Assembly: GCA_023266575.1 (NCBI GenBank)
Contig: JAHFPV010000009.1
Span: 62,001 to 126,000, forward strand
Length of the DNA stretch: 64,000 bases
Direction of reading: 5' to 3'
Source: Sphingobium sp.
GTDB lineage: Bacteria; Pseudomonadota; Alphaproteobacteria; Sphingomonadales; Sphingomonadaceae
The position numbers and the translations under genes were made by a program. Position 1 is the stretch's first letter; each line of letters begins with the position of its first letter. Below the pieces are notes generated by a model, which worked only from the letters and a program-made list of their open reading frames with translations, made no database searches and was not told the DNA's origin. This document shows positions 1 to 64,000 of the stretch, piece by piece.

Positions 1-72
1 GCGAGTCAAGCGAGCAACGCGCGGTCGTTCTTGTCGCCAATCCACCGCGTCAACGGCAGTAGAACTGAACCT

Positions 73-1257
73 TCAGTCCATCAGTGGCAGGATGCTGACC
101 ATGTCGCCCGTGGCCGCAGAAGGTGAGTCGGCCGGTCGCAGGATCAGGCAGTCGGCCATTGCCATGGCGGCGGTGGCGGCGCTGTCCTGTGACGTGACCG
201 AGACGATGCCAGCCTCACCCCGATAGGCGCGCAGATAATCGTCGCGATCACCCGTGGCGGGCAGCGGTGCGGCCAGGCGCGCCTGCGTCATGCGCGGGAG
301 CGGGGCCGTCGATCCGGCGCGATGGCGCACCAGCGGCAGCAGGAACAGGGTCGCGGTGGCGAACGCCGATACCGGATTGCCGGGCAGGCCCAGAAATACG
401 GCGTCTCCCAAGGTTCCGGCCATCAGCGGCTTGCCGGGCCGCATCTTGATCTTCCAGAAATCGAGCGCGCCGCCAGCCTGCGCAAAGGCCGGGCGGACCA
501 TGTCATGATCGCCGACCGATGCGCCGCCGGTAGAGACGATGATGTCCGCCGATGTGGCCTGTTGTAGCGCCGCCGTCATGGCGTCGAGATCGTCGGGGAC
601 GATGCCCAGGTCGATGACGTTGCACGGCAGGGCGGCCAGCATCGCCCCCAGCATTGCTGCGTTGGAGGAGGGCAGGCTGCCCGCCGGGGTCGGTGCGCCG
701 GGCGGGACGAGTTCGTTGCCGGTGGAGATCAGCGCGACCTTGGGCCGCCGCCCCACGGGAAGCGCGCCATGGCCACCCAGAACGGCCAGCGCGATGCGGG
801 CAGGGGTGAGGGCAGTTCCTGCCGCCAGCAACCGATCGTTCAGGGCGAAGTCCGATGCCGCCGGGCGGACGTTGCGGCCAACCGGCAAAGGATCGTCGCT
901 GGCCGCCAGTCGATCGCCATCGCGGGTCGCATTTTCCTGGATCAGGATCGTGTCGGCTCCAGCGGGCAGTGGAGCGCCGGTGAAGATGCGGCACGCCTCT
1001 CCTGGGGCCAGCGGGGCAGGGACACAGCCGCCCGCCGCGCTTTCGCCAGTGACCCGCCATGGTCCGGGCCACTCTGCGGCGCGCACGGCATAACCGTCCA
1101 TCGCGGACAGATCGGCCCAGGGCTGGTTGCGCAGCGCCAGCACATCGCTTGCCAGCCAGCGCCCGGTGCAGGCGGCAACGGGTGCTTCCTCCGCCGGTAA
1201 TCGCGACGCGAGCGCAAACAGGCGCGCCTGTGCTTCGGCGACGGGCAGCAGGCTCAT
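73..1257 (-). CDS. moeA: Molybdopterin molybdenumtransferase MoeA
   Basis: MoeA inserts molybdate into adenylylated molybdopterin in the last step of molybdenum cofactor synthesis, in the cytoplasm. The 394-residue protein shows the expected motifs in order: SAMDGYAV (about 51-58) in the N-terminal region, STGNELV (about 178-184) and [10 protein letters not shown] (about 243-252) in the molybdopterin-binding domain, then MRPGKPL (about 272-278) and [10 protein letters not shown] (about 289-298). The length is normal for the family. Its ATG overlaps the moaC stop codon as ATGA, so it is the last visible gene of a minus-strand trpD-trpC-moaC-moeA operon. In relatives lexA often follows; here only 72 bases remain to the window edge and no gene can be assigned in them. 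Confidence 0.96.
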
Positions 1258-1724
1258 GCCGCGCGCCAGTCGCCTGACTTGCCGCCGCTCTTGGCGATCA
1301 GGCGGACATTGCCGATAATCATGCCCTTATCGAGCGCCTTGGCCATGTCGTAGACGGTGAGCAACGCGACCGAGGCAGCGGTCAGCGCCTCCATCTCCAC
1401 CCCGGTCTGGCCAGCGGTGCGGGCGGTGGCGGTGACGGTGACTCCGCTTTCGTCCAGATCAAAGTCGATGTTGACGGCGCTCAACGCGATCGGGTGGCAG
1501 AGCGGGATCAGGTCGGCGGTGCGCTTGGCCGCCATGATGCCAGCGACCCGCGCGACCGCCAGCACGTCACCCTTCTTGACCAACCCCTGCGCGATCGCGG
1601 CGGCGGCGTCCGCGATCATGTCGATCCGGCCACTGGCAATCGCTTCGCGCGCGGTCACCGCCTTGGCCGACACATCGACCATGCGCGCCGCACCGTCGGC
1701 GTCGAGATGGGTGAGGCCGGTCAC
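1254..1724 (-). CDS. moaC: Cyclic pyranopterin monophosphate synthase MoaC
   Basis: MoaC acts with MoaA to turn GTP into cyclic pyranopterin monophosphate, the first stage of molybdenum cofactor synthesis. The 156-residue protein has the family signatures [20 protein letters not shown] and the lysine-rich stretch [10 protein letters not shown] near the end, which contains catalytic residues in studied MoaC proteins. The start is a GTG that overlaps the trpC stop codon (GTGA), and its own stop overlaps the moeA start, so translation is probably coupled across all three genes. The partner gene moaA lies far away at 50.5 kb. Length and motifs fit the family fully. Confidence 0.96.
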
Positions 1725-2512
1725 GCGCCGGTCAGCAGGTTGAGCGTCGCCGCCTCGACATCGGCCTGCCGCATCAGCGTTTCGCCGACCAGGAAGCAGC
1801 GCACACCATGATCGGCCATGGCGGTCAGGTCGGCATGGCTGGTGAGGCCGCTTTCGGCAACGAAGGTGTAGCCCGCCGGTGCCTTGCCCACCAGTTCATA
1901 GGTGCGCGCGAAGTCCACGGAGAAGTCGCGCAGGTCGCGGTTGTTCACGCCGATCAGGCGCGATCGCAATTTGAGCGCGCGTTCCATTTCGGCTTCGTCA
2001 TGCACTTCGATCAGCGCATCCATGCCCAGGCCGAGCGCCGCGTCCTCAATCTCCGCCATCTGTCCGTCGTCCAGTGCGGCGACGATGATCAGGATGGCGT
2101 CGGCGCCGAGCGAACGGCTTTCGAGGATCTGCCAGGGATCGACGATGAAATCCTTGCGCAGCACCGGGATGGCGCAGGCTGAGCGGGCGGCCATCAGATA
2201 ATCGTCATGGCCCTGAAAATAGGGTTCGTCGGTCAGCACCGACAGGCAGGCCGCGCCGCCCGCGGCGTAGGCCTGGGCATGGGCGGGCGGATCGAAATCG
2301 GCGCGGATCAGGCCTTTGGACGGGCTGGCCTTCTTGATCTCCGCGATCAGGCCGAAGCCGGAGAGGGCAGCGTCATCCAGCGCCTTGCGAAAGCCGCGCG
2401 GGGGCGTCTGTTCGCTGGCGCGGGCGTGGAGCGACGACAGCGACGTTATGGTCTTGCGCCGGGCGACATCCTCGCGCTTGAAATCGCAAATTTCGATCAG
2501 CTTGTTGGTCAT
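1721..2512 (-). CDS. trpC: Indole-3-glycerol phosphate synthase TrpC
   Basis: TrpC closes the indole ring in tryptophan synthesis, converting carboxyphenylamino-deoxyribulose phosphate to indole-3-glycerol phosphate. The 263-residue TIM barrel shows [12 protein letters not shown] near the N terminus, [20 protein letters not shown] and VAESGL, which carry the known catalytic and phosphate-binding residues. I place the start at the ATG that overlaps the trpD stop codon as ATGA (2509-2512) rather than six codons upstream, because the protein then begins [13 protein letters not shown] as is usual. It is a stand-alone enzyme, not fused to TrpF. Confidence 0.96.
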
Positions 2513-3501
2513 TGATAGGCAATCCAGCAATTGAGCAGGGCGTTGGCAAGGCCACGGTCGATCGTCTCAGCCGCTTCTTCTACGCCTTCCTTAAGATCGG
2601 CCACCGCATCGGCCACGACAAGGGCAGCGGCGGCATTGAGCAGCACCGCATCGCGATAGGGACCCGGTTCGCCTTGCAGCAGCGCGCGCAGGGCAGCGGC
2701 ATTATGGGCCGCATCGCCCCCGCGGATCGCATCGACCGGGTGGGTGGCAAGGCCCAGATCGGCAGCAGACAGGCGGCGCATCGCAACGACGCCATGGCCT
2801 GCGACTTCGGCGATATCGTTGCCGCCCGCCAGCGACAATTCGTCCAGCCCCTCGTCCCCTGACACGATCATCGCGCGATCGACGCCCAGTTCGGCCAGCG
2901 CCTGCGCGTAGATGGGGACATAGGCGGGGCGGGCGATGCCGACGAGCTGACGGCGCACGCCCGCGGGATTGGCGAGCGGACCCATCAGGTTGAAGATGGT
3001 GCGCTCGCCGATCGCCTTGCGGATCGGGCCGAGCCGCTTGAGCGCGGGGTGGTAATTTTGCGCGAACAGGAAACAGATGCCGATCTCCGCCAGCGTCTTT
3101 TCAGCGCTGGCGGCTGCGCGGTCGAGGTTGAGACCGAGCGCTTCCAATGTGTCGGCGGCGCCTGCCTTGGACGATGCCGCGCGGTTGCCATGTTTGGCGA
3201 CGGGTACGCCAGCAGCGGCGACGACCAGCGACACGGCGGTCGAAACGTTGAGGGTGTGGTGCCCGTCGCCCCCGGTGCCGCACACGTCGATCGCGCCTGC
3301 GGGGGCCGTGACCGGGATCATCCGGGCGCGCATGGCGCGGGCGGCGGCGGCAATCTCGATCGCTGTCTCGCCGCGCCGGGCCATGGCGACAAGGAAGGCG
3401 GCGATGTCGGCTTCGCGCAGGTCGGCGTCGAACAGCAGGTCGAAGGCGCGGGCGGCGGCCTGCGCATCGAGGGGTTGGGAAGGATCGGGCAGGCTGGTCA
3501 T
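2509..3501 (-). CDS. trpD: Anthranilate phosphoribosyltransferase TrpD
   Basis: TrpD joins anthranilate to phosphoribosyl pyrophosphate in tryptophan synthesis. The roughly 330-residue protein carries the PRPP-binding signature [19 protein letters not shown] and the downstream [15 protein letters not shown], both diagnostic. An upstream in-frame ATG exists at 3519, but the ATG at 3501 has an AAGG ribosome binding site about nine bases before it, so I use that. The gene starts the overlapping trpD-trpC-moaC-moeA run. It is separated from trpG by a 160-base gap that holds a repeated 106-bp element (3551-3656). Confidence 0.95.
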
Positions 3502-3550
3502 CGCGCTTGCCTTAATCATCAGCGGGGCGGTGAGTCGAGGGGGCGCTGGC

Positions 3551-3656
3551 GCTTAACTTCGCACTTTTCCCGGCAAATGAGACATAAGATTTCCTATTGT
3601 CGTAACTTTTGCAAAGTCGGCAACGCATCCTAGCCGGGTGTGATGCGATAGGACAG
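3551..3656. repeat. 106-bp duplicated intergenic element, copy A
   Basis: This stretch between trpD and trpG aligns without gaps over 106 bases to 63755-63860. By eye about 69 of 106 positions agree, unevenly: 25 of the first 28 and all of the last eight (TAGGACAG). Both copies end five bases before the stop codon of a minus-strand gene, trpG here. Inside this copy CGCATC and GATGCG can pair over a 12-base loop. I do not recognise the element; it could be a small RNA, a shared regulatory site or a miniature mobile element. Confidence 0.7.
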
Positions 3657-3661
3657 AGCGG

Positions 3662-4252
3662 TCAGGCTGCCTCGCGCGCCTTCACCTTCATGCCCGCAAT
3701 CTTCATGAAATTGGCCAGCATGTCATGGCCATGTTCGGTGGCGATGCTTTCGGGGTGGAACTGGACCGAATGGATGGGCAGGGTCGCGTGGCGGAAGCCC
3801 ATGACCGATCCGTCCTCGCTGGTCGCGTTGACGACAAGACTGTCAGGAATATCCTCGACAATCAGCGAGTGATAGCGGGTGGCGGTGAAGGGGGAGGGGA
3901 TACCGGCGAACAGGCCTGTGCCGTCATGGGTGACGGGCGATGTCTTGCCATGCATCAGGCCGCCGCGCACGACCTTGCCGCCGAAATGCTGGCCGATCGC
4001 CTGATGGCCGAGGCATACGCCCAGCAAGGGCGCGCCAGCGTCGGCACAGGCGGCGACGAGATCGAGGCTGACGCCCGCTTCATTGGGGGTGCAGGGACCG
4101 GGCGAGAGCAGAAAGGCCTTTGCTCCACTGGACAGCGCCTGGCCCGCTGAAATGGCGTCGTTGCGGACGACCTCCACCCGTGCGCCCAGTTCCATCAGAT
4201 AATGGACCAGGTTCCAGGTGAAGCTGTCATAATTGTCGATGACGAGGATCAT
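3662..4252 (-). CDS. trpG: Anthranilate synthase glutamine amidotransferase component TrpG
   Basis: TrpG releases ammonia from glutamine for anthranilate synthase, the first committed step of tryptophan synthesis. The 196-residue class I amidotransferase has the nucleophile motif [10 protein letters not shown] and the His-Glu pair in QFHPESI, plus the start [11 protein letters not shown] typical of TrpG/PabA. I chose that ATG (4252) over an in-frame ATG 24 codons upstream because family members begin there. The large subunit gene trpE, commonly beside trpG in relatives, is not next to it; upstream lies a divergent small gene. It could serve PabA function as well. Confidence 0.93.
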
Positions 4253-4476
4253 GGGATCAGGGCTATAGAGAGGCAGGGCGGCAAGGGGAAGCGGGCTGCG
4301 CCATAAATGTCGCGACGGGGACACATGCCTCTGCTAGGGCCGGTCCATCGACGCGAACCCTGCCCGCAAGCATTCGCGTGACCGAGAGACGCCCAGCGCT
4401 CCCGCTTGCCAGCAAGGCGCTTTCTCTTGGACCATATCATCCGTCTTTCCATCATCGCTGTCGCGAGCCGCGCCGC

Positions 4477-4713
4477 ATGAGCCGCGCGATCAACATCAAT
4501 GCGCCGCTGGCCGATGTGCAGGCGCTCTGCACCAAGCACGCGCTGGCCGTATCGACCATTGAAGCGCTGACATCGGGCGGCACCCGCGTGGTGATGCTGA
4601 ACCCCGATGGGGCCGACCGGATGCGCGACCTGATGAAAAACAAACTGATCGAGTCGCCGGTAGTCCGGTCCTCGCTCCATCTGGCGCGCCAGCCGCGTTC
4701 GGTGCTGCGCTAG
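4477..4713 (+). CDS. Conserved hypothetical small protein
   Basis: A 78-residue basic protein beginning MSRAININAPLADV. I do not recognise a domain. Regular spacing of hydrophobic and charged residues, no signal peptide and no membrane segment suggest a small cytoplasmic protein. The reading frame opens further upstream, but the ATG at 4477 gives the most natural protein start; no strong ribosome binding site precedes it. The gene diverges from trpG and ends in a four-base CTAG shared with the stop codon of the convergent NRDE gene. Codon use is like that of its neighbours, which supports it being real. Confidence 0.6.
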   Translation: MSRAININAPLADVQALCTKHALAVSTIEALTSGGTRVVMLNPDGADRMRDLMKNKLIESPVVRSSLHLARQPRSVLR

Positions 4714-5444
4714 AGAGGCCAGGCGAACTCTATCCGGGTTTCGCCGGTCAGCTGTCCGCCCGCGTCATAGCGGCGTTCGGCGATCATGCCCTGTCCTGCG
4801 TAGTCGATCGTGATGATCGTGCTGCATCGGGTGCCGTAGATGGCATCGCGGATGAAGATGGGGGATGGCTCGGCGTCCGGCGCTGTGTCGTCGGGCAGGG
4901 TTTCGGTGCGTAGCGCGGTGAACAGCAGCGCCGGATCATCCTGCCCCGTCGCCAACCAGTCGGCCAGCATCGCGTTCAGCTGCTGTGTTTTGGGCCAGGG
5001 CGTATCGAACGGGCCGTTGGACAGGCCGATAATGCCGGGGGGCAGGTCGATCGCGTCAGGCTGGGGGCGGTTGGTCAGCAGTCGGGCGCGGTGACGGTCC
5101 ACCGCGATCAGGCTGAACGGGTTGAAATCGTCGAGCGCCGCCAGCGTCGGCGCGGCATAAGCTCCATCGCCCGTCAGCATATCCGTCACCAGCGCGCCGC
5201 GAGAGGCGCGGTCGGGATGCGCCATGCCATAGCCGCGCTGGTTGGTAACCACGGCCATGCGGCCGGTATCGGACACGCCTGCCCATGTGCCGCCCGATTG
5301 CAGGTCACGCCCCGCGATGACGCCGGGCCGGTCATCCCATTGCGCCAGCGCGGCGGAGGGGCGAACATGATGTTCGTCGCGATTGCCCGCCAGCACCAGA
5401 TGCCAGCGCGGATGGGCCGCCCATGCCATTGTCACGATACACAT
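4710..5444 (-). CDS. NRDE (TANGO2-like) family protein
   Basis: The 244-residue protein starts MCIVTMAW and contains the family-naming motif LAGNRDEHHVRP near residue 20, with Cys2 exposed as the likely N-terminal residue after methionine removal, as in Ntn-type hydrolases. NRDE proteins are relatives of eukaryotic TANGO2, and bacterial members have been linked to haem handling, but no reaction can be read from this sequence. Start chosen at 5444 because Cys2 must follow Met1. It lies alone between the small protein gene at 4477 and the tmRNA gene. The C terminus converges on and overlaps its neighbour by four bases. Confidence 0.85.
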   Translation of the reverse strand: MCIVTMAWAAHPRWHLVLAGNRDEHHVRPSAALAQWDDRPGVIAGRDLQSGGTWAGVSDTGRMAVVTNQRGYGMAHPDRASRGALVTDMLTGDGAYAAPTLAALDDFNPFSLIAVDRHRARLLTNRPQPDAIDLPPGIIGLSNGPFDTPWPKTQQLNAMLADWLATGQDDPALLFTALRTETLPDDTAPDAEPSPIFIRDAIYGTRCSTIITIDYAGQGMIAERRYDAGGQLTGETRIEFAWPL

Positions 5445-5519
5445 GGGCTTTCCCTTATGCGGCGGCTTGAAAAGGCGCAACTTTACGCCCATATGGGTCG
5501 GGCCGGGTTCGCCCGGCTA

Positions 5520-5824
5520 TGGTGATAAAGTGTGTCGTATAATAGACGCAGCGGACCCGGGGGCAGTACCCGGCGGTTCCACCACATATCCCGGTTGGCA
5601 GACATGCCGGACGGGATGTCTGACGGGGCCGAACTAGGATCGACGTGTGTTCAAAGGCGATATTTTTACCCGGCCCGTGTAAGCCGTTAAACTGTGCAAA
5701 ACTCATAAGTGCCAACGATAACGAAGCACTCGCCATTGCAGCGTGAATGAGGGCCTAACGGCCTGACCTCACTCTAAAATAGCGCGGTTGAACCCACCGG
5801 GCAACAGAAGGGAATTCAGCGGCC
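5520..5824 (+). ncRNA. ssrA: Transfer-messenger RNA, permuted two-piece form (ssrA)
   Basis: tmRNA rescues stalled ribosomes and tags the incomplete protein. The gene is circularly permuted as in other alphaproteobacteria. The acceptor piece comes first: a T-arm stem CCGGG/CCCGG with loop GGCAGTA, then the 3-prime acceptor strand CGGTTCC, discriminator A and encoded CCA at 5582-5584. After a 40-base spacer the coding piece starts at 5625 with GGGGCCG, which pairs with the acceptor strand using G-U pairs. The tag frame 5711-5746 reads ANDNEALAIAA then TGA. Outer ends are approximate, because mature ends depend on processing. Confidence 0.95.
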
Positions 5825-5871
5825 TCCGGGAGGGCCGGGCAACAGAACCTCCCGGACCTTCTTCATTTTTG
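5825..5871 (+). terminator. Probable terminator of ssrA
   Basis: Arms TCCGGGAGG (5825-5833) and CCTCCCGGA (5848-5856) form a nine-pair hairpin followed by a pyrimidine-rich tail containing TTTTT. The loop repeats CCGGGCAACAGAA, which also occurs at 5797-5809 inside the tmRNA coding piece, so alternative pairing is conceivable. Confidence 0.65.
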
Positions 5872-6186
5872 TTATCCTGCATCGCTGGCGTCGCTTGATC
5901 AATCGCCTGGCGCGGCGAACCTGTCTCGACATGCGTGGAGGAGCGCATGACGATGGCCGGTGCTGATGCACCGAGGGCGCATTTCAGTACAAAATCCTGC
6001 TGGGCGAATCGGTATCGACTCCGACTGTCTTTTCAATTACAATTTTATGACAGTATGAAGAAAAAATCATAACTATCTGTTTTAACAGAAAACAAAATCC
6101 TTTTTCAGCGACCGAACCGCTATTGCGCTACTGTCATCATAGTGAAATAATCATCGCTATAGTCAGAAAGTTTTGCTGGAGAAAAT
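5872..6186. other. AT-rich intergenic region with operator-like inverted repeats
   Basis: This 315-base stretch becomes markedly AT-rich after about 6020, as expected for a promoter region of the gene at 6187. It contains ACTGTC (6024-6029) facing GACAGT (6049-6054), TCTGTT (6076-6081) facing AACAGA (6084-6089), and CTGTCAT at 6131-6137. A 41-codon open frame at 5947-6072 is preceded by GGAGGAG but has no recognisable product, so I do not call it a gene. Confidence 0.5.
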
Positions 6187-6573
6187 ATGATGCTGAAGGT
6201 CGCCCTTATCGCCGGTTTTGCTCTGGCGTGCGTCACCCCCGCCATGGCGCAAGGCGCTTCGGAGGATGTGATCGTTGTCGGCGTTCCCGATGGCGGTCTG
6301 GCTGCGCGCGACCTGACGGCGGGTCATTTTGAAAAGGCCGCCAAGCGGCTCAAGGCTGTGTGGCCAGACAGCGCCAATGATCCCGCGCGCCTCATCAACC
6401 TTGGCAACGCCTATGCAGGCATGGGTCGTGTGGTTGACGCGTATTCGGCCTATAAGTCCGCGCGCTTCTCGCCCGAAATGACCCTGGTACTGGCCGATGG
6501 CAGCGAACAGTCGTCGCGCGACGTGGCGCGGCGGGCGATGAGTCGCCTGACGCCGGTTTATGCCTCGCGCTGA
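6187..6573 (+). CDS. Small periplasmic protein, TPR-like
   Basis: A 128-residue protein with a clear signal peptide ending AMA at residues 19-21. After it comes SEDVIVVG, which resembles the TonB-box sequence of sphingomonad receptors. The rest looks like one or two tetratricopeptide-type helix pairs (GHFEKAAKRLKAVW, then LINLGNAYAGMGRVVDAYSAYKSA split across the pair). The ribosome binding site GGAGAA precedes the ATG. It lies upstream of a lipoprotein and TonB-receptor gene pair with a separate promoter region between them. I infer a periplasmic helper role with that locus; no enzyme activity is visible. Confidence 0.7.
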   Translation: MMLKVALIAGFALACVTPAMAQGASEDVIVVGVPDGGLAARDLTAGHFEKAAKRLKAVWPDSANDPARLINLGNAYAGMGRVVDAYSAYKSARFSPEMTLVLADGSEQSSRDVARRAMSRLTPVYASR

Positions 6574-6649
6574 TCGAAGCGCTTTATTTCAAGCGATTAT
6601 GGCGGGGAGCCATGCGAAATGGCGCCCTTGTCATCAAACCATAACGTAA

Positions 6650-6709
6650 GTCACTAAACTGTAATTTTAGTGACGCCATTTCGTCACCAAAACAGAACAA
6701 GCCTGTCAC
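6650..6709. promoter_or_regulatory. Candidate operator region upstream of the beta-helix lipoprotein gene
   Basis: A perfect nine-base inverted repeat GTCACTAAA (6650-6658) / TTTAGTGAC (6666-6674) overlaps a second one, GTGACG (6670-6675) / CGTCAC (6682-6687). The same stretch also contains 11-base-phased heptamers CTGTAAT (6659), TCGTCAC (6681) and CTGTCAC (6703), which resemble PhoB half-sites. The regulator is not identified. Confidence 0.45.
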
Positions 6710-6817
6710 CGGACGTCCCTAACTGCCCCTTCGGAGGGCGACAGGGGGCGTTGTCCGAATCATATCCCCTGCGCTCCGCATAGCAACAAACCCGGTGTCC
6801 ACCGGAGCGGAGACGAC

Positions 6818-8404
6818 ATGGCCAAGATTAACCGTATCCACACGATCCTGATGGCGAGCTGCGCCTGTATAGGCCTGAGCGCCTGCGGCGCTGACGACAT
6901 CGCTTCGCCGGGCGAGGGCACCATTGTCATCCCCGCGCCGACCCCGACGCCAACCCCCACGCCCACGCCGACCCCCACGCCGACCGGCGTGACCCCGGCC
7001 GCCAACTGCCCGACCATTGCCGGTTCCGCGCAGCTTTCGGACCTGGGCACCATTTCCGATGGTGGCAATACGTGGCGCAACTGCGGTTTCCCGACGCGCT
7101 TCACCAGCTCGACCGCGATCGCCAAGGTCGCAGGCGTCATCTATTCGCTGCCCGGCCGCGTCGATGTCGGCACTGACCAGGGTGCTGCGAGCACCAACAC
7201 CGACGTCACGCTGACGATCGATCCGGGCGTCACCATCTTCGCCGCTACCGGTAACGCCTATCTGGCGGTCAATCGTGGCAACAAGATCAACGCTGTCGGC
7301 ACCGCTTCGCAGCCGATCGTTTTCACCAGCCGTGAAAATGTGCTGGGCACCGCGACCGACCAGTCGTCGGGCCAGTGGGGCGGCGTCGTGCTGCTTGGCC
7401 GTGCGAAGATCACCGACTGTCTGGCCCCGGCCGCAGCGCCCGGCACCACGGCGTGCGAGCGTGATACCGAAGGCAGCAGCGGCGCGCTTTATGGTGGCGC
7501 GAACGATGCCGACAGTTCGGGTCGCATGTCCTATGTCCAGATCCGCTATTCGGGCTTTGCTCTTGCGGGCGGCAGCGAATTGCAGGGCCTGACCCCGTCG
7601 GGCGTCGGCACCGGCACGGTGATCGACCATATCCAGGTCCACAACAGCTCGGACGATGGCATCGAAGCCTTTGGCGGCAGCTCCAACTATCGTTACCTGG
7701 TGCTGACCGGCAACGAGGACGACAATTTCGACTCCGACGTCGGCTATCGCGGCACCGTGCAATATGTCATCAGCGCCCAGCGCGCGAACAACGACATTGG
7801 CGACGGTTTCCTCGAAACCGACTCCAACGGTGGTTCGGCGGCCAATAATGGTGAGGACGCTCTGCCCCGCCAATATCTGAAGATGGCCAACTTCACCTAT
7901 ATCCAGCGTTCGACCACGGGCAGCAATGGCGCGGCCATGCTGCTGCGCGGTGGTGCGGACCTGGCGCTGGTGAACGGCATCATCGTGTCGCCGACCAACA
8001 GCTGCCTGCGCATCGACAGCACGACCACGACCCGCGACGCCGATACGGCGCTGCAGGATGCCGGCAAGCCGCGCTATATCTCGGTCGTGATGCAGTGCAA
8101 CAGCACGCCATATAAGGGCAGCCGTGGCGTTGACGCCGCAGCCGTCCAGTCGATCTTCGAAGCGGGTGCCAACAGCACGATCAGCTACACCCCGTCGCTG
8201 ACCAGCCTCTTCATCAACGGTGCGACCGAAACCGCGCGCACCGCGGTTGACCCCAAGACGATTGATGCTGCCTTCACCACCACCAACTATATCGGTGCGG
8301 TCAAGGACAGCAGCGACACCTGGTATGCCGGCTGGACCTGCAATTCGGTGACCGCCAACTTCGGCACCACCAGCAAGGACTGCACGGCGATCCCGACGAC
8401 CTGA
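6818..8404 (+). CDS. Lipid-anchored right-handed beta-helix protein
   Basis: A 528-residue exported lipoprotein. The lipobox GLSAC places the lipid on Cys23, and residue +2 is Gly, which fits sorting to the outer membrane. Residues 41-56 are a Pro-Thr alternation that looks like a flexible stalk. The rest has short repeated units such as WGGVVLLGRA, YVQIRYSGF and a DDNFDSDVGYRG segment that I recognise from a beta-helix family found beside TonB-dependent receptors in many phyla. It is followed by a hairpin and then the receptor gene. I infer a surface-exposed binding partner of that receptor; the ligand is unknown. Confidence 0.8.
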   Translation: MAKINRIHTILMASCACIGLSACGADDIASPGEGTIVIPAPTPTPTPTPTPTPTPTGVTPAANCPTIAGSAQLSDLGTISDGGNTWRNCGFPTRFTSSTAIAKVAGVIYSLPGRVDVGTDQGAASTNTDVTLTIDPGVTIFAATGNAYLAVNRGNKINAVGTASQPIVFTSRENVLGTATDQSSGQWGGVVLLGRAKITDCLAPAAAPGTTACERDTEGSSGALYGGANDADSSGRMSYVQIRYSGFALAGGSELQGLTPSGVGTGTVIDHIQVHNSSDDGIEAFGGSSNYRYLVLTGNEDDNFDSDVGYRGTVQYVISAQRANNDIGDGFLETDSNGGSAANNGEDALPRQYLKMANFTYIQRSTTGSNGAAMLLRGGADLALVNGIIVSPTNSCLRIDSTTTTRDADTALQDAGKPRYISVVMQCNSTPYKGSRGVDAAAVQSIFEAGANSTISYTPSLTSLFINGATETARTAVDPKTIDAAFTTTNYIGAVKDSSDTWYAGWTCNSVTANFGTTSKDCTAIPTT

Positions 8405-8426
8405 TCGGACCCACGACCTCAACAGG

Positions 8427-8458
8427 GGCGGGGGAGCGTGCTGTCGCGCTTCCCCGCC
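8427..8458 (+). terminator. Intergenic hairpin, possible attenuator
   Basis: Arms GGCGGGGGAGCG (8427-8438) and CGCTTCCCCGCC (8447-8458) pair over 12 bases with one G-T. There is no long T tract, so it may stabilise the upstream mRNA or partly reduce read-through into the receptor gene rather than terminate fully. Confidence 0.5.
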
Positions 8459-8495
8459 TTCTTTGCACTGCAATTCCCAAAGGGGGACCCCTAGC

Positions 8496-11201
8496 ATGTC
8501 GAAGCCGCTCAGCCTGGCGCGCCTGCTCCTGATTTCATCCGCCCTGGTCGCACCTGGTGCCATGGCGCAAACCGACCCGGCCGCCACGACCGGCGCGGAC
8601 GCTGGCGGTGCCGTTACATCCGGCACGCCAACCGCCGCCGAACAGGCCGATTCCGATGCCGGCAATGTCGACGTGTCGATCCCCGGCGCGGACATCGTCG
8701 TCACCGGTCGCCGCACCACCAACGTGTCGCAGGCCGCCCCGCAGGTCGTGAACGTCCTGTCCGCCGCCGACATCAAACGCACGGGCGAGGGCGATATTGC
8801 CGGGTCGCTCCAGCGCGTCACCGGCCTGTCGGTCGTGTCCGGCGGCTATGTCTATGTCCGCGGCCTGGGCGATCGCTATTCGCTCGCGCTGCTCAACGGG
8901 TCGCCGCTGCCAAGCCCCGAACCCTTGAAGCGCGTTGTTCCGCTTGATCTGTTCCCGACCAGCGTGATCGCATCGACGCTGGTGCAAAAGACCTTCTCGG
9001 CCAACTTCCCCGGCGAATTTGGCGGCGGCGTCATCAATCTGACGACCAAGGCGATTCCCGCCGAAAGCTATCTGGAAATCGGCTTTGGCAGTTCGGCCAA
9101 TACCGAAACGTCGGGGCAATTGGGCTATACCCATTATGGCTCCAAGTCCGACTGGACCGGTTTTGACGACAGTTCGCGCGACGTGCCGCCGCTGCTCAAG
9201 CAGGCGATCGGCAGCGGTGTTCCGTTCGCCAATATCGGCCGGACCGACCAGCAGGCGATTGCAATGCAGTTCCTGAACTCTGCCACTTCGGTCGTGCAGC
9301 GGACCAACAGCCTGCCGTTCAACTTCTCCGGCTCGATCAACGCGGGTACGGCGGTCGATGTCGGCAGCGATGGACGGCTGGGCGTGATCGCCACGGCATC
9401 CTACAGCAACAAGTGGCGCACCCGCGACAATCTGCAACAGGCATCGCTCGATGTCGGGGCAGGGGCTGGCAAAAGCTACCAGCAGGTCAGCACCGATAAT
9501 GAGATCACGGTCAACGGCCTGCTGGGCGTCGGGCTGGAACTGGGCGACCAGAAGCTGCGCTGGACCAACCTCTACATCCGCGACACCACCAAGCGCAGCG
9601 CGCTGGCGGTGGGCCGCAATGACGGCACCATTCAGGATGCCGATTTCCTGCAGCAGAATACCGCCTGGTATGAGCGGCAGTTGATCGACACACAGCTGGT
9701 CGGGGAGTTCAAATTTTCCGATGCGTTGAGCCTCGACGTGCGTGGCGGCTTTGCCAATTCGCAGCGCGAAGCCCCTTATGAGCGCGAATTTGTCTATGTG
9801 CGCACCAATCGCGACCTGGCGACCGATCCGGTTGGCGACCGTTTCGTCAATGCGCTCAATCGCCAGCGCGGCGATGCGTCGGCCACGTTCAGCGACCTCA
9901 ACGAAGATTTGTGGTTCGCCGGCGCCGACTGGAGCTATAAGATCGCGCCGGGCTTCTCGCTGACGGCGGGCTATGCCTTCAACGACACCAAGCGCCGTTC
10001 GTCGCGCTATGAGCTGCATTTCGATGCCGTCAACCTGCCGGTGCCGGTGCAGCAATTGCGCCCCGACTATCTGCTGTCGGACGCGACGATCCAGCTCTAT
10101 GATATCGGCCTGCTCGAATTTTCGGGCAATTATCCGGTATACGACGCGGCGCTGCGCACCCATGCGGGCTATGCCCAGGTGCAGGCGGACCTGTTTGCGG
10201 GTCTTTCCGTCAATGCCGGCGTTCGCTACGAAAAGGGCGAAATGTCGGTGACGGGCGTCGATGTGTACAGCACCGGGCTGACCCCGTTCAACGAAATCCG
10301 CAAGGATTACTGGCTGCCAGCCGTGACCTTCACGCTCGAAGCGGCCAAGGGTCTGCAACTGCGCGCCAGCGGGTCCAAGACGATTGCCCGCCCGCAATTC
10401 CGCGAACTGATCGCCCAGCCCTATCTCGACACCGAATCCAACCGTTTCTTCCGCGGCAACCCGTTCCTTCAGGACAGCCAGTTGTGGAATGCGGACATCC
10501 GGGCGGAATGGTATATGGGCAAGGACGAGCGGATCACGGCAGCGGCCTTCTACAAGAAGATCGAAAATCCGATCGAGACCTACACGACCATCACCGACAC
10601 CTATAATGTCACGACCAGCTTCGCCAATGCGCCCGAAGCGACGCTGTACGGCGCGGAAGTGGAAGTGCAGAAATATGTGCCGCTGGACGGGTTTTCGGAC
10701 TCGAACTTTTTCGTTAGCCGCCGGATCGCGCTGATCGGCAACTATACCTACACCCAGTCGAAGCTGAAGGTCGGGGCAGGTGACACAACCATCCCCTATA
10801 CCTACACCACTGGCGAGCCACCGGCGGCGTCCGACTTCTTCCTCAATGGCGTGCCGCTGACGGGGCAGTCGGACCATCTGGTCAACCTGCAACTGGGTCT
10901 GGAAGATACCGACACTTTGTCACAGCAGACATTGTTGCTGACCTATGCCAGCGACCGCGTCACCAGCCGTGGCCCGAACCTGCAGCCCGACATCAAGGAA
11001 CGGCCGGGCGTACAGCTCGACTTCGTTGCGCGGCAGGCGGTCAAGCTGCCCGGCGGCATCAACAGCGAAGTCAAGTTCGAGGCGCGCAACATATTGGGCC
11101 GCAAGTTCCAGGAGTTCCAGGAACAGGACGGCAACCGCGTCTATTATAACCGCTACAAGGTCGGCACGACCATCGCCGCGTCGATGACGGTGGCCTTCTG
11201 A
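8496..11201 (+). CDS. TonB-dependent outer-membrane receptor
   Basis: A 901-residue receptor. The signal peptide ends GAMA at residues 22-24, a TonB box DIVVTGR lies at about 66-72, and the plug domain follows with VRGLGDRYSLALLNG and the phrase PLKRVVPLDLFP. The remainder is a beta-barrel with alternating aromatic strands and ends in the outer-membrane signature VAF. The start at 8496 is preceded by AAGGGGG; an upstream in-frame ATG lacks a signal peptide start. It is co-oriented with the beta-helix lipoprotein, its likely surface partner. The transported substrate cannot be told from sequence. Confidence 0.92.
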   Translation: MSKPLSLARLLLISSALVAPGAMAQTDPAATTGADAGGAVTSGTPTAAEQADSDAGNVDVSIPGADIVVTGRRTTNVSQAAPQVVNVLSAADIKRTGEGDIAGSLQRVTGLSVVSGGYVYVRGLGDRYSLALLNGSPLPSPEPLKRVVPLDLFPTSVIASTLVQKTFSANFPGEFGGGVINLTTKAIPAESYLEIGFGSSANTETSGQLGYTHYGSKSDWTGFDDSSRDVPPLLKQAIGSGVPFANIGRTDQQAIAMQFLNSATSVVQRTNSLPFNFSGSINAGTAVDVGSDGRLGVIATASYSNKWRTRDNLQQASLDVGAGAGKSYQQVSTDNEITVNGLLGVGLELGDQKLRWTNLYIRDTTKRSALAVGRNDGTIQDADFLQQNTAWYERQLIDTQLVGEFKFSDALSLDVRGGFANSQREAPYEREFVYVRTNRDLATDPVGDRFVNALNRQRGDASATFSDLNEDLWFAGADWSYKIAPGFSLTAGYAFNDTKRRSSRYELHFDAVNLPVPVQQLRPDYLLSDATIQLYDIGLLEFSGNYPVYDAALRTHAGYAQVQADLFAGLSVNAGVRYEKGEMSVTGVDVYSTGLTPFNEIRKDYWLPAVTFTLEAAKGLQLRASGSKTIARPQFRELIAQPYLDTESNRFFRGNPFLQDSQLWNADIRAEWYMGKDERITAAAFYKKIENPIETYTTITDTYNVTTSFANAPEATLYGAEVEVQKYVPLDGFSDSNFFVSRRIALIGNYTYTQSKLKVGAGDTTIPYTYTTGEPPAASDFFLNGVPLTGQSDHLVNLQLGLEDTDTLSQQTLLLTYASDRVTSRGPNLQPDIKERPGVQLDFVARQAVKLPGGINSEVKFEARNILGRKFQEFQEQDGNRVYYNRYKVGTTIAASMTVAF

Positions 11202-11206
11202 TATCA

Positions 11207-11239
11207 ACGGGGCCGCGTTCGCGCGGCCCCGTTTAATTT
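11207..11239. terminator. Bidirectional terminator between receptor and esterase genes
   Basis: An 11-base perfect stem, ACGGGGCCGCG (11207-11217) and CGCGGCCCCGT (11222-11232), closes a TTCG tetraloop and is followed by TTAATTT. It directly abuts the stop codon of the convergent esterase gene at 11233. Confidence 0.85.
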
Positions 11240-12294
11240 GGGATAGCCAGACCGCGCTTCAGCGCGTTCAGTCGGGCAGTTTTGAAACTCTGCGCTAAGC
11301 CTGTGTCTGGCGCGATCATCTCGAAACCGTGAAAAGCGCCTGGCACGACCAGCAATTCACACAGATTGCCGCTGTCGATCAGGCGACGGGCATAATCCAT
11401 ATCTTCCTGCACAAACAGGTCGATAGACCCTACGCCGATCCAGCAGGGTGGTAAGTTGGACAGGTCGGACATACGCGCCGGCACGCCGCCGCCAGGGGCA
11501 GTGGCCCCGCCAGGTGCCCGACCCAGGAAGGACTGCCAGCCAAATTTATTCGATGCGGCGGTCCAGACCAGGGTTCCCACATGCGCGGGCACCTGCCGCG
11601 ACGTGCCGGTGCGATCGTCCAGCATGGGGTAGGTCAGGCATTGGAAGGCCAGCGGAACCTCCCCCCTGTCTCTGGCCGTCAGCGCGAGTAACGCGGCATG
11701 TCCGCCACCAGCGCTTTCCCCCATCACGGCAATGCGTCGGGGGTCGGCACCCAGTGCGGCACTATTGCGGCTCAACCACAGAAGCGCGGCATAATTGTCA
11801 TCGATCGACCCGTCGTAACGGGTTTCGGGGGCCAGACGATAATCGACCGAGACGATGACGGCATCAAGCGCCTGAGCGATTGCCTGAAGATTGATAAGGT
11901 CGCCACTGGGGGAGCCGGTGATAAAGCCGCCACCATGGGTATGGAGAATGGCCGGTCGCGACGTTCCGGGCCGGGCATTGACGACATAGATGGCGACATC
12001 CGGGGCTTTCCCAAGCCCTGCTATCGATTTTTTGGCGTAAGGCACGTCCGGCAATGGCGCGCGTGTATCCCATTGGCGGTTGCGCATGGAAGGGAGCGTT
12101 TCCGACGAGACGGGCGGAAACATCTTCGCTTCGGCCTGCATCCGCAGCGCGGCAGGGCGCAGTTCAGGATTGACGTACCAGAGGGCAGAATCTGTCCCCA
12201 TTGCCGATGCCTGCGCGATCGTCCTGCCGGATGCGGCCATGACGATCGACGCCAGACCCGCCAATGTCAGTTCGCGACGGGTGATTTGCGACAT
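11233..12294 (-). CDS. Tat-exported alpha/beta hydrolase (HSL-type esterase)
   Basis: A 353-residue carboxylesterase of the hormone-sensitive lipase group. It shows the oxyanion motif HGGG (120-123), DYRLAPE (151-157), the nucleophile elbow GESAGG with Ser194, Asp292 in GSIDLF and His322 in FHGFE. The N terminus SQITRRELTLAG has a twin arginine followed by a hydrophobic stretch ending near IAQA, so export folded through the Tat pathway is likely. It converges on the TonB-receptor gene and shares its terminator. A role in releasing a substrate for the receptor is possible but is only inferred from position. Confidence 0.88.
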   Translation of the reverse strand: MSQITRRELTLAGLASIVMAASGRTIAQASAMGTDSALWYVNPELRPAALRMQAEAKMFPPVSSETLPSMRNRQWDTRAPLPDVPYAKKSIAGLGKAPDVAIYVVNARPGTSRPAILHTHGGGFITGSPSGDLINLQAIAQALDAVIVSVDYRLAPETRYDGSIDDNYAALLWLSRNSAALGADPRRIAVMGESAGGGHAALLALTARDRGEVPLAFQCLTYPMLDDRTGTSRQVPAHVGTLVWTAASNKFGWQSFLGRAPGGATAPGGGVPARMSDLSNLPPCWIGVGSIDLFVQEDMDYARRLIDSGNLCELLVVPGAFHGFEMIAPDTGLAQSFKTARLNALKRGLAIPN

Positions 12295-12450
12295 AGCGAT
12301 CCCTACTGATTCTATCTCAGCGGAACCGCATTCACCATTATGCTTCCTGCTGTCTGGACAGGGGTAATGGTCGGGCGTTGCGAGTCAAATAGCGAATGAT
12401 GCGCGACATATAATGCCAGGCTATGGATTGTTTGCCGTGCCTTGAAGATA

Positions 12451-13101
12451 TTATCCCCATGGCCTTTCGCGATACCATTTGGTGATGACATGCTTCACCC
12501 CGGCGCGGACCTTCATGCCGTGGTGGAGGCTCGCGGGGTTGGGCTGACCCGGCGCGATCCGGTTGTTCCACGCGAGCAGCTTGCCGGTTTCCGGCTGGAC
12601 GGTCTTGCCGATCTGGGGAAAGCGGGTTGCGCCGCCTGCCTTTGGCGCGTCCAGATAGACCATCAGCGTCCAGGTGCGGTTGCCCGCGACCGCGCAATAT
12701 TTCGCATAGTCCGCGCCCTTGGGGTCGAAATAGTCGGTATGGGCCTTGAACTCCTGCCCCACATCATAGCGCTGGCCCTGGATCGGTTCGCCATAAGCGG
12801 GGTCGATCCCGGCAAAGGCGGCGAGCTTGGCGTCGATCATGGCGACGAACGGGTCGGCATGATCGAGGTCGCAGGTTTCGCTGGTGCGAAAATAGCCATC
12901 GCCATTGGCGTCCGCGATGGTGGAGGGACGGCGATCCGCCTTGATGCGCTCGATCAGCGCGGCACATTCGTCCGCGACAAGGAAATCGCGCCGGATGAAC
13001 AGGCTGAGGTCACGGCTGGGGACACGCTGGACGCGGGGATGGCTGGCGATCCAGACCGGGTCGGCATCTGCGGCGGCGGGATGATCGGGCATGACACTCA
13101 T
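12451..13101 (-). CDS. 2-oxoglutarate/Fe(II) oxygenase, prolyl 4-hydroxylase family
   Basis: The 216-residue protein has the iron-binding HTD of AHTDYFD, the distal His in SLHHGMKV, and a lysine in the following KHVITKWYRERPW segment that would bind 2-oxoglutarate. This matches the catalytic domain of prolyl 4-hydroxylase-like enzymes. The frame is open upstream to 13182, but the ATG at 13101 begins the part that looks coding; 13092 is an alternative start. It stands alone between the esterase and the divergent gsp operon. The C-terminal fragment of a second such enzyme is at the right window edge. Its substrate is unknown. Confidence 0.85.
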   Translation of the reverse strand: MSVMPDHPAAADADPVWIASHPRVQRVPSRDLSLFIRRDFLVADECAALIERIKADRRPSTIADANGDGYFRTSETCDLDHADPFVAMIDAKLAAFAGIDPAYGEPIQGQRYDVGQEFKAHTDYFDPKGADYAKYCAVAGNRTWTLMVYLDAPKAGGATRFPQIGKTVQPETGKLLAWNNRIAPGQPNPASLHHGMKVRAGVKHVITKWYRERPWG

Positions 13102-13261
13102 AAACAAGGCCTGAGAGGGCGATTCTGCTACTGGCCAGGCCCGGAAATGCAAGCGCCATGACGGCGGAATTTCGCCTGTCACAAATCAGTCACATCACTG
13201 TCATCCAGCCGTAAGAGGAAGTGCTTAGCAGCGGCCCATCACAAAGGGGCAAGCAAGGCAG

Positions 13262-14071
13262 ATGCGGGTGGCGATCGCCAACAGGTTGCGGGGTCGGTCG
13301 ATTGACGGGCTGGCGCTGCTGGAAAAGGGGCTGATCGCCCTGCTGGCGCTGCAACTGGTGCGGCTGGCCTGGGTGGTCGTGACGCCGGTGGGCAGTTTCG
13401 GTCCATGGGAAGGGCGGCAGGCGCAATTGCTGACCCCGGCCGCACGGCAGGCTTTGTTCGCCAGCTTCGATCCCTTCTTTCGCACCGGCGCGCCACAGAC
13501 GGCGGGCAATGGCGTCGTCACATCGCTGGCGCTGACCCTCTATGGCATCCGGTTGAACGAAGGTTCCGGGCTGGGATCTGCAATCATCGCTGCGCCCGAC
13601 GGGGTGCAGAGCAGTTTTGCCGTGGGGGATGAAATCCTGCCCGGCGTGGTGCTGAAATCGGTGGCGTTCGATCATGTGACGATCGACCGGGGCGGGGCCG
13701 AAGAGCAGATATTCCTCGACCAGTCGACGCCAGCGCCCACGGCTGCCCCGGAAGGCGGCGAAACACAGGCACCGCCGCCCGTATCGCCGCCGCCATCGGC
13801 TGGCCCGACCGCCGACAGCCTGAAACGCGACATTGGTTTTGCGCCCCGGATGCAGAATGGCCGGGTGACCGGGCTGGCGGTCAGCGCTAAGGGACCGGGC
13901 TTTGCCAGTGCCGGTTTCCGGCCCGGCGACATTATCAGCCAGATTAACGGCCAGCCGGTGGGCGACCTCCAGTCCGTACAAAATCAGATCGCGCCCGGCG
14001 CGCGCCTGTCCCTGACCGTGGAGCGCGGCGCGGCCGTCGCTTCGGTGAACCTTATAGTGCAAGGCCAATGA
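13262..14071 (+). CDS. gspC: Type II secretion inner-membrane protein GspC
   Basis: GspC links the inner-membrane platform to the secretin in the type II secretion system. The 269-residue protein has a short cytoplasmic start, one membrane segment at about 19-40, a periplasmic homology region at about 80-135 (LTLYGIRLNEGSG through a VGDEILPGV turn), a Pro-rich linker and a C-terminal PDZ-like domain with FASAGFRPGDIISQINGQPV. It is the first gene of a run of 13 overlapping gsp genes. The stop codon overlaps the gspD start as ATGA, so the two are probably translationally coupled. Confidence 0.93.
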   Translation: MRVAIANRLRGRSIDGLALLEKGLIALLALQLVRLAWVVVTPVGSFGPWEGRQAQLLTPAARQALFASFDPFFRTGAPQTAGNGVVTSLALTLYGIRLNEGSGLGSAIIAAPDGVQSSFAVGDEILPGVVLKSVAFDHVTIDRGGAEEQIFLDQSTPAPTAAPEGGETQAPPPVSPPPSAGPTADSLKRDIGFAPRMQNGRVTGLAVSAKGPGFASAGFRPGDIISQINGQPVGDLQSVQNQIAPGARLSLTVERGAAVASVNLIVQGQ

Positions 14072-16263
14072 CCAGATATTTCCTCCCCCTTTCCGCCGCG
14101 CTTGCGCTGGTTCTGGCCGCGCCGGGCATGGCGCAGCAGACGCTGAACGTCCGCGACGCCGATATTCGCGCCTTCATTCAGGATGCCGCGCGGGTGACGG
14201 GGCGCACCTTCATCATCGACAATCGGGTGCAGGGGAAAGTGTCGGTCGTGACCGACCGGCCCTTGTCGCGGTCTGAATATTTCGAGATCGTTTTGTCCAC
14301 GCTGCGCGCCAATGGCCTCGTCGCCGTGCCAGCGCCCGGCGGCGCCTATCGCATCCAGCCCGCCGATGGCGCAGCCGGGCAGCCCAGCAGCGTGGGCCGC
14401 GCGGCCAATCGCAACAGTTTCGTGACCGAAGTATTCCGCCTGCGCTCCATCGATGCCGCAAGCGCGCTGGAAACGCTGCGCCCGCTGGTCAGCAAGGACG
14501 GGTCGGTGACCGCCAATCGCGCCGGCAATAGCGTGGTCGTGGCCGACTATGCCGACAATATCGCCCGCATCCGGCAGGTGATCGCACGGGTCGATCGCGA
14601 TGTGTCGTCGACGCAGATGGTCATGCTGAAAAATGCCGGTGCGCGGGAGATTGCGACATCGCTTCAGGCGCTGGTGGTAAGCAGCGGCGGGGGCGAGAAT
14701 GCTTCGCCGTCGGCAGCGACCGTGGTGCCGATCGACAGCAGCAATGCCGTCGCGATCCGTGGGGACGCCAACACTGTCGCGCGCCTTGTCGCGATGGCGC
14801 GGCAACTGGACCAGCAGGCCGCCAGTGGCACCGAAATCCGGGTCTATTGGCTGGAACATGCGGACGCGGAAAAATTGCTGCCGGTGTTGCAGCAGCTGGT
14901 CGGGCAATCGACCAGCCAGCCGGTCACTGCCTCCACCCCGGCGGCGGGCGGCGCGGCCCCCGCGAGCGCGGCGGCGCCTCCGGTTGCGGCGGCATCCTCC
15001 TCGTCCAGTGGCAGCGGCATTTCGACGCGCGGCCCGGCGATCGTGACCCGCTATGAGGGCGCGAACGCGATCATCGTTGCCGCCAATAGCGACGTGCAGC
15101 GGATGCTGGGCGAAACCATCCGCCAGATCGACACGCGGCGCGAACAGGTGCTGGTCGAGGCGATCATTGTCGAAATCAGCGATGCAGCGGCCAAAAAGCT
15201 GGGCGTGCAATTCCTGATCGGCAGCACATCGACCGGCTTTGCCGCGACCAATTACAGCAACGCTTCGCCCAATCTGCTGACGCTGGCGGGTGCCTATGGC
15301 GCGACGCAGCTCGGCACCACCACGACAACCGTGGTCGCCCCTGATGGCACGCGCACCACAACCGAAGTGCAAAATAGCGGCGATCTCGCCAGCACGCTCC
15401 AGCAATCGGCGATCAACAGCCTGACCAGCGCTACCGGGGCGATTGCAGGCCTTGGCGGCAGCATCGGCAAGAACGGGATTTTCGGCGCGATCATCAATGC
15501 GGTGAAGTCCGATACGGAAAGCAATCTTCTCTCCACCCCCTCGGTGATGACGCTGGACAATCAGAAGGCGTCGATCCTGGTCGGGCAACAGGTGCCGGTG
15601 ACCACGGGCGAGGCGCTCTCCCAGAATTTCGACAACCAGTTCCGCACCGTCCAGCGACAGGATGTCGGCATCAAGCTGGAGGTGAAGCCCCAGATCAACA
15701 CCGGCGGCGCGATCAAGCTGTTCCTGCGGCAGGAAGTGTCGAGCGTGGCCGGACCGGTCAGCAACTCCAGCAGCGACCTCATCATCAACAAGCGCGAGAT
15801 CGAAACGACGGTCACGGTCGATGATGGCGAGATACTGGCGCTGGGCGGACTGCTGGACGATAATGAGCGCAAGACGATTGAGCGCATCCCGTTGCTCAGC
15901 GACATTCCGGGCCTTGGCGAACTGTTCAAGTCACGCAGCCGCAGCCGGACCAAGACCAATTTGATGGTGTTCATCCGTCCGACCATCCTCCGCTCGAAGG
16001 AGGATGCGCAGAAGCTGACCCAGCAGCGCTACGGCTATGTCCGCAACATGCAGTTGCAGCGCAATCCCGACATGGAGCCGACGATCGACGAGCTGGTCCG
16101 CGACTATATGGGCGCAACCCCGCCGGTCGCCGCCCAGCCGGGCGATGCGGTGGTGCAGCCTGATGTGCCGCCCAACGCGCCACAGGTGATAGAACCGACC
16201 GTGCGCCAGTCGAGCGGCGTGGTGCGGCCGGTCGAAATAGCGCCGAGCGGAGAACGCAAGTGA
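14068..16263 (+). CDS. gspD: Type II secretion outer-membrane secretin GspD
   Basis: GspD forms the outer-membrane channel. The 731-residue precursor has a signal peptide ending GMAQ, an N0 domain (LNVRDADIRAFIQDAARVTG), repeated N1-N3 ring domains and a C-terminal secretin domain with LLSTPSVMTLDNQKASILVG and a VPVTTGE motif. A Ser/Ala/Pro-rich insert lies near residues 290-320 between ring domains. The protein ends in a basic tail with no obvious pilotin-binding S-domain. Spacing to gspE is 124 bases, unusually long for this operon, and is filled by a palindromic repeat. Confidence 0.95.
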   Translation: MTRYFLPLSAALALVLAAPGMAQQTLNVRDADIRAFIQDAARVTGRTFIIDNRVQGKVSVVTDRPLSRSEYFEIVLSTLRANGLVAVPAPGGAYRIQPADGAAGQPSSVGRAANRNSFVTEVFRLRSIDAASALETLRPLVSKDGSVTANRAGNSVVVADYADNIARIRQVIARVDRDVSSTQMVMLKNAGAREIATSLQALVVSSGGGENASPSAATVVPIDSSNAVAIRGDANTVARLVAMARQLDQQAASGTEIRVYWLEHADAEKLLPVLQQLVGQSTSQPVTASTPAAGGAAPASAAAPPVAAASSSSSGSGISTRGPAIVTRYEGANAIIVAANSDVQRMLGETIRQIDTRREQVLVEAIIVEISDAAAKKLGVQFLIGSTSTGFAATNYSNASPNLLTLAGAYGATQLGTTTTTVVAPDGTRTTTEVQNSGDLASTLQQSAINSLTSATGAIAGLGGSIGKNGIFGAIINAVKSDTESNLLSTPSVMTLDNQKASILVGQQVPVTTGEALSQNFDNQFRTVQRQDVGIKLEVKPQINTGGAIKLFLRQEVSSVAGPVSNSSSDLIINKREIETTVTVDDGEILALGGLLDDNERKTIERIPLLSDIPGLGELFKSRSRSRTKTNLMVFIRPTILRSKEDAQKLTQQRYGYVRNMQLQRNPDMEPTIDELVRDYMGATPPVAAQPGDAVVQPDVPPNAPQVIEPTVRQSSGVVRPVEIAPSGERK

Positions 16264-16280
16264 TGCACCCTCCTTTCCTC

Positions 16281-16379
16281 CCGTTCGGGCTGAGCTTGTC
16301 GAAGCCCTCGCCTGAGCGGAGCGAAGGCATTGCTTCACTTCGTTCAGCAGGAGGCTTCGACTTCGCTCAGCCAGAACGG
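16281..16379. repeat. Palindromic repeat in the gspD-gspE gap
   Basis: Ends CCGTTCGGGCTGAG... and ...CTCAGCCAGAACGG are imperfect inverted copies, with inner arms GTCGAAGCC and GGCTTCGAC. It belongs to the same family as the repeat in gspG. The last bases of the element (GGAG at 16378-16381) form the gspE ribosome binding site, six bases before its ATG. Confidence 0.85.
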
Positions 16380-16387
16380 AGTTTTGT

Positions 16388-17932
16388 ATGAGCGAACACA
16401 CATCCGCGTCCGCAGATGTTTCGGCGGCTCCATCTCCACGCGCCATCGACATCCCCTACAGCTTCGCGCGCAAGCATGGCGTCGTGCTGCTGCCGCAGGA
16501 GGGCGAGCGCCTGGCCATCGCGGTGCGTGAAGGCAGCGATCCGCGCATCCTGCTCGAAGTCCGCCGCCATCTCGCGCGCAGTTTCGATGTCAGCTTTGTC
16601 GATCCGGCCGATTTCGACCGGCATCTGTCCAACCATTATGCGATGGATGGCAGCGCGGCGGCCATGGCCGGGTCGATCGACATGGGCGCGGACGAGCTGG
16701 ACATGTTGGCGGCCGATATCCCGACCGCCGACGATCTGCTAGACAGCGCCGATGACGCGCCTGCGATCCGGCTGATCAACGGCATCATCGCCGAAGCCGC
16801 CCGGCAGGGTGTGTCGGACATTCATATCGAACCCTATGAAACGGGCCTGGTCGTCCGGATGCGGATCGACGGGGTGCTGCGCGAAACGCTGCGGATGCCG
16901 CCCCATGTCGCGCCGGTGGTGGTCAGCCGCGTCAAGGTGATGGCGCGGCTCGACATTGCCGAACGACGGGTGCCGCAGGACGGGCGGATCGGCCTGACGC
17001 TGGGCGGCAAATTGCTCGACGTGCGCGTATCGACCCTGCCGAGCCGGGCAGGCGAGCGGGTGGTGCTGCGTATCCTGGACAAGGAAAATGCCGGGATCAC
17101 GCTCGACCTGCTGGGCATGAACGGGGTGCCGGACCGGATTTTCCGCGAGGGGTTGAGCGAACCCAATGGCATCATCCTGGTCACCGGGCCGACCGGTTCG
17201 GGCAAGACGACGACGCTCTATGCCGGTTTGCGGCAGTTGAACGATGGCAGCCGCAATATCCTGACCGTCGAGGACCCGGTCGAATATGCGATGGAGGGCG
17301 TGGGCCAGACGCAGGTGAATGCCAAGGTCGGGCTGACCTTCGCCGCCGGGCTGCGCGCGATCCTGCGGCAGGACCCCGACGTCGTGATGGTCGGCGAAAT
17401 TCGCGATCGCGAGACGGCGGAGATTGCGGTGCAGGCATCGCTGACCGGGCATCTGGTGCTGTCCACGGTTCACACCAATGACGCAGTTGGCGCGATCACG
17501 CGGATGCGCGACATGCGGGTCGAACCCTTCCTGCTCGCCTCCACCCTGCGCGCCGTCATCGCCCAGCGGCTGGTGCGGCGGCTGTGCCAGCATTGCCGCG
17601 AACCAGTGCAGGCGGACAAGTCGGCAAGCGCTTTGCTGGGTTTCGATCCCGGCACTATCATCTATCGCGCCAAGGGTTGCGGCGAATGTGGCGGCACCGG
17701 CTACAAGGGGCGGATCGGCGTGTTCGAGGCGATCCGGGTCGACGACACGATCCGCCGTCTCATCAACGACGGCGGCGATGAATCGCTGATCGCGCGGCAC
17801 GCTTTCCTCAACGCCCCCAATCTGGGATCGGCGGCGCGGGCGCTGGTGCGCGACGGGCAGACGACGGCGGAAGAAGCGATCCGCGTGTCGCGGCGCGACA
17901 GCGTCGAGGCGGAAACCATCGTCGATGGCTGA
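16388..17932 (+). CDS. gspE: Type II secretion ATPase GspE
   Basis: GspE is the cytoplasmic hexameric ATPase that powers pseudopilus assembly. The 514-residue protein has an N-terminal GspL-binding domain, Walker A GPTGSGKT at about 264-271, the Asp and His boxes, Walker B in QDPDVVMVGEIRD, and a four-cysteine zinc motif (CQHC at about 399 and CGEC at about 431). Length and motif order are normal for GspE rather than PilB. Its stop codon lies eight bases inside gspF. The ribosome binding site comes from the end of the preceding palindromic repeat. Confidence 0.96.
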   Translation: MSEHTSASADVSAAPSPRAIDIPYSFARKHGVVLLPQEGERLAIAVREGSDPRILLEVRRHLARSFDVSFVDPADFDRHLSNHYAMDGSAAAMAGSIDMGADELDMLAADIPTADDLLDSADDAPAIRLINGIIAEAARQGVSDIHIEPYETGLVVRMRIDGVLRETLRMPPHVAPVVVSRVKVMARLDIAERRVPQDGRIGLTLGGKLLDVRVSTLPSRAGERVVLRILDKENAGITLDLLGMNGVPDRIFREGLSEPNGIILVTGPTGSGKTTTLYAGLRQLNDGSRNILTVEDPVEYAMEGVGQTQVNAKVGLTFAAGLRAILRQDPDVVMVGEIRDRETAEIAVQASLTGHLVLSTVHTNDAVGAITRMRDMRVEPFLLASTLRAVIAQRLVRRLCQHCREPVQADKSASALLGFDPGTIIYRAKGCGECGGTGYKGRIGVFEAIRVDDTIRRLINDGGDESLIARHAFLNAPNLGSAARALVRDGQTTAEEAIRVSRRDSVEAETIVDG

Positions 17933-19142
17933 GTTTGACTATGTCGCGATCGACCCGGCGGGCAAGGAACGGAAAGGCGCGCTGAAGGCCGAAACGCTGG
18001 AGGATGCGCGGGCGAAGCTCGACGCGCGCAAGCTGTTCATTGTCGAACTCAGCGCCGGCGCGGTCGAGGTGGCGCGCAAGCGGACAGGCCTGTCGCTGCG
18101 CACGCCGCGCCTCAGCCCCAAGGAACTGACCCTGTTCACCCGCCAGCTGGCGACGCTGACCCAGGTCAGCCCGCTGGAGGAATCGCTGCGCACCATCGGG
18201 CGGCAGAGCGAGCAGGACCATGTCCGGCTCATTGTCGGCAAGGTGCATGGCGGCGTGATGGAAGGGCGGCGACTGGCCGATGCGCTGGGCGTGGAGCCGA
18301 AAAGTTTTCCGCCACTCTATCGCGCGATGATCTCCGCTGGCGAAAGTTCGGGCAGCCTGCCCGCGATCATGGAGCGCCTGTCCGACCTGATGGAGCGGCA
18401 GGCGCTGATGCGGTCCAAGGTGCTGACCGCGATTGCCTATCCGTCGGTGCTGGCCAGTTTCGCGGTGCTGGTGGTCGCGGCGCTGATGATCTTCGTCGTG
18501 CCCAAGGTGGTCGAGCAATTCGACACGGTCGGGCAGGAATTGCCGCTGCTGACCCGGATGGTGATGGGACTGTCGGCTTTTCTGGCGGGCTGGTGGTGGC
18601 TGCTGTTGATCCTGATCATACTGGCTGGCGTCGGCTTCTGGCGGGCGATGAAGAATGAGCGCTTCCATTATCGCTTCGACGCGATGCTGCTGGGTCTGCC
18701 GGTGCTGGGCAAGCTGATCCGTGATCTGCACGCCGCGCGGATGGCGCGGACGCTCTCGACCATGGTGGCAAGCCGCCTGCCCTTGCTGGAGGGGCTGACG
18801 CTGACCGCCAACACGGTGCACAACCGGGTGCTGCGGCGCGCGTCGGATGACATTGTCGAGGCTATTCGTGGCGGCGGCAGCCTGTCGGCGGCGCTCCGGC
18901 GGTCCGGAGTTTTTCCGCCCTTGCTGGTCTATCTGGCAGCGAGCGGCGAAAGCGCCGGGCGGCTCGACACGATGCTGGAGCGGGCAGCGGAATATCTGGA
19001 ACGCGAATTCGACGCCTTCACCTCCACCGCGCTCGCCATGCTCGAACCGATCATCATCATTATGATGGGCGCGATCGTCGCCGTCATCATCCTGTCCATC
19101 CTGCTGCCGATCTTGCAGCTGCAAAGCCTGACCGGGGCTTAG
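17925..19142 (+). CDS. gspF: Type II secretion platform protein GspF
   Basis: GspF is the polytopic inner-membrane platform protein that GspE acts on. The 405-residue protein has two related cytoplasmic GspF domains (about 70-195 and 275-395) separated by membrane segments near 170-190 and 215-240, with a last segment near the C terminus (MLEPIIIIMMGAIVAVIILS). Family phrases such as LTLFTRQLATL and SGESSGSLPAIMERLSD-like turns are present. Its start overlaps gspE by eight bases. gspG follows after nine bases with a strong AGGAG site that lies directly after the gspF stop. Confidence 0.95.
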   Translation: MAEFDYVAIDPAGKERKGALKAETLEDARAKLDARKLFIVELSAGAVEVARKRTGLSLRTPRLSPKELTLFTRQLATLTQVSPLEESLRTIGRQSEQDHVRLIVGKVHGGVMEGRRLADALGVEPKSFPPLYRAMISAGESSGSLPAIMERLSDLMERQALMRSKVLTAIAYPSVLASFAVLVVAALMIFVVPKVVEQFDTVGQELPLLTRMVMGLSAFLAGWWWLLLILIILAGVGFWRAMKNERFHYRFDAMLLGLPVLGKLIRDLHAARMARTLSTMVASRLPLLEGLTLTANTVHNRVLRRASDDIVEAIRGGGSLSAALRRSGVFPPLLVYLAASGESAGRLDTMLERAAEYLEREFDAFTSTALAMLEPIIIIMMGAIVAVIILSILLPILQLQSLTGA

Positions 19143-19151
19143 GAGTTGAAT

Positions 19152-19694
19152 ATGGTTACACTAAAATCCGTTCGGGCTGAGCTTGTCGAAGCCCTGCCTT
19201 TCTTCAGAAGAAAAGAACAGTCCTTCGACAGGCTCAGGACGAACGGGGAAGAGGGATTTGGGTCCGTCAGGCGTTCCGCCGAACATGGCTTCACCCTCGT
19301 GGAGCTGATGGTCGTCATCGTCATCATCGGCCTGTTGGCGACGATCGTGGCGATCAACGTCATCCCGGCCACCGACACCGCGCGGGTAGAGAAGGCGAAG
19401 GCGGATATCGCGACGATCGAACAGGCGCTGGAGCAGTATCGGCTCGACAATCTGACCTATCCGGCTGGGTCGGACGGGTTGCAGGCGCTGCTCAATCCAC
19501 CCGCATCACTGGCGCAGCCGCAGCGTTACCGGCGTGGCGGCTATATCAAGAAGCTGCCCGACGATCCGTGGGGCCGCGCCTATGTCTATACCGTGCCGGG
19601 GCGCAAGGGCGCGTTCGACATCAGTTCGCTGGGTGCGGATGGCCAGCCCGGCGGCGAGAGTGAAAATGCGGATATCTATTCCAGCGAACTGTAA
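19152..19694 (+). CDS. gspG: Major pseudopilin GspG with repeat-extended leader
   Basis: GspG is the major pseudopilin that polymerises into the type II secretion piston. Processing is expected at HG/FTLVELMVV, where the conserved Glu5 and the hydrophobic helix follow; the C-terminal half contains the usual DGLQALL and DPWGRAYVY segments. The ATG at 19152 has AGGAG six bases upstream, and no other in-frame start lies before the cleavage site. This gives a 46-residue leader, against about 6-12 in typical GspG. Residues about 7-32 of the leader are encoded by a 79-bp palindromic repeat. The mature protein looks normal. Confidence 0.93.
   Translation: MVTLKSVRAELVEALPFFRRKEQSFDRLRTNGEEGFGSVRRSAEHGFTLVELMVVIVIIGLLATIVAINVIPATDTARVEKAKADIATIEQALEQYRLDNLTYPAGSDGLQALLNPPASLAQPQRYRRGGYIKKLPDDPWGRAYVYTVPGRKGAFDISSLGADGQPGGESENADIYSSEL
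19168..19246. repeat. Palindromic repeat inside the gspG leader
   Basis: Outer arms begin CCGTTCGGGCTGAGC and end GCTCAGGACGAACGG, with GTCGAAG/CTTCGAC inside and a small TTC-agaa-GAA hairpin at the centre. It is related to the repeats at 16281-16379 and 53639-53785. It is translated in frame as part of the prepilin leader. Confidence 0.88.
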
Positions 19695-20232
19695 CCCCCG
19701 TGAGCCGTTCTCTGGCGAAAACCGGAGTCTAGGGTTCCGCGCTCAGCGTCCGCAAACCTGGGTCCCCGCCTTCGCGGGGACGCGCTCAAGTGCCAATGAG
19801 CGCGGCTTCACGCTGGTTGAGCTGATGGTCGTCCTGACGATCATCGGTTTCATTTCGGCTGCCGTGGTGCTGGCCATCCCCGATCCGCGCGGGCGCGTGA
19901 TCGAGGATGCCGACCGCTTCGCCGCGCGCGTTGCCGCCGCGCGCGACGAAGCGGTCGTTACCGCCGCCCCGATGGGGCTGTGGGTGTCAGCCTCCGGCTA
20001 TGGCTTTCAGCGCCGCGATGGCGGGCAATGGGTGGCGTTGGAGGACAAGCCCTTCGTCACCGCCAACTGGAAAGGCGGCACCCGCGCGCTGGTCGGCAAG
20101 GATGGGCGGCAGCAGATTGCGTTCGACGGCACCGGCCTGCCGACCGACCCGCTGACCGTGACGCTGGCGCGCGAGGGCGAGCGGGTGTCGGTAACGGTTG
20201 ACATGGCGGGGAAGGTCATGGTCGGTGGGTAG
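19666..20232 (+). CDS. gspH: Minor pseudopilin GspH with repeat-extended leader
   Basis: GspH is a minor pseudopilin near the tip of the pseudopilus. The cleavage site is ERG/FTLVELMVV, followed by one hydrophobic helix and a short beta domain rich in Gly and Trp. Between the gspG stop and the cleavage site there is no in-frame start codon, so translation must begin inside gspG. The ATG at 19666 is the best choice, with GTG at 19660 as an alternative, giving a leader of about 47 residues. Part of that leader (TWVPAFAGTR) is encoded by a palindromic repeat. Mature length is normal. Confidence 0.88.
   Translation: MRISIPANCNPREPFSGENRSLGFRAQRPQTWVPAFAGTRSSANERGFTLVELMVVLTIIGFISAAVVLAIPDPRGRVIEDADRFAARVAAARDEAVVTAAPMGLWVSASGYGFQRRDGGQWVALEDKPFVTANWKGGTRALVGKDGRQQIAFDGTGLPTDPLTVTLAREGERVSVTVDMAGKVMVGG
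19758..19784. repeat. Palindromic repeat inside the gspH leader
   Basis: The core GTCCCCGC-CTTC-GCGGGGAC (19762-19781) is a perfect hairpin preceded by CTGG. It is a half-length member of the family seen complete in gspI at 20246-20313, and is read in frame as WVPAFAGT. Confidence 0.85.
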
Positions 20233-20710
20233 AGGCCGTCTCCAACGTGTCCCCGCGCAGGCGGGAACCCAGTCCCGCGACCTGAACTGGGTCCCCGCCT
20301 GCGCGGGGACACGCTCAAGTGCCAATGAGCGCGGCTTCACGCCTTTGATGCGTTCCGCCCAACAGGGCTTCACTCTTTTGGAAATGCTGGTCGCGCTGGC
20401 GGTGTTCAGTCTGGCGGCGCTGGCGCTGGTGCGGTTGCAGGGGGTGACGCTGCGCACGGCGGCTGATCTGGACAGCAAGGCGCTGGGCCAGATCGTCGCG
20501 CGCAATCTGATGGTCGATGTGCAGAGCAACCCCGTGCCGCCTTCGGTTGGCGAGGAAGCGGGCGAGGTCGAGAATGGCGGGCGGCGCTGGCACTGGAGCC
20601 GGACTGTCAAGCCTACCGACGACCAGCGGCTGTTGCAGGTCGACCTGACTGTCGATGGCCAGCCGGGCGCGTCGTCGGTGGTGCTGAGCTTTGTGCGGGT
20701 GGTGGAGTGA
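20225..20710 (+). CDS. gspI: Minor pseudopilin GspI with repeat-containing leader
   Basis: GspI is a minor pseudopilin of the tip complex. The cleavage site is QQG/FTLLEMLVALAVFS, followed by the membrane helix and the usual small globular domain. I take the GTG at 20225, which overlaps the gspH stop and has GGGGAAGG nine bases upstream; this makes a 48-residue leader containing a full palindromic repeat. An ATG at 20348 would give a seven-residue leader (MRSAQQG) of normal size, but has no visible ribosome binding site. The leader also contains a second, vestigial NERGFT cleavage-like sequence copied from gspH. Confidence 0.85.
   Translation: MGRGRLQRVPAQAGTQSRDLNWVPACAGTRSSANERGFTPLMRSAQQGFTLLEMLVALAVFSLAALALVRLQGVTLRTAADLDSKALGQIVARNLMVDVQSNPVPPSVGEEAGEVENGGRRWHWSRTVKPTDDQRLLQVDLTVDGQPGASSVVLSFVRVVE
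20246..20313. repeat. Palindromic repeat inside the gspI leader
   Basis: Two 27-base arms, CGTGTCCCCGCGCAGG... and ...CCTGCGCGGGGACACG, match at 26 of 27 positions around a 14-base centre. The frame stays open through the whole element and reads VPAQAGTQ and WVPACAGT. Confidence 0.9.
20312..20342. repeat. 31-bp duplication of gspH leader sequence within gspI
   Basis: The 31 bases here are identical to 19783-19813 in gspH, spanning the SSANERGFT leader and cleavage-site codons. Both copies directly follow a palindromic repeat of the same family, which suggests the repeat and its flank were copied together. Confidence 0.9.
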
Positions 20711-21453
20711 TGGTGGCGCGCCTCAACCGACATCCGTTCGTTTCGAGCGTGTCGAGAAACGTCTGGCACAGTGCTGGCCGTTTCTCGACTTCGCTCGAAA
20801 CGAACGGATATGGGGGTGATAAGACCAAGGGTGACGATGGATTCACGCTGATCGAACTGCTCGTCGCCCTGATGATCTTTGCGATGCTGGCCAGCGCCGG
20901 TGTTCTCCTGCTGGGCAACAGCGTGTCGGCGCAGGCGCAGGTCAAGGCGCGGCTGGACGATATGGCGGCGGTGCAGCGGGCGGGCGGGGCGCTGGCGGGC
21001 GATCTGGGACAGGCGGTGCCGCGCATCACCCGTACCGAGAGCGGCACGCTGGCACCGGCCTTTTGGGCGCACCACGAAAGCGAGGATCAGCCGGTGATGC
21101 AATTTGTGCGCGGCGGCTGGGACAATCTGGGCGACCTGCCCCGGCCATCGCTGCAAAAGGTGGAATATTGGGTGCGGCAGGGACGGCTGGAGCGGCGGAC
21201 CTATGCGCAGCTGGATGGCGCGGCGGGGGATGAGCCTGCGGCGTTGCTGGAGGATGTCGAGGCGGTCGCGCTGAAATTCCGCGATGCGGCGGGCAAATGG
21301 CGCGACGACTGGACCCCGACCCAGCCTGACCTGCTGCCCCGTGCGGTGGAGATGACGCTCACCCGCACTGGCGAGCCGCCCGTGACTTTGCGCTTTCTGG
21401 TTGCGCCCGGCCCGGTCGAAAAGCCGATCATCGAAGGCGCCCCCGGTGTCTGA
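20710..21453 (+). CDS. gspJ: Minor pseudopilin GspJ with repeat-extended leader
   Basis: GspJ is a minor pseudopilin of the tip complex with GspI and GspK. The cleavage site is DDG/FTLIELLVALMIF, followed by about 200 residues of globular domain including YWVRQGRLERRTYAQLDG, typical of GspJ. The ATG at 20710 overlaps the gspI stop (TGATG), and no in-frame start lies after the repeat and before the cleavage site. The leader is therefore 44 residues, largely made of a 78-bp palindromic repeat. The protein otherwise has normal length. Confidence 0.92.
   Translation: MVARLNRHPFVSSVSRNVWHSAGRFSTSLETNGYGGDKTKGDDGFTLIELLVALMIFAMLASAGVLLLGNSVSAQAQVKARLDDMAAVQRAGGALAGDLGQAVPRITRTESGTLAPAFWAHHESEDQPVMQFVRGGWDNLGDLPRPSLQKVEYWVRQGRLERRTYAQLDGAAGDEPAALLEDVEAVALKFRDAAGKWRDDWTPTQPDLLPRAVEMTLTRTGEPPVTLRFLVAPGPVEKPIIEGAPGV
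20732..20809. repeat. Palindromic repeat inside the gspJ leader
   Basis: Arms ATCCGTTCGTTTCGAGCG and CGCTCGAAACGAACGGAT are exact inverses, continued by inner arms GTCGAGAAACG and CGTTTCTCGAC. It shares the CCGTTCG end with the gspG-type repeats but has a different body. Confidence 0.9.
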
Positions 21454-22435
21454 TTCGCGCAAACCCAATGAACGGGGCGCGGCGCTGCTGACCGTGCTGC
21501 TGCTGGTGGCGGTGATGGCTGTAGTCGCCGCGACCGCGCTGGAGCGGGTGGCGCTGGCCACGCGGATGACCGGCAATGGTGGCGCGATCGATCAGGCGCG
21601 CGCCTATGCCGATGCCGCCACGGCGGTCGCGCGCTTGCGGATCGGCGATCTGGTCGCGGCCAATCCGGCGAAGATCACGCTGGCCGGCGGCTGGCTGGGC
21701 GCGCCGCAGAGCATTCCGGTGCCGGGCGGCACCGCGACGGCGCGGGTCACCGATGGCGGCAATTGCTTCAACCTCAACAGCGTGGCGAGTGGCGAGAGCG
21801 AGGCGAGCCTGAAAGTGCGGCCTATCGGCGTATCGCAATTTCAGGGGCTGTTGGTGGCGCTGGGTGTCGATGCGCGGCAGGCGCAGGGCGCGGCGGCGGG
21901 GCTGGCCGACTGGATCGACAGCGATGGCGATCCGCAGCCGGGCGGGGCGGAGGATGCGGTTTACGGGCAGACGCAGCGGCCCTATCGCGCCGCCAATCGC
22001 CTGATGATCGACGCCAGCGAATTGCGTGCGGTGAACGGGATCACACCTGCCGTCTATGCGACGGTGCGGCCCTGGGTCTGCGCGCTGCCGGTCACGGATT
22101 TGTCGCCGATCAACATCAATACGCTGCTGCCCGAACAGGCGCCGCTCTTCGCGATGCTGCTGCCGGGGCAATTGAGCGTCGCGCAGGCGCGGCAATTGCT
22201 GGCGCAGCGGCCCGTGGATGGCTACGGCAGCACGGTGCAATTCTGGGCCTTGCCCTCGCTCGCCGGCCTGTCGCCGATGACCGAGGTGGCCGAGCAGGTC
22301 AAATTGACGACGGGGTTTTTCGGAGTGGACGTGGCAGTGACTGTCGGGGGAACGCAGCTGATGGAGCGGTCGCTGATCGACGCGCGGGAAAGCCCGGCGA
22401 CGGTGGTGCGGCGCAGCTGGGGCGCAGGGGCATGA
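21446..22435 (+). CDS. gspK: Minor pseudopilin GspK
   Basis: GspK caps the pseudopilus tip. The 329-residue protein starts at a GTG that overlaps the gspJ stop codon by eight bases, and has a short leader SDSRKPNERG before the cleavage site G/AALLTVLLLVAVM. It lacks the Glu5 of other pseudopilins, as expected for GspK. The body contains the large alpha-helical insert and the segment DLSPININTLLPEQAPL typical of the family. It has no repeat in its leader, in contrast to G, H, I and J; its NERG sequence matches that of gspH. Confidence 0.93.
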   Translation: MSDSRKPNERGAALLTVLLLVAVMAVVAATALERVALATRMTGNGGAIDQARAYADAATAVARLRIGDLVAANPAKITLAGGWLGAPQSIPVPGGTATARVTDGGNCFNLNSVASGESEASLKVRPIGVSQFQGLLVALGVDARQAQGAAAGLADWIDSDGDPQPGGAEDAVYGQTQRPYRAANRLMIDASELRAVNGITPAVYATVRPWVCALPVTDLSPININTLLPEQAPLFAMLLPGQLSVAQARQLLAQRPVDGYGSTVQFWALPSLAGLSPMTEVAEQVKLTTGFFGVDVAVTVGGTQLMERSLIDARESPATVVRRSWGAGA

Positions 22436-23550
22436 GCGCGCGCGACGCCCTGATCGTCTTTCTGCCCGAAGTGGCGGATGCGCCGCCGCACTGGATGCGG
22501 GTGGTCGATGGCGCGCTGGTGCAGTCGGGCGAGGGCGCGAACTGGCTGGCGGCGTGTGGTATAGCGGCTTTGCCTGAAGAGGCGCGGGTGTTGCTGGTGC
22601 CGCCTGCGGCTCTGGTGGCGTTGCACTGGACGCTGCATCCCGACTTGCCGGTGCGGCAGGCGCGGGCGGCAGCGCGGCTGGCGGCGCTGGCGGAGGCAAT
22701 CCTGCCTGCCGATCAGCTGTTTGCGGTGACCGATGCGCAGGATGACCCGGCCCGCCCCCATGTCGTGGCACTGGCGGCGCGCGGCGACATGCAGCATTGG
22801 CTGCTCTGGGCGCAGCATCATGGGCTGGACCCCGACATGATCGTGCCAGCGCCTTTGTTGCTGCCGGAGCCGGAGACTGGTTTTACGTGCGGCGTCATTG
22901 GTGGCGTGACGGTGCTCCGGGGCGCGGACATGGCGCTGACCGGGGACATGGCCTTGCCCACGCTGATCGGCGACGCGCCGGTTGTCGATGTGCCGCCAGG
23001 CGTGATCGAGGGACGGGCGATCGCCGCGCTGGACGCCCCGCCCATCGACCTGCGGCAGGGGGATTTTGCCAAGCGGGTGCGGCGGCAGGTCGATCAGCGT
23101 GCGCTGAAACGGGTGGCGTTGTGGAGCGGGCTGATCCTGCTAACCGCGCTGCTGATTGCGCTGGTCGGCATCGTCAAAAGCTATCGTGAGGCCAGTCGGC
23201 TTGACGCGGAGAGCCTGGCGCTGGCGCAGCAGGTTGTGCCCGGCGCAAGCGATGCGCGCCAAGCGCTTGGCGCGATGGAGCAGCAGCTTGCCGCGCGGGG
23301 TGCTGGCGGTCGGGCCTTTACCGCGCCGGTCGCGGCGCTGATGGCAGCGATGCAGGATGCGCCCGGCGTGGCGCTGACCAGCCTGTCGCGCGACCCGGAC
23401 GGAATGCTGCGCGCGACGCTGGCGGCAGCGAAGGCGGATGACATCAACATCGTGCTGCTCGAGCTTCAGGCGGCGGGCTTCACGATCACGGCGACACCCG
23501 CGCAGGAGCCGGGCGGGCGGACGCTGGCAGAGATTACGGTGCGGTCATGA
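22432..23550 (+). CDS. gspL: Type II secretion protein GspL
   Basis: GspL recruits the GspE ATPase to the inner membrane. The 372-residue protein has an N-terminal cytoplasmic actin-like domain (about 1-215), one membrane segment at about 228-248 (LWSGLILLTALLIALVG) and a C-terminal periplasmic ferredoxin-like domain. The start overlaps the gspK stop codon as ATGA. Sequence conservation is low in this family, so the call relies on architecture and on the position between gspK and gspM. Confidence 0.9.
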   Translation: MSARDALIVFLPEVADAPPHWMRVVDGALVQSGEGANWLAACGIAALPEEARVLLVPPAALVALHWTLHPDLPVRQARAAARLAALAEAILPADQLFAVTDAQDDPARPHVVALAARGDMQHWLLWAQHHGLDPDMIVPAPLLLPEPETGFTCGVIGGVTVLRGADMALTGDMALPTLIGDAPVVDVPPGVIEGRAIAALDAPPIDLRQGDFAKRVRRQVDQRALKRVALWSGLILLTALLIALVGIVKSYREASRLDAESLALAQQVVPGASDARQALGAMEQQLAARGAGGRAFTAPVAALMAAMQDAPGVALTSLSRDPDGMLRATLAAAKADDINIVLLELQAAGFTITATPAQEPGGRTLAEITVRS

Positions 23551-24032
23551 TGGAACGGATGCAGGCACTCTGGGCGGAACGATCGCCCCGCGAGCAGGTG
23601 ATGCTGGGTGTGATGTTCGCCCTGCTGGCAGGCGTGATCCTCTGGTTCGGGGTGGCGATGCCGCTCGACCGGGCGCAGCGGTCGGCACGCGATACGTTGC
23701 TGGAGGCGACGGATCGCAACGCGGCGGTGCGCGCGGCGGTGCGGCAGTTGAAAGCGCTGCCCCGTGCGGTGGAAGGCGGCCCGTCCGCGCCGCTCGACCA
23801 GCTGGTTGGGCAGGGCGCGGGTGAAGCCGGGCTGACGCTGGAACGGGTGCAGGCGCAGGGACCGGACCGGATGGAGATCGCCATCGCCTCGATCCGGCCG
23901 GTCGCGCTTTTCTCCTGGATTGCCACGCTGGAGGCGCAGGGGGTGCGGGTCGATACGATGAGTGCGCGGCCTGCGCCGACCGCTGGCAGCCTGTCGGTGC
24001 AGGCGGTGCTGGTGCGGGGAGCGGGGCAATGA
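23547..24032 (+). CDS. gspM: Type II secretion protein GspM
   Basis: GspM pairs with GspL in the inner-membrane platform. The 161-residue protein has a short cytoplasmic start (ERMQALWAERSPREQVML), one membrane segment at about 18-38 and a periplasmic domain of ferredoxin-like size with a coiled segment after the membrane. The start overlaps the gspL stop as ATGA, and the stop overlaps gspN. Architecture and position make the call. Confidence 0.88.
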   Translation: MMERMQALWAERSPREQVMLGVMFALLAGVILWFGVAMPLDRAQRSARDTLLEATDRNAAVRAAVRQLKALPRAVEGGPSAPLDQLVGQGAGEAGLTLERVQAQGPDRMEIAIASIRPVALFSWIATLEAQGVRVDTMSARPAPTAGSLSVQAVLVRGAGQ

Positions 24033-24751
24033 TGGGCCTTATCCTCTCGCGCCGGATGCGAATTACGTTGCTGGTGATCGTGCTGCTCGGCCTGCTCCTC
24101 TTTTTGCCGATGCGGGTCGCGTTGGGGCTGGCTGGGCTGGAGCGGCTGGGCGTGGCCGCGCGGGACGTGCGTGGCACGGTGTGGAGCGGGCGGATCGACC
24201 AGCTGATGTTGGGCGATATGCCGATGGGCAGCGTCCGCGCGGGCCTCTCCCCGCTTGCGTTGCTGACAGGCCGGGCGCGGTTCGACATTGCCCGGACCAA
24301 GGGGCTGGCCGACGACATATCCGGCGCGCTGACCGTCGGGTTCGGGCGGATCGGGGTGGATGATGTGAGCGGCGCGGTGCCATTAGGCCGCACCTTCGCG
24401 CCGCTGCCGATCGCCAGCCTCCAGTTGGAGGATGTGTCCGCCTATTTTACCGGCGACCGGTGCGGTCATGCCGAAGGACGAGTGCGGGCGCGGATGGCCG
24501 GGCAGTTTCCGGGGCTGAACCTGTCGCAGGGCTTTTCGGGCGCTATCGCCTGCGATGGCGACGCCCTGTCGCTGCCGCTCGCCAGCCAATCGGGCATGGA
24601 AACGATCGCGCTGCGCATCTGGCGGTCGGGCCGTTATAGCGCCACGATGCGGGTCGAAACCGCCGATCCCACGCTGGCGGCATCGCTGGGGCAGGCGGGC
24701 TTTGCGACCGTGGGCAATGCGCAGGTGCTGAAGGTCGAAGGCACATTGTGA
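24029..24751 (+). CDS. gspN: Type II secretion protein GspN
   Basis: GspN is an accessory component present in some type II systems. The 240-residue protein has one N-terminal membrane segment (ITLLVIVLLGLLLFLPM) and a periplasmic beta-rich domain with the family phrase VRGTVWSGRI and LGDMPMGSVRAGLSPLALL. Its precise role is not settled. The start overlaps gspM and the stop overlaps the GTG start of gspO. Confidence 0.87.
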   Translation: MMGLILSRRMRITLLVIVLLGLLLFLPMRVALGLAGLERLGVAARDVRGTVWSGRIDQLMLGDMPMGSVRAGLSPLALLTGRARFDIARTKGLADDISGALTVGFGRIGVDDVSGAVPLGRTFAPLPIASLQLEDVSAYFTGDRCGHAEGRVRARMAGQFPGLNLSQGFSGAIACDGDALSLPLASQSGMETIALRIWRSGRYSATMRVETADPTLAASLGQAGFATVGNAQVLKVEGTL

Positions 24752-25482
24752 TCTTGGCGACGCTGCTGGGCGGGGTGGTCGGCGCGATTTTCGGCAGTTT
24801 CCTCGCCACCCTGATCCTGCGCTGGCCGCAGGGGCGGGGGGTGGCGCGGGGTCGGTCGGCCTGCGATGGCTGTGGCCGGACGCTGACGCCGCTTGATCTG
24901 ATCCCGTTGCTCAGCGCCCTCTTGCAACATGGCCGTTGCCGGACGTGCGGCGCGGCGATCGATCCGCTGCATGGGCGGGTGGAACTGAGCTGCGCGATCA
25001 TCGGCGCGCTGGCGATCGGCGCGATGCCGGATCTGGGCGGGATTGGCTGGGCCTTGCTCGGCTGGCTGCTGCTGACGCTGGCGGTGCTGGACTGGCGGCA
25101 TTATTGGCTGCCCGATGCACTGACGCTGCCGCTTGCCTTTATGGGGCTGACGCTGGGCCTGTGGGCGACCGATGTGGAGCTGATCGACCGGATCATCGGC
25201 GGGGCGCTGGGCTATGGCAGTCTGCTGGCGATTGCGCTGGCCTATCGCGCGGTGCGGGGGCGTGAGGGGCTGGGGCTGGGCGACGCGAAGTTGCTGGGCG
25301 CGCTCGGCACCTGGTTTGGCTGGCAGGCCTTGCCCTTCATCCTGCTGATCGCGGCGATGGCGGGGCTTTGCGTCATGCTGGTGACGGGCCGGGCAAAAGA
25401 AGCGACGGCGCGGGTGCCGCTCGGCACGTTTCTGGCGCTGGCGGCGGTGCCGGGCTGGTATTGCGTTCGCTTCCTATACTGA
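24748..25482 (+). CDS. gspO: Prepilin peptidase GspO
   Basis: GspO is the inner-membrane aspartate peptidase that cuts prepilin leaders and methylates the new N terminus. The 244-residue protein has two CxxC pairs (Cys39/42 and Cys64/67) for zinc, and the two catalytic aspartates in LDWRHYWLPD (Asp115) and GLGDAKLLG (Asp179), with about seven membrane segments. The start is GTG, overlapping the gspN stop. It is the only prepilin peptidase in the window and is the enzyme expected to remove the unusually long leaders of GspG, H, I and J. The operon ends here. Confidence 0.94.
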   Translation: MILATLLGGVVGAIFGSFLATLILRWPQGRGVARGRSACDGCGRTLTPLDLIPLLSALLQHGRCRTCGAAIDPLHGRVELSCAIIGALAIGAMPDLGGIGWALLGWLLLTLAVLDWRHYWLPDALTLPLAFMGLTLGLWATDVELIDRIIGGALGYGSLLAIALAYRAVRGREGLGLGDAKLLGALGTWFGWQALPFILLIAAMAGLCVMLVTGRAKEATARVPLGTFLALAAVPGWYCVRFLY

Positions 25483-25504
25483 CGACTGGCGCAAAGGAAC
25501 GATA

Positions 25505-25519
25505 GAACATATAGTGAAC
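25505..25519 (+). promoter_or_regulatory. LexA (SOS) box of imuA
   Basis: GAAC-N7-GAAC (25505-25519) is the reverse form of the alphaproteobacterial LexA site GTTC-N7-GTTC. It ends two bases before the imuA ATG, so LexA bound here would cover the start region and block the whole imuA-imuB-dnaE2 cassette. Confidence 0.88.
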
Positions 25520-25521
25520 AT

Positions 25522-26391
25522 ATGCGTGATTCGTCCCCTGTTCTTGCCCGGTTGAGGGAGAGCCTGCAACAGCTGGAGCCACGCCGCGCGACTGCGCCTG
25601 CGGCGCTGTTTGCGCTGGGGCATGACGGGGTCGATGCGGCGCTGGGTGGCGGGCTGGCGCGCGGGCGGCTGCATGAACTCTTCGCCGATGCGGAAGATGC
25701 CAGCAGCGGCGCGGGCGTTGCTGCCCTGTTCAGCCTGCGCGCGGGAGAAGGGCGGCCTTTCCTGTGGCTGCGCACCGAAGCGATGCAGAAGCGGGTTGGG
25801 CAATTGCACGCCACCGGGCTTGTCGAACTGGGCATCGATCCCGCCAATATGCTGCTGGTGCTGGCCCCCGATGAGGCTGCCCTGCTCCATGCAGCGGCGG
25901 AGGCAGCGCGCTGCGCTGGGCTGGGCGCGGTGCTGGTCGAAGGCTGGGGCGCGATGCGCGGGCTGGACCTGACCGCCAGCCGCCGCCTGATGCTGGCCGC
26001 CGAAGCATCGGGCGTCACCCTGTTTCTGTTGCGGATCGCCGCCGATTCTGCGCCGAGCGCTGCCGATACACGCTGGCGGGTCAGTGCGTCGCCCTCGATC
26101 GCGCTGGAGGCGGACGCGCCGGGCGCATCCTTGTTTCAAATCGAATTGCTGCGTCGGCGCGCCGGTCCCCCGGCCGGGCCATGGCGCATGGAGTGGGACC
26201 GTGACCGACTATGTTTCAGACGTCCTGCCACAGATGGACGAGGCGCTAATGGAAGGGTTTGGGGAGGAGGAGAGCATGACGATCGCGACGCCGGCGCCCC
26301 GGCATCGCCGCTATCTCGCCCTGTTCTTCCCCTGGCTCCCGGCGGAGCGGTTGCGCCTGACCCGGCCCCATTTGTGCGCCGGGCAGGATGA
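25522..26391 (+). CDS. imuA: SOS mutagenesis protein ImuA
   Basis: ImuA is a RecA/SulA-like protein that works with ImuB and DnaE2 in damage-induced mutagenesis. The 289-residue frame shows the family pattern ALFALGHDGVDAALGGGLARGRLHEL near the start (written here in two parts of the same segment) and a C-terminal SLFQIELLRRRAG. After about residue 235 the frame runs on for some 55 residues and overlaps imuB by 116 bases in another frame; this tail is Pro/Gly-rich and looks non-conserved. It is preceded directly by a LexA box. The start at 25522 is fixed by the nearby box and gene position. Confidence 0.88.
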   Translation: MRDSSPVLARLRESLQQLEPRRATAPAALFALGHDGVDAALGGGLARGRLHELFADAEDASSGAGVAALFSLRAGEGRPFLWLRTEAMQKRVGQLHATGLVELGIDPANMLLVLAPDEAALLHAAAEAARCAGLGAVLVEGWGAMRGLDLTASRRLMLAAEASGVTLFLLRIAADSAPSAADTRWRVSASPSIALEADAPGASLFQIELLRRRAGPPAGPWRMEWDRDRLCFRRPATDGRGANGRVWGGGEHDDRDAGAPASPLSRPVLPLAPGGAVAPDPAPFVRRAG

Positions 26392-27907
26392 GCGGCCCCG
26401 CGCCTTTGTCGAGAAGGTCCGCGGCGCGCTGCGGCTGGCGGCGGTGGATGAGGCCGCGGCGGCGCTGGGCCTGTCGCCCGGCCTGTCGATGGCCGACGCC
26501 CGCGCCCGCGTGCCGGACCTCGACCTGTTCGACCATGTGCCGCATGAGGATCAGGATTGGCTGGAGCGGCTGGCCGATGGCTGCACTCGTTACACGCCGA
26601 CCGTGGCGTTCGATCCGCCCGACGGGCTGATCCTCGACACAAGCGGGTGCGATCATCTCTTTGGTGGCGAGGCGGGGTTGGCGGCTGATTTGGAACGGCG
26701 GCTGGCGCGGCTGGGCGTAGCGGTGCGGCTGGCCTTTGCCGGGACGCCGGAGGGCGCGCGGGCGCTGGCGCGCTATGTGGCAGGCGCTGCGTGCGACGAG
26801 GATAGCGCGATCCGCCGCCTGCCCGTCGCGGCGCTGGAACTGGATGAAGAGGCGACGCTGGCGCTGCGCCGCGCGGGGCTGAAAACCATTGGCGACGTCG
26901 CGCGTCGCCCGATGTCGTCCATCGCCGCCCGTTTCGGCGCGGGCGCAGTGATGGCGATCCGCCGGATCGTGGGGGAGGCGGACAGCGCGCTGACCCCGCG
27001 CCGGGTCGTCCCGCCGCTGGGCGTCGAGCGGCGCTTTGCCGAACCGGTCGCGCGCACCGAAACCATGATGACGATCCTGGCCGAACTGGCGGGCGAGGCG
27101 GCAGAGATATTGGAACACAGGGGCCATGGCGGCCGCCGGTTCGAGGCGCTGTTTTTCCGCAGCGACGGGCTGGTGCGCCGCCTGACCGTGGAAACCGGCG
27201 CGCCGATGCGCGATGTCACCGCGCTGATGCGGTTGATCCGGGAACGGATCGACAGCCTCAACGATCCGATCGACCCCGGTTTCGGTTTCGACCTGCTGCG
27301 CCTGAACGTGCCGCTGACCGAGCCGCTGGGCGCGTCGCAATTGCGGCTGGAGGGCGGCGCGACCGGCGAGGCAGCGGTGACCGCGCTGGTCGAGCGATTG
27401 AGCACCCGGCTGGGGCGCAACCGCGTCCGCCGCTTTGGCGCGCGCGACAGCCATATGCCCGAACAGGCCGAATTTGCGCTGCCCGCGCTCGATGCCCCGC
27501 CGTCCGACCTGTGGGCGACGCCGCAATCGGGGGAGCCGCCGCTGCGCCCCATCCATCTGTTCGATCCGCCCCAGCCGATCGAGGTATTGGGCGCCGAAGT
27601 CCCCGACGGCCCGCCCCGTCGCTTCCGCTGGCGGCGGGCGCTGCACGAAGTCGCCCGGTTCGAGGGGCCAGAGCGGATCGCGGGGGAATGGTGGCGCAGG
27701 CGACCCGTGTCGATCGAACTGCCCCGGCCCGGCAGCGATCCGGGCGAGGTCGATATCCGCTATCTGCTGGGTGATGCGCCCGACCATATCCGCGACTATT
27801 ATAGGGTGGAGGACCGGCGCGGGCGTCGTTTCTGGATCTTCCGGCTGGGCTTCTTCGAGCCGGACAAGCCGATGCCGCGCTGGTATATGCATGGACTGTT
27901 CGCATGA
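26276..27907 (+). CDS. imuB: Y-family polymerase-like protein ImuB
   Basis: ImuB is a catalytically inactive Y-family DNA polymerase relative that bridges DnaE2 and the beta clamp. The 543-residue protein starts at an ATG with a strong GGAGGAG site and begins MTIATPAPRHRRYLALFFPW, typical of the family. The ILDTSGCDHLFGGE segment corresponds to the palm, and the acidic residues needed for catalysis in active Y polymerases are not conserved, as in other ImuB. A thumb/little-finger region and a C-terminal tail follow. Its start lies inside imuA; its stop overlaps dnaE2 as ATGA. Confidence 0.92.
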   Translation: MTIATPAPRHRRYLALFFPWLPAERLRLTRPHLCAGQDERPRAFVEKVRGALRLAAVDEAAAALGLSPGLSMADARARVPDLDLFDHVPHEDQDWLERLADGCTRYTPTVAFDPPDGLILDTSGCDHLFGGEAGLAADLERRLARLGVAVRLAFAGTPEGARALARYVAGAACDEDSAIRRLPVAALELDEEATLALRRAGLKTIGDVARRPMSSIAARFGAGAVMAIRRIVGEADSALTPRRVVPPLGVERRFAEPVARTETMMTILAELAGEAAEILEHRGHGGRRFEALFFRSDGLVRRLTVETGAPMRDVTALMRLIRERIDSLNDPIDPGFGFDLLRLNVPLTEPLGASQLRLEGGATGEAAVTALVERLSTRLGRNRVRRFGARDSHMPEQAEFALPALDAPPSDLWATPQSGEPPLRPIHLFDPPQPIEVLGAEVPDGPPRRFRWRRALHEVARFEGPERIAGEWWRRRPVSIELPRPGSDPGEVDIRYLLGDAPDHIRDYYRVEDRRGRRFWIFRLGFFEPDKPMPRWYMHGLFA

Positions 27908-30900
27908 GCCGGGGGCGTGATCCTGGGCCGGAGGGGGAGGGGCGTCGGCCCATCGCCCTGGATGCGGCGTTGCGGGCGCGGCGACCGGCAACCCCATCGC
28001 CTGCGCCGGATTTCGCCGAACTGGTGGCGGCGACCAATTATAGTTTCCTACGCGGCGCGTCCCACCCGGCTGATATGGTGGGGCAGGCGCTGGCGCTGGG
28101 CCATGCGGGCATCGGCATAGCCGATCGCAATACGGTCGCCGGGGTGGTGCGGGCGTGGAGTGCGCTTAGATCGGTACGCAAGATGCTGGCGGAGGATGCC
28201 GACGATCAGGGCATCCGCACTGGCGAAACCGCGCAGTCGGCTGCTGAACGCCGCCATCTTGCGGCGCAGGCATTGCCGCTGGCACAGGCTTTTCGTCTCG
28301 TCACCGGGGCGCGGCTCTGTTTTGCCGACGGGACGCCGGACATGATCGCCTACCCCATCAATCGCCATGGCTGGGGACGGCTGACCCGGCTGCTGAGCGT
28401 CGGTAATCTCAAAGACACGGTGCAAAAGGGCGATTGCGACCTGCGCCTGTCAGACCTGATCGACCATGCGCAGGACATGGTCCTGATCGTCATGGCGGGG
28501 GAGGCGGACGAAGCGCTGCTGGCGACATTGGCGCAGTCGGTGCCGGGCGGGATGTGGATCGGCGTCACCATGCCGCGCGCCGGGCCGGATCGCCGCCGCC
28601 TTGCCCGGCTGGCGGCGATGGCGCAGCGGCTGGGCCTGCCTTTGCTCGCCACCTGCGACGCGCTCTATGCGATGCCAGAAGATCGGCCGTTGCACGATGT
28701 CGTCACCTGCATCCGCCATGGCGTGACCCTGCGCGAGGCGGGGCGACGGCTGGAGGCCAATGCCGAGCGGCACCTGAAACCCGCGCGCGAAATGGCGCGG
28801 CTGTTCCGCGACTGGCCGCAGGCAGTGGGTGCGTGGCGCGATGTGCTGGACCGGATCGCGTTCGATCTGTCGGACCTTAAATATGAATATCCCCATGAAC
28901 CGGTGCCGGAGGGGTGGACGGCGCAGGACTGGCTGGAGCATGAAGTGCTGCGGCTGGCTGGCGAGGCCTATCCCGATGGCGTGCCGGACAAGGTCCATGC
29001 GATGCTGGCGACGGAATTCGCGCTGATCCGCAGCCGCAACTATGCCTATTATTTCCTGACCGTCTATGAAGCGGTGCAGTTCGCCCGCAGCCTTGATCCG
29101 CCGATCCTGTGCCAGGGCCGCGGGTCGGCGGCCAATTCGGCGGTCTGCTATTATCTGGGCATCACTTCGGTCGACCCGACCAAGCATAACCTGCTCTTCT
29201 CCCGCTTCATTTCGGAGGATCGCGACGAGCCACCCGATATCGATGTCGATTTCGAGCATGAGCGGCGCGAGGAGGTGATCCAGCATATCTACGCCCGTTA
29301 TGGCCGCGAACGCGCAGCTATCGCTGCGACCGTCATCCATTATCGCCCGCGCAGCACGGTGCGGGAGGTCGGCAAGGTGCTGGGCCTGTCGGAGGATGTG
29401 ACCGCGCGGATCGGCAGCACAGTATGGGGCAGCCATGCCAGCGGCATGGAGGAGCGGCGCTTCCGCGACGCCGGGCTGGACGTGGGCAATCCGCTGGTCA
29501 TGCAGTTGAAGGAACTGGTCGATCGGCTGCTGACCTTCCCGCGCCATCTGTCGCAGCATGTCGGCGGATTCGTGCTGACGCAGGACCGGCTGGATGAGAC
29601 GGTGCCGATCCATCATGCGGCGATGGCGGATCGCACATTTTTGGAGTGGGACAAGGATGATATCGACGCGCTTGGCCTGATGAAGGTCGACGTGCTGGCG
29701 CTGGGGATGCTCAGTTGCATCCGCAAGGGGTTTGCGCTGATGCGCGACCATGGCCTGGGCGATATGACGCTGGCGTCGGTGCCGGGGGAGGAAGCGCCGG
29801 TCTATGACATGCTGTGCCGGGGCGACAGTGTGGGCGTGTTCCAGGTGGAAAGCCGCGCCCAGATCAACATGCTGCCCCGTCTGCGCCCGCGCAAATTTTA
29901 TGATCTGGCGGTGCAGGTGGCGATCGTGCGGCCCGGCCCGATCGAGGGGGATATGGTCCACCCCTATCTCGCCCGCCGGGCCGAGGCGCGCGATGGCAAG
30001 CCCAAAAGCTGGTCCTTTCCTTCGCCTTCACCAGCCTATCCCGCCGACGAATTGCATGACGTGCTGGGCCACACCTACGGCGTCCCCCTGTTTCAGGAAC
30101 AGGCGATGAATCTGGCGATTACGGCGGCCGAATTTTCGCCTGCGCGCGCCAATCAATTGCGCCGGGCGATGGCGACGTTCCGCAATGTCGGCACGATCGG
30201 CGAGTTTGAGGAGCAGATGGTCGGCGGCATGGTGCGGCGCGGCTATGAACGCGCCTTCGCCCAGCGCTGCTACGACCAGATCAAGGGCTTTGGCAGCTAT
30301 GGCTTTCCCGAAAGCCACGCCATCTCCTTTGCCCGGCTGGTCTATGTGTCGGCCTGGCTGAAATGCTACCAGCCTGCCGTGTTCGCCGCCGCCCTGCTAA
30401 ATGCGCAGCCGATGGGCTTCTACGCCCCAGCGCAGATCGTGCGCGACGCGATCGAACATGGCGTCATGGTGCGCGGCATCGACGTCAATGCCAGCGGCTG
30501 GGACAATGGGCTGGAGCCGATCACGGTGGACGATCCTGATGCGGGCAAGCATTGGACCCCGGCCAATCGCCGCTGGGGCGACATCGTCCCGCGCCACCGC
30601 AAGGACGGGGCGTTTGCGCTGCGGCTGGGCTTTCGCCAGATTGACGGGTTTCGCGAGGCATGGGGAGAGGCGATTGCGGCGGATCGCGCGGCATCCGGTC
30701 CTTTCGCCACGATCGAGGAACTGGGGCGGCGGGTGCGGCTGCCTGCCCGCGCGCTGCATTTGCTGGCCGATGCCGACGCCTGCCGCTCGATCGGGCGCGA
30801 ACGGCGCGATGCGGCCTGGGACGTGCGGCGGATGCCAGCAGGCGAACTGCCGCTATTCGCCGCCGCCCGCGCGCGCGAATTGGGGGAGGAAGCCGACGCC

Positions 30901-31449
30901 GCGCTGCCGCCCATGCCCTTGTCCGAAGCGGTAGCGGCGGATTATCAGCTGATCCGCCTGTCGCTCAAACAGCATCCCATGACTTTCCTGCGCCCGCTTT
31001 TCGCGGCCGAAGGGCTGCTGACCAGCGAGCAGATGAACAGCGTGAAAAATGGCGCGCGGGCCAAAGTGGCGGGGGTAGTGCTGGTGCGGCAGCGACCGGG
31101 CAAGGGCAATGCGATCTTCGCGACGCTGGAAGATGAGACCGGCATCGTCAATATCCTGCTCTGGGCCAGGATGCTGGACCGCTATCGCCTGCCGGTCATG
31201 GCCGCGCGGCTGATGGAGGCGCATGGCGTGGTGCAGCGGGTGCGGGAGGGGCCGGTCGATGTATTGCACCTGATGGCTGATCGCATCGTGGATCGCACCG
31301 CTGAACTCGATCGCCTGTCAGAAGATCATGCTACGGTGATTGAAGCAGGACCGGGCGACAAGGCCGTTCACCCGGTCATGTCGCGCGTCCGCACCCATGG
31401 CTATCCGCGCAACGTGCGGATATTGCCTGGATCACGCGATTTTCATTAG
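27904..31449 (+). CDS. dnaE2: Error-prone DNA polymerase DnaE2 (ImuC)
   Basis: DnaE2 is the C-family polymerase that does mutagenic bypass synthesis under SOS control. The 1181-residue protein has an N-terminal PHP domain beginning at FAELVAATNYSFLRGASHP (about 36-54), the catalytic aspartate triad region PDIDVDFEHERREEV at about 443-457, the fingers region and a C-terminal OB fold near residues 1040-1120. The length is about right for DnaE2 and shorter than for replicative DnaE. The start overlaps the imuB stop as ATGA, so it belongs to the same SOS transcript. A tRNA gene on the other strand follows. Confidence 0.95.
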   Translation: MSRGRDPGPEGEGRRPIALDAALRARRPATPSPAPDFAELVAATNYSFLRGASHPADMVGQALALGHAGIGIADRNTVAGVVRAWSALRSVRKMLAEDADDQGIRTGETAQSAAERRHLAAQALPLAQAFRLVTGARLCFADGTPDMIAYPINRHGWGRLTRLLSVGNLKDTVQKGDCDLRLSDLIDHAQDMVLIVMAGEADEALLATLAQSVPGGMWIGVTMPRAGPDRRRLARLAAMAQRLGLPLLATCDALYAMPEDRPLHDVVTCIRHGVTLREAGRRLEANAERHLKPAREMARLFRDWPQAVGAWRDVLDRIAFDLSDLKYEYPHEPVPEGWTAQDWLEHEVLRLAGEAYPDGVPDKVHAMLATEFALIRSRNYAYYFLTVYEAVQFARSLDPPILCQGRGSAANSAVCYYLGITSVDPTKHNLLFSRFISEDRDEPPDIDVDFEHERREEVIQHIYARYGRERAAIAATVIHYRPRSTVREVGKVLGLSEDVTARIGSTVWGSHASGMEERRFRDAGLDVGNPLVMQLKELVDRLLTFPRHLSQHVGGFVLTQDRLDETVPIHHAAMADRTFLEWDKDDIDALGLMKVDVLALGMLSCIRKGFALMRDHGLGDMTLASVPGEEAPVYDMLCRGDSVGVFQVESRAQINMLPRLRPRKFYDLAVQVAIVRPGPIEGDMVHPYLARRAEARDGKPKSWSFPSPSPAYPADELHDVLGHTYGVPLFQEQAMNLAITAAEFSPARANQLRRAMATFRNVGTIGEFEEQMVGGMVRRGYERAFAQRCYDQIKGFGSYGFPESHAISFARLVYVSAWLKCYQPAVFAAALLNAQPMGFYAPAQIVRDAIEHGVMVRGIDVNASGWDNGLEPITVDDPDAGKHWTPANRRWGDIVPRHRKDGAFALRLGFRQIDGFREAWGEAIAADRAASGPFATIEELGRRVRLPARALHLLADADACRSIGRERRDAAWDVRRMPAGELPLFAAARARELGEEADAALPPMPLSEAVAADYQLIRLSLKQHPMTFLRPLFAAEGLLTSEQMNSVKNGARAKVAGVVLVRQRPGKGNAIFATLEDETGIVNILLWARMLDRYRLPVMAARLMEAHGVVQRVREGPVDVLHLMADRIVDRTAELDRLSEDHATVIEAGPGDKAVHPVMSRVRTHGYPRNVRILPGSRDFH

Positions 31450-31463
31450 CGATTTATATGAAG

Positions 31464-31540
<77 letters not shown>

Positions 31541-31586
31541 ACGCCTCGCGCCTTAGCGGCCTATCGCGCGTCCCGTCAATCGGCGA

Positions 31587-31664
31587 TCAGTGAAAGAAGA
31601 GCCAAAGTAGCAGAATGATGGGGATCGGCACGCCGATCAGCCATAATAGCAGTCCCTTGCCCAT
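31587..31664 (-). CDS. 25-residue single-span membrane protein
   Basis: A tiny gene preceded by GCAGGAG at good spacing from its ATG. It codes for 25 residues starting MGKGLLLWLIG, then VPIPIILLL and ending LFFH before TGA. Nearly the whole protein is one hydrophobic segment with a basic residue at the N terminus, so it should span the inner membrane with its N terminus inside. The P-x-P in the middle would kink the helix. It lies between tRNA-Pro and a small lipoprotein gene on the same strand, with a terminator between them. I recall very similar mini-proteins from other sphingomonads, but no function. Confidence 0.7.
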   Translation of the reverse strand: MGKGLLLWLIGVPIPIILLLWLFFH

Positions 31665-31734
31665 GATATTTTCTCCTGCTGCGGTTCAGAATCAACCGAT
31701 GGGCAGATGGAGATGTTCCCGATCCCTTGGGCAC

Positions 31735-31769
31735 AAACAAAAAGGGCGGGCCGTGGATACGGCCCGCCC
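31735..31769 (-). terminator. Rho-independent terminator of the small lipoprotein gene
   Basis: On the minus strand an 11-base perfect stem GGGCGGGCCGT/ACGGCCCGCCC with loop ATCC is followed by TTTTTGTTTG. It lies 26 bases after the stop codon of the lipoprotein gene. Confidence 0.93.
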
Positions 31770-31794
31770 TTCGGAAATCTCGCTAATGCGAAGA

Positions 31795-31998
31795 TTACAT
31801 CGCGTTCGCAGCGTTGTTCGCAGCGTTCGCGGCGTTGTCAGCAGCGTTCGTTGCATTTTCAGCAGCGTTCACGGCGTTTTCAACAACGTTTTCCACGACG
31901 GCGTTCGAAGCGTTCGCGGTTTCGTTGGCCGGCTTCTCACCGCAAGCGGCGAGGGCCATCAGGCTGGCCGAAGCGAAAACAGCAGCGATCTTCTTCAT
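31795..31998 (-). CDS. Small Asn/Ala-rich lipoprotein
   Basis: A 67-residue protein with a signal sequence MKKIAAVFASASLMALAAC, where Cys19 is the lipidation site. After a short Gly-Glu-Lys-Pro segment nearly all residues are Ala, Asn, Val and Glu, with Asn spaced three then four residues apart over about seven repeats, which fits a heptad coiled coil. It recalls entericidin-like and Lpp-like small lipoproteins, but neither can be assigned. An upstream in-frame ATG at 32019 is rejected because the signal sequence starts at 31998. GGGAG precedes the ATG, and a strong terminator follows, so it is probably a well-expressed single gene. Confidence 0.8.
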   Translation of the reverse strand: MKKIAAVFASASLMALAACGEKPANETANASNAVVENVVENAVNAAENATNAADNAANAANNAANAM

Positions 31999-32154
31999 TG
32001 TGTACGGCTCCCATAGCATTATGCCGCGTCAGGCACGTTACGATGTGACCCTACGCGAGCGACCCGCATTAACGTGTGCGTTGCACAAATCAATGCTTTT
32101 CTGCGCCGGTGAAACGAAGGAATCACGCGACAGGGCGTTGTCTACTATAAAAGT

Positions 32155-33528
32155 TCAGTTAACGCCCAATGTTTCTGATGCATGGGCGATCAGGTTCAGC
32201 GTTACCGCCCAGGCGGCGACATTCTGTCGCAACTGCGCCGGGTCGACCTTGTCCAGCGTATCGTCGGGCGTGTGATGCAGATCAAAATAGCGGGTGCCAT
32301 CCTGTTGCAGGTCGATCACCGGCACACCGGCTTTCACCAGCGGCGCAATGTCGGCCCCGCCACCCGCTTCCTGCTTGCTGGCCCCGATGCCCAGCGGCGC
32401 AAGGGCCGCTGCGATGCGCGCGGCAAGCGCCTCATGCCCCTGCGGCAATTTGAAATCGATGCGCCAGACGCGATCGCCGCCAAAATCCGATTCGATCGCC
32501 AGCGCATGTTTCTCCGCGCCATGCGCCTTATAATAGGCGCGCGCACCGTCACCGCCGACTTCTTCCGCGCCAGCCATCAAAACGCGGATGGTGCGACGGG
32601 GCTGGCCGGCCTTCGCCACCTGCAACGCCGCTGCCGCCGCGATGCCGCAGCCGGTCGCGTCATCAATCGCGCCTGTGCCCTGGTCCCAACTGTCGAGATG
32701 GCAGGCGGCGACGACAATGCCAGCGCCAGGATCAGTGCCGGTTATTTCCGCGATCACATTGCCCGATGGTTGGTCCTTGAGCATTTTCGAGGTCAGCGTC
32801 AGGTGGAGCTTCACCGGCTGTCCGCGCGCGATCACCCGCGCCAGTTGCTCGGCATCGGGGACCGAAAGCGCGGCGGCGGGAATCGGCGTCACGCCATCGG
32901 CCCACATCTGCACCCCGGTATGGGGCAGGCGGTGGTGATCGGTCCCGATCGAGCGGATCAATATGGCGATCGCGCCCTTTTTCGATGCGATGCTCGGTCC
33001 CTGCCGCCGCGCCGCGCCAAAATAGCCATAGGAGGAACCGTCCTGCGTCGCTGCCATATCGTGGCTGACGAAGACGATCTTGCCCTTCACGCTGGCGGCG
33101 GGCGCGGCTTCCAGATCGGCGATGGTCGGGAAATAGACGACGTCGCCCTCTATCCCCTTGTCCGGGGTCGATCCGCTATTGCCGAGCGCCGCCAGCACCA
33201 GATTTTGGGGGAAGGGGGAGAGTATCTTCGCTTCATCCCGGCCGCGCACCCATACCGGCATCGTATAGGGTTCCGCGCGCACATTGCTGAACCCCAGCGC
33301 CTTGAGCTTTGCCACCGCCCAGTCGCGCGCCCGCGCTTCCTGCGGCGTGCCGGCCGGACGCGGGCCGACTTCGGTGGTCAGCCCTTCGGTGAAATCCCAT
33401 GCGACATCATCCTTGAGCGCAGCGTCGCGAATCGCGGCGCTGTCTGCCGGGGCGGCATGGGAGAGGGCGGGGGTGAGGAGGCTGCCAAGGAGGAGGGCGG
33501 CAAGCGTGCCCGATCGAATTTTCTGCAT
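32155..33528 (-). CDS. M28 family metallopeptidase, exported
   Basis: A 457-residue zinc peptidase of the M28 family, close to carboxypeptidase Q-like enzymes. It has a signal peptide ending SHA near residue 25, a PA-domain insertion (VVYFPTIADLEAAP to VKGKIVFVSHD), and the zinc and catalytic residues in ACHLDSWDQGTGAIDD, AGAEEVGG, ESDFGGD and DLHHTPDD. It should cut peptides in the periplasm or outside. The ATG at 33528 starts the signal peptide, so I prefer it to 33564. It is divergent from ettA with a 99-base gap for two promoters. Confidence 0.92.
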   Translation of the reverse strand: MQKIRSGTLAALLLGSLLTPALSHAAPADSAAIRDAALKDDVAWDFTEGLTTEVGPRPAGTPQEARARDWAVAKLKALGFSNVRAEPYTMPVWVRGRDEAKILSPFPQNLVLAALGNSGSTPDKGIEGDVVYFPTIADLEAAPAASVKGKIVFVSHDMAATQDGSSYGYFGAARRQGPSIASKKGAIAILIRSIGTDHHRLPHTGVQMWADGVTPIPAAALSVPDAEQLARVIARGQPVKLHLTLTSKMLKDQPSGNVIAEITGTDPGAGIVVAACHLDSWDQGTGAIDDATGCGIAAAAALQVAKAGQPRRTIRVLMAGAEEVGGDGARAYYKAHGAEKHALAIESDFGGDRVWRIDFKLPQGHEALAARIAAALAPLGIGASKQEAGGGADIAPLVKAGVPVIDLQQDGTRYFDLHHTPDDTLDKVDPAQLRQNVAAWAVTLNLIAHASETLGVN

Positions 33529-33627
33529 GGGTGAGAGCGTAGCGAGCCATCGCCCATTTGCCAATGCGTCCCGCCTCCGCTAACTCCGCGCCAAATCCTC
33601 TTATCCTACCGTTGGAGCTGCCCGAAC

Positions 33628-35313
33628 ATGTCCGCCTCCTCGCAATATGCCTATGTCATGAAGAACATGACCAAGAGCTTCCCCGGCGCTGCCAAGCCGG
33701 TGCTGAGCAACATAAACCTGCAATTTTATCGCGGGTCTAAGATCGGCATCGTAGGCCCGAACGGTGCCGGTAAATCGACCCTGATCAAGATCATGGCCGG
33801 TATCGACACCGATTTCACCGGCGAAGCCTGGCCGGGCGAGAACATCACGGTCGGCTATCTGGCGCAGGAGCCGCAGCTCGACCCGACCAAAACCGTGCTG
33901 GAAAACGTCAAGGACGGCGCGCGCGAGACCGCAGACAAGATGGATCGCTTCAACGAGATCAGCAACATCATGGCCGATCCGCCGGAGGACGTCGATTTCG
34001 ACGCGCTGATGGAAGAAATGGGTACGTTGCAGGAGCAGATCGACGCGGTCGATGGCTGGACGCTCGACAATCAGCTGGAAATCGCGATGGAGGCACTGCG
34101 CTGCCCGCCGTCCGACTGGTCGGTCGAAAATCTGTCGGGTGGTGAAAAGCGCCGCATCGCGCTGACCCGCCTGCTCATCCAGAAGCCCGACATCCTCCTG
34201 CTCGACGAACCGACCAACCATCTGGATGCCGAAAGCGTTACCTGGCTGGAAAATCATCTGAAGGAATATGCCGGGTCGGTCCTGATGATCACCCATGACC
34301 GCTATTTCCTCGACAATGTCGTGGGCTGGATACTCGAACTCGATCGCGGCAAATATTTTCCGTACGAAGGCAATTACTCCACTTATCTGGAGAAGAAGGC
34401 CAAGCGTCTGGAGCAGGAGGACCGCGAAGCGTCCGGCCGCCAGAAGGCGATCAATGACGAGCTGGAATGGATCCGGGCCGGGACCAAGGGCCGCCAGACC
34501 AAGTCCAAGGCGCGTATCAAGAAGTTCGAGGAACTGGTCGCTGGCCAGAACAACCGCTCACCCGGCAAGGCACAGATCGTCATCCAGGTGCCGGAACGGC
34601 TGGGTGGCAAGGTGATCGAGTTCAAGAACATCAGCAAGGCCTTTGGCGACAAGCTGCTGTTCGAGGATCTGTCCTTCCTGCTGCCACCGGGCGGCATTGT
34701 CGGTGTGATCGGCCCGAACGGTGCGGGTAAATCGACCCTGTTCAAGCTGATCACCGGCCAGGAAAAGCCCGATTCGGGCGAGATCGACATCGGCACGACC
34801 GTGCGCCTGGGCTTTGTCGACCAGAGCCGCGATCATCTGGATGACAGCAAGAATGTCTGGGAAGAAGTGTCCGACGGCCTCGATTATGTGAAGGTCAATG
34901 GCCATGACATGTCGACGCGGGCCTATGTCGGCGCCTTCAATTTCAAGGGGCAGGACCAGCAGAAGAATGTCGGCAAGCTGTCGGGCGGTGAACGCAACCG
35001 CGTCCATATCGCCAAGATGCTGAAAAAGGGCGGCAACGTTCTGCTGCTCGACGAACCGACCAACGATCTGGACGTCGAAACGCTGGGTGCGCTGGAAGAA
35101 GCGATCGAAAATTTCGCTGGCTGCGCCGTGGTCATCAGCCATGACCGTTTCTTCCTCGATCGCCTCGCCACCCACATCCTGGCGTTCGAGGGTGACAGCC
35201 ATGTCGAATGGTTCGAGGGTAATTTCGAGGCTTATGAAGAAGATAAGCGCCGCCGCCTGGGCGATGCGGCCGATCGGCCGACCCGGTTGGCGTATAAGAA
35301 GCTGACCCGCTGA
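33628..35313 (+). CDS. ettA: ABC-F translation factor EttA
   Basis: EttA binds the ribosomal E site and gates the first steps of elongation according to the ATP/ADP ratio. The 561-residue protein has two ABC domains, each with Walker [10 protein letters not shown], signature LSGGE (near residues 168 and 451) and Walker B LLLDEPTN, joined by a linker rich in basic residues. The arm-type insertion in domain one and the start [20 protein letters not shown] are typical of EttA rather than Uup or YheS. It has no membrane domain. A strong terminator follows the stop codon, so it is likely a single-gene unit. Confidence 0.96.
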
Positions 35314-35323
35314 TCTGATGCTT

Positions 35324-35366
35324 CAGCCGGGCGGTTGCAAAAGTTGCAACTGCCCGGCTGTTTTTC
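35324..35366 (+). terminator. Rho-independent terminator of ettA
   Basis: CAGCCGGGCGGTTGCAA and TTGCAACTGCCCGGCTG form a 17-base stem with one G-T around a three-base loop, followed by TTTTTC. Confidence 0.95.
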
Positions 35367-35375
35367 GCACTTGCG

Positions 35376-35391
35376 ATATTAGCGCTAATAT
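35376..35391. promoter_or_regulatory. Perfect 16-bp palindrome, likely operator
   Basis: ATATTAGCGCTAATAT is a perfect 16-base palindrome without spacer, in an AT-rich setting. Its right half contains TAATAT, which could serve as a -10 element for the small RNA candidate that follows. A dimeric regulator binding here would cover that promoter. Confidence 0.55.
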
Positions 35392-35397
35392 TTGAAG

Positions 35398-35467
35398 AGT
35401 GCGGTGCCTTTCAGGCATCCTCTCCTAAACTTTACAGGCCGGTCCTTCACAGGATCGGCCTTTTTTT
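35398..35467 (+). ncRNA. Candidate small RNA
   Basis: Between the ettA terminator and the next gene lies a free-standing unit of about 70 bases with a possible -10 (TAATAT at 35386), a short hairpin GTGCCT-ttc-AGGCAT, a single-stranded stretch with CCTCTCC that could pair with ribosome binding sites, and its own terminator with a seven-T tail. No open reading frame is present. This is the normal plan of an Hfq-dependent trans-acting small RNA, but the start site is a guess and I do not recognise a known family. Confidence 0.5.
35436..35467 (+). terminator. Rho-independent terminator of the small RNA candidate
   Basis: AGGCCGGTCC and GGATCGGCCT pair over 10 bases with one G-T, loop TTCACA, followed by TTTTTT. 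It is a second strong terminator on the same strand only 70 bases after that of ettA, so an independent transcript is implied. Confidence 0.88.
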
Positions 35468-35504
35468 ATGCAAGTTGCGTTGGCGGCGATGGATAGCGGG
35501 TCCT

Positions 35505-35672
35505 GCCTTCTCCCTTGGGGGAGAAGGATACGCAGCCTTACCGAACGCAGTGAGGCTAGGCGAAGTTGGATGAGGGGAAGTGCGCTATCGTTGGCGCGGT
35601 AAACCCTCTCCCGGCTTCGACTAGGCAGCAAGCTGCCAAGTCTGCGCAGCCCTCTCCCTCGAGGGAGAGGGA
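35505..35672. repeat. Compound palindromic intergenic repeat
   Basis: The left part has CCTTCTCCC-ttggg-GGAGAAGG; the right part has CCCTCTCCC and ends CCCTCTCCC-tcga-GGGAGAGGG. The middle carries GGCAG-caag-CTGCC. It resembles a repeat family common in sphingomonad intergenic regions and differs from those of the gsp operon. No gene is seen in it. Confidence 0.75.
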
Positions 35673-35682
35673 TCATCGAGCC

Positions 35683-36495
35683 TCAATTCACCCGCTTGAT
35701 CCACACCTGACCGCCCTCGCGCGATTCGGTGATGAAGTTGGGGATGGCCTGCACCAGGTCGGACAGCCGCTTATAGCCATAGTTGCGCACGTCGAAGCTG
35801 GAGCGGTTGCCCGCAAGCTGGCCCACCGACCCCAGCCGCACAAAGCCGCGCTCGTCGCGTTTGACCGAATCATAGGCGTCGATCAGCAGCTTGATGACTT
35901 CGGCATCCACGGCTTTCTTGACGACGGGGGCGGGTGCTGGAGCGGGCGCAGACGCGGGAGGCGCGGCTTTTGCGGGCGCGGCTTTGGTTTCGTCAGCCTT
36001 GGGCGCGCGCGCCGGGGCTGGTGCCTTGCTGACGATCGGCTCTTCGGCCGCGGCCAGCGCCACCACGTCAATGAAGCGGGTACAGGCGCGGCGGAAACCC
36101 TCGGGCGAATTCATCCGGCCAAAGCCATAGACCGGGATGCCTTGTTGCCGAATGCGGGTGACGAGCGGGGTGAAATCGCTGTCGCTCGACATCAGGCCAA
36201 AGCCGCTGACCCGCCCGCTCGCCATCAGATCCATGGCGTCGATCGTCATTTTCATGTCGGTTGCGTTCTTGCCCTTGGTCAGGTCGAACTGCTGCTGCGG
36301 TTCGATCGCCTGCGCGATCGACAGCGCGGCCCAGGTCTTGAGCGTCGCCTTGCTCCAATTGCCGTAGGCGCGGCGGATATTGACCGTACCCAGCTCCGCC
36401 AGCACCGTCATCACCGGATCGAAATGGGCCGCCGACGCATTGTCGGCATCGATCAGCAGGGCGATATTGCCGCTCGGCCCGTCCAGTGACGTCAT
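35683..36495 (-). CDS. NYN-domain nuclease-like protein with OST-HTH domain
   Basis: The 270-residue protein has an N-terminal NYN (PIN-like) domain, about residues 8-145, with acidic residues in LLIDADN, KNATDMKMTIDAMD and MSSDSDF that would bind metal. A Pro/Ala/Lys-rich linker (about 150-190) joins it to a C-terminal OST-HTH/LOTUS-like domain, about 195-268 (FVRLGSVGQLAGNRSSF). NYN proteins of the LabA/DUF88 group are presumed RNases acting on RNA; the OST-HTH part is thought to bind RNA. Target unknown. It is followed on the same strand by nothing closer than the repeat region, and preceded by the carbonic anhydrase gene. Confidence 0.9.
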   Translation of the reverse strand: MTSLDGPSGNIALLIDADNASAAHFDPVMTVLAELGTVNIRRAYGNWSKATLKTWAALSIAQAIEPQQQFDLTKGKNATDMKMTIDAMDLMASGRVSGFGLMSSDSDFTPLVTRIRQQGIPVYGFGRMNSPEGFRRACTRFIDVVALAAAEEPIVSKAPAPARAPKADETKAAPAKAAPPASAPAPAPAPVVKKAVDAEVIKLLIDAYDSVKRDERGFVRLGSVGQLAGNRSSFDVRNYGYKRLSDLVQAIPNFITESREGGQVWIKRVN

Positions 36496-36506
36496 GCTAT
36501 GTCCTT

Positions 36507-37145
36507 TCAGGCAGGCGTGAAGATGCCGCTCTGCTCATCCATGACATGCAGTTGGCCGTCCGAAATGGCAAAGAAAGCGCCGATCAGTTTCAACTCGCCC
36601 TTGCGCTCCTTGGACCGGACGCAGGGGAAGGTGCGCAGGTTTGCCAGGCTCACCTTGACGCTTTCCTGCTCCATCGCCCGTTCGACGTCCCGGCTGCGGT
36701 CGTCGCCATAGCGCGCAATCACCGTGTCGCGCGCCGGGTCGAGCAACTCGATCCAGCTATGGATGAAACCGCCTTCGCCGGGCTCTGCATCCTTCAGATC
36801 ATGACTGAGCGCCGCCTTGCAACCCCCGCATTTGCCGTGGCCCATGACGATGATTTCGCTGACCTGAAGCACCTGCACGGCAAATTCCAGCGCCGCCGAT
36901 ACGCCATGATGACCCGGTGTCGTCTCGAACGGCGGCACCAAAGCTGCGACATTGCGGACGACGAAAATCTCGCCGGGGTTGGTGTCGAAAATCTGCGCGG
37001 GATCGACCCGGCTGTCGGAACAGGCGATGATCATCACCCTGGGGCTTTGCCCTTCGCTCAGTTCGTCCCATCGCGCCCGCTGCTGAGTCCAGCCGGTTTG
37101 GCGGAAGCGGCGATAGCCTTCGATCATGTTGGAAAAATCAGCCAT
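36507..37145 (-). CDS. can: Beta-class carbonic anhydrase
   Basis: This enzyme interconverts carbon dioxide and bicarbonate in the cytoplasm. The 212-residue protein has the beta-class zinc site Cys42-x-Asp44-x-Arg46 in ACSDSRVD and His103/Cys106 in GHGKCGGC. An upstream start at 37205 is open, but [14 protein letters not shown] at 37145 is the usual beginning. The start lies only 11 bases from the NYN gene stop region's upstream side, so the two minus-strand genes may be cotranscribed. It diverges from lipA. Confidence 0.94.
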
Positions 37146-37234
37146 GCGCCGGTCTGTGCCGCACAATAAGGATGCTGGCAAGTATGGCCATATGGGGACT
37201 GGCAACTGGAGCGCTGGATCGCTATCTGGGGCGG

Positions 37235-38179
37235 ATGAACGACATCGCCCCGATCCCCATGCCCGGTGACCCTGTCAAGCCGGAGCGCGCGCGCAAACCC
37301 GACTGGATTCGCGTCAAGGCACCGACCAGCCCGGCCTATCATGAGACGCGCAAACTGATGCGCGACAAGGGGCTGAACACGGTGTGTGAGGAAGCGGCCT
37401 GCCCGAATATCGGCGAATGCTGGACCAAGAAGCACGCGACGGTGATGATCCTGGGCGACGTCTGCACGCGGGCCTGTGCGTTCTGTAACGTCAAGACCGG
37501 GATGCCGCGCAAGGTCGATGTCAACGAGCCGCAAAATCTGGCCGATGCCTGCGCCGAAATGGGGCTGGAACATATCGTCATCACCTCGGTCGATCGTGAC
37601 GATCTGCCCGATGGCGGCGCATCGCAATTCGTCAAGGTGATCGAGGCGCTGCGCCGGACGACGCCGAACACGACGATCGAAATCCTGACGCCGGACTTCC
37701 GCAACAAGCATGAACGCGCGGTCGAGATGATCGTCACGGCGCGACCCGACGTCTATAATCATAATCTGGAGACGGTGCCCCGTCTCTATCCGACCATCCG
37801 CCCCGGCGCGCGCTATTATGCCTCGCTGCGGTTGCTGGAGTCGGTCAAGCGGCTCGACCCGTCCATCTTCACCAAGTCCGGCATCATGCTGGGGCTGGGC
37901 GAAGAGCGGCTTGAAGTGCATCAGGTGATGGATGACATGCGGTCGGCCGACATCGATTTCCTGACCATGGGCCAATATCTCCAGCCCACGCCCAAGCACG
38001 CCAAGGTGATCGAGTTCGTCACCCCGGCCGCGTTCAACGCCTATGCCGCGATCGCGCGGGCCAAGGGCTTCCTGCAGGTGGCGTCCAGTCCGCTCACCCG
38101 GTCAAGCTATCATGCGGGCGCGGATTTCGCCGAAATGCGCGCCGCGCGTGAGGCGAAGCTGGCCAAGGCTGCCCGGTAA
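37235..38179 (+). CDS. lipA: Lipoyl synthase LipA
   Basis: LipA inserts two sulfurs into protein-bound octanoyl groups to make lipoyl cofactors. The 314-residue radical SAM protein has the auxiliary cluster motif [12 protein letters not shown], the SAM cluster motif CTRACAFC, and the C-terminal RSSYHA serine that ligates the auxiliary cluster. The start at 37235 gives [11 protein letters not shown], typical for sphingomonads, and an upstream start at 37172 is rejected. ratA follows after three bases, so the two are probably cotranscribed. Confidence 0.97.
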
Positions 38180-38182
38180 ATC

Positions 38183-38659
38183 ATGCACCGGCATGAAGAG
38201 ACCCGGCATCTGCCCTACAGCCCGACCCAGATGTTCGATCTGGTGGCGGATGTCGCGCGCTACCCCGAATTTTTGCCCTGGATCAGTGCGATCCGGGTGC
38301 GGTCGAACAGCGACTCGGAAATGGTCGCCGACATGATCGTGGGGTTCAAGGGGATCAAGGAAAGCTTCACTTCCCGCGTCCACAAGCATCGGCCCGACCA
38401 TGTCCGGGTCGATTATCTCGATGGCCCGTTGAAGCATCTGCACAATGAGTGGCACTTCCGTGATGACGGGCAGGGCGGGGTACTGGTGGATTTTGAGGTC
38501 GAGTTCGCCTTCAAGAATCGCCTGTTCGAGATGCTGGCGGGCCAGATGTTCGACAAGGCGCTGCGCAAGATGATCGGCGCGTTCGAAACCCGCGCTGGGC
38601 AGCTTTATGCGCCGGGCGAATCGGGCAGCAGCAGTTCGAGCGCGCAAAGCGCCGCCTGA
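38183..38659 (+). CDS. ratA: START-domain protein RatA/COQ10 family
   Basis: The 158-residue protein belongs to the polyketide-cyclase/START-like family that contains bacterial RatA and mitochondrial COQ10, with family phrases LPYSPTQMFDLVADVARYPEFLPW and FEVEFAFKNRLFE. In mitochondria the homologue binds ubiquinone for respiration; RatA was reported in E. coli as a ribosome-association toxin. The COQ10-like role seems likelier for an alphaproteobacterium, where this gene usually follows lipA. A serine-rich C-terminal tail overlaps the convergent CinA-type gene by 55 bases. Confidence 0.9.
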   Translation: MHRHEETRHLPYSPTQMFDLVADVARYPEFLPWISAIRVRSNSDSEMVADMIVGFKGIKESFTSRVHKHRPDHVRVDYLDGPLKHLHNEWHFRDDGQGGVLVDFEVEFAFKNRLFEMLAGQMFDKALRKMIGAFETRAGQLYAPGESGSSSSSAQSAA

Positions 38660-39123
38660 AGCCGCACGCCGCCCCGGCCATCATTGTCGAAATGCCGCAT
38701 GTCCGCGACGATCTTGTCGGGACTTGCCCCGCGTTCGGCGCGGGCGAATACGACGGTGCCGACCGGCTTTTGCTCGGTCCCGCCACCTGGCCCTGCGATC
38801 CCGGTGATGGCGACGGCGACATGGGCATGGCTTTTGAGCAGCGCGCCCTGCGCCATGGCCCAGGCGGTGGCGATGGACACCGCGCCGAAGGTTTCCAGCA
38901 CATCATGCGAAACTTTCAGAAGTTCCGCCTTCATATCATTGGAATAAGTGACGAATCCGGCCTCGAACACGTCGGATGAGCCCGCGATTTCGGTGAGGGC
39001 GGCGGACACCAGCCCCCCGGTGCAGCTTTCGGCGACGGCGATGGTCCGCCCGGCGCGGCGATTGGCGATGATGACCCGGTCGGCAAGTTCGACCAGGATG
39101 GTGGGGAGGATGCTGTCTGGCAT
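38605..39123 (-). CDS. CinA C-terminal domain protein (NMN amidohydrolase-like)
   Basis: The 172-residue protein consists of the CinA C-terminal domain alone, with AESCTGGLVSAALTEIAGSS, FVTYSNDMKAELL and the loop ITGIAGPGGGTEQKPVGTV. Stand-alone members such as PncC deamidate nicotinamide mononucleotide, which would feed NAD recycling. The start at 39123 follows family practice. It is four bases from ispDF on the same strand, and its 3-prime end overlaps ratA on the other strand by 55 bases. Confidence 0.92.
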   Translation of the reverse strand: MPDSILPTILVELADRVIIANRRAGRTIAVAESCTGGLVSAALTEIAGSSDVFEAGFVTYSNDMKAELLKVSHDVLETFGAVSIATAWAMAQGALLKSHAHVAVAITGIAGPGGGTEQKPVGTVVFARAERGASPDKIVADMRHFDNDGRGGVRLQAALCALELLLPDSPGA

Positions 39124-39127
39124 GGGA

Positions 39128-40303
39128 TCAGGATAGCGCGGGAAGGGAGAGGGTGGCAACCGCTTGTGCCGCAATACCTTCGCGCCGCCCTGCAAAGCCC
39201 AGCCGCTCGGTGGTGGTCGCCTTAACGCTGACCCGGTCGATCGGCAGGCTGAGTATCTCGGCGATCCGCGTCCGCATGGCGTCGCGATGCGGGCCGATCT
39301 TGGGCGCTTCGCAGATGATGGTCAGGTCGACATGGTCGATCGTCCCGCCGCGCGCCGCGACCCGATCACCCGCATAGGCCAGAAAACGGTCGGACGAAGC
39401 GCCACGCCATTGCGCATCGGACGGCGGGAAATGGCTGCCAATGTCGCCCTCTGCCAGCGCGCCCAGCAGCGCATCGACGATAGCGTGCAGCGCCACGTCG
39501 GCATCGCTATGCCCGGCCAGGCCGCGATCATGGGGGACCAGCACGCCGCCCAGCCACAATTCCTCATCCGGGGCGAGGCGATGGACGTCATAGCCCATGC
39601 CGACGCGCACCGTGCGGGCGCTCGCCAGCCTGGCCTCGGCACGGGCAAAATCTTGGTGGTAGGTCAATTTTTCCAGTCCCTCGTCGCCTGCAACCAAGAT
39701 GACGTCATGGCCCCAACCTTTCAAAATCTGCGCATCGTCTGTGGCTTCGCGGCCCTCGTCCCAGCCACGGTGCGCCGCCAGGATCGTATCGAAGCAGAAA
39801 GCCTGCGGCGTTTGTACCCGGAAAAGGCCGTCGCGCGCCACGCCTTGGCCCATCGCTCCGTCCGCACCGCGCACCAGCGTGTCGGCGACCGGCAACACCG
39901 GGATCGCCCCCTGCGCACCGTCCAGTGCTGCCAGCAACCGATTGACAACCGCACACGGCAGAAACGGCCGCGCCGCATCATGGATCAGCACCCGGTCGGC
40001 ACCACCCGCCGCCGCAATCGCCTCCAGCCCCGCGCGTACCGATCCGCGCCGACTGTCCGCGCCCTGCGTCACCCCGGCAATCGCGCGATCTCCCAACAGC
40101 GCGCGCACCTGCGCCTCCTGCCCGGCACCGATGACCAGATGGATCGCGTCAATGCCCTGATGCGCCGCCAGAGCGTCCGCCGCATGAACGATCACCGCCT
40201 TGCCGCCAACGGTGCGGAACTGCTTGGGAATGTCGCCGCCCGCGCGGCTGCCGGTGCCAGCGGCGACCAGCAGGGCGAGCGTTCTGTGCCTGTTGTCAGT
40301 CAT
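39128..40303 (-). CDS. ispDF: Bifunctional IspDF enzyme of isoprenoid synthesis
   Basis: The 391-residue fusion carries two steps of the MEP isoprenoid pathway: cytidylyl transfer to methylerythritol phosphate (IspD, about 1-230, with LVAAGTGSRAGGDIPKQF and VLIHDAARPF) and cyclisation (IspF, about 235-391, with GMGYDVHRL and GHSDADV zinc ligands). The fusion is usual in alphaproteobacteria. The ATG at 40303 is the family start. It is divergent from dusB, with 110 bases between them, and precedes the CinA-C gene in the same direction. Confidence 0.96.
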   Translation of the reverse strand: MTDNRHRTLALLVAAGTGSRAGGDIPKQFRTVGGKAVIVHAADALAAHQGIDAIHLVIGAGQEAQVRALLGDRAIAGVTQGADSRRGSVRAGLEAIAAAGGADRVLIHDAARPFLPCAVVNRLLAALDGAQGAIPVLPVADTLVRGADGAMGQGVARDGLFRVQTPQAFCFDTILAAHRGWDEGREATDDAQILKGWGHDVILVAGDEGLEKLTYHQDFARAEARLASARTVRVGMGYDVHRLAPDEELWLGGVLVPHDRGLAGHSDADVALHAIVDALLGALAEGDIGSHFPPSDAQWRGASSDRFLAYAGDRVAARGGTIDHVDLTIICEAPKIGPHRDAMRTRIAEILSLPIDRVSVKATTTERLGFAGRREGIAAQAVATLSLPALS

Positions 40304-40413
40304 GGCGCGGGGCATAGACGCTTGGGCGCACCCCCGCCAGACCCCTTCGCTTGCCCCGCCGGCCAATAACCGCTATGGGCTGCCTGTTTTTTAGGCAGTA
40401 TCGTTCGAGTATC

Positions 40414-41436
40414 ATGCGCAGGCTTTCCCCCATTTCCATCGGTCCGCTGACGATCGACATGCCCGTCGTGCTGGCGCCGATGACCGGCGTCACTGACATG
40501 CCGTTCCGCACGCTGGTGCGCCGCTATGGCTGCGGCCTCAACGTGACCGAGATGATTGCGACCGCCGCGATGATCCGCGAGACGCGCCAGTCGCTGCAAA
40601 AGGCCGCCTGGCATCCGCTGGAGGAACCCGTGTCGATGCAGCTGGCAGGCTGCTCGCCGGCCGAAATGGCCGATGCGGCGAAGCTGAATGCGGATCGCGG
40701 CGCGGCTATCATCGACATCAATATGGGCTGCCCGGTCAAGAAGGTGGTCAATGGCGACGCGGGCAGCGCGCTGATGCGCGATCTGCCGCTGGCGGCTGCG
40801 CTGATCAAGGCTACGGTCGAGGCGGTGGATGTGCCTGTGACCGTTAAGATGCGGATGGGCTGGGACCATAGCAGCCTCAATGCGCCCGAATTGGCGCATA
40901 TTGCCGAAGATCTGGGCGCGAAGCTGATCACTGTTCACGGTCGCACCCGGTGCCAAATGTATAAGGGGTCGGCGGACTGGGGCTTCATCCGCTCGGTGAA
41001 GGATGCGGTCAAGTTGCCGGTGATCGCCAATGGCGACATCTGCTCGATCGAGGATGCCGACATGGCGCTGGAACAGAGCGGTGCGGACGGGGTGATGATC
41101 GGGCGCGGTGCCTATGGCCGTCCCTGGCTGATCAGTCAGGTCATGGCCTGGCTGGACCGGGGCGAACGCGTGCCGGACCCGTCGCTGGAAGAGCAATATC
41201 GTGTGATCATAGAGCATTATAAGGCAATGCTCGATCATTATGATAATTATACCGGGGTCAATATGGCCCGCAAGCATATCGGCTGGTACACCAAAGGGCT
41301 GACCGGATCGGCCGAGTTCCGCCATGCGGTCAATCAGGAGCCGGATGCGGACAAGGTGCTGGACATGCTGGCTCGCTTCTACGAACCGCTGATTGCGGGT
41401 GAGGTCGAGGCGGTGGACGCGCGCCAGGCGGCATGA
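40414..41436 (+). CDS. dusB: tRNA dihydrouridine synthase (DusB/NifR3 type)
   Basis: The 340-residue flavoenzyme reduces specific uridines in tRNA. It has the TIM-barrel start [12 protein letters not shown], the catalytic cysteine in NMGCPVKKV, the FMN-binding [10 protein letters not shown] and [10 protein letters not shown], and a C-terminal helical tRNA-binding domain. This is the gene once called nifR3, usually found upstream of ntrB in alphaproteobacteria, as here. A hairpin CTGCCT/AGGCAG lies just upstream. The stop overlaps the ntrB start as ATGA. Confidence 0.95.
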
Positions 41437-42542
41437 GCGGCACGCTGCCGCTGGTGCCGCCGCTACGGATGCAGCAGGACGGGCCGTCGCTGCCCGAACA
41501 GATGACCGCGCTGCCGGTGGCGACTTTGGTGGTCCGGCCCGACAACAGCATTGCCGAAGCCAATGTCCGGGCCGAAACTCTGCTCAACATGGCCCGTTCC
41601 GCCATTGTCGGCAGCGATGTCGCGCGCACCATCCGCATTGCCGAAGCAGGCGCGCGCTTCGACATCTGGCACAGCCAGAAGCCGATCGCGGCCTATGACA
41701 TCAAGGTTCATGCCGGGCGTACCGCCGAAATGGAGGTTGACCTGATGATCGCGCCGATCGTCGATCATGATGGCTGGCGGGTCGTGTCGCTCCATGCGCA
41801 AAGCCAGGCGCGCAAGATCGGTCATCGCGGCACGTCCGGCGGCGCACGCTCCGCTATGGGCGCGGCGGCAATATTGGCGCATGAGATCAAAAATCCGCTG
41901 TCGGGCATACGCGGCGCGGCGCAGTTGCTGGAAGGCGGGCAGGGCGGACGCGATGCCGCGCTGACCCAGCTGATCTGTAACGAGGTGGATCGGATCGCCG
42001 CGCTGATCGACCGGATGCAGGATTTCACCACCGATCGGACGCTGGAATGTCACCCCGGCAATATCTATCCGCTGATCGACAGGGCGGCCGATATTGCGGC
42101 AGCGGGCTTTGCCAAACATGTCCGTATTATAAAGCGTTACGACCCGTCCCTGCCATTTGCCAACATCAATGATGATGCGCTGGTGCAGGTGATGATCAAC
42201 CTGCTCAAAAATGCGGCGGAGGCATTGGAGCATGTCGCCAAGCCCCGCATCCGCGTCGAAACCGCCTTCCGCCATGGCGTGTCCGTCATGGTCGGCGGTG
42301 GCAAGGGCAGCGCGGTGCTGCCGATCGAGATTGTCGTGGTCGACAATGGGCCGGGTGTGCCGGAACATATTCTGGACCATCTCTTCAATCCCTTCATCAC
42401 CGGCAAGCGCGACGGGCAGGGGCTGGGGCTGGCGCTGGTGGACAAGCTGGTCCGCGACATGAACGGATTTGTACAATATGCGCGCGATGCGGAGGCGGGC
42501 GAATCCACCTTCCGCATATTGCTGCCGATGGGGATGGGGTGA
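41433..42542 (+). CDS. ntrB: Nitrogen-sensing histidine kinase NtrB
   Basis: NtrB phosphorylates or dephosphorylates NtrC in response to nitrogen status via PII. The 369-residue soluble kinase has an N-terminal PAS domain (about 25-130), the phospho-acceptor site [19 protein letters not shown] near 150, and the ATPase motifs [19 protein letters not shown] and GQGLGLALV. There is no membrane segment. It overlaps dusB and ntrC by four and one bases, so it is part of a dusB-ntrB-ntrC operon. Confidence 0.95.
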
Positions 42543-43987
42543 TGGCCGCGACGGGAACCGTGCTGGTGGTCGATGATGATCCCGCCATCTGCGTGGTGGT
42601 GGGCGAAGCGCTGCGGCGGCAGGGGCACAAGGTCAAGACCGCCGGGTCGATCCGCGAGCGTGCCGCGCTGATGGACAGTTTTACGCCCGACGTGCTGATC
42701 ACCGACGTCATGTTGCCCGATGGCGACGGACTGGAGGGGGTGGCCGACATCATCGCCGCCCGCCCGGCGCTGAGCGTCATCATATTGTCGGCGCAGAACA
42801 CGCTGAACACCGCGATCCGCGCGACCGAGAAGGGCGCGTTTGAATATCTGCCCAAGCCCTTCGACCTTAACGAACTGACCCGCGCCGTGTCCGATGCGCT
42901 TGGCACGAGGCTTGCGGCCAATGGAGAGGTGGAGGAGGGCGCTCTGCCCCATGACGGGCTGCCGCTGGTCGGGCGTTCGCCCGCGATGCAGGAAGTCTAT
43001 CGTACTATCGCCCGCGTCCTGTCCAACGACCTGTCGATCCTGGTGCTGGGCGAATCCGGCACGGGCAAGGAACTGGTCGCCGAAGCGATCCACAGTTTGG
43101 GCCAGCGCCGTACCAAGCCATTTGTGGCGATCAACATGGCCGCCATTCCGCGCGAACTGATCGAAGCAGAACTGTTTGGTTATGAAAAGGGCGCCTTCAC
43201 CGGCGCCCATGCCCGCACCGCCGGTAAATTCGAGCAGGCGCAGGGCGGGACACTCTTCCTCGACGAAATTGGCGACATGCCGATGGAGGCGCAGACCCGT
43301 CTGCTGCGGGTGCTGCAATCGGGCGAGGTCACCACCGTGGGTGGCTCCAAACCTGTTCGGGTCAATGTCCGCATCATCGCCGCGACCAACAAGCATCTGC
43401 CCCAGTTGATCGAGGAAAACCGGTTCCGGCAGGATCTTTATTATCGCCTGAATGTCGTGCCGATCGCCCTGCCTGCGCTGCGCGAACGACGCGAGGATGT
43501 GATCTTGCTCGCCCGCCATTTTCTGGAACGCGCTGCGCAGGAAGGGCTGCCGCGCAAGACGCTGGCGGACGACGCGACCCAGTTGCTGATGGTCTATCAC
43601 TGGCCCGGCAATGTTCGCGAATTGCAGAATATGATGCAGCGCCTGGCCGTGCTGAGCCGTGAAAATGTGATCACCGGCGAAATCCTGCGCAACATGCTGC
43701 CGATGGATGCGGTCCCGGCCGACTATGCCGCACCCGCCGATCATCTGGCCCATGCCGTGCGCGATTGGGCGCGGCGGCAACTGGGCGTTGGCATCGGTCA
43801 GCCCAATCGCAACCTGCATGACGATCTGCTGGCGGTTATCGAGCCGATCCTGTTGCAGGAGGTGCTGGCCACTGTCGATGGCAACCAGATCCGCGCCGCC
43901 GGGCTGCTCGGCATCAACCGCAATACGCTGCGCAAGAAACTGACCGATTATGGGCTGGACCCGCTGCAATTGCGCCTGGCCGATTGA
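42542..43987 (+). CDS. ntrC: Nitrogen response regulator NtrC
   Basis: NtrC is the sigma-54 activator of nitrogen assimilation genes. The 481-residue protein has a receiver domain with the phospho-acceptor Asp in [13 protein letters not shown], an AAA+ domain with [14 protein letters not shown] and FLDEIGDMP, and a C-terminal Fis-type helix-turn-helix ending [19 protein letters not shown]. The intact GAFTGA loop supports direct contact with sigma-54. The ATG at 42542 overlaps the ntrB stop (TGATG). It is followed by ntrY after 109 bases, so a second promoter may lie there. Confidence 0.96.
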
Positions 43988-44096
43988 TTGAGATCAGCGC
44001 TACGCGGGACGAACCGACGGTCTGCATCGACCAGTAACTGCAGATACGACAAATACTGTGTTTGATCGGGCACGGGGTTGTTGTAACAAAGCCACT

Positions 44097-46352
44097 ATGA
44101 GCGGCGCGACTACAGTTTCCCGGCGGGTGCCGGCATGGCGGAAGCATCTGCCGCCTTTCCTGCGCCGACGGCGTCTGGCTGCCCTGGTCGAAGCGGTGAC
44201 GCTGGGGCTGTTCGTGGGCATGGCGGTGCTGACCTACCGGCTCGTATCCAGTAGTGGCCAGTCCTACGCGCTGCTGACCCCGCCGATCGTCGCGCTGCTG
44301 CTGGTCGCGAATCTCGTCCCTGCCATCGCCTTGCTGGTGCTGTTGGGGCGGCGGGTCGCCAAGCGCCGTGCCGCGGCTTCGGCCATCGGCAGCGATGGTC
44401 AGTTGCATGTCCGGCTGGTCGCCATCTTCTCGATCGTCGCCAGCGTCCCCATGCTGCTGGTGGTGATCTTCGCGTCCCTGCTGTTTCAATATGGCGTGCA
44501 ATTCTGGTTTTCCGACAGCGCGCGCGGGATGCTCCAGAATGCCAGCGATCTGGCGCGCGGCTATTATGAGCAGAATCTGCGCGAGGTCGGCGACGAGACG
44601 GTCACCATGGCCAGCGATCTGCGCGACTATCTGGCCCAGTCGAAGGTCAACAGCCCGCGCTTTGCCGAGGGCTTCATCTATCAGGTCGTGACCCGCAAGC
44701 TTAACCGATCGGCCATCATTGAAGTCGGCAAGGATGGCGTCGCCCGCACCGCCGCCACGGTCGATCCGGAAAACCGCCCCGCCGCGCAAATGCTGACCGC
44801 CGCTGTGGTCAAGCGGCTGAATGCGGGCGAAAATGTCGTCGTCCAGGCCAAGCCGCAGCAGATCGAGGCGGTGACTTTGCTGTATCCGGGATCGAAAATC
44901 TATCTCTACGCCACCCGCGATTCGGGGTCATGGGCGTTCAGCAATGTTGAGCGCGCGCAGAAGGTGATCGCCGATTATGATGTGTTTTCGGCGCAATCGC
45001 GGGCGTTGCAGCTCCGCTTCAACATCGCCCTGTTTGTGGGATCGCTGCTGCTGGTCGGCATCGCCGTCTATATCGCGTTGGCCGTTGCCGACTGGATGGT
45101 CCGCCCGGTCAACGAACTGGTGACGGCGGCGCGGCGGATCACCGCGGGCGACCTGTCGGCGCGCGTGACCAGTCCGCTGGCCCGTGACGAGATTGGTACG
45201 CTCGCCTCCGCCTTCAACCGCATGACCCAAAGGCTGGAGGCGCAGACCGGTGCGCTGGTCGCCGCCAACAGCCAGCTGGACGAACGCCGCGCCTTTATCG
45301 AGGCGATTCTGTCGGGCGTGACGGCTGGCGTACTGTCTGTGGATCGCAAGGGCGTGATACAGTTGCTCAACCGCTCCGCCGCCGCCATTTTGGTGGAGGA
45401 GGGCGACGATCCGGTCGGCCGCCTGCTGACCGACGTATCGACCGAACTGGCCGACCTGATCGCATCGGATGAGAGCGCGGGCATCGTGCAGGTCCGCGCT
45501 CATGGCGACCTGCGGACGCTGGCGGTCAAGGTGTCGGACGATGCGTCGGGCCATATTCTGACCTTCGATGATATCACTCAGCAATTGTCGGATCAGCGCC
45601 GCGCCGCCTGGTCCGATGTCGCCCGCCGGATCGCGCATGAGATCAAGAACCCGCTGACCCCGATCCAGCTGGCCGCCGAACGGCTCCAGCGCCGCTATGC
45701 CGACGAAATCACCAGCGACCGACCGACCTTTACCCGGCTGACCGGCACGATCGTGCGACAGGTGGGCGACCTGCGCCGCATCGTCGACGAATTCTCCTCC
45801 TTCGCGCGGATGCCAAAGCCTGTGTTCCGGCGCGAGACGGTGGGCGACATTGCCCGCCACGCACTGTTCCTGCACGAGGTCGCGCATCCCGATATCCGCT
45901 TTGACTATCAGGCTGACACGCCAGATCTGGAACTGGTCTGCGACCGGCGACAATTGGGGCAGGCTTTGACGAATATCGTCAAAAATGCGGTGGAAGCCAT
46001 TGAACCCAAGCCGGAACCGGCAGAGGGCGAACCGCGCGGTCATGTGTCCATGCGGGTTGCCCAGATGGGCGACGATCTGGTCATCACCGTCCGCGATGAT
46101 GGCATCGGCCTGCCCCCGGAACGGGACCGAATATTGGAACCTTATATGACCACGCGGACCAAGGGGACGGGTCTGGGCCTCGCCATCGTCAAGAAGATTG
46201 TCGAGGAGCATCTGGGGGAAATTCGCTTCGATGACGCGCAGGGTGGCGGCGCATCGGTAACATTGCGTTTTGCTGCGGCGGCGCTGGAAAAATTGGAAGA
46301 AGGGCAGGTTATTGCCATGCCCAAAGGAAAAGTGACGGCCAATGGCGCTTGA
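44097..46352 (+). CDS. ntrY: Membrane histidine kinase NtrY
   Basis: NtrY is the sensor of the NtrYX system, linked in alphaproteobacteria to nitrogen, redox and envelope responses. The 751-residue protein has several membrane segments within the first 150 residues, a periplasmic or large extracytoplasmic loop to about 315, another membrane segment (IALFVGSLLLVGIAVYIAL), HAMP, PAS, then the kinase core [19 protein letters not shown] and GTGLGLAIVKKI. Upstream AT content is low and only weak promoter signals are visible. It overlaps ntrX by 11 bases. Confidence 0.94.
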   Translation: MSGATTVSRRVPAWRKHLPPFLRRRRLAALVEAVTLGLFVGMAVLTYRLVSSSGQSYALLTPPIVALLLVANLVPAIALLVLLGRRVAKRRAAASAIGSDGQLHVRLVAIFSIVASVPMLLVVIFASLLFQYGVQFWFSDSARGMLQNASDLARGYYEQNLREVGDETVTMASDLRDYLAQSKVNSPRFAEGFIYQVVTRKLNRSAIIEVGKDGVARTAATVDPENRPAAQMLTAAVVKRLNAGENVVVQAKPQQIEAVTLLYPGSKIYLYATRDSGSWAFSNVERAQKVIADYDVFSAQSRALQLRFNIALFVGSLLLVGIAVYIALAVADWMVRPVNELVTAARRITAGDLSARVTSPLARDEIGTLASAFNRMTQRLEAQTGALVAANSQLDERRAFIEAILSGVTAGVLSVDRKGVIQLLNRSAAAILVEEGDDPVGRLLTDVSTELADLIASDESAGIVQVRAHGDLRTLAVKVSDDASGHILTFDDITQQLSDQRRAAWSDVARRIAHEIKNPLTPIQLAAERLQRRYADEITSDRPTFTRLTGTIVRQVGDLRRIVDEFSSFARMPKPVFRRETVGDIARHALFLHEVAHPDIRFDYQADTPDLELVCDRRQLGQALTNIVKNAVEAIEPKPEPAEGEPRGHVSMRVAQMGDDLVITVRDDGIGLPPERDRILEPYMTTRTKGTGLGLAIVKKIVEEHLGEIRFDDAQGGGASVTLRFAAAALEKLEEGQVIAMPKGKVTANGA

Positions 46353-47712
46353 TATTCTGATAGTCGACGATGAAGAGGATATTCGCGATCTGGTCGCGGG
46401 TGTGCTGGAAGATGAGGGCTTTACGACCCGCACCGCCGCCAATAGCGACAGTGCGATAGAGGCGCTGGATTCGCGCCGTCCTTCGCTCGTCCTGCTCGAC
46501 GTCTGGTTGCAGGGATCGCGCATGGATGGCCTGGAGCTGCTGGACGAGATCAAGCGGCGCGATCCGACCATTCCCGTGCTGATGATATCCGGCCATGGCA
46601 ATATCGACACAGCCGTCGCCGCGATCCGCAAGGGAGCCGCCGACTTCATCGAAAAGCCGTTCGAGGCCGACCGGCTGATCCATCTGGTATCGCGCGCGAC
46701 GGAAACGGAACGGCTGCGGCGTGAAAATCAGGTGCTGCGTGCCCGGTTCGGGCAGGATGATGAGCTGACCGGTACATCGGCGGCGGTCAATGGTGTGCGC
46801 GCCACGATCAAGAAGGTCGCCGGCACTGGCAGCCGCGTCCTCATTTCCGGCCCGGCGGGCGTAGGCAAGGAAGTCGCCGCGCGGATGCTGCACAGCTGGA
46901 GCGGCCGCGCCGATTCCCCCTTCATCATCGTCGCCGCCGCCCGCATGGACCCGGATCGGGTCGAGGAGGAACTTTTCGGTCTGGAGGACCAGAGCGGTCT
47001 GGTGCGGCCCGGCTATCTGGAACAGGCGCATGGCGGCACCCTCTATATCGACGAAGTCGCCGACATGCCGATCACGACGCAGGGCAAGATATTGCGCGTC
47101 CTGACCGACCAGAGCTTCACCCGCGTCGGCGGCCAGCGCCAGGTCAAGGTCGATGTCCGCGTCATCTCCTCGACCGCGCGCGACCTGTCGACCGAGATTG
47201 AGGAACGGCGCTTCCGCGAGGATCTTTTCTATCGGCTCAACGTCGTGCCGCTGGTCATCCCGCCCTTGTCCGAAAGGCGCGACGATATTCCCCCGCTGGT
47301 CGAACATTATCTCGCCCGTTTCGCCGCCGAACGCCGCGTGCCGCCGCCAGATATGGCGAGTGACGCCATGGCGGCGCTGCAAGCCAATGAATGGCCCGGT
47401 AATGTCCGCCAGCTGCGCAATGTCATCGAACGCACGATGATTTTGGCACCGGGTGATCGCATCGGCCGGATCGAGCTGGACATGCTGCCCGCTGAACTGA
47501 CCAGTAGCGGCGGCGGTGAGGGCATGGGCCAGTCCGCGATCATGGGCGCGCCGCTGCGGGAGGCGCGGGAGAGTTTCGAGCGGGAATATCTGCGCATCCA
47601 GATCCGCCGTTTTTCGGGCAATATTTCGCGCACGGCGACCTTCATCGGCATGGAACGGTCCGCATTGCACCGCAAACTCAAGCTGCTGGGGATCACCGAC
47701 GGCAAGGAATAG
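46342..47712 (+). CDS. ntrX: Response regulator NtrX
   Basis: NtrX is the partner regulator of NtrY. The 456-residue protein has a receiver domain with the phospho-acceptor Asp in LVLLDVWLQG, an AAA+ domain with GPAGVGKE and YIDEVADMP, and a C-terminal Fis-type helix-turn-helix ending SRTATFIGMERSALHRK. The GAFTGA loop needed to engage sigma-54 is absent: the equivalent segment reads ELFGLEDQSGLVRPGYLEQA. This fits the known view that NtrX acts with sigma-70-type promoters in alphaproteobacteria. hfq follows after 155 bases that hold two hairpins. Confidence 0.93.
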   Translation: MALDILIVDDEEDIRDLVAGVLEDEGFTTRTAANSDSAIEALDSRRPSLVLLDVWLQGSRMDGLELLDEIKRRDPTIPVLMISGHGNIDTAVAAIRKGAADFIEKPFEADRLIHLVSRATETERLRRENQVLRARFGQDDELTGTSAAVNGVRATIKKVAGTGSRVLISGPAGVGKEVAARMLHSWSGRADSPFIIVAAARMDPDRVEEELFGLEDQSGLVRPGYLEQAHGGTLYIDEVADMPITTQGKILRVLTDQSFTRVGGQRQVKVDVRVISSTARDLSTEIEERRFREDLFYRLNVVPLVIPPLSERRDDIPPLVEHYLARFAAERRVPPPDMASDAMAALQANEWPGNVRQLRNVIERTMILAPGDRIGRIELDMLPAELTSSGGGEGMGQSAIMGAPLREARESFEREYLRIQIRRFSGNISRTATFIGMERSALHRKLKLLGITDGKE

Positions 47713-47723
47713 GATGGCGATCA

Positions 47724-47799
47724 GGGGCGCTCCATTCCCCATGGACGCCCCTTCGCAATTGCGATACGATTATCCCTGCCCCCGACAAGCGGGGGCAGG
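47724..47799 (+). promoter_or_regulatory. Two hairpins in the ntrX-hfq gap
   Basis: The first hairpin pairs GGGGCGCTCCAT (47724-47735, one bulged base) with ATGGACGCCCC (47741-47751). The second pairs CCTGCCCCC (47775-47783) with GGGGGCAGG (47791-47799). Neither has a T tract. They may stop ntrX transcripts or shape the hfq leader. Confidence 0.5.
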
Positions 47800-47867
47800 C
47801 AAGACACCCTGCCCAGGGGTGCAAGAGCGGGTAACGTCCCGCCAAGAATAAAGGACCGGCAGAGACC

Positions 47868-48350
47868 ATGGCCGATAAAGTGAACAACCTTCAGGACATT
47901 TTCCTGAACAGCCTGCGCAAGAGCAAGACCCCGGTGACCATGTTTCTGGTCAAGGGCGTGAAGCTGCAAGGCATCATCACCTGGTTCGACAATTTTTCCG
48001 TGCTGCTGCGCCGCGATGGCCAGTCCCAGCTGGTGTACAAGCACGCCATCTCCACCGTGATGCCCGCCCAGTCGATGGACCTGACCGACCTGCGCAAGGC
48101 GAGCGACGGCAATGGCAAGGCCAAGCTGTTGCAGGAAATCTTCCTGACCGCCGTCCGCAAATCCGGCAGCCCGGTGACCATGTTCCTGGTCAATGGCGTG
48201 ATGCTTCAGGGCGAAATCGCCGCTTTTGACCTGTTCTGCATGTTGCTGGAGCGCGATGGCATGGTCCAGCTGGTCTATAAGCACGCCATTTCCACGGTCC
48301 AGCCGCTCCATTCGCTCGACCTGTCGGGCGAGAATGAACAGAACGACTGA
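47868..48350 (+). CDS. hfq: Tandem-domain RNA chaperone Hfq
   Basis: Hfq helps small RNAs pair with mRNAs. Normal Hfq is about 75-100 residues and forms a hexamer; this 160-residue protein holds two full Sm-like Hfq domains, about 6-66 and 86-146. Both keep the proximal-face motif YKHAISTV (Lys58/His59 and Lys138/His139). The distal and rim regions differ: domain one keeps LRRDGQ, domain two has LERDGM and Gln-Glu in place of Gln-Asp at its start. A trimer of two-domain chains would make the six-fold ring. hflX, often next to hfq, is absent; glsA follows instead. Confidence 0.95.
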
Positions 48351-48395
48351 TCCTGCCCGGAGCCTATTTCCGCCTCCTTTGAATTGAGCGTTTGG

Positions 48396-48448
48396 AAAGG
48401 CCGTATCGAGGCGTCATGCAGTTTGTATGATCGTTCGATGCGGCCTTT
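48396..48448. repeat. Large hairpin between hfq and glsA
   Basis: AAAGGCCGTATCGA (48396-48409) pairs with TCGATGCGGCCTTT (48435-48448) at 13 of 14 positions around a 25-base loop. Part of it (GTATCGAGGCGTCATGC) resembles GTATCGAAGCATTATGC in the repeat at 53.68 kb, so it is likely a repeat remnant reused as hfq terminator or glsA leader. Confidence 0.6.
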
Positions 48449-48479
48449 CGGCTTTGCGCAACAGGGTTAGGGCAAAGGC

Positions 48480-49424
48480 ATGAGTCTCGATCTTCCAGCT
48501 GTCATAGCCGACATTACTGCCAGCATGGCGTCGATGGAGGATCGCGGGCAGGTGGCGACCTATATCCCCGAACTCGCGACCGTCGATCCGGCGCAATTCG
48601 GCATCGCCATCGTCACCGCCGATGGCCGGGTGCTGACCGGGGGCGACGCTGATACCGGCTTTTCGATCCAGTCGGTGTCCAAGGTGTTTGCGCTCACCCT
48701 GGCGCTGGGCAAGGTCGGCGACCAGTTGTGGGACCGGGTGGGGCGCGAGCCGTCGGGCAATGCGTTCAATTCGATCACCCAGCTGGAACATGAGCAGGGC
48801 ATCCCGCGCAATCCCTTCATCAATGCGGGCGCGATCGTCGTGGCCGACGTCAATCTGGGCGGGCATGAGCCGCGCGTCGCCATTGGCGAGATGCTGCGCT
48901 TCGTACGCTATCTGGCTGGCGATGACAGCATCACCATCAACGAAGCGGTCGCCGTGTCGGAAACCGCGACGGGCTTTCGCAACATGGCGCTCGCCAACTA
49001 TATGCGCGCCTTCAACAATGTGCGGCACCCCGCCGAACTGGTGCTGGGCAGCTACTTCCATCAATGCGCAATCGAGATGAGCTGTCGGCAACTGGCGCTG
49101 GCCGGACGCTATCTGATGCTCGACGGGCGGCATCCGGGCGGGGGGCGCGTGATCTCTCCGCGCCGGGCGCGCCGCATCAACGCGCTAATGCTCACCTGCG
49201 GACATTATGACGCATCGGGCGACTTCGCCTTCCGCGTCGGCATCCCCGGCAAGTCGGGCGTGGGCGGGGGCATATTGGCGATCGTGCCGGGCCGCGCTGC
49301 CATCGCGGTCTGGTCGCCGGGCCTGAACGCCAGCGGCAATAGCTGCCTTGGCACGCTGGCGCTGGAGGAACTCGCCCGCCGTACCGGCTGGTCGGTGTTC
49401 AGCCCGCCGGACGAGGGCGACTGA
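48480..49424 (+). CDS. glsA: Glutaminase A
   Basis: This enzyme hydrolyses glutamine to glutamate and ammonia. The 314-residue protein has the serine-dependent beta-lactamase-like fold with the SxxK motif SVSK at 65-68, [11 protein letters not shown], the Tyr-containing [13 protein letters not shown] region and the GKSGVGGGI loop near the C terminus. The length equals that of E. coli YneH/GlsB-type enzymes. Its place beside ntrBC, ntrYX and hfq fits a nitrogen role, although the gap of 129 bases suggests its own promoter. Confidence 0.95.
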
Positions 49425-49451
49425 AGCATATTATCGGATAAGTCTGGAGCC

Positions 49452-49489
49452 TTTCCTGCGGGCGGCAGTATCGCCGCGCTGGCAGGAAA
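49452..49489. terminator. Hairpin between glsA and tRNA-Asn
   Basis: TTTCCTGC (49452-49459) pairs with GCAGGAAA (49482-49489), with GGCG/CGCC inside. It lies three bases from the tRNA 3-prime end and could end transcripts from both sides. Confidence 0.55.
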
Positions 49490-49492
49490 ATC

Positions 49493-49567
49493 TGGCTCCC
49501 CGAGTAGGATTCGAACCTACGGCCATTCGATTAACAGTCGAATGCTCTACCGCTGAGCTATCGGGGA
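49493..49567 (-). tRNA. tRNA-Asn (anticodon GTT)
   Basis: The minus strand folds into a complete cloverleaf: acceptor TCCCCGA/TCGGGGA, D stem GCTC/GAGC, anticodon stem TTCGA/TCGAA with loop CTGTTAA, T stem GTAGG/CCTAC with loop TTCGAAT. Discriminator G and encoded CCA follow at 49493-49495. Confidence 0.97.
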
Positions 49568-49691
49568 GCAGCCCGACTTCCGCCGGGCAGGCCGCGCCTA
49601 TAGCAGCGGCTTTTAAGAATTGGCAAGCGCTAATCTGATGATTTTTTTGGCTCCCCGTCAGGCCGGGCTTTGGCCCCGTTAAAGCCCCCGT

Positions 49692-50468
49692 TCAGGCGAT
49701 GAATTGTTCGGCCGCGATGCGGTCGTCCAGCGTATGTTCGGGGTCGAACAACAAGGTCAGCGGGGTCGCGCGGTCGATCTTGATTTCCACCTGGGCGACG
49801 TCGCGGACTTCGCGCTGGTCGGCCACGGCGCTGACCGGGCGCTTGACCGGATCAAGCACGGTGAAGCGGATGACGGTGTTTTCCGGCAGGATCGCGCCGC
49901 GCCAGCGACGCGGACGAAACGGGCTGATCGGGGTCAGTGCGACCAACGCCGATCCCAACGGCAATATGGGGCCATGGGCCGACAGATTATAGGCGGTGGA
50001 CCCGGCTGGCGTCGCCACCAGCACGCCGTCACACACCAGTTCGGGCAGGACGACGCGGCCATTGACCTGCACCTCCAGCTTGGCGGTCTGGCGGGTTTCG
50101 CGCAGCAGCGACACTTCGTTGATGGCGGGGATGGAGAAACGCTCGCCATCGACCGTATCGACGATCATGCGCAGCGGATTGACCTTGAACATCTTGGCCG
50201 CTTCCAGCCGCTGTTCCAGCCGCTCCAGCCGCCATTCGTTCATCAGGAAGCCGACCGTGCCCAGGTTCATGCCGAACACCGGAACGATCCGCCGCGCTTC
50301 CAGCATAGAATGGAGCGTCTGGAGCATATAGCCGTCGCCGCCGAGCGCGATGATCATCTCGGCCTGATCGACCGGCACGAAGTCGTAGGTGGCGCGCAAC
50401 CGTTCCTCGGCGGCCTTGGCTGCCTGGGTAGGGGACACGACAAGCGCGCGCCGAATCTCGCCGCTCAT
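49692..50468 (-). CDS. nadK: NAD kinase
   Basis: NadK phosphorylates NAD to NADP. The 258-residue protein has the signature GGDGYMLQT with the catalytic Asp near residue 44, the NAD-binding NEVSLLR segment, and the glycine-rich VATPAGSTAYNLSAHGP. The length is typical of the short alphaproteobacterial form. Its start overlaps the moaA stop codon by four bases, so the two minus-strand genes form a unit, nadK being second. Confidence 0.95.
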   Translation of the reverse strand: MSGEIRRALVVSPTQAAKAAEERLRATYDFVPVDQAEMIIALGGDGYMLQTLHSMLEARRIVPVFGMNLGTVGFLMNEWRLERLEQRLEAAKMFKVNPLRMIVDTVDGERFSIPAINEVSLLRETRQTAKLEVQVNGRVVLPELVCDGVLVATPAGSTAYNLSAHGPILPLGSALVALTPISPFRPRRWRGAILPENTVIRFTVLDPVKRPVSAVADQREVRDVAQVEIKIDRATPLTLLFDPEHTLDDRIAAEQFIA

Positions 50469-51472
50469 CCGCCGGTGACGCTCATATGACGACGGGTGGC
50501 AGGCGCGGTTTCACCGGCACCGATGCGGAAGTCGTGGCGCGCAGGCTTCAGCCGCAGGGCGCGGTCGATCAGCGGCTCGACGGCTGGCAGGCCGCCTTCG
50601 CGCAGCGCCGTCTTGAAATCGACATGATCCTCATGGCCCAGGCACATGAAAATCTTGCCCTCGCACGTCATGCGGATGCGGTTGCAATCGGCGCAGAAAT
50701 TATTGGTGAGCGGGGTAATGAGACCAAGCCGCGCCGTCATCCCCGCGACGCTGTGATAGCGTGCGGGGCCACCGGTGCGGTCGGGCAGCGGGGTGAGGGC
50801 GTGGAGCGCGCGGATATCGTCGGCTACCTGGTTCAGTGGCAGATAATGGTCGGTCCGGTCGTCACCCGTTTCGCCCAATGGCATCGTCTCGATCAGCGTC
50901 AGGTCCAGGCCTTCCGCGTCGCACCAGCGCAGCATCGGCAGGATCTCATCGTCATTGACGCCTTTCAGCGCCACCATGTTGATCTTGATCGCCAGCCCCG
51001 CCGCCTGCGCGGCTTTCAGCCCGCCAAACACCGTCTGTATGTCGCCGCCACGGGTGATATGGGCAAAACGATCGGGATCAAGGCTGTCGAGGCTCACATT
51101 GATCCGCCGCACCCCTGCATCGGCCAGCATGTCGGCATGGTCAGCCAGGCGCGTGCCATTGGTCGTCAGCGTCAGCTCGTCCAGCCCATTGCCCAGATGG
51201 CGCCCGATCCGGCGCACCAGATCGCCAATATCGCGCCGCACCAGCGGTTCGCCGCCGGTTAGCCGTATCTTGTTAATGCCGCGCGCGACGAATAGGTCGG
51301 CCAGCAGCGCGATCTCCTCCAGCGTCAGCACCTGATTTTTGGGCAGGAACTGCATCTTTTCCGCCATGCAATAGCGGCAGCGCAGGTCGCAGCGGTCGGT
51401 CACGGATATGCGCAAATAGCTGATCCGGCGGCCAAGGCCGTCGGTCATCTGCGTGCGTGAGGGGTCCGCCAT
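50465..51472 (-). CDS. moaA: GTP 3',8-cyclase MoaA
   Basis: MoaA is the radical SAM enzyme that starts molybdenum cofactor synthesis from GTP, acting before MoaC. The 335-residue protein has the N-terminal SAM cluster motif in DRCDLRCRYCMAEK, the C-terminal cluster CADCNRIRMTCEGKIFMC, and the C-terminal Gly-Gly pair, which is needed for activity. The second ATG (51472) has AAGGGG seven bases upstream, so I prefer it to 51478. Its partners moaC and moeA lie about 50 kb away. Confidence 0.96.
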   Translation of the reverse strand: MADPSRTQMTDGLGRRISYLRISVTDRCDLRCRYCMAEKMQFLPKNQVLTLEEIALLADLFVARGINKIRLTGGEPLVRRDIGDLVRRIGRHLGNGLDELTLTTNGTRLADHADMLADAGVRRINVSLDSLDPDRFAHITRGGDIQTVFGGLKAAQAAGLAIKINMVALKGVNDDEILPMLRWCDAEGLDLTLIETMPLGETGDDRTDHYLPLNQVADDIRALHALTPLPDRTGGPARYHSVAGMTARLGLITPLTNNFCADCNRIRMTCEGKIFMCLGHEDHVDFKTALREGGLPAVEPLIDRALRLKPARHDFRIGAGETAPATRRHMSVTGG

Positions 51473-51597
51473 GGCCATGCCCCTTAGCTAGGGGATGGAC
51501 CTGCCCCGCGCAAGCACCCCGGTTGCGGGATACGCAAGACGTCGGTAACCCGTTGATGCTAAGGCGGCAGGATGCGCGCGCCCAGGGGACCATATCA

Positions 51598-53613
51598 GTG
51601 ATCGCGGATCAGGCCGCAGACGGACAGCGCAGCCTTTTCATCCTGTCGCCCGGCGACCGGGACGGGCTGTGCCATGCCGCGCAGGCGGCTGGCTGGCGCG
51701 CGATCGGCGCACGGCGCGCGCGGGAGGCACCACAGCGCTATCTGCGCAGCGAGGCGCAGGTCGCGCTGGTGGACATGCGCGCAGGTGGCGGAGAAGCGAA
51801 GCTGCTGGCCCCGCTGGTCCCGGCGATGGAGGCAGGCGGCGGCGCGCTGATCGTGCTGGTGGATCAGGCGGATGAAGCGATCATTCCCGATTTGCTGGCA
51901 GCAGGCGCGACCCATTTCCTGACCGCGCCCTATAGCGAGGCATCGTTGCGCGCGGCGCTGGCTTCGGCGCAGAGGCTTGTGGAGCGACTGGGCGGCGGCG
52001 CATCGCACAGCCAGCGCGCCCAGCGGATTCGGCGCGGCGACGCGCTCTACTGGGAATTGGGGCGCAGCGATTCGCTGCTGCGACTGAGCGAAAGTCTCGC
52101 CCGTCATCTCGATCTGCCGATGGCGCGGGTTCATCCTGCGGCGCTGATCCGCCGTCTGCCACGGGCGGAGCGACGCGCGGTGCTGACGGCGCTAAGGGCG
52201 ATGATGCGGGCGGGGCGTCCCGCCGCGCTGGCGCATGACTTGCCCGACCGGCCCGGCAACCGGCTGGTCCATCATCTGCGGGTCGAGGATGGCGTGGTCG
52301 CGGCCGATGTCGAGTGGTTGTCCGACGCGCAGGAGCGTGATCTGGCGAGCCGCGACTATCTGACCGGATTGCGATCGCGACAGGCGGCGCTCGACTGGCT
52401 TGATCGGCGCACCGGGCTGGCGACCACCGCCATATTGCTGTCGATCAGCCAGTTTGAGCGGATGAACGCGGCCTATGGCCAGGTCGTCGGCGACGCATTG
52501 CTCGGCCGTATCGCCCGACGAATCGAGCGGATGGTCGACGATGTCGCGCCCGGCGCCATGGTCGCGCGCATCACCGGGACCGAATTTCTGGTCGGCCTGA
52601 CCGGCGAAGTGGCGGGCAGCGACCGCGCGACCTTCCTGGCGCGGCAGTTGATCGCGGCGATCGGTCGTCCGTTCAGCGCGGGCGATCATCTTATCCGTCT
52701 GATTGCCCGCTGCGGCATCGCCCAGGCGCGGCCCGAAGATGACGCGACCCATTTGCTGCGTCGTGCCGGCACCGCGCTGGCGGATGCGCGTCAGGCGGGC
52801 GGAGAGGGCATTCGCATACTGTCGACTGATCGCCACAGCCGTCAGGTCGATCCCGACCAGCTGGAAACCGATCTGCGTTTGGCGCTCGATCGCGGCGAAA
52901 TCGGCATCGTGTTCCAGCCGCAATATCCGGTGGATTCGGAGGTCATCAGCGGTGTGGAGGCGCTGGCGCGCTGGAACCATCCGCAATATGGGCCGCTGGG
53001 CGCGGGCATATTGTTCGCCACCGCCGAACGGTCCGACTATATGCTGCCGTTGTCCGCGCATATCCAGGTGGAGGCGTTGCGGCAGGCCGCGGCATGGCCC
53101 CGCGCGCTGTCCGCGTTGCGCCTGTCGATCAATGTGACGGCGGCGGACATTGCCCAGCCCGGTTTCATGAGCGGGTTGCTGGCGATCGTGGACAATAGCG
53201 GCTTTCCCCGATCCCGCCTGACGGTCGAGATCACCGAAAGCGGGCTGATCGAGGATGTCGATGCCGCCGCAGCTTTGCTGACCGCGCTTCGGTCGGAGGG
53301 GCTGGCGGTCGCGATCGATGATTTCGGCACCGGCTATTCCAGCCTCGCCTATCTCAAGAGCCTGCCGCTCGATTATCTCAAGATCGACAGCGGGCTGGCG
53401 CAGGATATCGCCGGGAGCGCGCGCGACCGGATCGTCGTGCGCGGGGTCATCCACATGGCCAAGTCGCTGGGGCTGAAGGTCGTGGCGGAAGGGGTGGAGA
53501 CGCAGCAACAGCTTGATTTGCTGGCGCGCGAGGGATGCGATTATTATCAGGGTTTCCTGCGATCGGCAGGGGTGTCGTCCGCCGATTTGGTCGCGTTGGT
53601 GCTGGCGGGCTGA
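51598..53613 (+). CDS. GGDEF/EAL protein, likely cyclic di-GMP phosphodiesterase
   Basis: A 671-residue soluble protein. The first 270 residues start with a receiver-like region (RSLFILSPGDRDGL to ATHFLTAPYS) without clear phospho-acceptor residues, then a segment of unknown fold. A GGDEF domain follows (about 255-420) but the signature is changed to GTEF, so cyclase activity is unlikely; it may bind GTP as a regulator. The EAL domain (about 425-665) keeps EALARW, DDFGTGYSSL and VAEGVE, so it should degrade cyclic di-GMP. The GTG at 51598 has AGGGGA nine bases before it; ATG 51556 is an alternative. It diverges from moaA. Confidence 0.88.
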   Translation: MIADQAADGQRSLFILSPGDRDGLCHAAQAAGWRAIGARRAREAPQRYLRSEAQVALVDMRAGGGEAKLLAPLVPAMEAGGGALIVLVDQADEAIIPDLLAAGATHFLTAPYSEASLRAALASAQRLVERLGGGASHSQRAQRIRRGDALYWELGRSDSLLRLSESLARHLDLPMARVHPAALIRRLPRAERRAVLTALRAMMRAGRPAALAHDLPDRPGNRLVHHLRVEDGVVAADVEWLSDAQERDLASRDYLTGLRSRQAALDWLDRRTGLATTAILLSISQFERMNAAYGQVVGDALLGRIARRIERMVDDVAPGAMVARITGTEFLVGLTGEVAGSDRATFLARQLIAAIGRPFSAGDHLIRLIARCGIAQARPEDDATHLLRRAGTALADARQAGGEGIRILSTDRHSRQVDPDQLETDLRLALDRGEIGIVFQPQYPVDSEVISGVEALARWNHPQYGPLGAGILFATAERSDYMLPLSAHIQVEALRQAAAWPRALSALRLSINVTAADIAQPGFMSGLLAIVDNSGFPRSRLTVEITESGLIEDVDAAAALLTALRSEGLAVAIDDFGTGYSSLAYLKSLPLDYLKIDSGLAQDIAGSARDRIVVRGVIHMAKSLGLKVVAEGVETQQQLDLLAREGCDYYQGFLRSAGVSSADLVALVLAG

Positions 53614-53638
53614 AGTGCAATGCCCTTAGTTTGCCTAA

Positions 53639-53785
53639 CATCCGTTCGTGCTGAGTAGAGACTGAGCTTGTCGAAGGCTCGTATCGAAGCATTATGCGCA
53701 GCGCCTGGTCCTTCGATATGCCATTTGACCTACGGTCGTCTGCGACTCCGACTTCGCTCAATGGCTACTCAGGACGAACGGGTAT
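53639..53785. repeat. Long palindromic intergenic repeat
   Basis: The ends ATCCGTTCGTGCTGAGTAG and CTACTCAGGACGAACGGGT are inverse copies at 17 of 19 positions; inside are GCTTGTCGAAGG, CGTATCGAAG and CTTCGATATG. It looks like two nested members of the family also found at 16.3 kb and in gspG. It separates the EAL gene from the convergent MAPEG gene; no gene is seen in it. Confidence 0.85.
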
Positions 53786-53791
53786 TATATT

Positions 53792-54187
53792 CTACAGGCG
53801 CAGCAACGGCCACAACACCATGCCCAGTCCGACCAGGCTGACGAGGAAGATCAGCGTGCGGATTTTGGGGATACCAAGGGCATAGACGGGCAGATAGAGG
53901 ATGCGCGCACCCAGCCAGATATGGGCGCCGAGCATGGTCATCTCGCTCGATCGACCCGCCACCACGACGCCGATCAGCGCAACGATGGCGATGGGCAGGG
54001 TTTCCTGAAAATTCGCCTGCGCGCGGGCCAGACGACCGGCCACCGCATTGAGCGGCGGCAATGTCTCATCGCGCGCGCCCATATTCCAGTTGGTGCCATA
54101 TTGCTTCGTCTTGACATGGGCGGCGGCGAAGATGTGGATCAGGAGCAGCACCATGCTCCAGGCCAGCACGAACAGTTCGACAGCCAT
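53792..54187 (-). CDS. MAPEG family membrane protein
   Basis: A 131-residue protein with about four membrane segments, of the MAPEG family (membrane-associated proteins in eicosanoid and glutathione metabolism). It shows the conserved RAQANFQETLPIAI and the final LVYLPVYALGIPK-like stretch (here LYLPVYALGIPKIRTL). The ATG at 54187 has GGGAG nine bases upstream; the ATG at 54196 sits directly on that site, so I reject it. The substrate is unknown; bacterial members may have glutathione-dependent peroxidase activity. Confidence 0.87.
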   Translation of the reverse strand: MAVELFVLAWSMVLLLIHIFAAAHVKTKQYGTNWNMGARDETLPPLNAVAGRLARAQANFQETLPIAIVALIGVVVAGRSSEMTMLGAHIWLGARILYLPVYALGIPKIRTLIFLVSLVGLGMVLWPLLRL

Positions 54188-54250
54188 GATCTTCATCTCC
54201 CACCCCGTTGACGCCTCAGCCTAAGCCATCGCTCGTTGGACGACAAGGCA

Positions 54251-57200
54251 TCACCCCGCCGCCTTGGCCAGCCCCTTCGACAATTGCAGCGCGCCGTTCA
54301 GGCGAGCGGCGGAATCGGCCCAGTTGCGGTTGACCACAACCTTGCTGTCGGGCCGCAGCCGCGCCACGCCGTCGAGCCGCTGGATATAGGCGACCAGACC
54401 CGCGGGATTGGGGAAGCGATCCTCGAAGAAGCTGACCAGCGCGCCCTTTTGCCCGACGTCGATCTTGGCGATGTTGGCCTTCACGCAATTCTGCTTGATC
54501 TCGATGATCTTGAGCAGGTTTTGCGTGGGCGCGGGCAGCTTGCCGAAACGGTCGATCAGTTCGGCGGCGAAGGATTCCAGACCCTGCCGGTCCTCCACCT
54601 CGTTCAGGCGGCGGTAGAGACCCATGCGCAGGTCGAGGTCCGGCACATAATCGTCGGGGATCATGATCGGCGCATCGACGCTGATCTGGGGCGAGAAGCT
54701 GTCGCTGCGCGGTTCAAGTCCCGCGCCGCCCGCCTTGGCGTCGAGGATCGCCTCTTCCAGCATCGACTGGTAAAGCTCGAACCCGACTTCACGGATATGG
54801 CCCGACTGTTCGTCACCGACCAGATTGCCCGCGCCGCGAATGTCGAGATCATGGCTGGCCAGCTGGAAGCCAGCTCCCAGCGTGTCGAGATCGGACAGCA
54901 CTTTCAGGCGCTTTTCCGCCGTTTCGGTGATGATGCGGTTGGCGGGTGTCGTCATATAGGCATAGGCGCGGGTCTTGGACCGGCCGACGCGACCGCGCAG
55001 CTGATAGAGTTGGGCGAGGCCAAAGCGGTCGGCGCGATGGATGATGAGGGTGTTGGCGCTGGGGATGTCCAGCCCGCTTTCGACGATGGTGGTGGACAGC
55101 AGCACATCGTAGCGCTTGTCGTAAAAGGCCGACATGCGTTCTTCCACCTGCGTGGCGCTCATCTGGCCATGGGCGACGATGGCCTTGATTTCCGGCACTT
55201 CGGTGCGCAGATATTCCTCAATCTCGGTCAGGTCGGCGATGCGGGGGACGACGAAGAAGCTCTGCCCGCCGCGATAATGTTCGCGCAGCAGCGCCTCGCG
55301 GATCACCACCCCGTCCCAAGGCATGGTGTAGCTGCGCACCGCCAGGCGATCGACCGGCGGGGTCTGGATCACCGACAGTTCGCGCAGCCCCGACATCGCC
55401 ATTTGCAGCGTGCGCGGGATGGGTGTCGCCGTCAGTGTCAGGACATGCACGTCGGTCTTCAGCGACTTCAGCCGCTCCTTGTGGGTCACGCCGAACCTTT
55501 GTTCTTCATCGACGATGACGAGGCCCAGGCGCTTGAACTCTATGCCCTTGGTCAGCAGCGCATGGGTGCTGATGACGATGTCCACCGTGCCGTCGGCCAG
55601 CCCCGCCTTGACCGCCTTGGCCTCCTTGTCGGGGACCAGACGGGACAGGCGACCGATATTGACCGGGAAGCCGCGAAAGCGCTCCTCGAACTGCATATGA
55701 TGCTGGCGTGCCAGCAGGGTGGTGGGGCAGATCAGTACGACCTGCATCCCGGCCATCGCCGCGACGAAGGCGGCGCGCAACGCCACCTCGGTCTTGCCAA
55801 AGCCTACATCGCCGCAGACGAGCCGGTCCATCGGCTTGCCTGCGCCCAGATCCTCGATCACGTCCAGGATGGCGCGCTCTTGGTCCTCGGTTTCCTGATA
55901 GGGGAAGCGATCGACAAAGGCGGGATAGCCCGCACTGTCGGGTTCGGCGACGGTGGCGGCGCGCAGCGCGCGTTCGGCGGCGGTCTTGAGCAATTCCCCC
56001 GCAATTTCGCGGATGCGCTCCTTCATCTTGGCCTTGCGCCGCTGCCACGCTTCGCCGCCCAATTTGTCGAGGCTGACCCCGTCGCTGTCGGAGCCATAGC
56101 GGGAGAGGACTTCGAGATTTTCGACCGGCACGAACAATTTGTCGCCGCCCGCATAGCTTAAGGCGACGCAGTCATGGGCTGTCTTGCTGACCGGGATTTG
56201 GGTCAGCCCTTCATAGCGGCCGATGCCATGGTCCATATGCACGACCAGATCGCCGGGCGAGAGCGTTGCCAGTTCCGCGAGGAAGGCGTCCGCACTCTTC
56301 TTGCGCTTGGCCCGGCGGACCAGCCGGTCGCCCAGCATATCCTGTTCGGTCAGCACCGCGACGTCGGGCGCGGTGAAACCATGGTCGAGCGGCAGGACGG
56401 TCAGCACCACGCTGCCACCGGCGGCCAGCCCCAGCGCCTCCTGCCAGCTGTCCGCCGCCGCCATCCGCTTGACGCCATGATCGGCCAGCAGGCCCGACAA
56501 TCGTTCGCGCGCGCCGGCGGAGTAGCTGGCGATCACGACCTTTTTCTTTGACCGTTGCAGCGTGCCGATATGTTTGCCGACCGCTTCATAGACATTGGCG
56601 TTCTGCGCGCGTTCGGGCGCAAAATCGCGCGGGCCATCGACCGCGAAGTCCAGCACGGTGGCGCTGTCCGGCTCATGAAAGGGGGTCGCGACGTGCATCG
56701 GCCAGCGCGCGACGATGGCGTCCCATTCGGCGGCGTCGAGATAGAGGAGATCGGGTTTCAGCGGGCGATAGGCACCGGGGTCCGACGATTTCGCCTGCAC
56801 CCGGTTGGCGTGATAATCGCGGATCGCCTCGAACCGGGAATCGGCTGCGCCGACGACGCCATGGTCGCGAATGATCACGGCATCCTCGCCCAGATGGTCG
56901 GACAGCGGAACCAGCTTTTCCTCGAACAGGGGCAGCCAATGTTCCATGCCCGACAGGCGCCGCCCGTCGCTCACCGCCTGATAGAGCGGATCGCCGGTCG
57001 CGGTCGCGCCGAACATCTCGCGATAGCGACCGCGGAAGCGCTTGATCGTATCCTCGTCCAGCAACGCTTCGGACGCGGGGAGCAGGGTGAAGCCATCGAC
57101 GCTGCCGGTGGTGCGCTGGTCGCCGGGATCGAAGCGGCGGACCGTCTCGATCTCGTCCCCGAAAAAGTCGAGGCGGAGCGGCTGCTCCTCGCCGCCCGGA

Positions 57201-57715
57201 AACAGATCGACAATGCCGCCGCGAATCGCAAACTCGCCCCGGTCATGGACGGTATCGGTGCGGACATAGCCATTGGCCTGGAGCATTTCGGCCAACCGCG
57301 TGATCGCGATCCGCTCCTTGGGCGCGAGTTTCGCCACCAGTTGCCGGACGCGGAACGGCGTGAGGGTACGCTGGGTCAGGGCGTTGAGCGTGGTCAGGAC
57401 CAGTTGTGGGCCGCTCGGTTTGGCCTGCAAGGCGTACAGCCCGGCAAGCCGCGCCGACGCGGTGCGCAGCGACGGGCTGGCCCGGTCATAGGGCAGGCAG
57501 TCCCAGGCCGGGATTTCGATAATTTCGATCTCCGGCGCGAAATAATGCGCCGTCTCCGCCACCGCGCGCATCAGTTGCTCGTCGGAGGCGACGAACACGG
57601 CGCGGCTCGGCGAAGCGCGGGCGATGTCGGCCAGCAACCAGGGCTGGAACCCCGCGGGGACGCCCGACAGGGTGAGCGGCGCTTTGGCGCGGAGGATTTT
57701 CTGGAGATCGGTCAT
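54251..57715 (-). CDS. mfd: Transcription-repair coupling factor Mfd
   Basis: Mfd removes RNA polymerase stalled at DNA damage and recruits UvrA. The 1154-residue protein has an N-terminal UvrB-homology part (VFVASDEQLM to DFFGDEIETVRRFDPGDQRT), the RNA-polymerase interaction domain (GDLVVHMDHGIGRYEGL), a RecG-like helicase with Walker A GDVGFGKTEVALRA and DEEQRFGV box, a TRG motif and a C-terminal autoinhibitory domain. Full family length. ATG 57715 is preferred to the GTG at 57721. It is bounded by repeats and separate from its neighbours, so likely transcribed alone. Confidence 0.97.
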   Translation of the reverse strand: MTDLQKILRAKAPLTLSGVPAGFQPWLLADIARASPSRAVFVASDEQLMRAVAETAHYFAPEIEIIEIPAWDCLPYDRASPSLRTASARLAGLYALQAKPSGPQLVLTTLNALTQRTLTPFRVRQLVAKLAPKERIAITRLAEMLQANGYVRTDTVHDRGEFAIRGGIVDLFPGGEEQPLRLDFFGDEIETVRRFDPGDQRTTGSVDGFTLLPASEALLDEDTIKRFRGRYREMFGATATGDPLYQAVSDGRRLSGMEHWLPLFEEKLVPLSDHLGEDAVIIRDHGVVGAADSRFEAIRDYHANRVQAKSSDPGAYRPLKPDLLYLDAAEWDAIVARWPMHVATPFHEPDSATVLDFAVDGPRDFAPERAQNANVYEAVGKHIGTLQRSKKKVVIASYSAGARERLSGLLADHGVKRMAAADSWQEALGLAAGGSVVLTVLPLDHGFTAPDVAVLTEQDMLGDRLVRRAKRKKSADAFLAELATLSPGDLVVHMDHGIGRYEGLTQIPVSKTAHDCVALSYAGGDKLFVPVENLEVLSRYGSDSDGVSLDKLGGEAWQRRKAKMKERIREIAGELLKTAAERALRAATVAEPDSAGYPAFVDRFPYQETEDQERAILDVIEDLGAGKPMDRLVCGDVGFGKTEVALRAAFVAAMAGMQVVLICPTTLLARQHHMQFEERFRGFPVNIGRLSRLVPDKEAKAVKAGLADGTVDIVISTHALLTKGIEFKRLGLVIVDEEQRFGVTHKERLKSLKTDVHVLTLTATPIPRTLQMAMSGLRELSVIQTPPVDRLAVRSYTMPWDGVVIREALLREHYRGGQSFFVVPRIADLTEIEEYLRTEVPEIKAIVAHGQMSATQVEERMSAFYDKRYDVLLSTTIVESGLDIPSANTLIIHRADRFGLAQLYQLRGRVGRSKTRAYAYMTTPANRIITETAEKRLKVLSDLDTLGAGFQLASHDLDIRGAGNLVGDEQSGHIREVGFELYQSMLEEAILDAKAGGAGLEPRSDSFSPQISVDAPIMIPDDYVPDLDLRMGLYRRLNEVEDRQGLESFAAELIDRFGKLPAPTQNLLKIIEIKQNCVKANIAKIDVGQKGALVSFFEDRFPNPAGLVAYIQRLDGVARLRPDSKVVVNRNWADSAARLNGALQLSKGLAKAAG

Positions 57716-57729
57716 ATTCACTACTCGTT

Positions 57730-57820
57730 CCCCTCCCGCTTGCGGGAGGGGCTAGGGGTGGGCCAGCGGAACAGGGGTGCGCACGCCCACCCCCTAACCC
57801 CCTCCCGCCCGCGGGAGGGG
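57730..57820. repeat. Palindromic repeat between sdhE and mfd
   Basis: CCCCTCCCGC-tt-GCGGGAGGGGCTAGGGGTGGGC at the left and GCCCACCCCCTAACCCCCTCCCGCCCGCGGGAGGGG at the right (described by their short motifs) form two hairpins that are also inverted copies of each other. It is a family different from the gsp repeats. It sits in the sdhE-mfd gap on the minus strand. Confidence 0.85.
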
Positions 57821-57828
57821 CGACCTGG

Positions 57829-58095
57829 TCAGTTCTCGATCTTCACGAAATCGAGCTTCAAAAACTTGTCCATCATCGGCCCCTTCCATTCGTCCGGCAC
57901 GGGGATGGTGCCCAGCGCCCAGCCGATGATGTCGGCATCCTGTTCATCCATGAACCGCTCGAACCAGGCGATTTCCTCGGCGTTCCATTCCATGTGATAG
58001 CGCTCGAAGAATCCGCCGACCGCATAATCGGATTCGCGCGTGCCACGGTGCCAGGCGCGGAATTTCAGGCGGCGCATCTGGGGATCATCGTTCAC
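57829..58095 (-). CDS. sdhE: Succinate dehydrogenase assembly factor SdhE
   Basis: SdhE (YgfY, SDH5 family) helps attach FAD to the succinate dehydrogenase flavoprotein. The 88-residue protein has the RGTRE motif in HRGTRESDYAVGGFF, required for flavinylation in the family, followed by a helix bundle (MDEQDADIIGWALG). The start is a GTG at 58095 with AAGGA seven bases upstream, giving MNDDPQMRRLKFRAWH; an internal ATG six codons later is less well placed. It is divergent from recG, as in many alphaproteobacteria, and runs toward mfd. Confidence 0.93.
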   Translation of the reverse strand: MNDDPQMRRLKFRAWHRGTRESDYAVGGFFERYHMEWNAEEIAWFERFMDEQDADIIGWALGTIPVPDEWKGPMMDKFLKLDFVKIEN

Positions 58096-58182
58096 AATTT
58101 GTTCCTTTTGCGGACACGCCGAAAAAGCCGATCGGATGTTTGTGCCATCGTCCCGGCTGGGGTAGATGCTGGCCAGATAGAC

Positions 58183-60246
58183 ATGCGACCCGATATTCTC
58201 AATCCGCTCTTTGCCGAAATCTCTGTCCTTAAGGGCATTGGACCGGCGCTGGCCCGTCCGCTGGAGCGGCTGGGGCTGGCGCGCGCGGTCGATGTGGCGT
58301 TCCATCTGCCGGTCAGCTGGGTCGATCGCGTCCTGACCGACGAGCTGGATATGGCGGATACGGGCCGGGTGATCGGCATCGTCCTGACGCCGGTGGACTA
58401 TCGCGCCAGCGGCAGCGCCCGCGCGCCGTTCCGCGTCCATGCGACCGACAGGCACGGCAATTATGTGTCGCTGACCTATTTCGGCCGGAACAGCGCCTGG
58501 CCGCGCAAGCTGTTGCCGCTGGGTGAACCCAAATTCGTGTCGGGCAAGCTGGAGGCCTATGGCGACAATCTCCAGATCGTCCACCCGGACCATGTGCTGC
58601 CGCCAGAGGAAGCCGCGACCATCCCTGCGCGCGAACCGGTCTATGGCCTGTCCGAAGGGCTGACCAACAACCGGATGCGCGATCTGGTGGGGCAGGCGCT
58701 GGCCCGTGCGCCGGACCTGCCCGAATGGATCGAACCGAGCCTGCTGGCGCGCAAGGACTGGCCGACATGGCGTGAGGCGCTGGCGCGTATTCATGCCGAC
58801 CCCTCTGACTCCATCGTCCGCGAACGGCTGGCCTATGACGAGATTTTCGCGGGGCAGCTGGCACTAATGCTGGTGCGGCAATCGTCGCGGCGGCGGCGCG
58901 GCGTGCCGATCGCGCGCGACGGGCGGTTGCGGGCGATGCTCAAACTGCCCTTCGCACCGACCGGGGCGCAGCGGCGGGCGTTCGGCGAGATTGAAGGCGA
59001 CATGGCGCAGGCCACGCCGATGCTGCGGCTGCTCCAGGGCGATGTCGGATCGGGCAAGACTTTGGTGGCGTTGATGGCGTTGCTTAACGCCGTTGAGGCC
59101 GGGATGCAGGGCGCGATGCTGGCCCCGACCGAAATATTGGCGCGGCAGCATTATGAGACGCTGCGCAAAATGGCGTCGGGCCTGCCGGTGGAGATCGCCA
59201 TCCTGACCGGGCGCGACAAGGGCAAGGTGCGGGAGGCCACGCTGATGGGGCTGGCCGATGGCAGCATCGACATATTGGTCGGCACCCACGCGATCTTTCA
59301 GGAGGCAGTGCAGTATAAGCATCTGGGTCTTGCCGTGATCGACGAGCAGCATCGCTTCGGCGTCGCCCAGCGGATGATGCTGGCGAACAAGGCGGAGCGC
59401 GCGCCGCATCTGCTGGTGATGACCGCGACGCCGATTCCCCGGACACTGACCCTGACATATTATGGCGAGATGGAGGTGTCCAAGCTGGACGAGATGCCGC
59501 CCGGCCGCCAGCCGATCCAGACCGTGGTGATGGCAGCGACCCGGCTGGACGAAGTGGTCGATGCGCTGGCCCGCCATGTCGAGGGCGGCGGACAAGCCTA
59601 TTGGGTCTGTCCGCTGGTCGAGGAGAGCGAGACCAGTGATCAGGCAGCGGCGGAGGCCCGCGCCGAATCGTTGAAGCTGCGCTTTGGCGATCGGGTCGGG
59701 CTGGTCCATGGCCGGATGAAAGGGCCGGACAAGGACGCCGCGATGGAGGCGTTCGCTGCCAACCGGACGCAGATATTGGTCGCAACCACTGTGATCGAGG
59801 TCGGCGTCGATGTGCCAAACTCCAGCCTGATCATCATCGAAGGGGCGGACCGCTTCGGCCTGGCGCAGCTACACCAGTTGCGCGGGCGGGTCGGTCGCGG
59901 TGACAAGCCGTCGGTCTGCCTGCTGCTGCGCGGCAATGCGCTAGGCGAAACGTCGCGGGCGCGGCTGGCGCTGATGCGCGAGACGAACGATGGCTTCCGC
60001 ATTGCCGAGGAGGATCTGAAACTGCGCGGCGCGGGCGAAGTGCTGGGGACGCGCCAGTCGGGCGAGCAGCAGTTGAAGCTCGCGACGCCAGAGCATTTGG
60101 CGTCCTTGCTGGACGCGGCGCGCGATGACGCCCATCTGCTGATCGACCGCGACGGTGGCCTCGACAGCCCGCGCGGACAGGCAGCGCGAACCTGCCTCTA
60201 TCTGTTCGAGCGGGATGCGGCGGTTGGCTTGCTGCGCGGTGGGTAG
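58183..60246 (+). CDS. recG: ATP-dependent DNA helicase RecG
   Basis: RecG remodels stalled replication forks and Holliday junctions. The 687-residue protein has an N-terminal wedge (OB) domain beginning LFAEISVLKGIGPALARPL, then helicase motifs QGDVGSGKTLVA, ATPTE-like LAPTEILARQH, DEQHRFGV, TATPIPRT and the TRG-containing C-terminal part with QLRGRVGRG. The start ATG at 58183 gives MRPDILNPLF, usual for the family; the frame is open further upstream without support. sdhE lies divergently 87 bases away. Confidence 0.96.
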   Translation: MRPDILNPLFAEISVLKGIGPALARPLERLGLARAVDVAFHLPVSWVDRVLTDELDMADTGRVIGIVLTPVDYRASGSARAPFRVHATDRHGNYVSLTYFGRNSAWPRKLLPLGEPKFVSGKLEAYGDNLQIVHPDHVLPPEEAATIPAREPVYGLSEGLTNNRMRDLVGQALARAPDLPEWIEPSLLARKDWPTWREALARIHADPSDSIVRERLAYDEIFAGQLALMLVRQSSRRRRGVPIARDGRLRAMLKLPFAPTGAQRRAFGEIEGDMAQATPMLRLLQGDVGSGKTLVALMALLNAVEAGMQGAMLAPTEILARQHYETLRKMASGLPVEIAILTGRDKGKVREATLMGLADGSIDILVGTHAIFQEAVQYKHLGLAVIDEQHRFGVAQRMMLANKAERAPHLLVMTATPIPRTLTLTYYGEMEVSKLDEMPPGRQPIQTVVMAATRLDEVVDALARHVEGGGQAYWVCPLVEESETSDQAAAEARAESLKLRFGDRVGLVHGRMKGPDKDAAMEAFAANRTQILVATTVIEVGVDVPNSSLIIIEGADRFGLAQLHQLRGRVGRGDKPSVCLLLRGNALGETSRARLALMRETNDGFRIAEEDLKLRGAGEVLGTRQSGEQQLKLATPEHLASLLDAARDDAHLLIDRDGGLDSPRGQAARTCLYLFERDAAVGLLRGG

Positions 60247-60358
60247 GCGATGCTGTGTGTACCGAACAAAGCCCTCCCAAAGCCTGCGACCTAATTTCAC
60301 AATGGATGGACGGTTACTTGAGCGCCGCGACGTCACATCGGGAAAATGGGAGGATAAG

Positions 60359-60946
60359 ATGATCAAGATTTCATTAGCGCTTGCCACGTTGCTCATCCCT
60401 GGGGTGGCGTTTAGTCAGGAACCGCCACTGTCCGGCCTGATCGTCGGCGCGCAGGCAGGCTATCAATCCCGATCCGTGGAATATTTTGTCGGGAACGTCG
60501 ATTTCAGCAAGGCCAGGGACGACTTCGTCTATGGGGCATTTGTCGGTTATGACATTCCCGTCGATCGCCTGCGCCTTGGCATTCAGGCGGAGTTGATGGA
60601 TGGCTCCAGCACCCTGTGGTCCGATGACGGGGCTGGCACGGAATATATCGTTGAGCCCAAGGGGGTGAGCTACGCCTTCACCGCACGCGCGGGCTTTCTG
60701 GTCGGTCCTCGCTCGATGATCTATGCGCGGGGTGGCTATGCGGCTGAGAAGAACCGCACTGTGTTTACCGGGCCGACAATCCTGTCGATACCGATCAAAC
60801 GGCGGGATGAGGGGCTGCTGGTTGGTGCGGGCTTTGAATCCGAGTTGACCAGCGGGATCACGCCGCGCGTCGAATATCGTTATCGTGATCTGCCGAACAA
60901 GCTGTCGAGCCATCAGTTGCTCGCCGGGGTCGGTTATCGCTTCTGA
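60359..60946 (+). CDS. Outer-membrane beta-barrel protein (OmpA-like porin family)
   Basis: A 195-residue protein with a signal peptide (ISLALATLLIPGVAFSQ) and eight-stranded-barrel character: alternating strands such as GLIVGAQAGYQ, FVYGAFVGYDI, SYAFTARAGFLV, MIYARGGYAAEK and VEYRYRDL, ending in GYRF with a terminal Phe, which is the outer-membrane insertion signal. It matches the outer membrane protein beta-barrel family. The ATG at 60359 has GGGAGG at good spacing; the frame is open upstream without meaning. It stands alone between recG and the PilZ gene. Function unknown. Confidence 0.85.
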   Translation: MIKISLALATLLIPGVAFSQEPPLSGLIVGAQAGYQSRSVEYFVGNVDFSKARDDFVYGAFVGYDIPVDRLRLGIQAELMDGSSTLWSDDGAGTEYIVEPKGVSYAFTARAGFLVGPRSMIYARGGYAAEKNRTVFTGPTILSIPIKRRDEGLLVGAGFESELTSGITPRVEYRYRDLPNKLSSHQLLAGVGYRF

Positions 60947-60972
60947 GGCAGCGGGCGGCGGGTAGCGACCCG

Positions 60973-61326
60973 CTACCAGGCCGTACGGCGCGGCGGGACC
61001 AGGGCCATCAGCGCGTCATAAGTGCGCGGGGCGATGGGTTTCAGAAATTCGATGCCCAGCCGCCCGTCCTCGACCCAGCGCACTTCGGCGGGATGGTCCT
61101 TCAGGATCGGCAGCCAGAGGGTCAGCCGCTCGCCCATCAGCAATTCGCCTTCGGTGCGGCACATGGCACCGAGCGCGGAAATGTTGATGATCCGCACGCC
61201 ATGGGTGCGGCCGCGCGCGGTGACATGGCTGACCATATCGACCAGATCACGGGTGGCCCGGCGCTGATCCACTGCCGGATCGCGCGAACGCATGACATGA
61301 TTGAGGTTGGCGAACAGCGACGACAT
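60973..61326 (-). CDS. PilZ-domain protein
   Basis: A 117-residue protein consisting mostly of a PilZ domain, the common cyclic di-GMP receptor. The N-terminal motif expected as RxxxR appears as DQRRATRDLV, and the second motif expected as DxSxxG appears as NISALGAMC, which changes Asp to Asn. WVEDGRLGIEFL ends the barrel. The motif drift leaves cyclic di-GMP binding uncertain. It lies 27 bases from the barrel gene, convergent. Confidence 0.8.
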   Translation of the reverse strand: MSSLFANLNHVMRSRDPAVDQRRATRDLVDMVSHVTARGRTHGVRIINISALGAMCRTEGELLMGERLTLWLPILKDHPAEVRWVEDGRLGIEFLKPIAPRTYDALMALVPPRRTAW

Positions 61327-61402
61327 AGCCGCAGCCTAGGGCGGCGAAGATGGACGCTTTGCTAGGGGAAAGCGTTAATTTCCCCCTAACATTCTTTCTG
61401 CG

Positions 61403-62620
61403 TCAGGCGACCACGATCCCATGCTTTTTCGCGCCGAAACTCACCTTGTCGCCCGGTTTTAGCGTCAGGGCAGGATCGTTCACCACATTGCCGTTCACGC
61501 GGATCGCATTTTCCGACAATTTCCGCCGCGCTTCCTTGTTCGACGTGGCGAAGCCGAGCGCGACATTAGCCTGCACCACGGTCAGCCCGTCCGCGCCGAG
61601 GCTGACGGTCGGCAGGTTGGCGTCGGATGCGCCTTCCTCGAAGGTTTTGCGGGCCGTTTCCGCCGAGGCGGCGGCTGCCTCTGCGCCATGGGCCATGGCG
61701 GTGGCGGCGTCGGCCAGTATCTTTTTCGCCTCGTTGATCTCCGCGCCCTGCAAGGCTTCCAGCCGGGCGATCTCGTCGAGCGGCAGGTCGGTGAACAGCC
61801 GCATGAAGCGCCCGACATCGGCATCCTGGGTGTTGCGCCAGAATTGCCAATAATCATAGGGCGGCAGCGCGTCGGCGTTCAGCCAGACCGCGCCATTCAT
61901 GGTCTTGCCCATCTTGCCGCCGTCTGCCGTGGTGATCAGCGGGCTGGTCAGGCCATAAACCTGCGTGCCATCGACCCGGCGCGAGAGTTCGATGCCGTTG
62001 ACGATATTGCCCCACTGGTCCGATCCGCCCATCTGCAACCGGCAGGCCGAACGGCGCGACAGTTCCAGAAAGTCATAGGCTTGCAGGATCATGTAATTAA
62101 ATTCGAGGAAGCTGAGCGACTGTTCACGTTCCAGCCGCATCTTGACGCTGTCGAAGCTCAGCATCCGGTTGACCGAGAAATGCTGGCCAATGTCACGCAG
62201 GAACGGGATATATTCCAGTTTGTCGAGCCAGTCGGCATTGTTGACCATCACCGCGTCGGTCGGGCCATCGCCAAAGGTCAGGAACTTCTCGAACACCCGC
62301 TTGATGCTGGCGACGTTGGACGTGATCAGATCGTCGGTCAGCAGTTTGCGCGCTTCATCCTTGAAGCTGGGATCGCCGATCTTGCCGGTGCCGCCGCCCA
62401 TCAGAACGATAGGCTTGTGGCCCGCCTGCTGCATCCGCCGCAGCATCATGATCTGCACCAGGCTGCCGACATGGAGCGACGGCGCGGTCGGATCGAACCC
62501 GATATAGCCGGGCACGATCTCCTTCTGCGCCAGCGCGTCGAGACCCGCCGCATTGGTGACGTCATGGATATAACCGCGCGTGTCGAGCAGGCGCAGGAGG
62601 TCGGACTGATAGTTGCTCAT
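61403..62620 (-). CDS. tyrS: Tyrosyl-tRNA synthetase
   Basis: TyrS charges tRNA-Tyr. The 405-residue class I enzyme has the HIGH-equivalent in [13 protein letters not shown], the KMSKS-equivalent in GGKMGKTMN, the tyrosine-binding [11 protein letters not shown], and a C-terminal S4 RNA-binding domain ending VSFGAKKHG. The ATG at 62620 gives [12 protein letters not shown]; the frame is open for another 57 codons upstream without a ribosome site, so I use 62620. It is divergent from anmK with 54 bases between. Confidence 0.96.
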
Positions 62621-62674
62621 GGCGCGCGCCTGTAGCATTGGGAGGGCGGCTGTAAAAGAGGCGGAGAGTTGTAA

Positions 62675-63760
62675 ATGCTGGCAATCGGCCTGATGTCGGG
62701 AACATCGCGCGACGGGATCGACGCGGCGTTGATCGAGACCGACGGTGAGGGGCAGGTCAAGCCGGTCGCTTTTCATGCGCAGGCCTATCATGACGGCTTC
62801 CGGGTGCGGCTGGCCGAAGCCTGCGCCCGCGCCATGGCGATGGACGCGCCGGGGTTCGAGCCGCTAATCGCGTCGGTCGAGGCGGAACTCACCGAATTGC
62901 ATGTCGAGGCGGTGGCCGACCTGCTGGGGCGCAGCGGCTATGTGGCGGAGGATGTCGGCGTCATTGGCTTTCATGGCCATACCGTCGCGCACAGGCCCGA
63001 CCGGCGCTGGACCTGGCAGATTGGCGACGGCGCGGCACTGGCCGGGGCGTTCGGCATAGCGGTCGTCGGCGACCTGCGCAGCGCGGATGTAGCGGCGGGT
63101 GGGCAGGGCGCGCCGCTGCTGCCGGTATATCACCGCGCGCTGGCCGCCGGGCTGGACAAGCCGGTGGCGATCCTCAATCTGGGCGGGGTCGCCAATGTCA
63201 CCGCGATCGGATCGGACGGGGCGCTGACGGCTTTCGATACCGGCATGGCGAGCGGACTGATCGACAACTGGATGCAGGCGCATGGGGATGCGGCCTATGA
63301 CGCGGGCGGGGCTTGCGCCGCGCAAGGGCGCGTCGATGAGGCGCGGCTGGCGGCGATGCTGGCCGACCCCTGGTTTGCGGTGCCGCCGCCCAAGAGCATC
63401 GACCGGGAAGCGTTCACGATCCAGGCGGTGCAGGGGTTGAGCCTCGAAGATGGCGCGGCGACGCTGACCGCCTTTTCAGCAGCAGCGGTGGCGCGGGGCA
63501 TCGACCATCTGGCTGAGCGGCCTTTATGCCTGCATGTCGCGGGTGGCGGGCGGCATAATGAAACGCTGATGGCGATGCTGGCGGCGCGATGCGGCGTGGA
63601 GGTTCGGGCTGTGGACGCGCTGGGCTGGGATGGCGACGCGCTGGAGGCGCAGGGTTTTGCCTATATGGCGGTGCGTCATCTGGAAGGGCTGCCGATCAGC
63701 TTTCCCGGCACTACGGGCGCGCCGGAGCCGATGACGGGCGGAGTGCTGTTTCGGGCTTAA
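62675..63760 (+). CDS. anmK: Anhydro-N-acetylmuramic acid kinase AnmK
   Basis: AnmK hydrolyses and phosphorylates anhydro-MurNAc during peptidoglycan recycling. The 361-residue protein has the ATP-site start [17 protein letters not shown] (about 3-19), [11 protein letters not shown] with the catalytic-region residues, [17 protein letters not shown] and NLGGVANVT. The length is normal. Divergent from tyrS, a common arrangement in alphaproteobacteria. Its stop codon TAA lies within the first bases of copy B of the duplicated intergenic element. Confidence 0.95.
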
Positions 63761-63860
63761 CTTCGCATATTTCCCGGTAAATACGACATTTTATGGCGTG
63801 GGCGTGATCCTATCGCAAAGGGCGTGGCGCATCATAGCAAGCTGGTTTGCTGTAGGACAG
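63755..63860. repeat. 106-bp duplicated intergenic element, copy B
   Basis: Homologous without gaps to 3551-3656 in the trpD-trpG gap. The first 28 bases match at 25 positions and the last eight are identical. AGCAA and TTGCT can pair close to the right end, in the same place as the hairpin of copy A. It starts in the anmK stop codon and ends five bases from the stop of the oxygenase gene on the other strand. Confidence 0.7.
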
Positions 63861-63865
63861 CCGGG

Positions 63866-64000
63866 TCAGGCCAAGGTCGCCTCATGCTGGCCAAAGCCGT
63901 TCGGGCCTTCGGGCGGTCGCTGTCTGATCCAGCGGCTGGCGATCAGCTTGGTGCCGGATTGCACGGGTAGTCCGGCATGTTCGCTCATCGGGTCGGGGCG
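63866..64000 (-). CDS. 2OG-Fe(II) oxygenase, C-terminal fragment at window edge
   Basis: The last 44 codons of a minus-strand gene that continues beyond the window. The visible end reads PMSEHAGLPVQSGTKLIASR then WIRQRPPEG, which matches the distal iron-binding His (in EHAGLPV) and the 2-oxoglutarate-binding Lys/Arg strand of prolyl 4-hydroxylase-type oxygenases. The stop TGA is at 63866-63868. It resembles the C-terminal region of the enzyme at 12.45 kb in layout, but is not the same gene. Confidence 0.75.
   Translation of the reverse strand, partial: RPDPMSEHAGLPVQSGTKLIASRWIRQRPPEGPNGFGQHEATLA

Follow-up and report, generated by a model that had tools for sequence, protein, structure and literature searches.

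The window, a 64-kb stretch of DNA from a Sphingobium sp. genome (64,000 nucleotides in all), carries a type II secretion system (T2SS) operon, gspC-D-E-F-G-H-I-J-K-L-M-N-O (positions 13262 to 25482, forward strand), identified through Pfam matches to T2SSC, Secretin, T2SSE, T2SSF, T2SSG, GspH, T2SSI, T2SSJ, T2SSK, T2SSL, T2SSM, T2SSN and Peptidase_A24. The prepilin peptidase gene gspO (24748 to 25482, forward strand) contains both A24 domains (A24_N_bact, 8.6e-22; Peptidase_A24, 2.3e-21), and matches above the Pfam cut-offs to N_methyl and to T2SSG, GspH, T2SSI and T2SSJ identify GspG, GspH, GspI and GspJ as pseudopilins. The original prediction that gspG, gspH, gspI and gspJ possess prepilin leaders of 44 to 48 codons containing dispersed palindromic repeats in frame is borne out when the sequence is read. 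These leaders resemble class III signal (prepilin) peptides in their G|F cleavage motif, the E+5 residue, the N_methyl domain and the nearby gspO gene. Prepilin leaders are usually short, whereas those considered here comprise up to 107 codons.

The gspG leader of 46 codons (19152 to 19289, forward strand; N_methyl match) starts with the ATG at 19152, 6 nt downstream of an AGGAG sequence, and cleavage is predicted before the TTC at 19290. It contains a dispersed palindrome of family G (about 19168 to 19248; unstranded) and a single copy of a 21-nt leader core (CGTTCCGCCGAACATGGCTTC; 19272 to 19292, forward strand) that spans the cleavage site. The ATG of gspH lies within the end of gspG, and its leader of 47 codons (19666 to 19806, forward strand) carries two consecutive hairpins, the first from REP1 (19760-19781) and the other at 19782-19803. 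Both hairpins, together with the cleavage-site codons of gspH, are part of a 56-nt block (19758 to 19813, forward strand) that is 96% identical to 20287-20342 and was also aligned with congeners.

The 48 codons of the gspI leader (20225 to 20368, forward strand) are counted from a GTG at 20225 that overlaps the end of gspH. Sequence matches place two REP1 units in inverted orientation at 20246 to 20313 (unstranded); the gspI copy of the aligned 56-nt block (20287 to 20342, forward strand) has a decoy, ANERG-FT, at its end; the true cleavage site lies farther downstream and is itself spanned by a Q-type 21-nt core (CGTTCCGCCCAACAGGGCTTC; 20351 to 20371, forward strand). In gspJ, the leader (20707 to 20841, forward strand) comprises 45 codons from the GTG at 20707 or 44 from the ATG at 20710 and contains a family J dispersed palindrome (20727 to 20814; unstranded). 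The gspK leader was correctly described as short and repeat-free; with 11 codons from the GTG at 21446 (21446 to 21478, forward strand), it provides a natural control. A scan of the sequence confirmed that gspG, gspH and gspJ hold no in-frame ATG, GTG or TTG between the repeat and the cleavage site. For gspI, the GTG overlapping gspH was rightly recognized, but an in-frame ATG at 20348 after the repeat had been overlooked; this TTG-ATG pair (20345/20348) offers an alternative start that would leave a possible 7-residue leader, MRSAQQG.

REP1 has 43 matches in the genome at up to three mismatches, and families G and J occupy at least 40 sites each, counts made by eye in which 40 were scored out of 118 and 122 candidates, respectively. 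The gsp operon accounts for all five repeat copies found in the 64-kb window, including a non-genic one between gspD and gspE that belongs to the gspG family (16281 to 16379, unstranded; C16:78281-78313), and a local BLAST search over the window adds just one weak 21-nt match at 53635. The 12.2-kb operon would be expected to hold 0.4-1.0 copies, and the Poisson probability of five lies between 6e-5 and 4e-3, an estimate that assumes 116-300 elements genome-wide. When the window was combined with 76 congeners (77 loci, 304 leaders), the density of inverted repeats with arms of at least 12 was 2.8 times as high in leaders (38 in 32.0 kb) as in mature coding DNA (54 in 126.6 kb). This ungapped detection found such arms in only 38 of the 304 leaders, presumably because many elements are imperfect; peptide patterns, written after the leaders had been inspected, recover a palindrome-family signature in approximately 95 of them. 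Of the fetched loci of the dispersed palindromes, 24/30, 27/30 and 27/30 were called intergenic, tallies in which some loci represent one element counted twice and the gspH copy itself was miscalled as intergenic. An assembly error, named originally as a finding that would overturn the interpretation, is unlikely, because dozens of other genomes have related but different insertions at this position.

The Rickettsia palindromic elements, reportedly studied by Ogata et al. in 2000 and 2002, had been put forward as a parallel, and an apt one as far as in-frame insertion is concerned. According to the review PMC10969869, these are palindromes of about 150 bp found in frame within coding genes, many of them unrelated; palindromic character and in-frame insertion within open reading frames are thus features common to both. 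By description, the two systems differ in that the present case involves several short families, all concentrated at a single position, the leader that is cleaved off, in four neighboring genes; turnover is rapid, and another repeat, specific to the locus, occurs alongside them. PMC2817692 portrays REP elements as short hairpins that number in the tens per genome, lie mainly between genes, frequently form inverted pairs and are associated with RAYT proteins. The leader palindromes are likewise dispersed, short and mostly intergenic; REP1, however, starts unlike the GTAG/GTGG-like foot of REPs tabulated there, and, unlike typical REPs, the leader palindromes would also be translated. Mobilization by a RAYT gene of the same genome was rejected on the basis of zero Y1_Tnp matches in it; across the genus, 23 of 94 genomes contain such a match.

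Alignment of the gspG-J 5' ends of relatives, a comparison proposed at the outset, revealed near-fixed start codons and differing leader content. The gspH ATG lies at -26 relative to the gspG stop in 75/77 loci, the gspI GTG or ATG at -5 relative to the gspH stop in 70/77, and the gspJ start codon at -1 relative to the gspI stop in 73/77. At constant start offset, the leader is in frame in 70/75 (68 open), 70/70 and 71/73 cases for gspH, gspI and gspJ, respectively, and in 72/74 for gspG; for gspH and gspJ, the exceptions at the conserved offset are five and two out-of-frame cases, respectively, plus a stop in two further gspH leaders. Among 37 divergent representatives (<88% identity), the corresponding values are 34/35 (32 open) for gspH, 30/30 for gspI and 32/33 for gspJ. 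All this holds across 32-41 distinct leader lengths, with ranges of 19-85 codons for gspG, 12-107 for gspH, 7-93 for gspI and 7-89 for gspJ, while mature GspG has 134 residues in 75/75 cases. Near relatives whose mature parts are 89-97% identical can carry unrelated leaders; the gspJ leader of the window is 49% identical to that of strain AS12, and the 47-codon gspH leader compares with 16 codons in AS12 and BiD32. The gspK junction keeps a single distance in 45/57 cases. Because start position and frame are kept over 77 loci, ribosomes very likely read through the leader repeats in frame.

Many leaders contain head-to-tail arrays of a 33-nt unit, with a spacing of exactly 33 nt in 108/110 successive pairs and zero to seven copies per leader. 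Each unit consists of a 21-nt core (CGTTCCGCCSAANASGGCTTC), derived from the cleavage-site region, and a variable 12-nt spacer. All core copies inspected fall within pseudopilin leaders; the core extends to further genera and to divergent T2SSs. A search for it across the class was positive in 1/385 genomes, a figure that says little about the family because merely five of these genomes, the present one included, belong to it. Coding minisatellites (VNTRs) arise by slippage, and the head-to-tail 33-nt units with their species-variable copy number resemble them, but differ in that synonymous sites of the core are conserved while the spacer varies, in that the unit carries the gene's own cleavage site, and in that it recurs in four genes and at separate T2SS loci. 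These tandem arrays in pseudopilin leaders add to the original observation, and the pattern is more general than the window alone showed; a literature search by titles and abstracts, thin on subscription journals, found no description of such leaders.

The gspH leader of the window looks overwritten by the block it has in common with gspI. Together with its cleavage codons GGC TTC ACG it matches the gspI decoy block, whereas AS12 and BiD32 have GGA TTT AC(T/G) at these codons and a short gspH leader. The four neighboring G-J cleavage sites often share GGCTTC(AC), a sequence missing from the gspK cleavage site of the window. Arrays occur in 64/200 leaders with a cleavage-site GGCTTC and in 7/104 without it, and the median leader is 40 versus 20 codons long, an association that is partly circular because the units themselves bring GGCTTC.

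It might be argued that the real translation start lies 3' of the repeats and that the open frames are accidental. A later start is possible in those of the 167 leaders of at least 30 codons (107) that have an in-frame ATG, GTG or TTG within the last 25 codons, as it is in gspI of the window with its ATG at 20348. Yet no such later start exists in 22/59 gspG, 9/50 gspH, 11/25 gspI and 18/33 gspJ leaders of this size, and no later ATG in 41/59, 39/50, 15/25 and 30/33, respectively; moreover, some congeners have a 7-codon gspI leader with no alternative start (e.g., VGKREAG|FTLLEM), which marks the translation start. The frame data make a downstream start highly improbable, gspI of the window excepted. 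The similar lengths of the four leaders in the window had been taken as a possible sign of function, and length might be selected so as to delay insertion or processing of the pseudopilins, a notion compatible with the absence of GspG leaders below 19 codons (75 loci). However, the genus contains gspH, gspI and gspJ leaders as short as 7-12 and as long as 89-107 codons, and those of close relatives are not alike; we reject equal length as functional and regard length selection in general as the least credible of the proposals. REP elements serve as mRNA-processing or stabilizing hairpins between some operon genes, and the repeats could do so here, lying within leaders only because the genes overlap; in favor of this, they occur at the gspD/E junction and at four others that follow one another. 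We consider this very doubtful: the repeats appear to be translated, so that ribosomes would open them, only about 95 of the leaders bear a palindrome-family signature, and near relatives carry different families at the same junction.

More weight, although it is still an unlikely explanation, can be given to the idea that the 33-nt unit core is a functional nucleic-acid element, an mRNA or ssDNA hairpin selected in prepilin leaders for a role such as ribosome pausing, mRNA placement or membrane targeting, with the palindromes merely co-occupying a tolerant site. Synonymous codons of internal units are fixed against usage (CGT 0.93 vs. 0.09; TCC 0.97 vs. 0.17; GCC 0.98 vs. 0.31; GAA 0.94 vs. 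0.37; CAA 0.84 vs. 0.15), the core recurs in other genera and divergent T2SSs, and the divergence between adjacent units is 0.055 for the core versus 0.244 for the spacer. In the core mini-hairpin GCCS-AANA-SGGC, the stem-closing pair is standard in 236/247 units against 147.6 expected, and in 91/95 distinct units (z 8.8); shared ancestry of the units inflates these counts, and little variation is seen at the other three pairs. On the other side, 171/304 leaders end otherwise than in SA[EQ]xG, so the core is not required, and its copy number varies from zero to seven. A second hairpin in the 12-nt spacer lacks covariation (429/570 vs. 428.2 expected), and in sliding-window folding the cleavage site did not stand out as a minimum (it gave -8.4 kcal/mol at -6, with values down to -9.6 in mature coding DNA).

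We consider it more likely than not that the leader of gspG-J, because it is removed by proteolysis, tolerates both the landing of repeats and recombination, so that its hypervariability is for the most part a tolerated by-product, with no tuning of length. Translation would begin at the near-fixed codon beside the upstream gene's stop and read through whatever DNA follows, and GspO would then remove the whole leader before F+1; start position, frame and the presence of gspO are established by comparison, while we infer translation itself and the cut. If both steps operate, in-frame, stop-free, non-hydrophobic inserts would be tolerated. Two types of filler occupy the leaders: genome-wide palindromic (REP-like) elements and, specific to the locus, the 33-nt tandem repeat, an expansion of the cleavage-site region. 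GGCTTC(AC) may be the hub whose microhomology promotes both slippage and the copying of leader blocks between genes. The hub at gspG-J and its absence from the gspK site of the window may be why the former are a hot spot and gspK is quiet. The original notion of a tolerant site is strengthened by the kept start and frame and by a gspO gene with both domains, and it accounts for in-frame inserts, but alone it leaves the near-fixed gspK start, the 33-nt arrays and the gspH/gspI block unexplained. GspK is a GspO substrate elsewhere, and its quiet leader sits uneasily with our preferred explanation. Plain tolerance also does not predict core conservation at synonymous sites beyond codon usage, including across genera, to which recopying, horizontal exchange or nucleic-acid selection must be added.

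The 304 leaders, with 7 to 107 codons, often unrelated content and near-constant mature length, amount to a natural replicated experiment on prepilin-leader requirements, and suggest that proteolytic removal creates a safe harbor for intragenic repeats, with gspK as same-operon control. The 33-nt unit poses the puzzle of nucleotide-level conservation in a discarded peptide. As a tentative proposal, somewhat less likely true than false, Sphingomonadales may carry a prepilin-leader-specific "satellite", a 33-nt unit formed from cleavage-site codons whose 21-nt core, with its hairpin and fixed synonymous codons, is kept as DNA or RNA in the GspG-J leaders of many genera and independent T2SSs, and which spreads between the four genes through copying and exploits the removal of the encoded peptide.

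In line with tolerance of non-hydrophobic inserts, windows of 15 residues with a mean hydropathy above 1.6 occur in none of 195 in-frame leaders, as opposed to 10/390 out-of-frame readings (two frames per leader; Fisher P 0.035). Selection for positive leader charge was considered and rejected: the in-frame net charge of 2.8 is lower than that of the other frames (5.9 and 5.5), and in 40/195 leaders read in frame it is zero or negative.

The T2SS operon of the window extends from gspC to gspO and includes the prepilin peptidase gene; the genome belongs to Sphingobium, and its closest named relatives by GspF (98-99% identity) are Sphingobium sp. AS12, S. terrigena and 'S. indicum' BiD32. The original prediction of long leaders (the part of a prepilin that precedes the cleavage site) with palindromic repeats inside was borne out for gspG, gspH, gspI and gspJ, whose leaders comprise 46, 47, 48 and 45 codons (44 from the ATG in gspJ), as was that of a short, repeat-free leader in gspK (11 codons). 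The sole correction concerns gspI, in which an in-frame ATG (20348) is located 3' of the repeat.

A GspF match was present in 91 of the 94 genomes of the genus, including the one under study, and gspG-J were fetched from 80 of them. All four cleavage motifs were recognized in 77 of 81 loci, the window included (L056, L063, L110 and L117 were dropped); seven further congeners (L330-L336) were inspected outside these counts. The gspH ATG is found at -26 relative to the gspG stop in 75 of the 77 loci, the gspI GTG or ATG at -5 relative to the gspH stop in 70, and the gspJ start codon at -1 relative to the gspI stop in 73; for gspG, the first ATG 3' of gspF was found in 74. From these starts, the cleavage site lies in frame in 70/75 gspH (68 stop-free), 70/70 gspI, 71/73 gspJ and 72/74 gspG genes, across 39, 32, 37 and 41 distinct leader lengths, respectively. 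Among 37 representatives of less than 88% identity, it is in frame in 34/35 gspH (32 open), 30/30 gspI and 32/33 gspJ genes. Initiation closer to the cleavage site would be offered by a later in-frame ATG, GTG or TTG within the last 25 codons of 107 of the 167 leaders of at least 30 codons, a fact that counts against read-through; no such start exists in the other 60 (gspG 22/59, gspH 9/50, gspI 11/25, gspJ 18/33). Even with these later starts, the frame data strongly favour translation across the repeats, and the preservation of start offsets and frame across the 77 loci lends comparative support to the in-frame passage originally proposed.

At the level of sequence, the comparison shows hypervariable in-frame leaders with two kinds of filling, and a block common to two genes. 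Leaders range from 19 to 85 codons in gspG, 12 to 107 in gspH, 7 to 93 in gspI and 7 to 89 in gspJ, whereas mature GspG has 134 residues in 75 of 75 cases and mature GspJ varies in length with a coefficient of variation of 0.011. As the proposed comparison of gspG-J 5' ends revealed, the filling differs even between near relatives: the mature parts of three such relatives are 89-97% identical to those of the window, while the leaders are sometimes unrelated (gspJ, 49% identity to AS12; gspG and gspH, 45.5% and 44% to S. terrigena), and the gspH leader measures 141 nt in the window versus 48 nt in AS12 and BiD32. Some leaders are conserved with respect to AS12, for example those of gspG (99%) and gspI (97%). 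By peptide signatures of our own devising, 95 of 304 leaders carry a palindrome family, 71 at least two copies of a 33-nt unit, and 148 either filling; 76 leaders have at most 16 codons, and among those of at least 26 codons 44 contain neither filling. The gspK junction has a single distance in 45 of the 57 loci in which its motif was found (undetected in 20 of 77).

In the window, the leaders of gspH and gspI share a 56-nt block (96% identity), which in gspH supplies both the repeat and the cleavage codons GGC TTC ACG. The gspH genes of AS12 and BiD32 possess a 16-codon leader with cleavage codons GGA TTT AC(T/G), and in AS12 gspI the block is present as a decoy 5' of the gene's own site. These sequences are most simply read as the replacement of the gspH leader and site by a decoy block of the gspI type.

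The second filling, present in many leaders, consists of tandem R-SA[EQ]xG-F-xxxx copies, the array ending at the real cleavage site. The period is 33 nt in 108 of 110 successive copies, and 95 of 108 internal units are distinct. A 21-nt core shows little variation except at two stem-closing bases and the loop, while the 12-nt spacer is much more variable: core and spacer diverge by 5.5% and 24.4% between adjacent units (41 pairs) and by 10% and 46% between units from separate genomes, compared with roughly 34% at third positions of mature gspG. Core codons deviate strongly from those of the mature genes (CGT 0.93 versus 0.09, TCC 0.97 versus 0.17, GCC 0.98 versus 0.31, GAA 0.94 versus 0.37, CAA 0.84 versus 0.15); for the 32 distinct copies at the true site of cleavage, the values are 0.81 (CGT) and 0.84 (TCC). 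The core holds a 4-bp hairpin (GCCS-AANA-SGGC) whose closing pair flips jointly between the EH/EN and QQ variants and is intact in 236 of 247 units (147.6 expected) and in 91 of 95 distinct ones, a covariation inflated by shared descent. As judged from these sequences, different genera retain the same synonymous codons in a core that encodes a discarded peptide; selection acting at the nucleic-acid level, recurrent horizontal exchange or constant recopying might possibly lie behind this.

We consider it fairly probable, taking the explanation as a whole, that the translated leaders serve as a tolerated site for repeats and recombination driven by GGCTTC. Their content would be harmless, as GspO would remove it after translation, and the GGCTTC common to many cleavage sites would promote exchange between genes as well as slippage, a view that also agrees with the quiet gspK. 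Arrays occur in 64 of 200 leaders with GGCTTC at the site versus 7 of 104 without it, although the units themselves carry GGCTTC. In-frame palindromic elements in coding genes, like those of the Sphingobium leaders, are already known from Rickettsia (PMC10969869), and REPs with transposases have been described for many bacteria (PMC2817692). No description of a concentration of repeats in cleaved prepilin leaders, or of a satellite derived from the cleavage site, was found in the literature searched.

The palindromes themselves are dispersed. REP1 (GGGTCCCCGC..GCGGGGAC), the hairpin repeat of gspH and gspI, has 43 genome matches with at most three mismatches, and each of the gspG and gspJ families has 40 sites or more, lower bounds since scoring covered only 40 of the 118 and 122 candidates. 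Among 30 fetched loci per family, a simple gene finder based on codon usage placed 24 (REP1), 27 (gspG) and 27 (gspJ) between genes, although it misassigned the copy in gspH itself; some elements were counted twice among the 90 loci. It placed seven loci outside gsp within or next to an ORF, and three of these look truly in frame. In L127 the repeat sits, apparently in frame, at a protein C-terminus. In L152 (C25:159031-159118 of the same genome), an amidohydrolase-like protein has a Sec-type signal peptide (MSYKNH...SARTVLGALFFVLSTPALA) whose n-region contains an in-frame palindrome of the gspG family, so that a repeat is found in another kind of cleaved leader; in L133 (C16:7781-7802), a REP1-type pair (LRHSREGGNP...DPRLRGDDG) lies in frame within a cysteine-desulfurase-like enzyme (both proteins named by eye). 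In L124, L161 and L206 a good start codon lies 3' of the element, and the match in L138, within a conserved gene, probably arose by chance. The five copies found in the window all fall within the gsp operon, including a gspG-family repeat in the gspD-gspE spacer (16281-16379); the one further hit by BLAST is a weak 21-nt match at 53635. The window also contains a 192-nt direct repeat (47892-48083 and 48132-48323; 72% identical, 240 nt apart).

The core of the 33-nt unit was matched in 66 of the 94 genus genomes, and each of the 150 matches listed has a gspF no more than 3.5 kb away. The same unit occurs in pseudopilin leaders of a divergent T2SS (GspF 29-32% identical; L325-L328) in G018, G067 and G052, and as a single variant in G060; this is the only T2SS found in G018, G067 and G060, and a second one in G052. 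Across the family, the exact core was detected in 23 of 298 genomes, representing 13 of 96 genera, and a reversed control gave no hit. Among the matches listed, 67 of 87 places are within 3.5 kb of gspF; those of the other 20 (G277, G231 C53, G245 C114) that were opened are situated in leaders of gspG, H, I or J. Of 18 loci taken from divergent systems, further named genomes or other genera, nine (among them M0605, which is congener G050) together contain 31 tandem units with a nearly identical core (per-base agreement 0.81-1.00). In G277, some 147 kb separate gspH-I-J (L339, C1:1376043) from the gspF detected there, yet gspH and gspJ still have leader arrays. G231 holds 31 core copies (L355, L368; contigs C53 and C84); since the start of C53 falls within an array of seven or more units in a gspG leader, and a gspG with an array is present on C84 too, arrays of this kind may fragment or mislead genome assembly.
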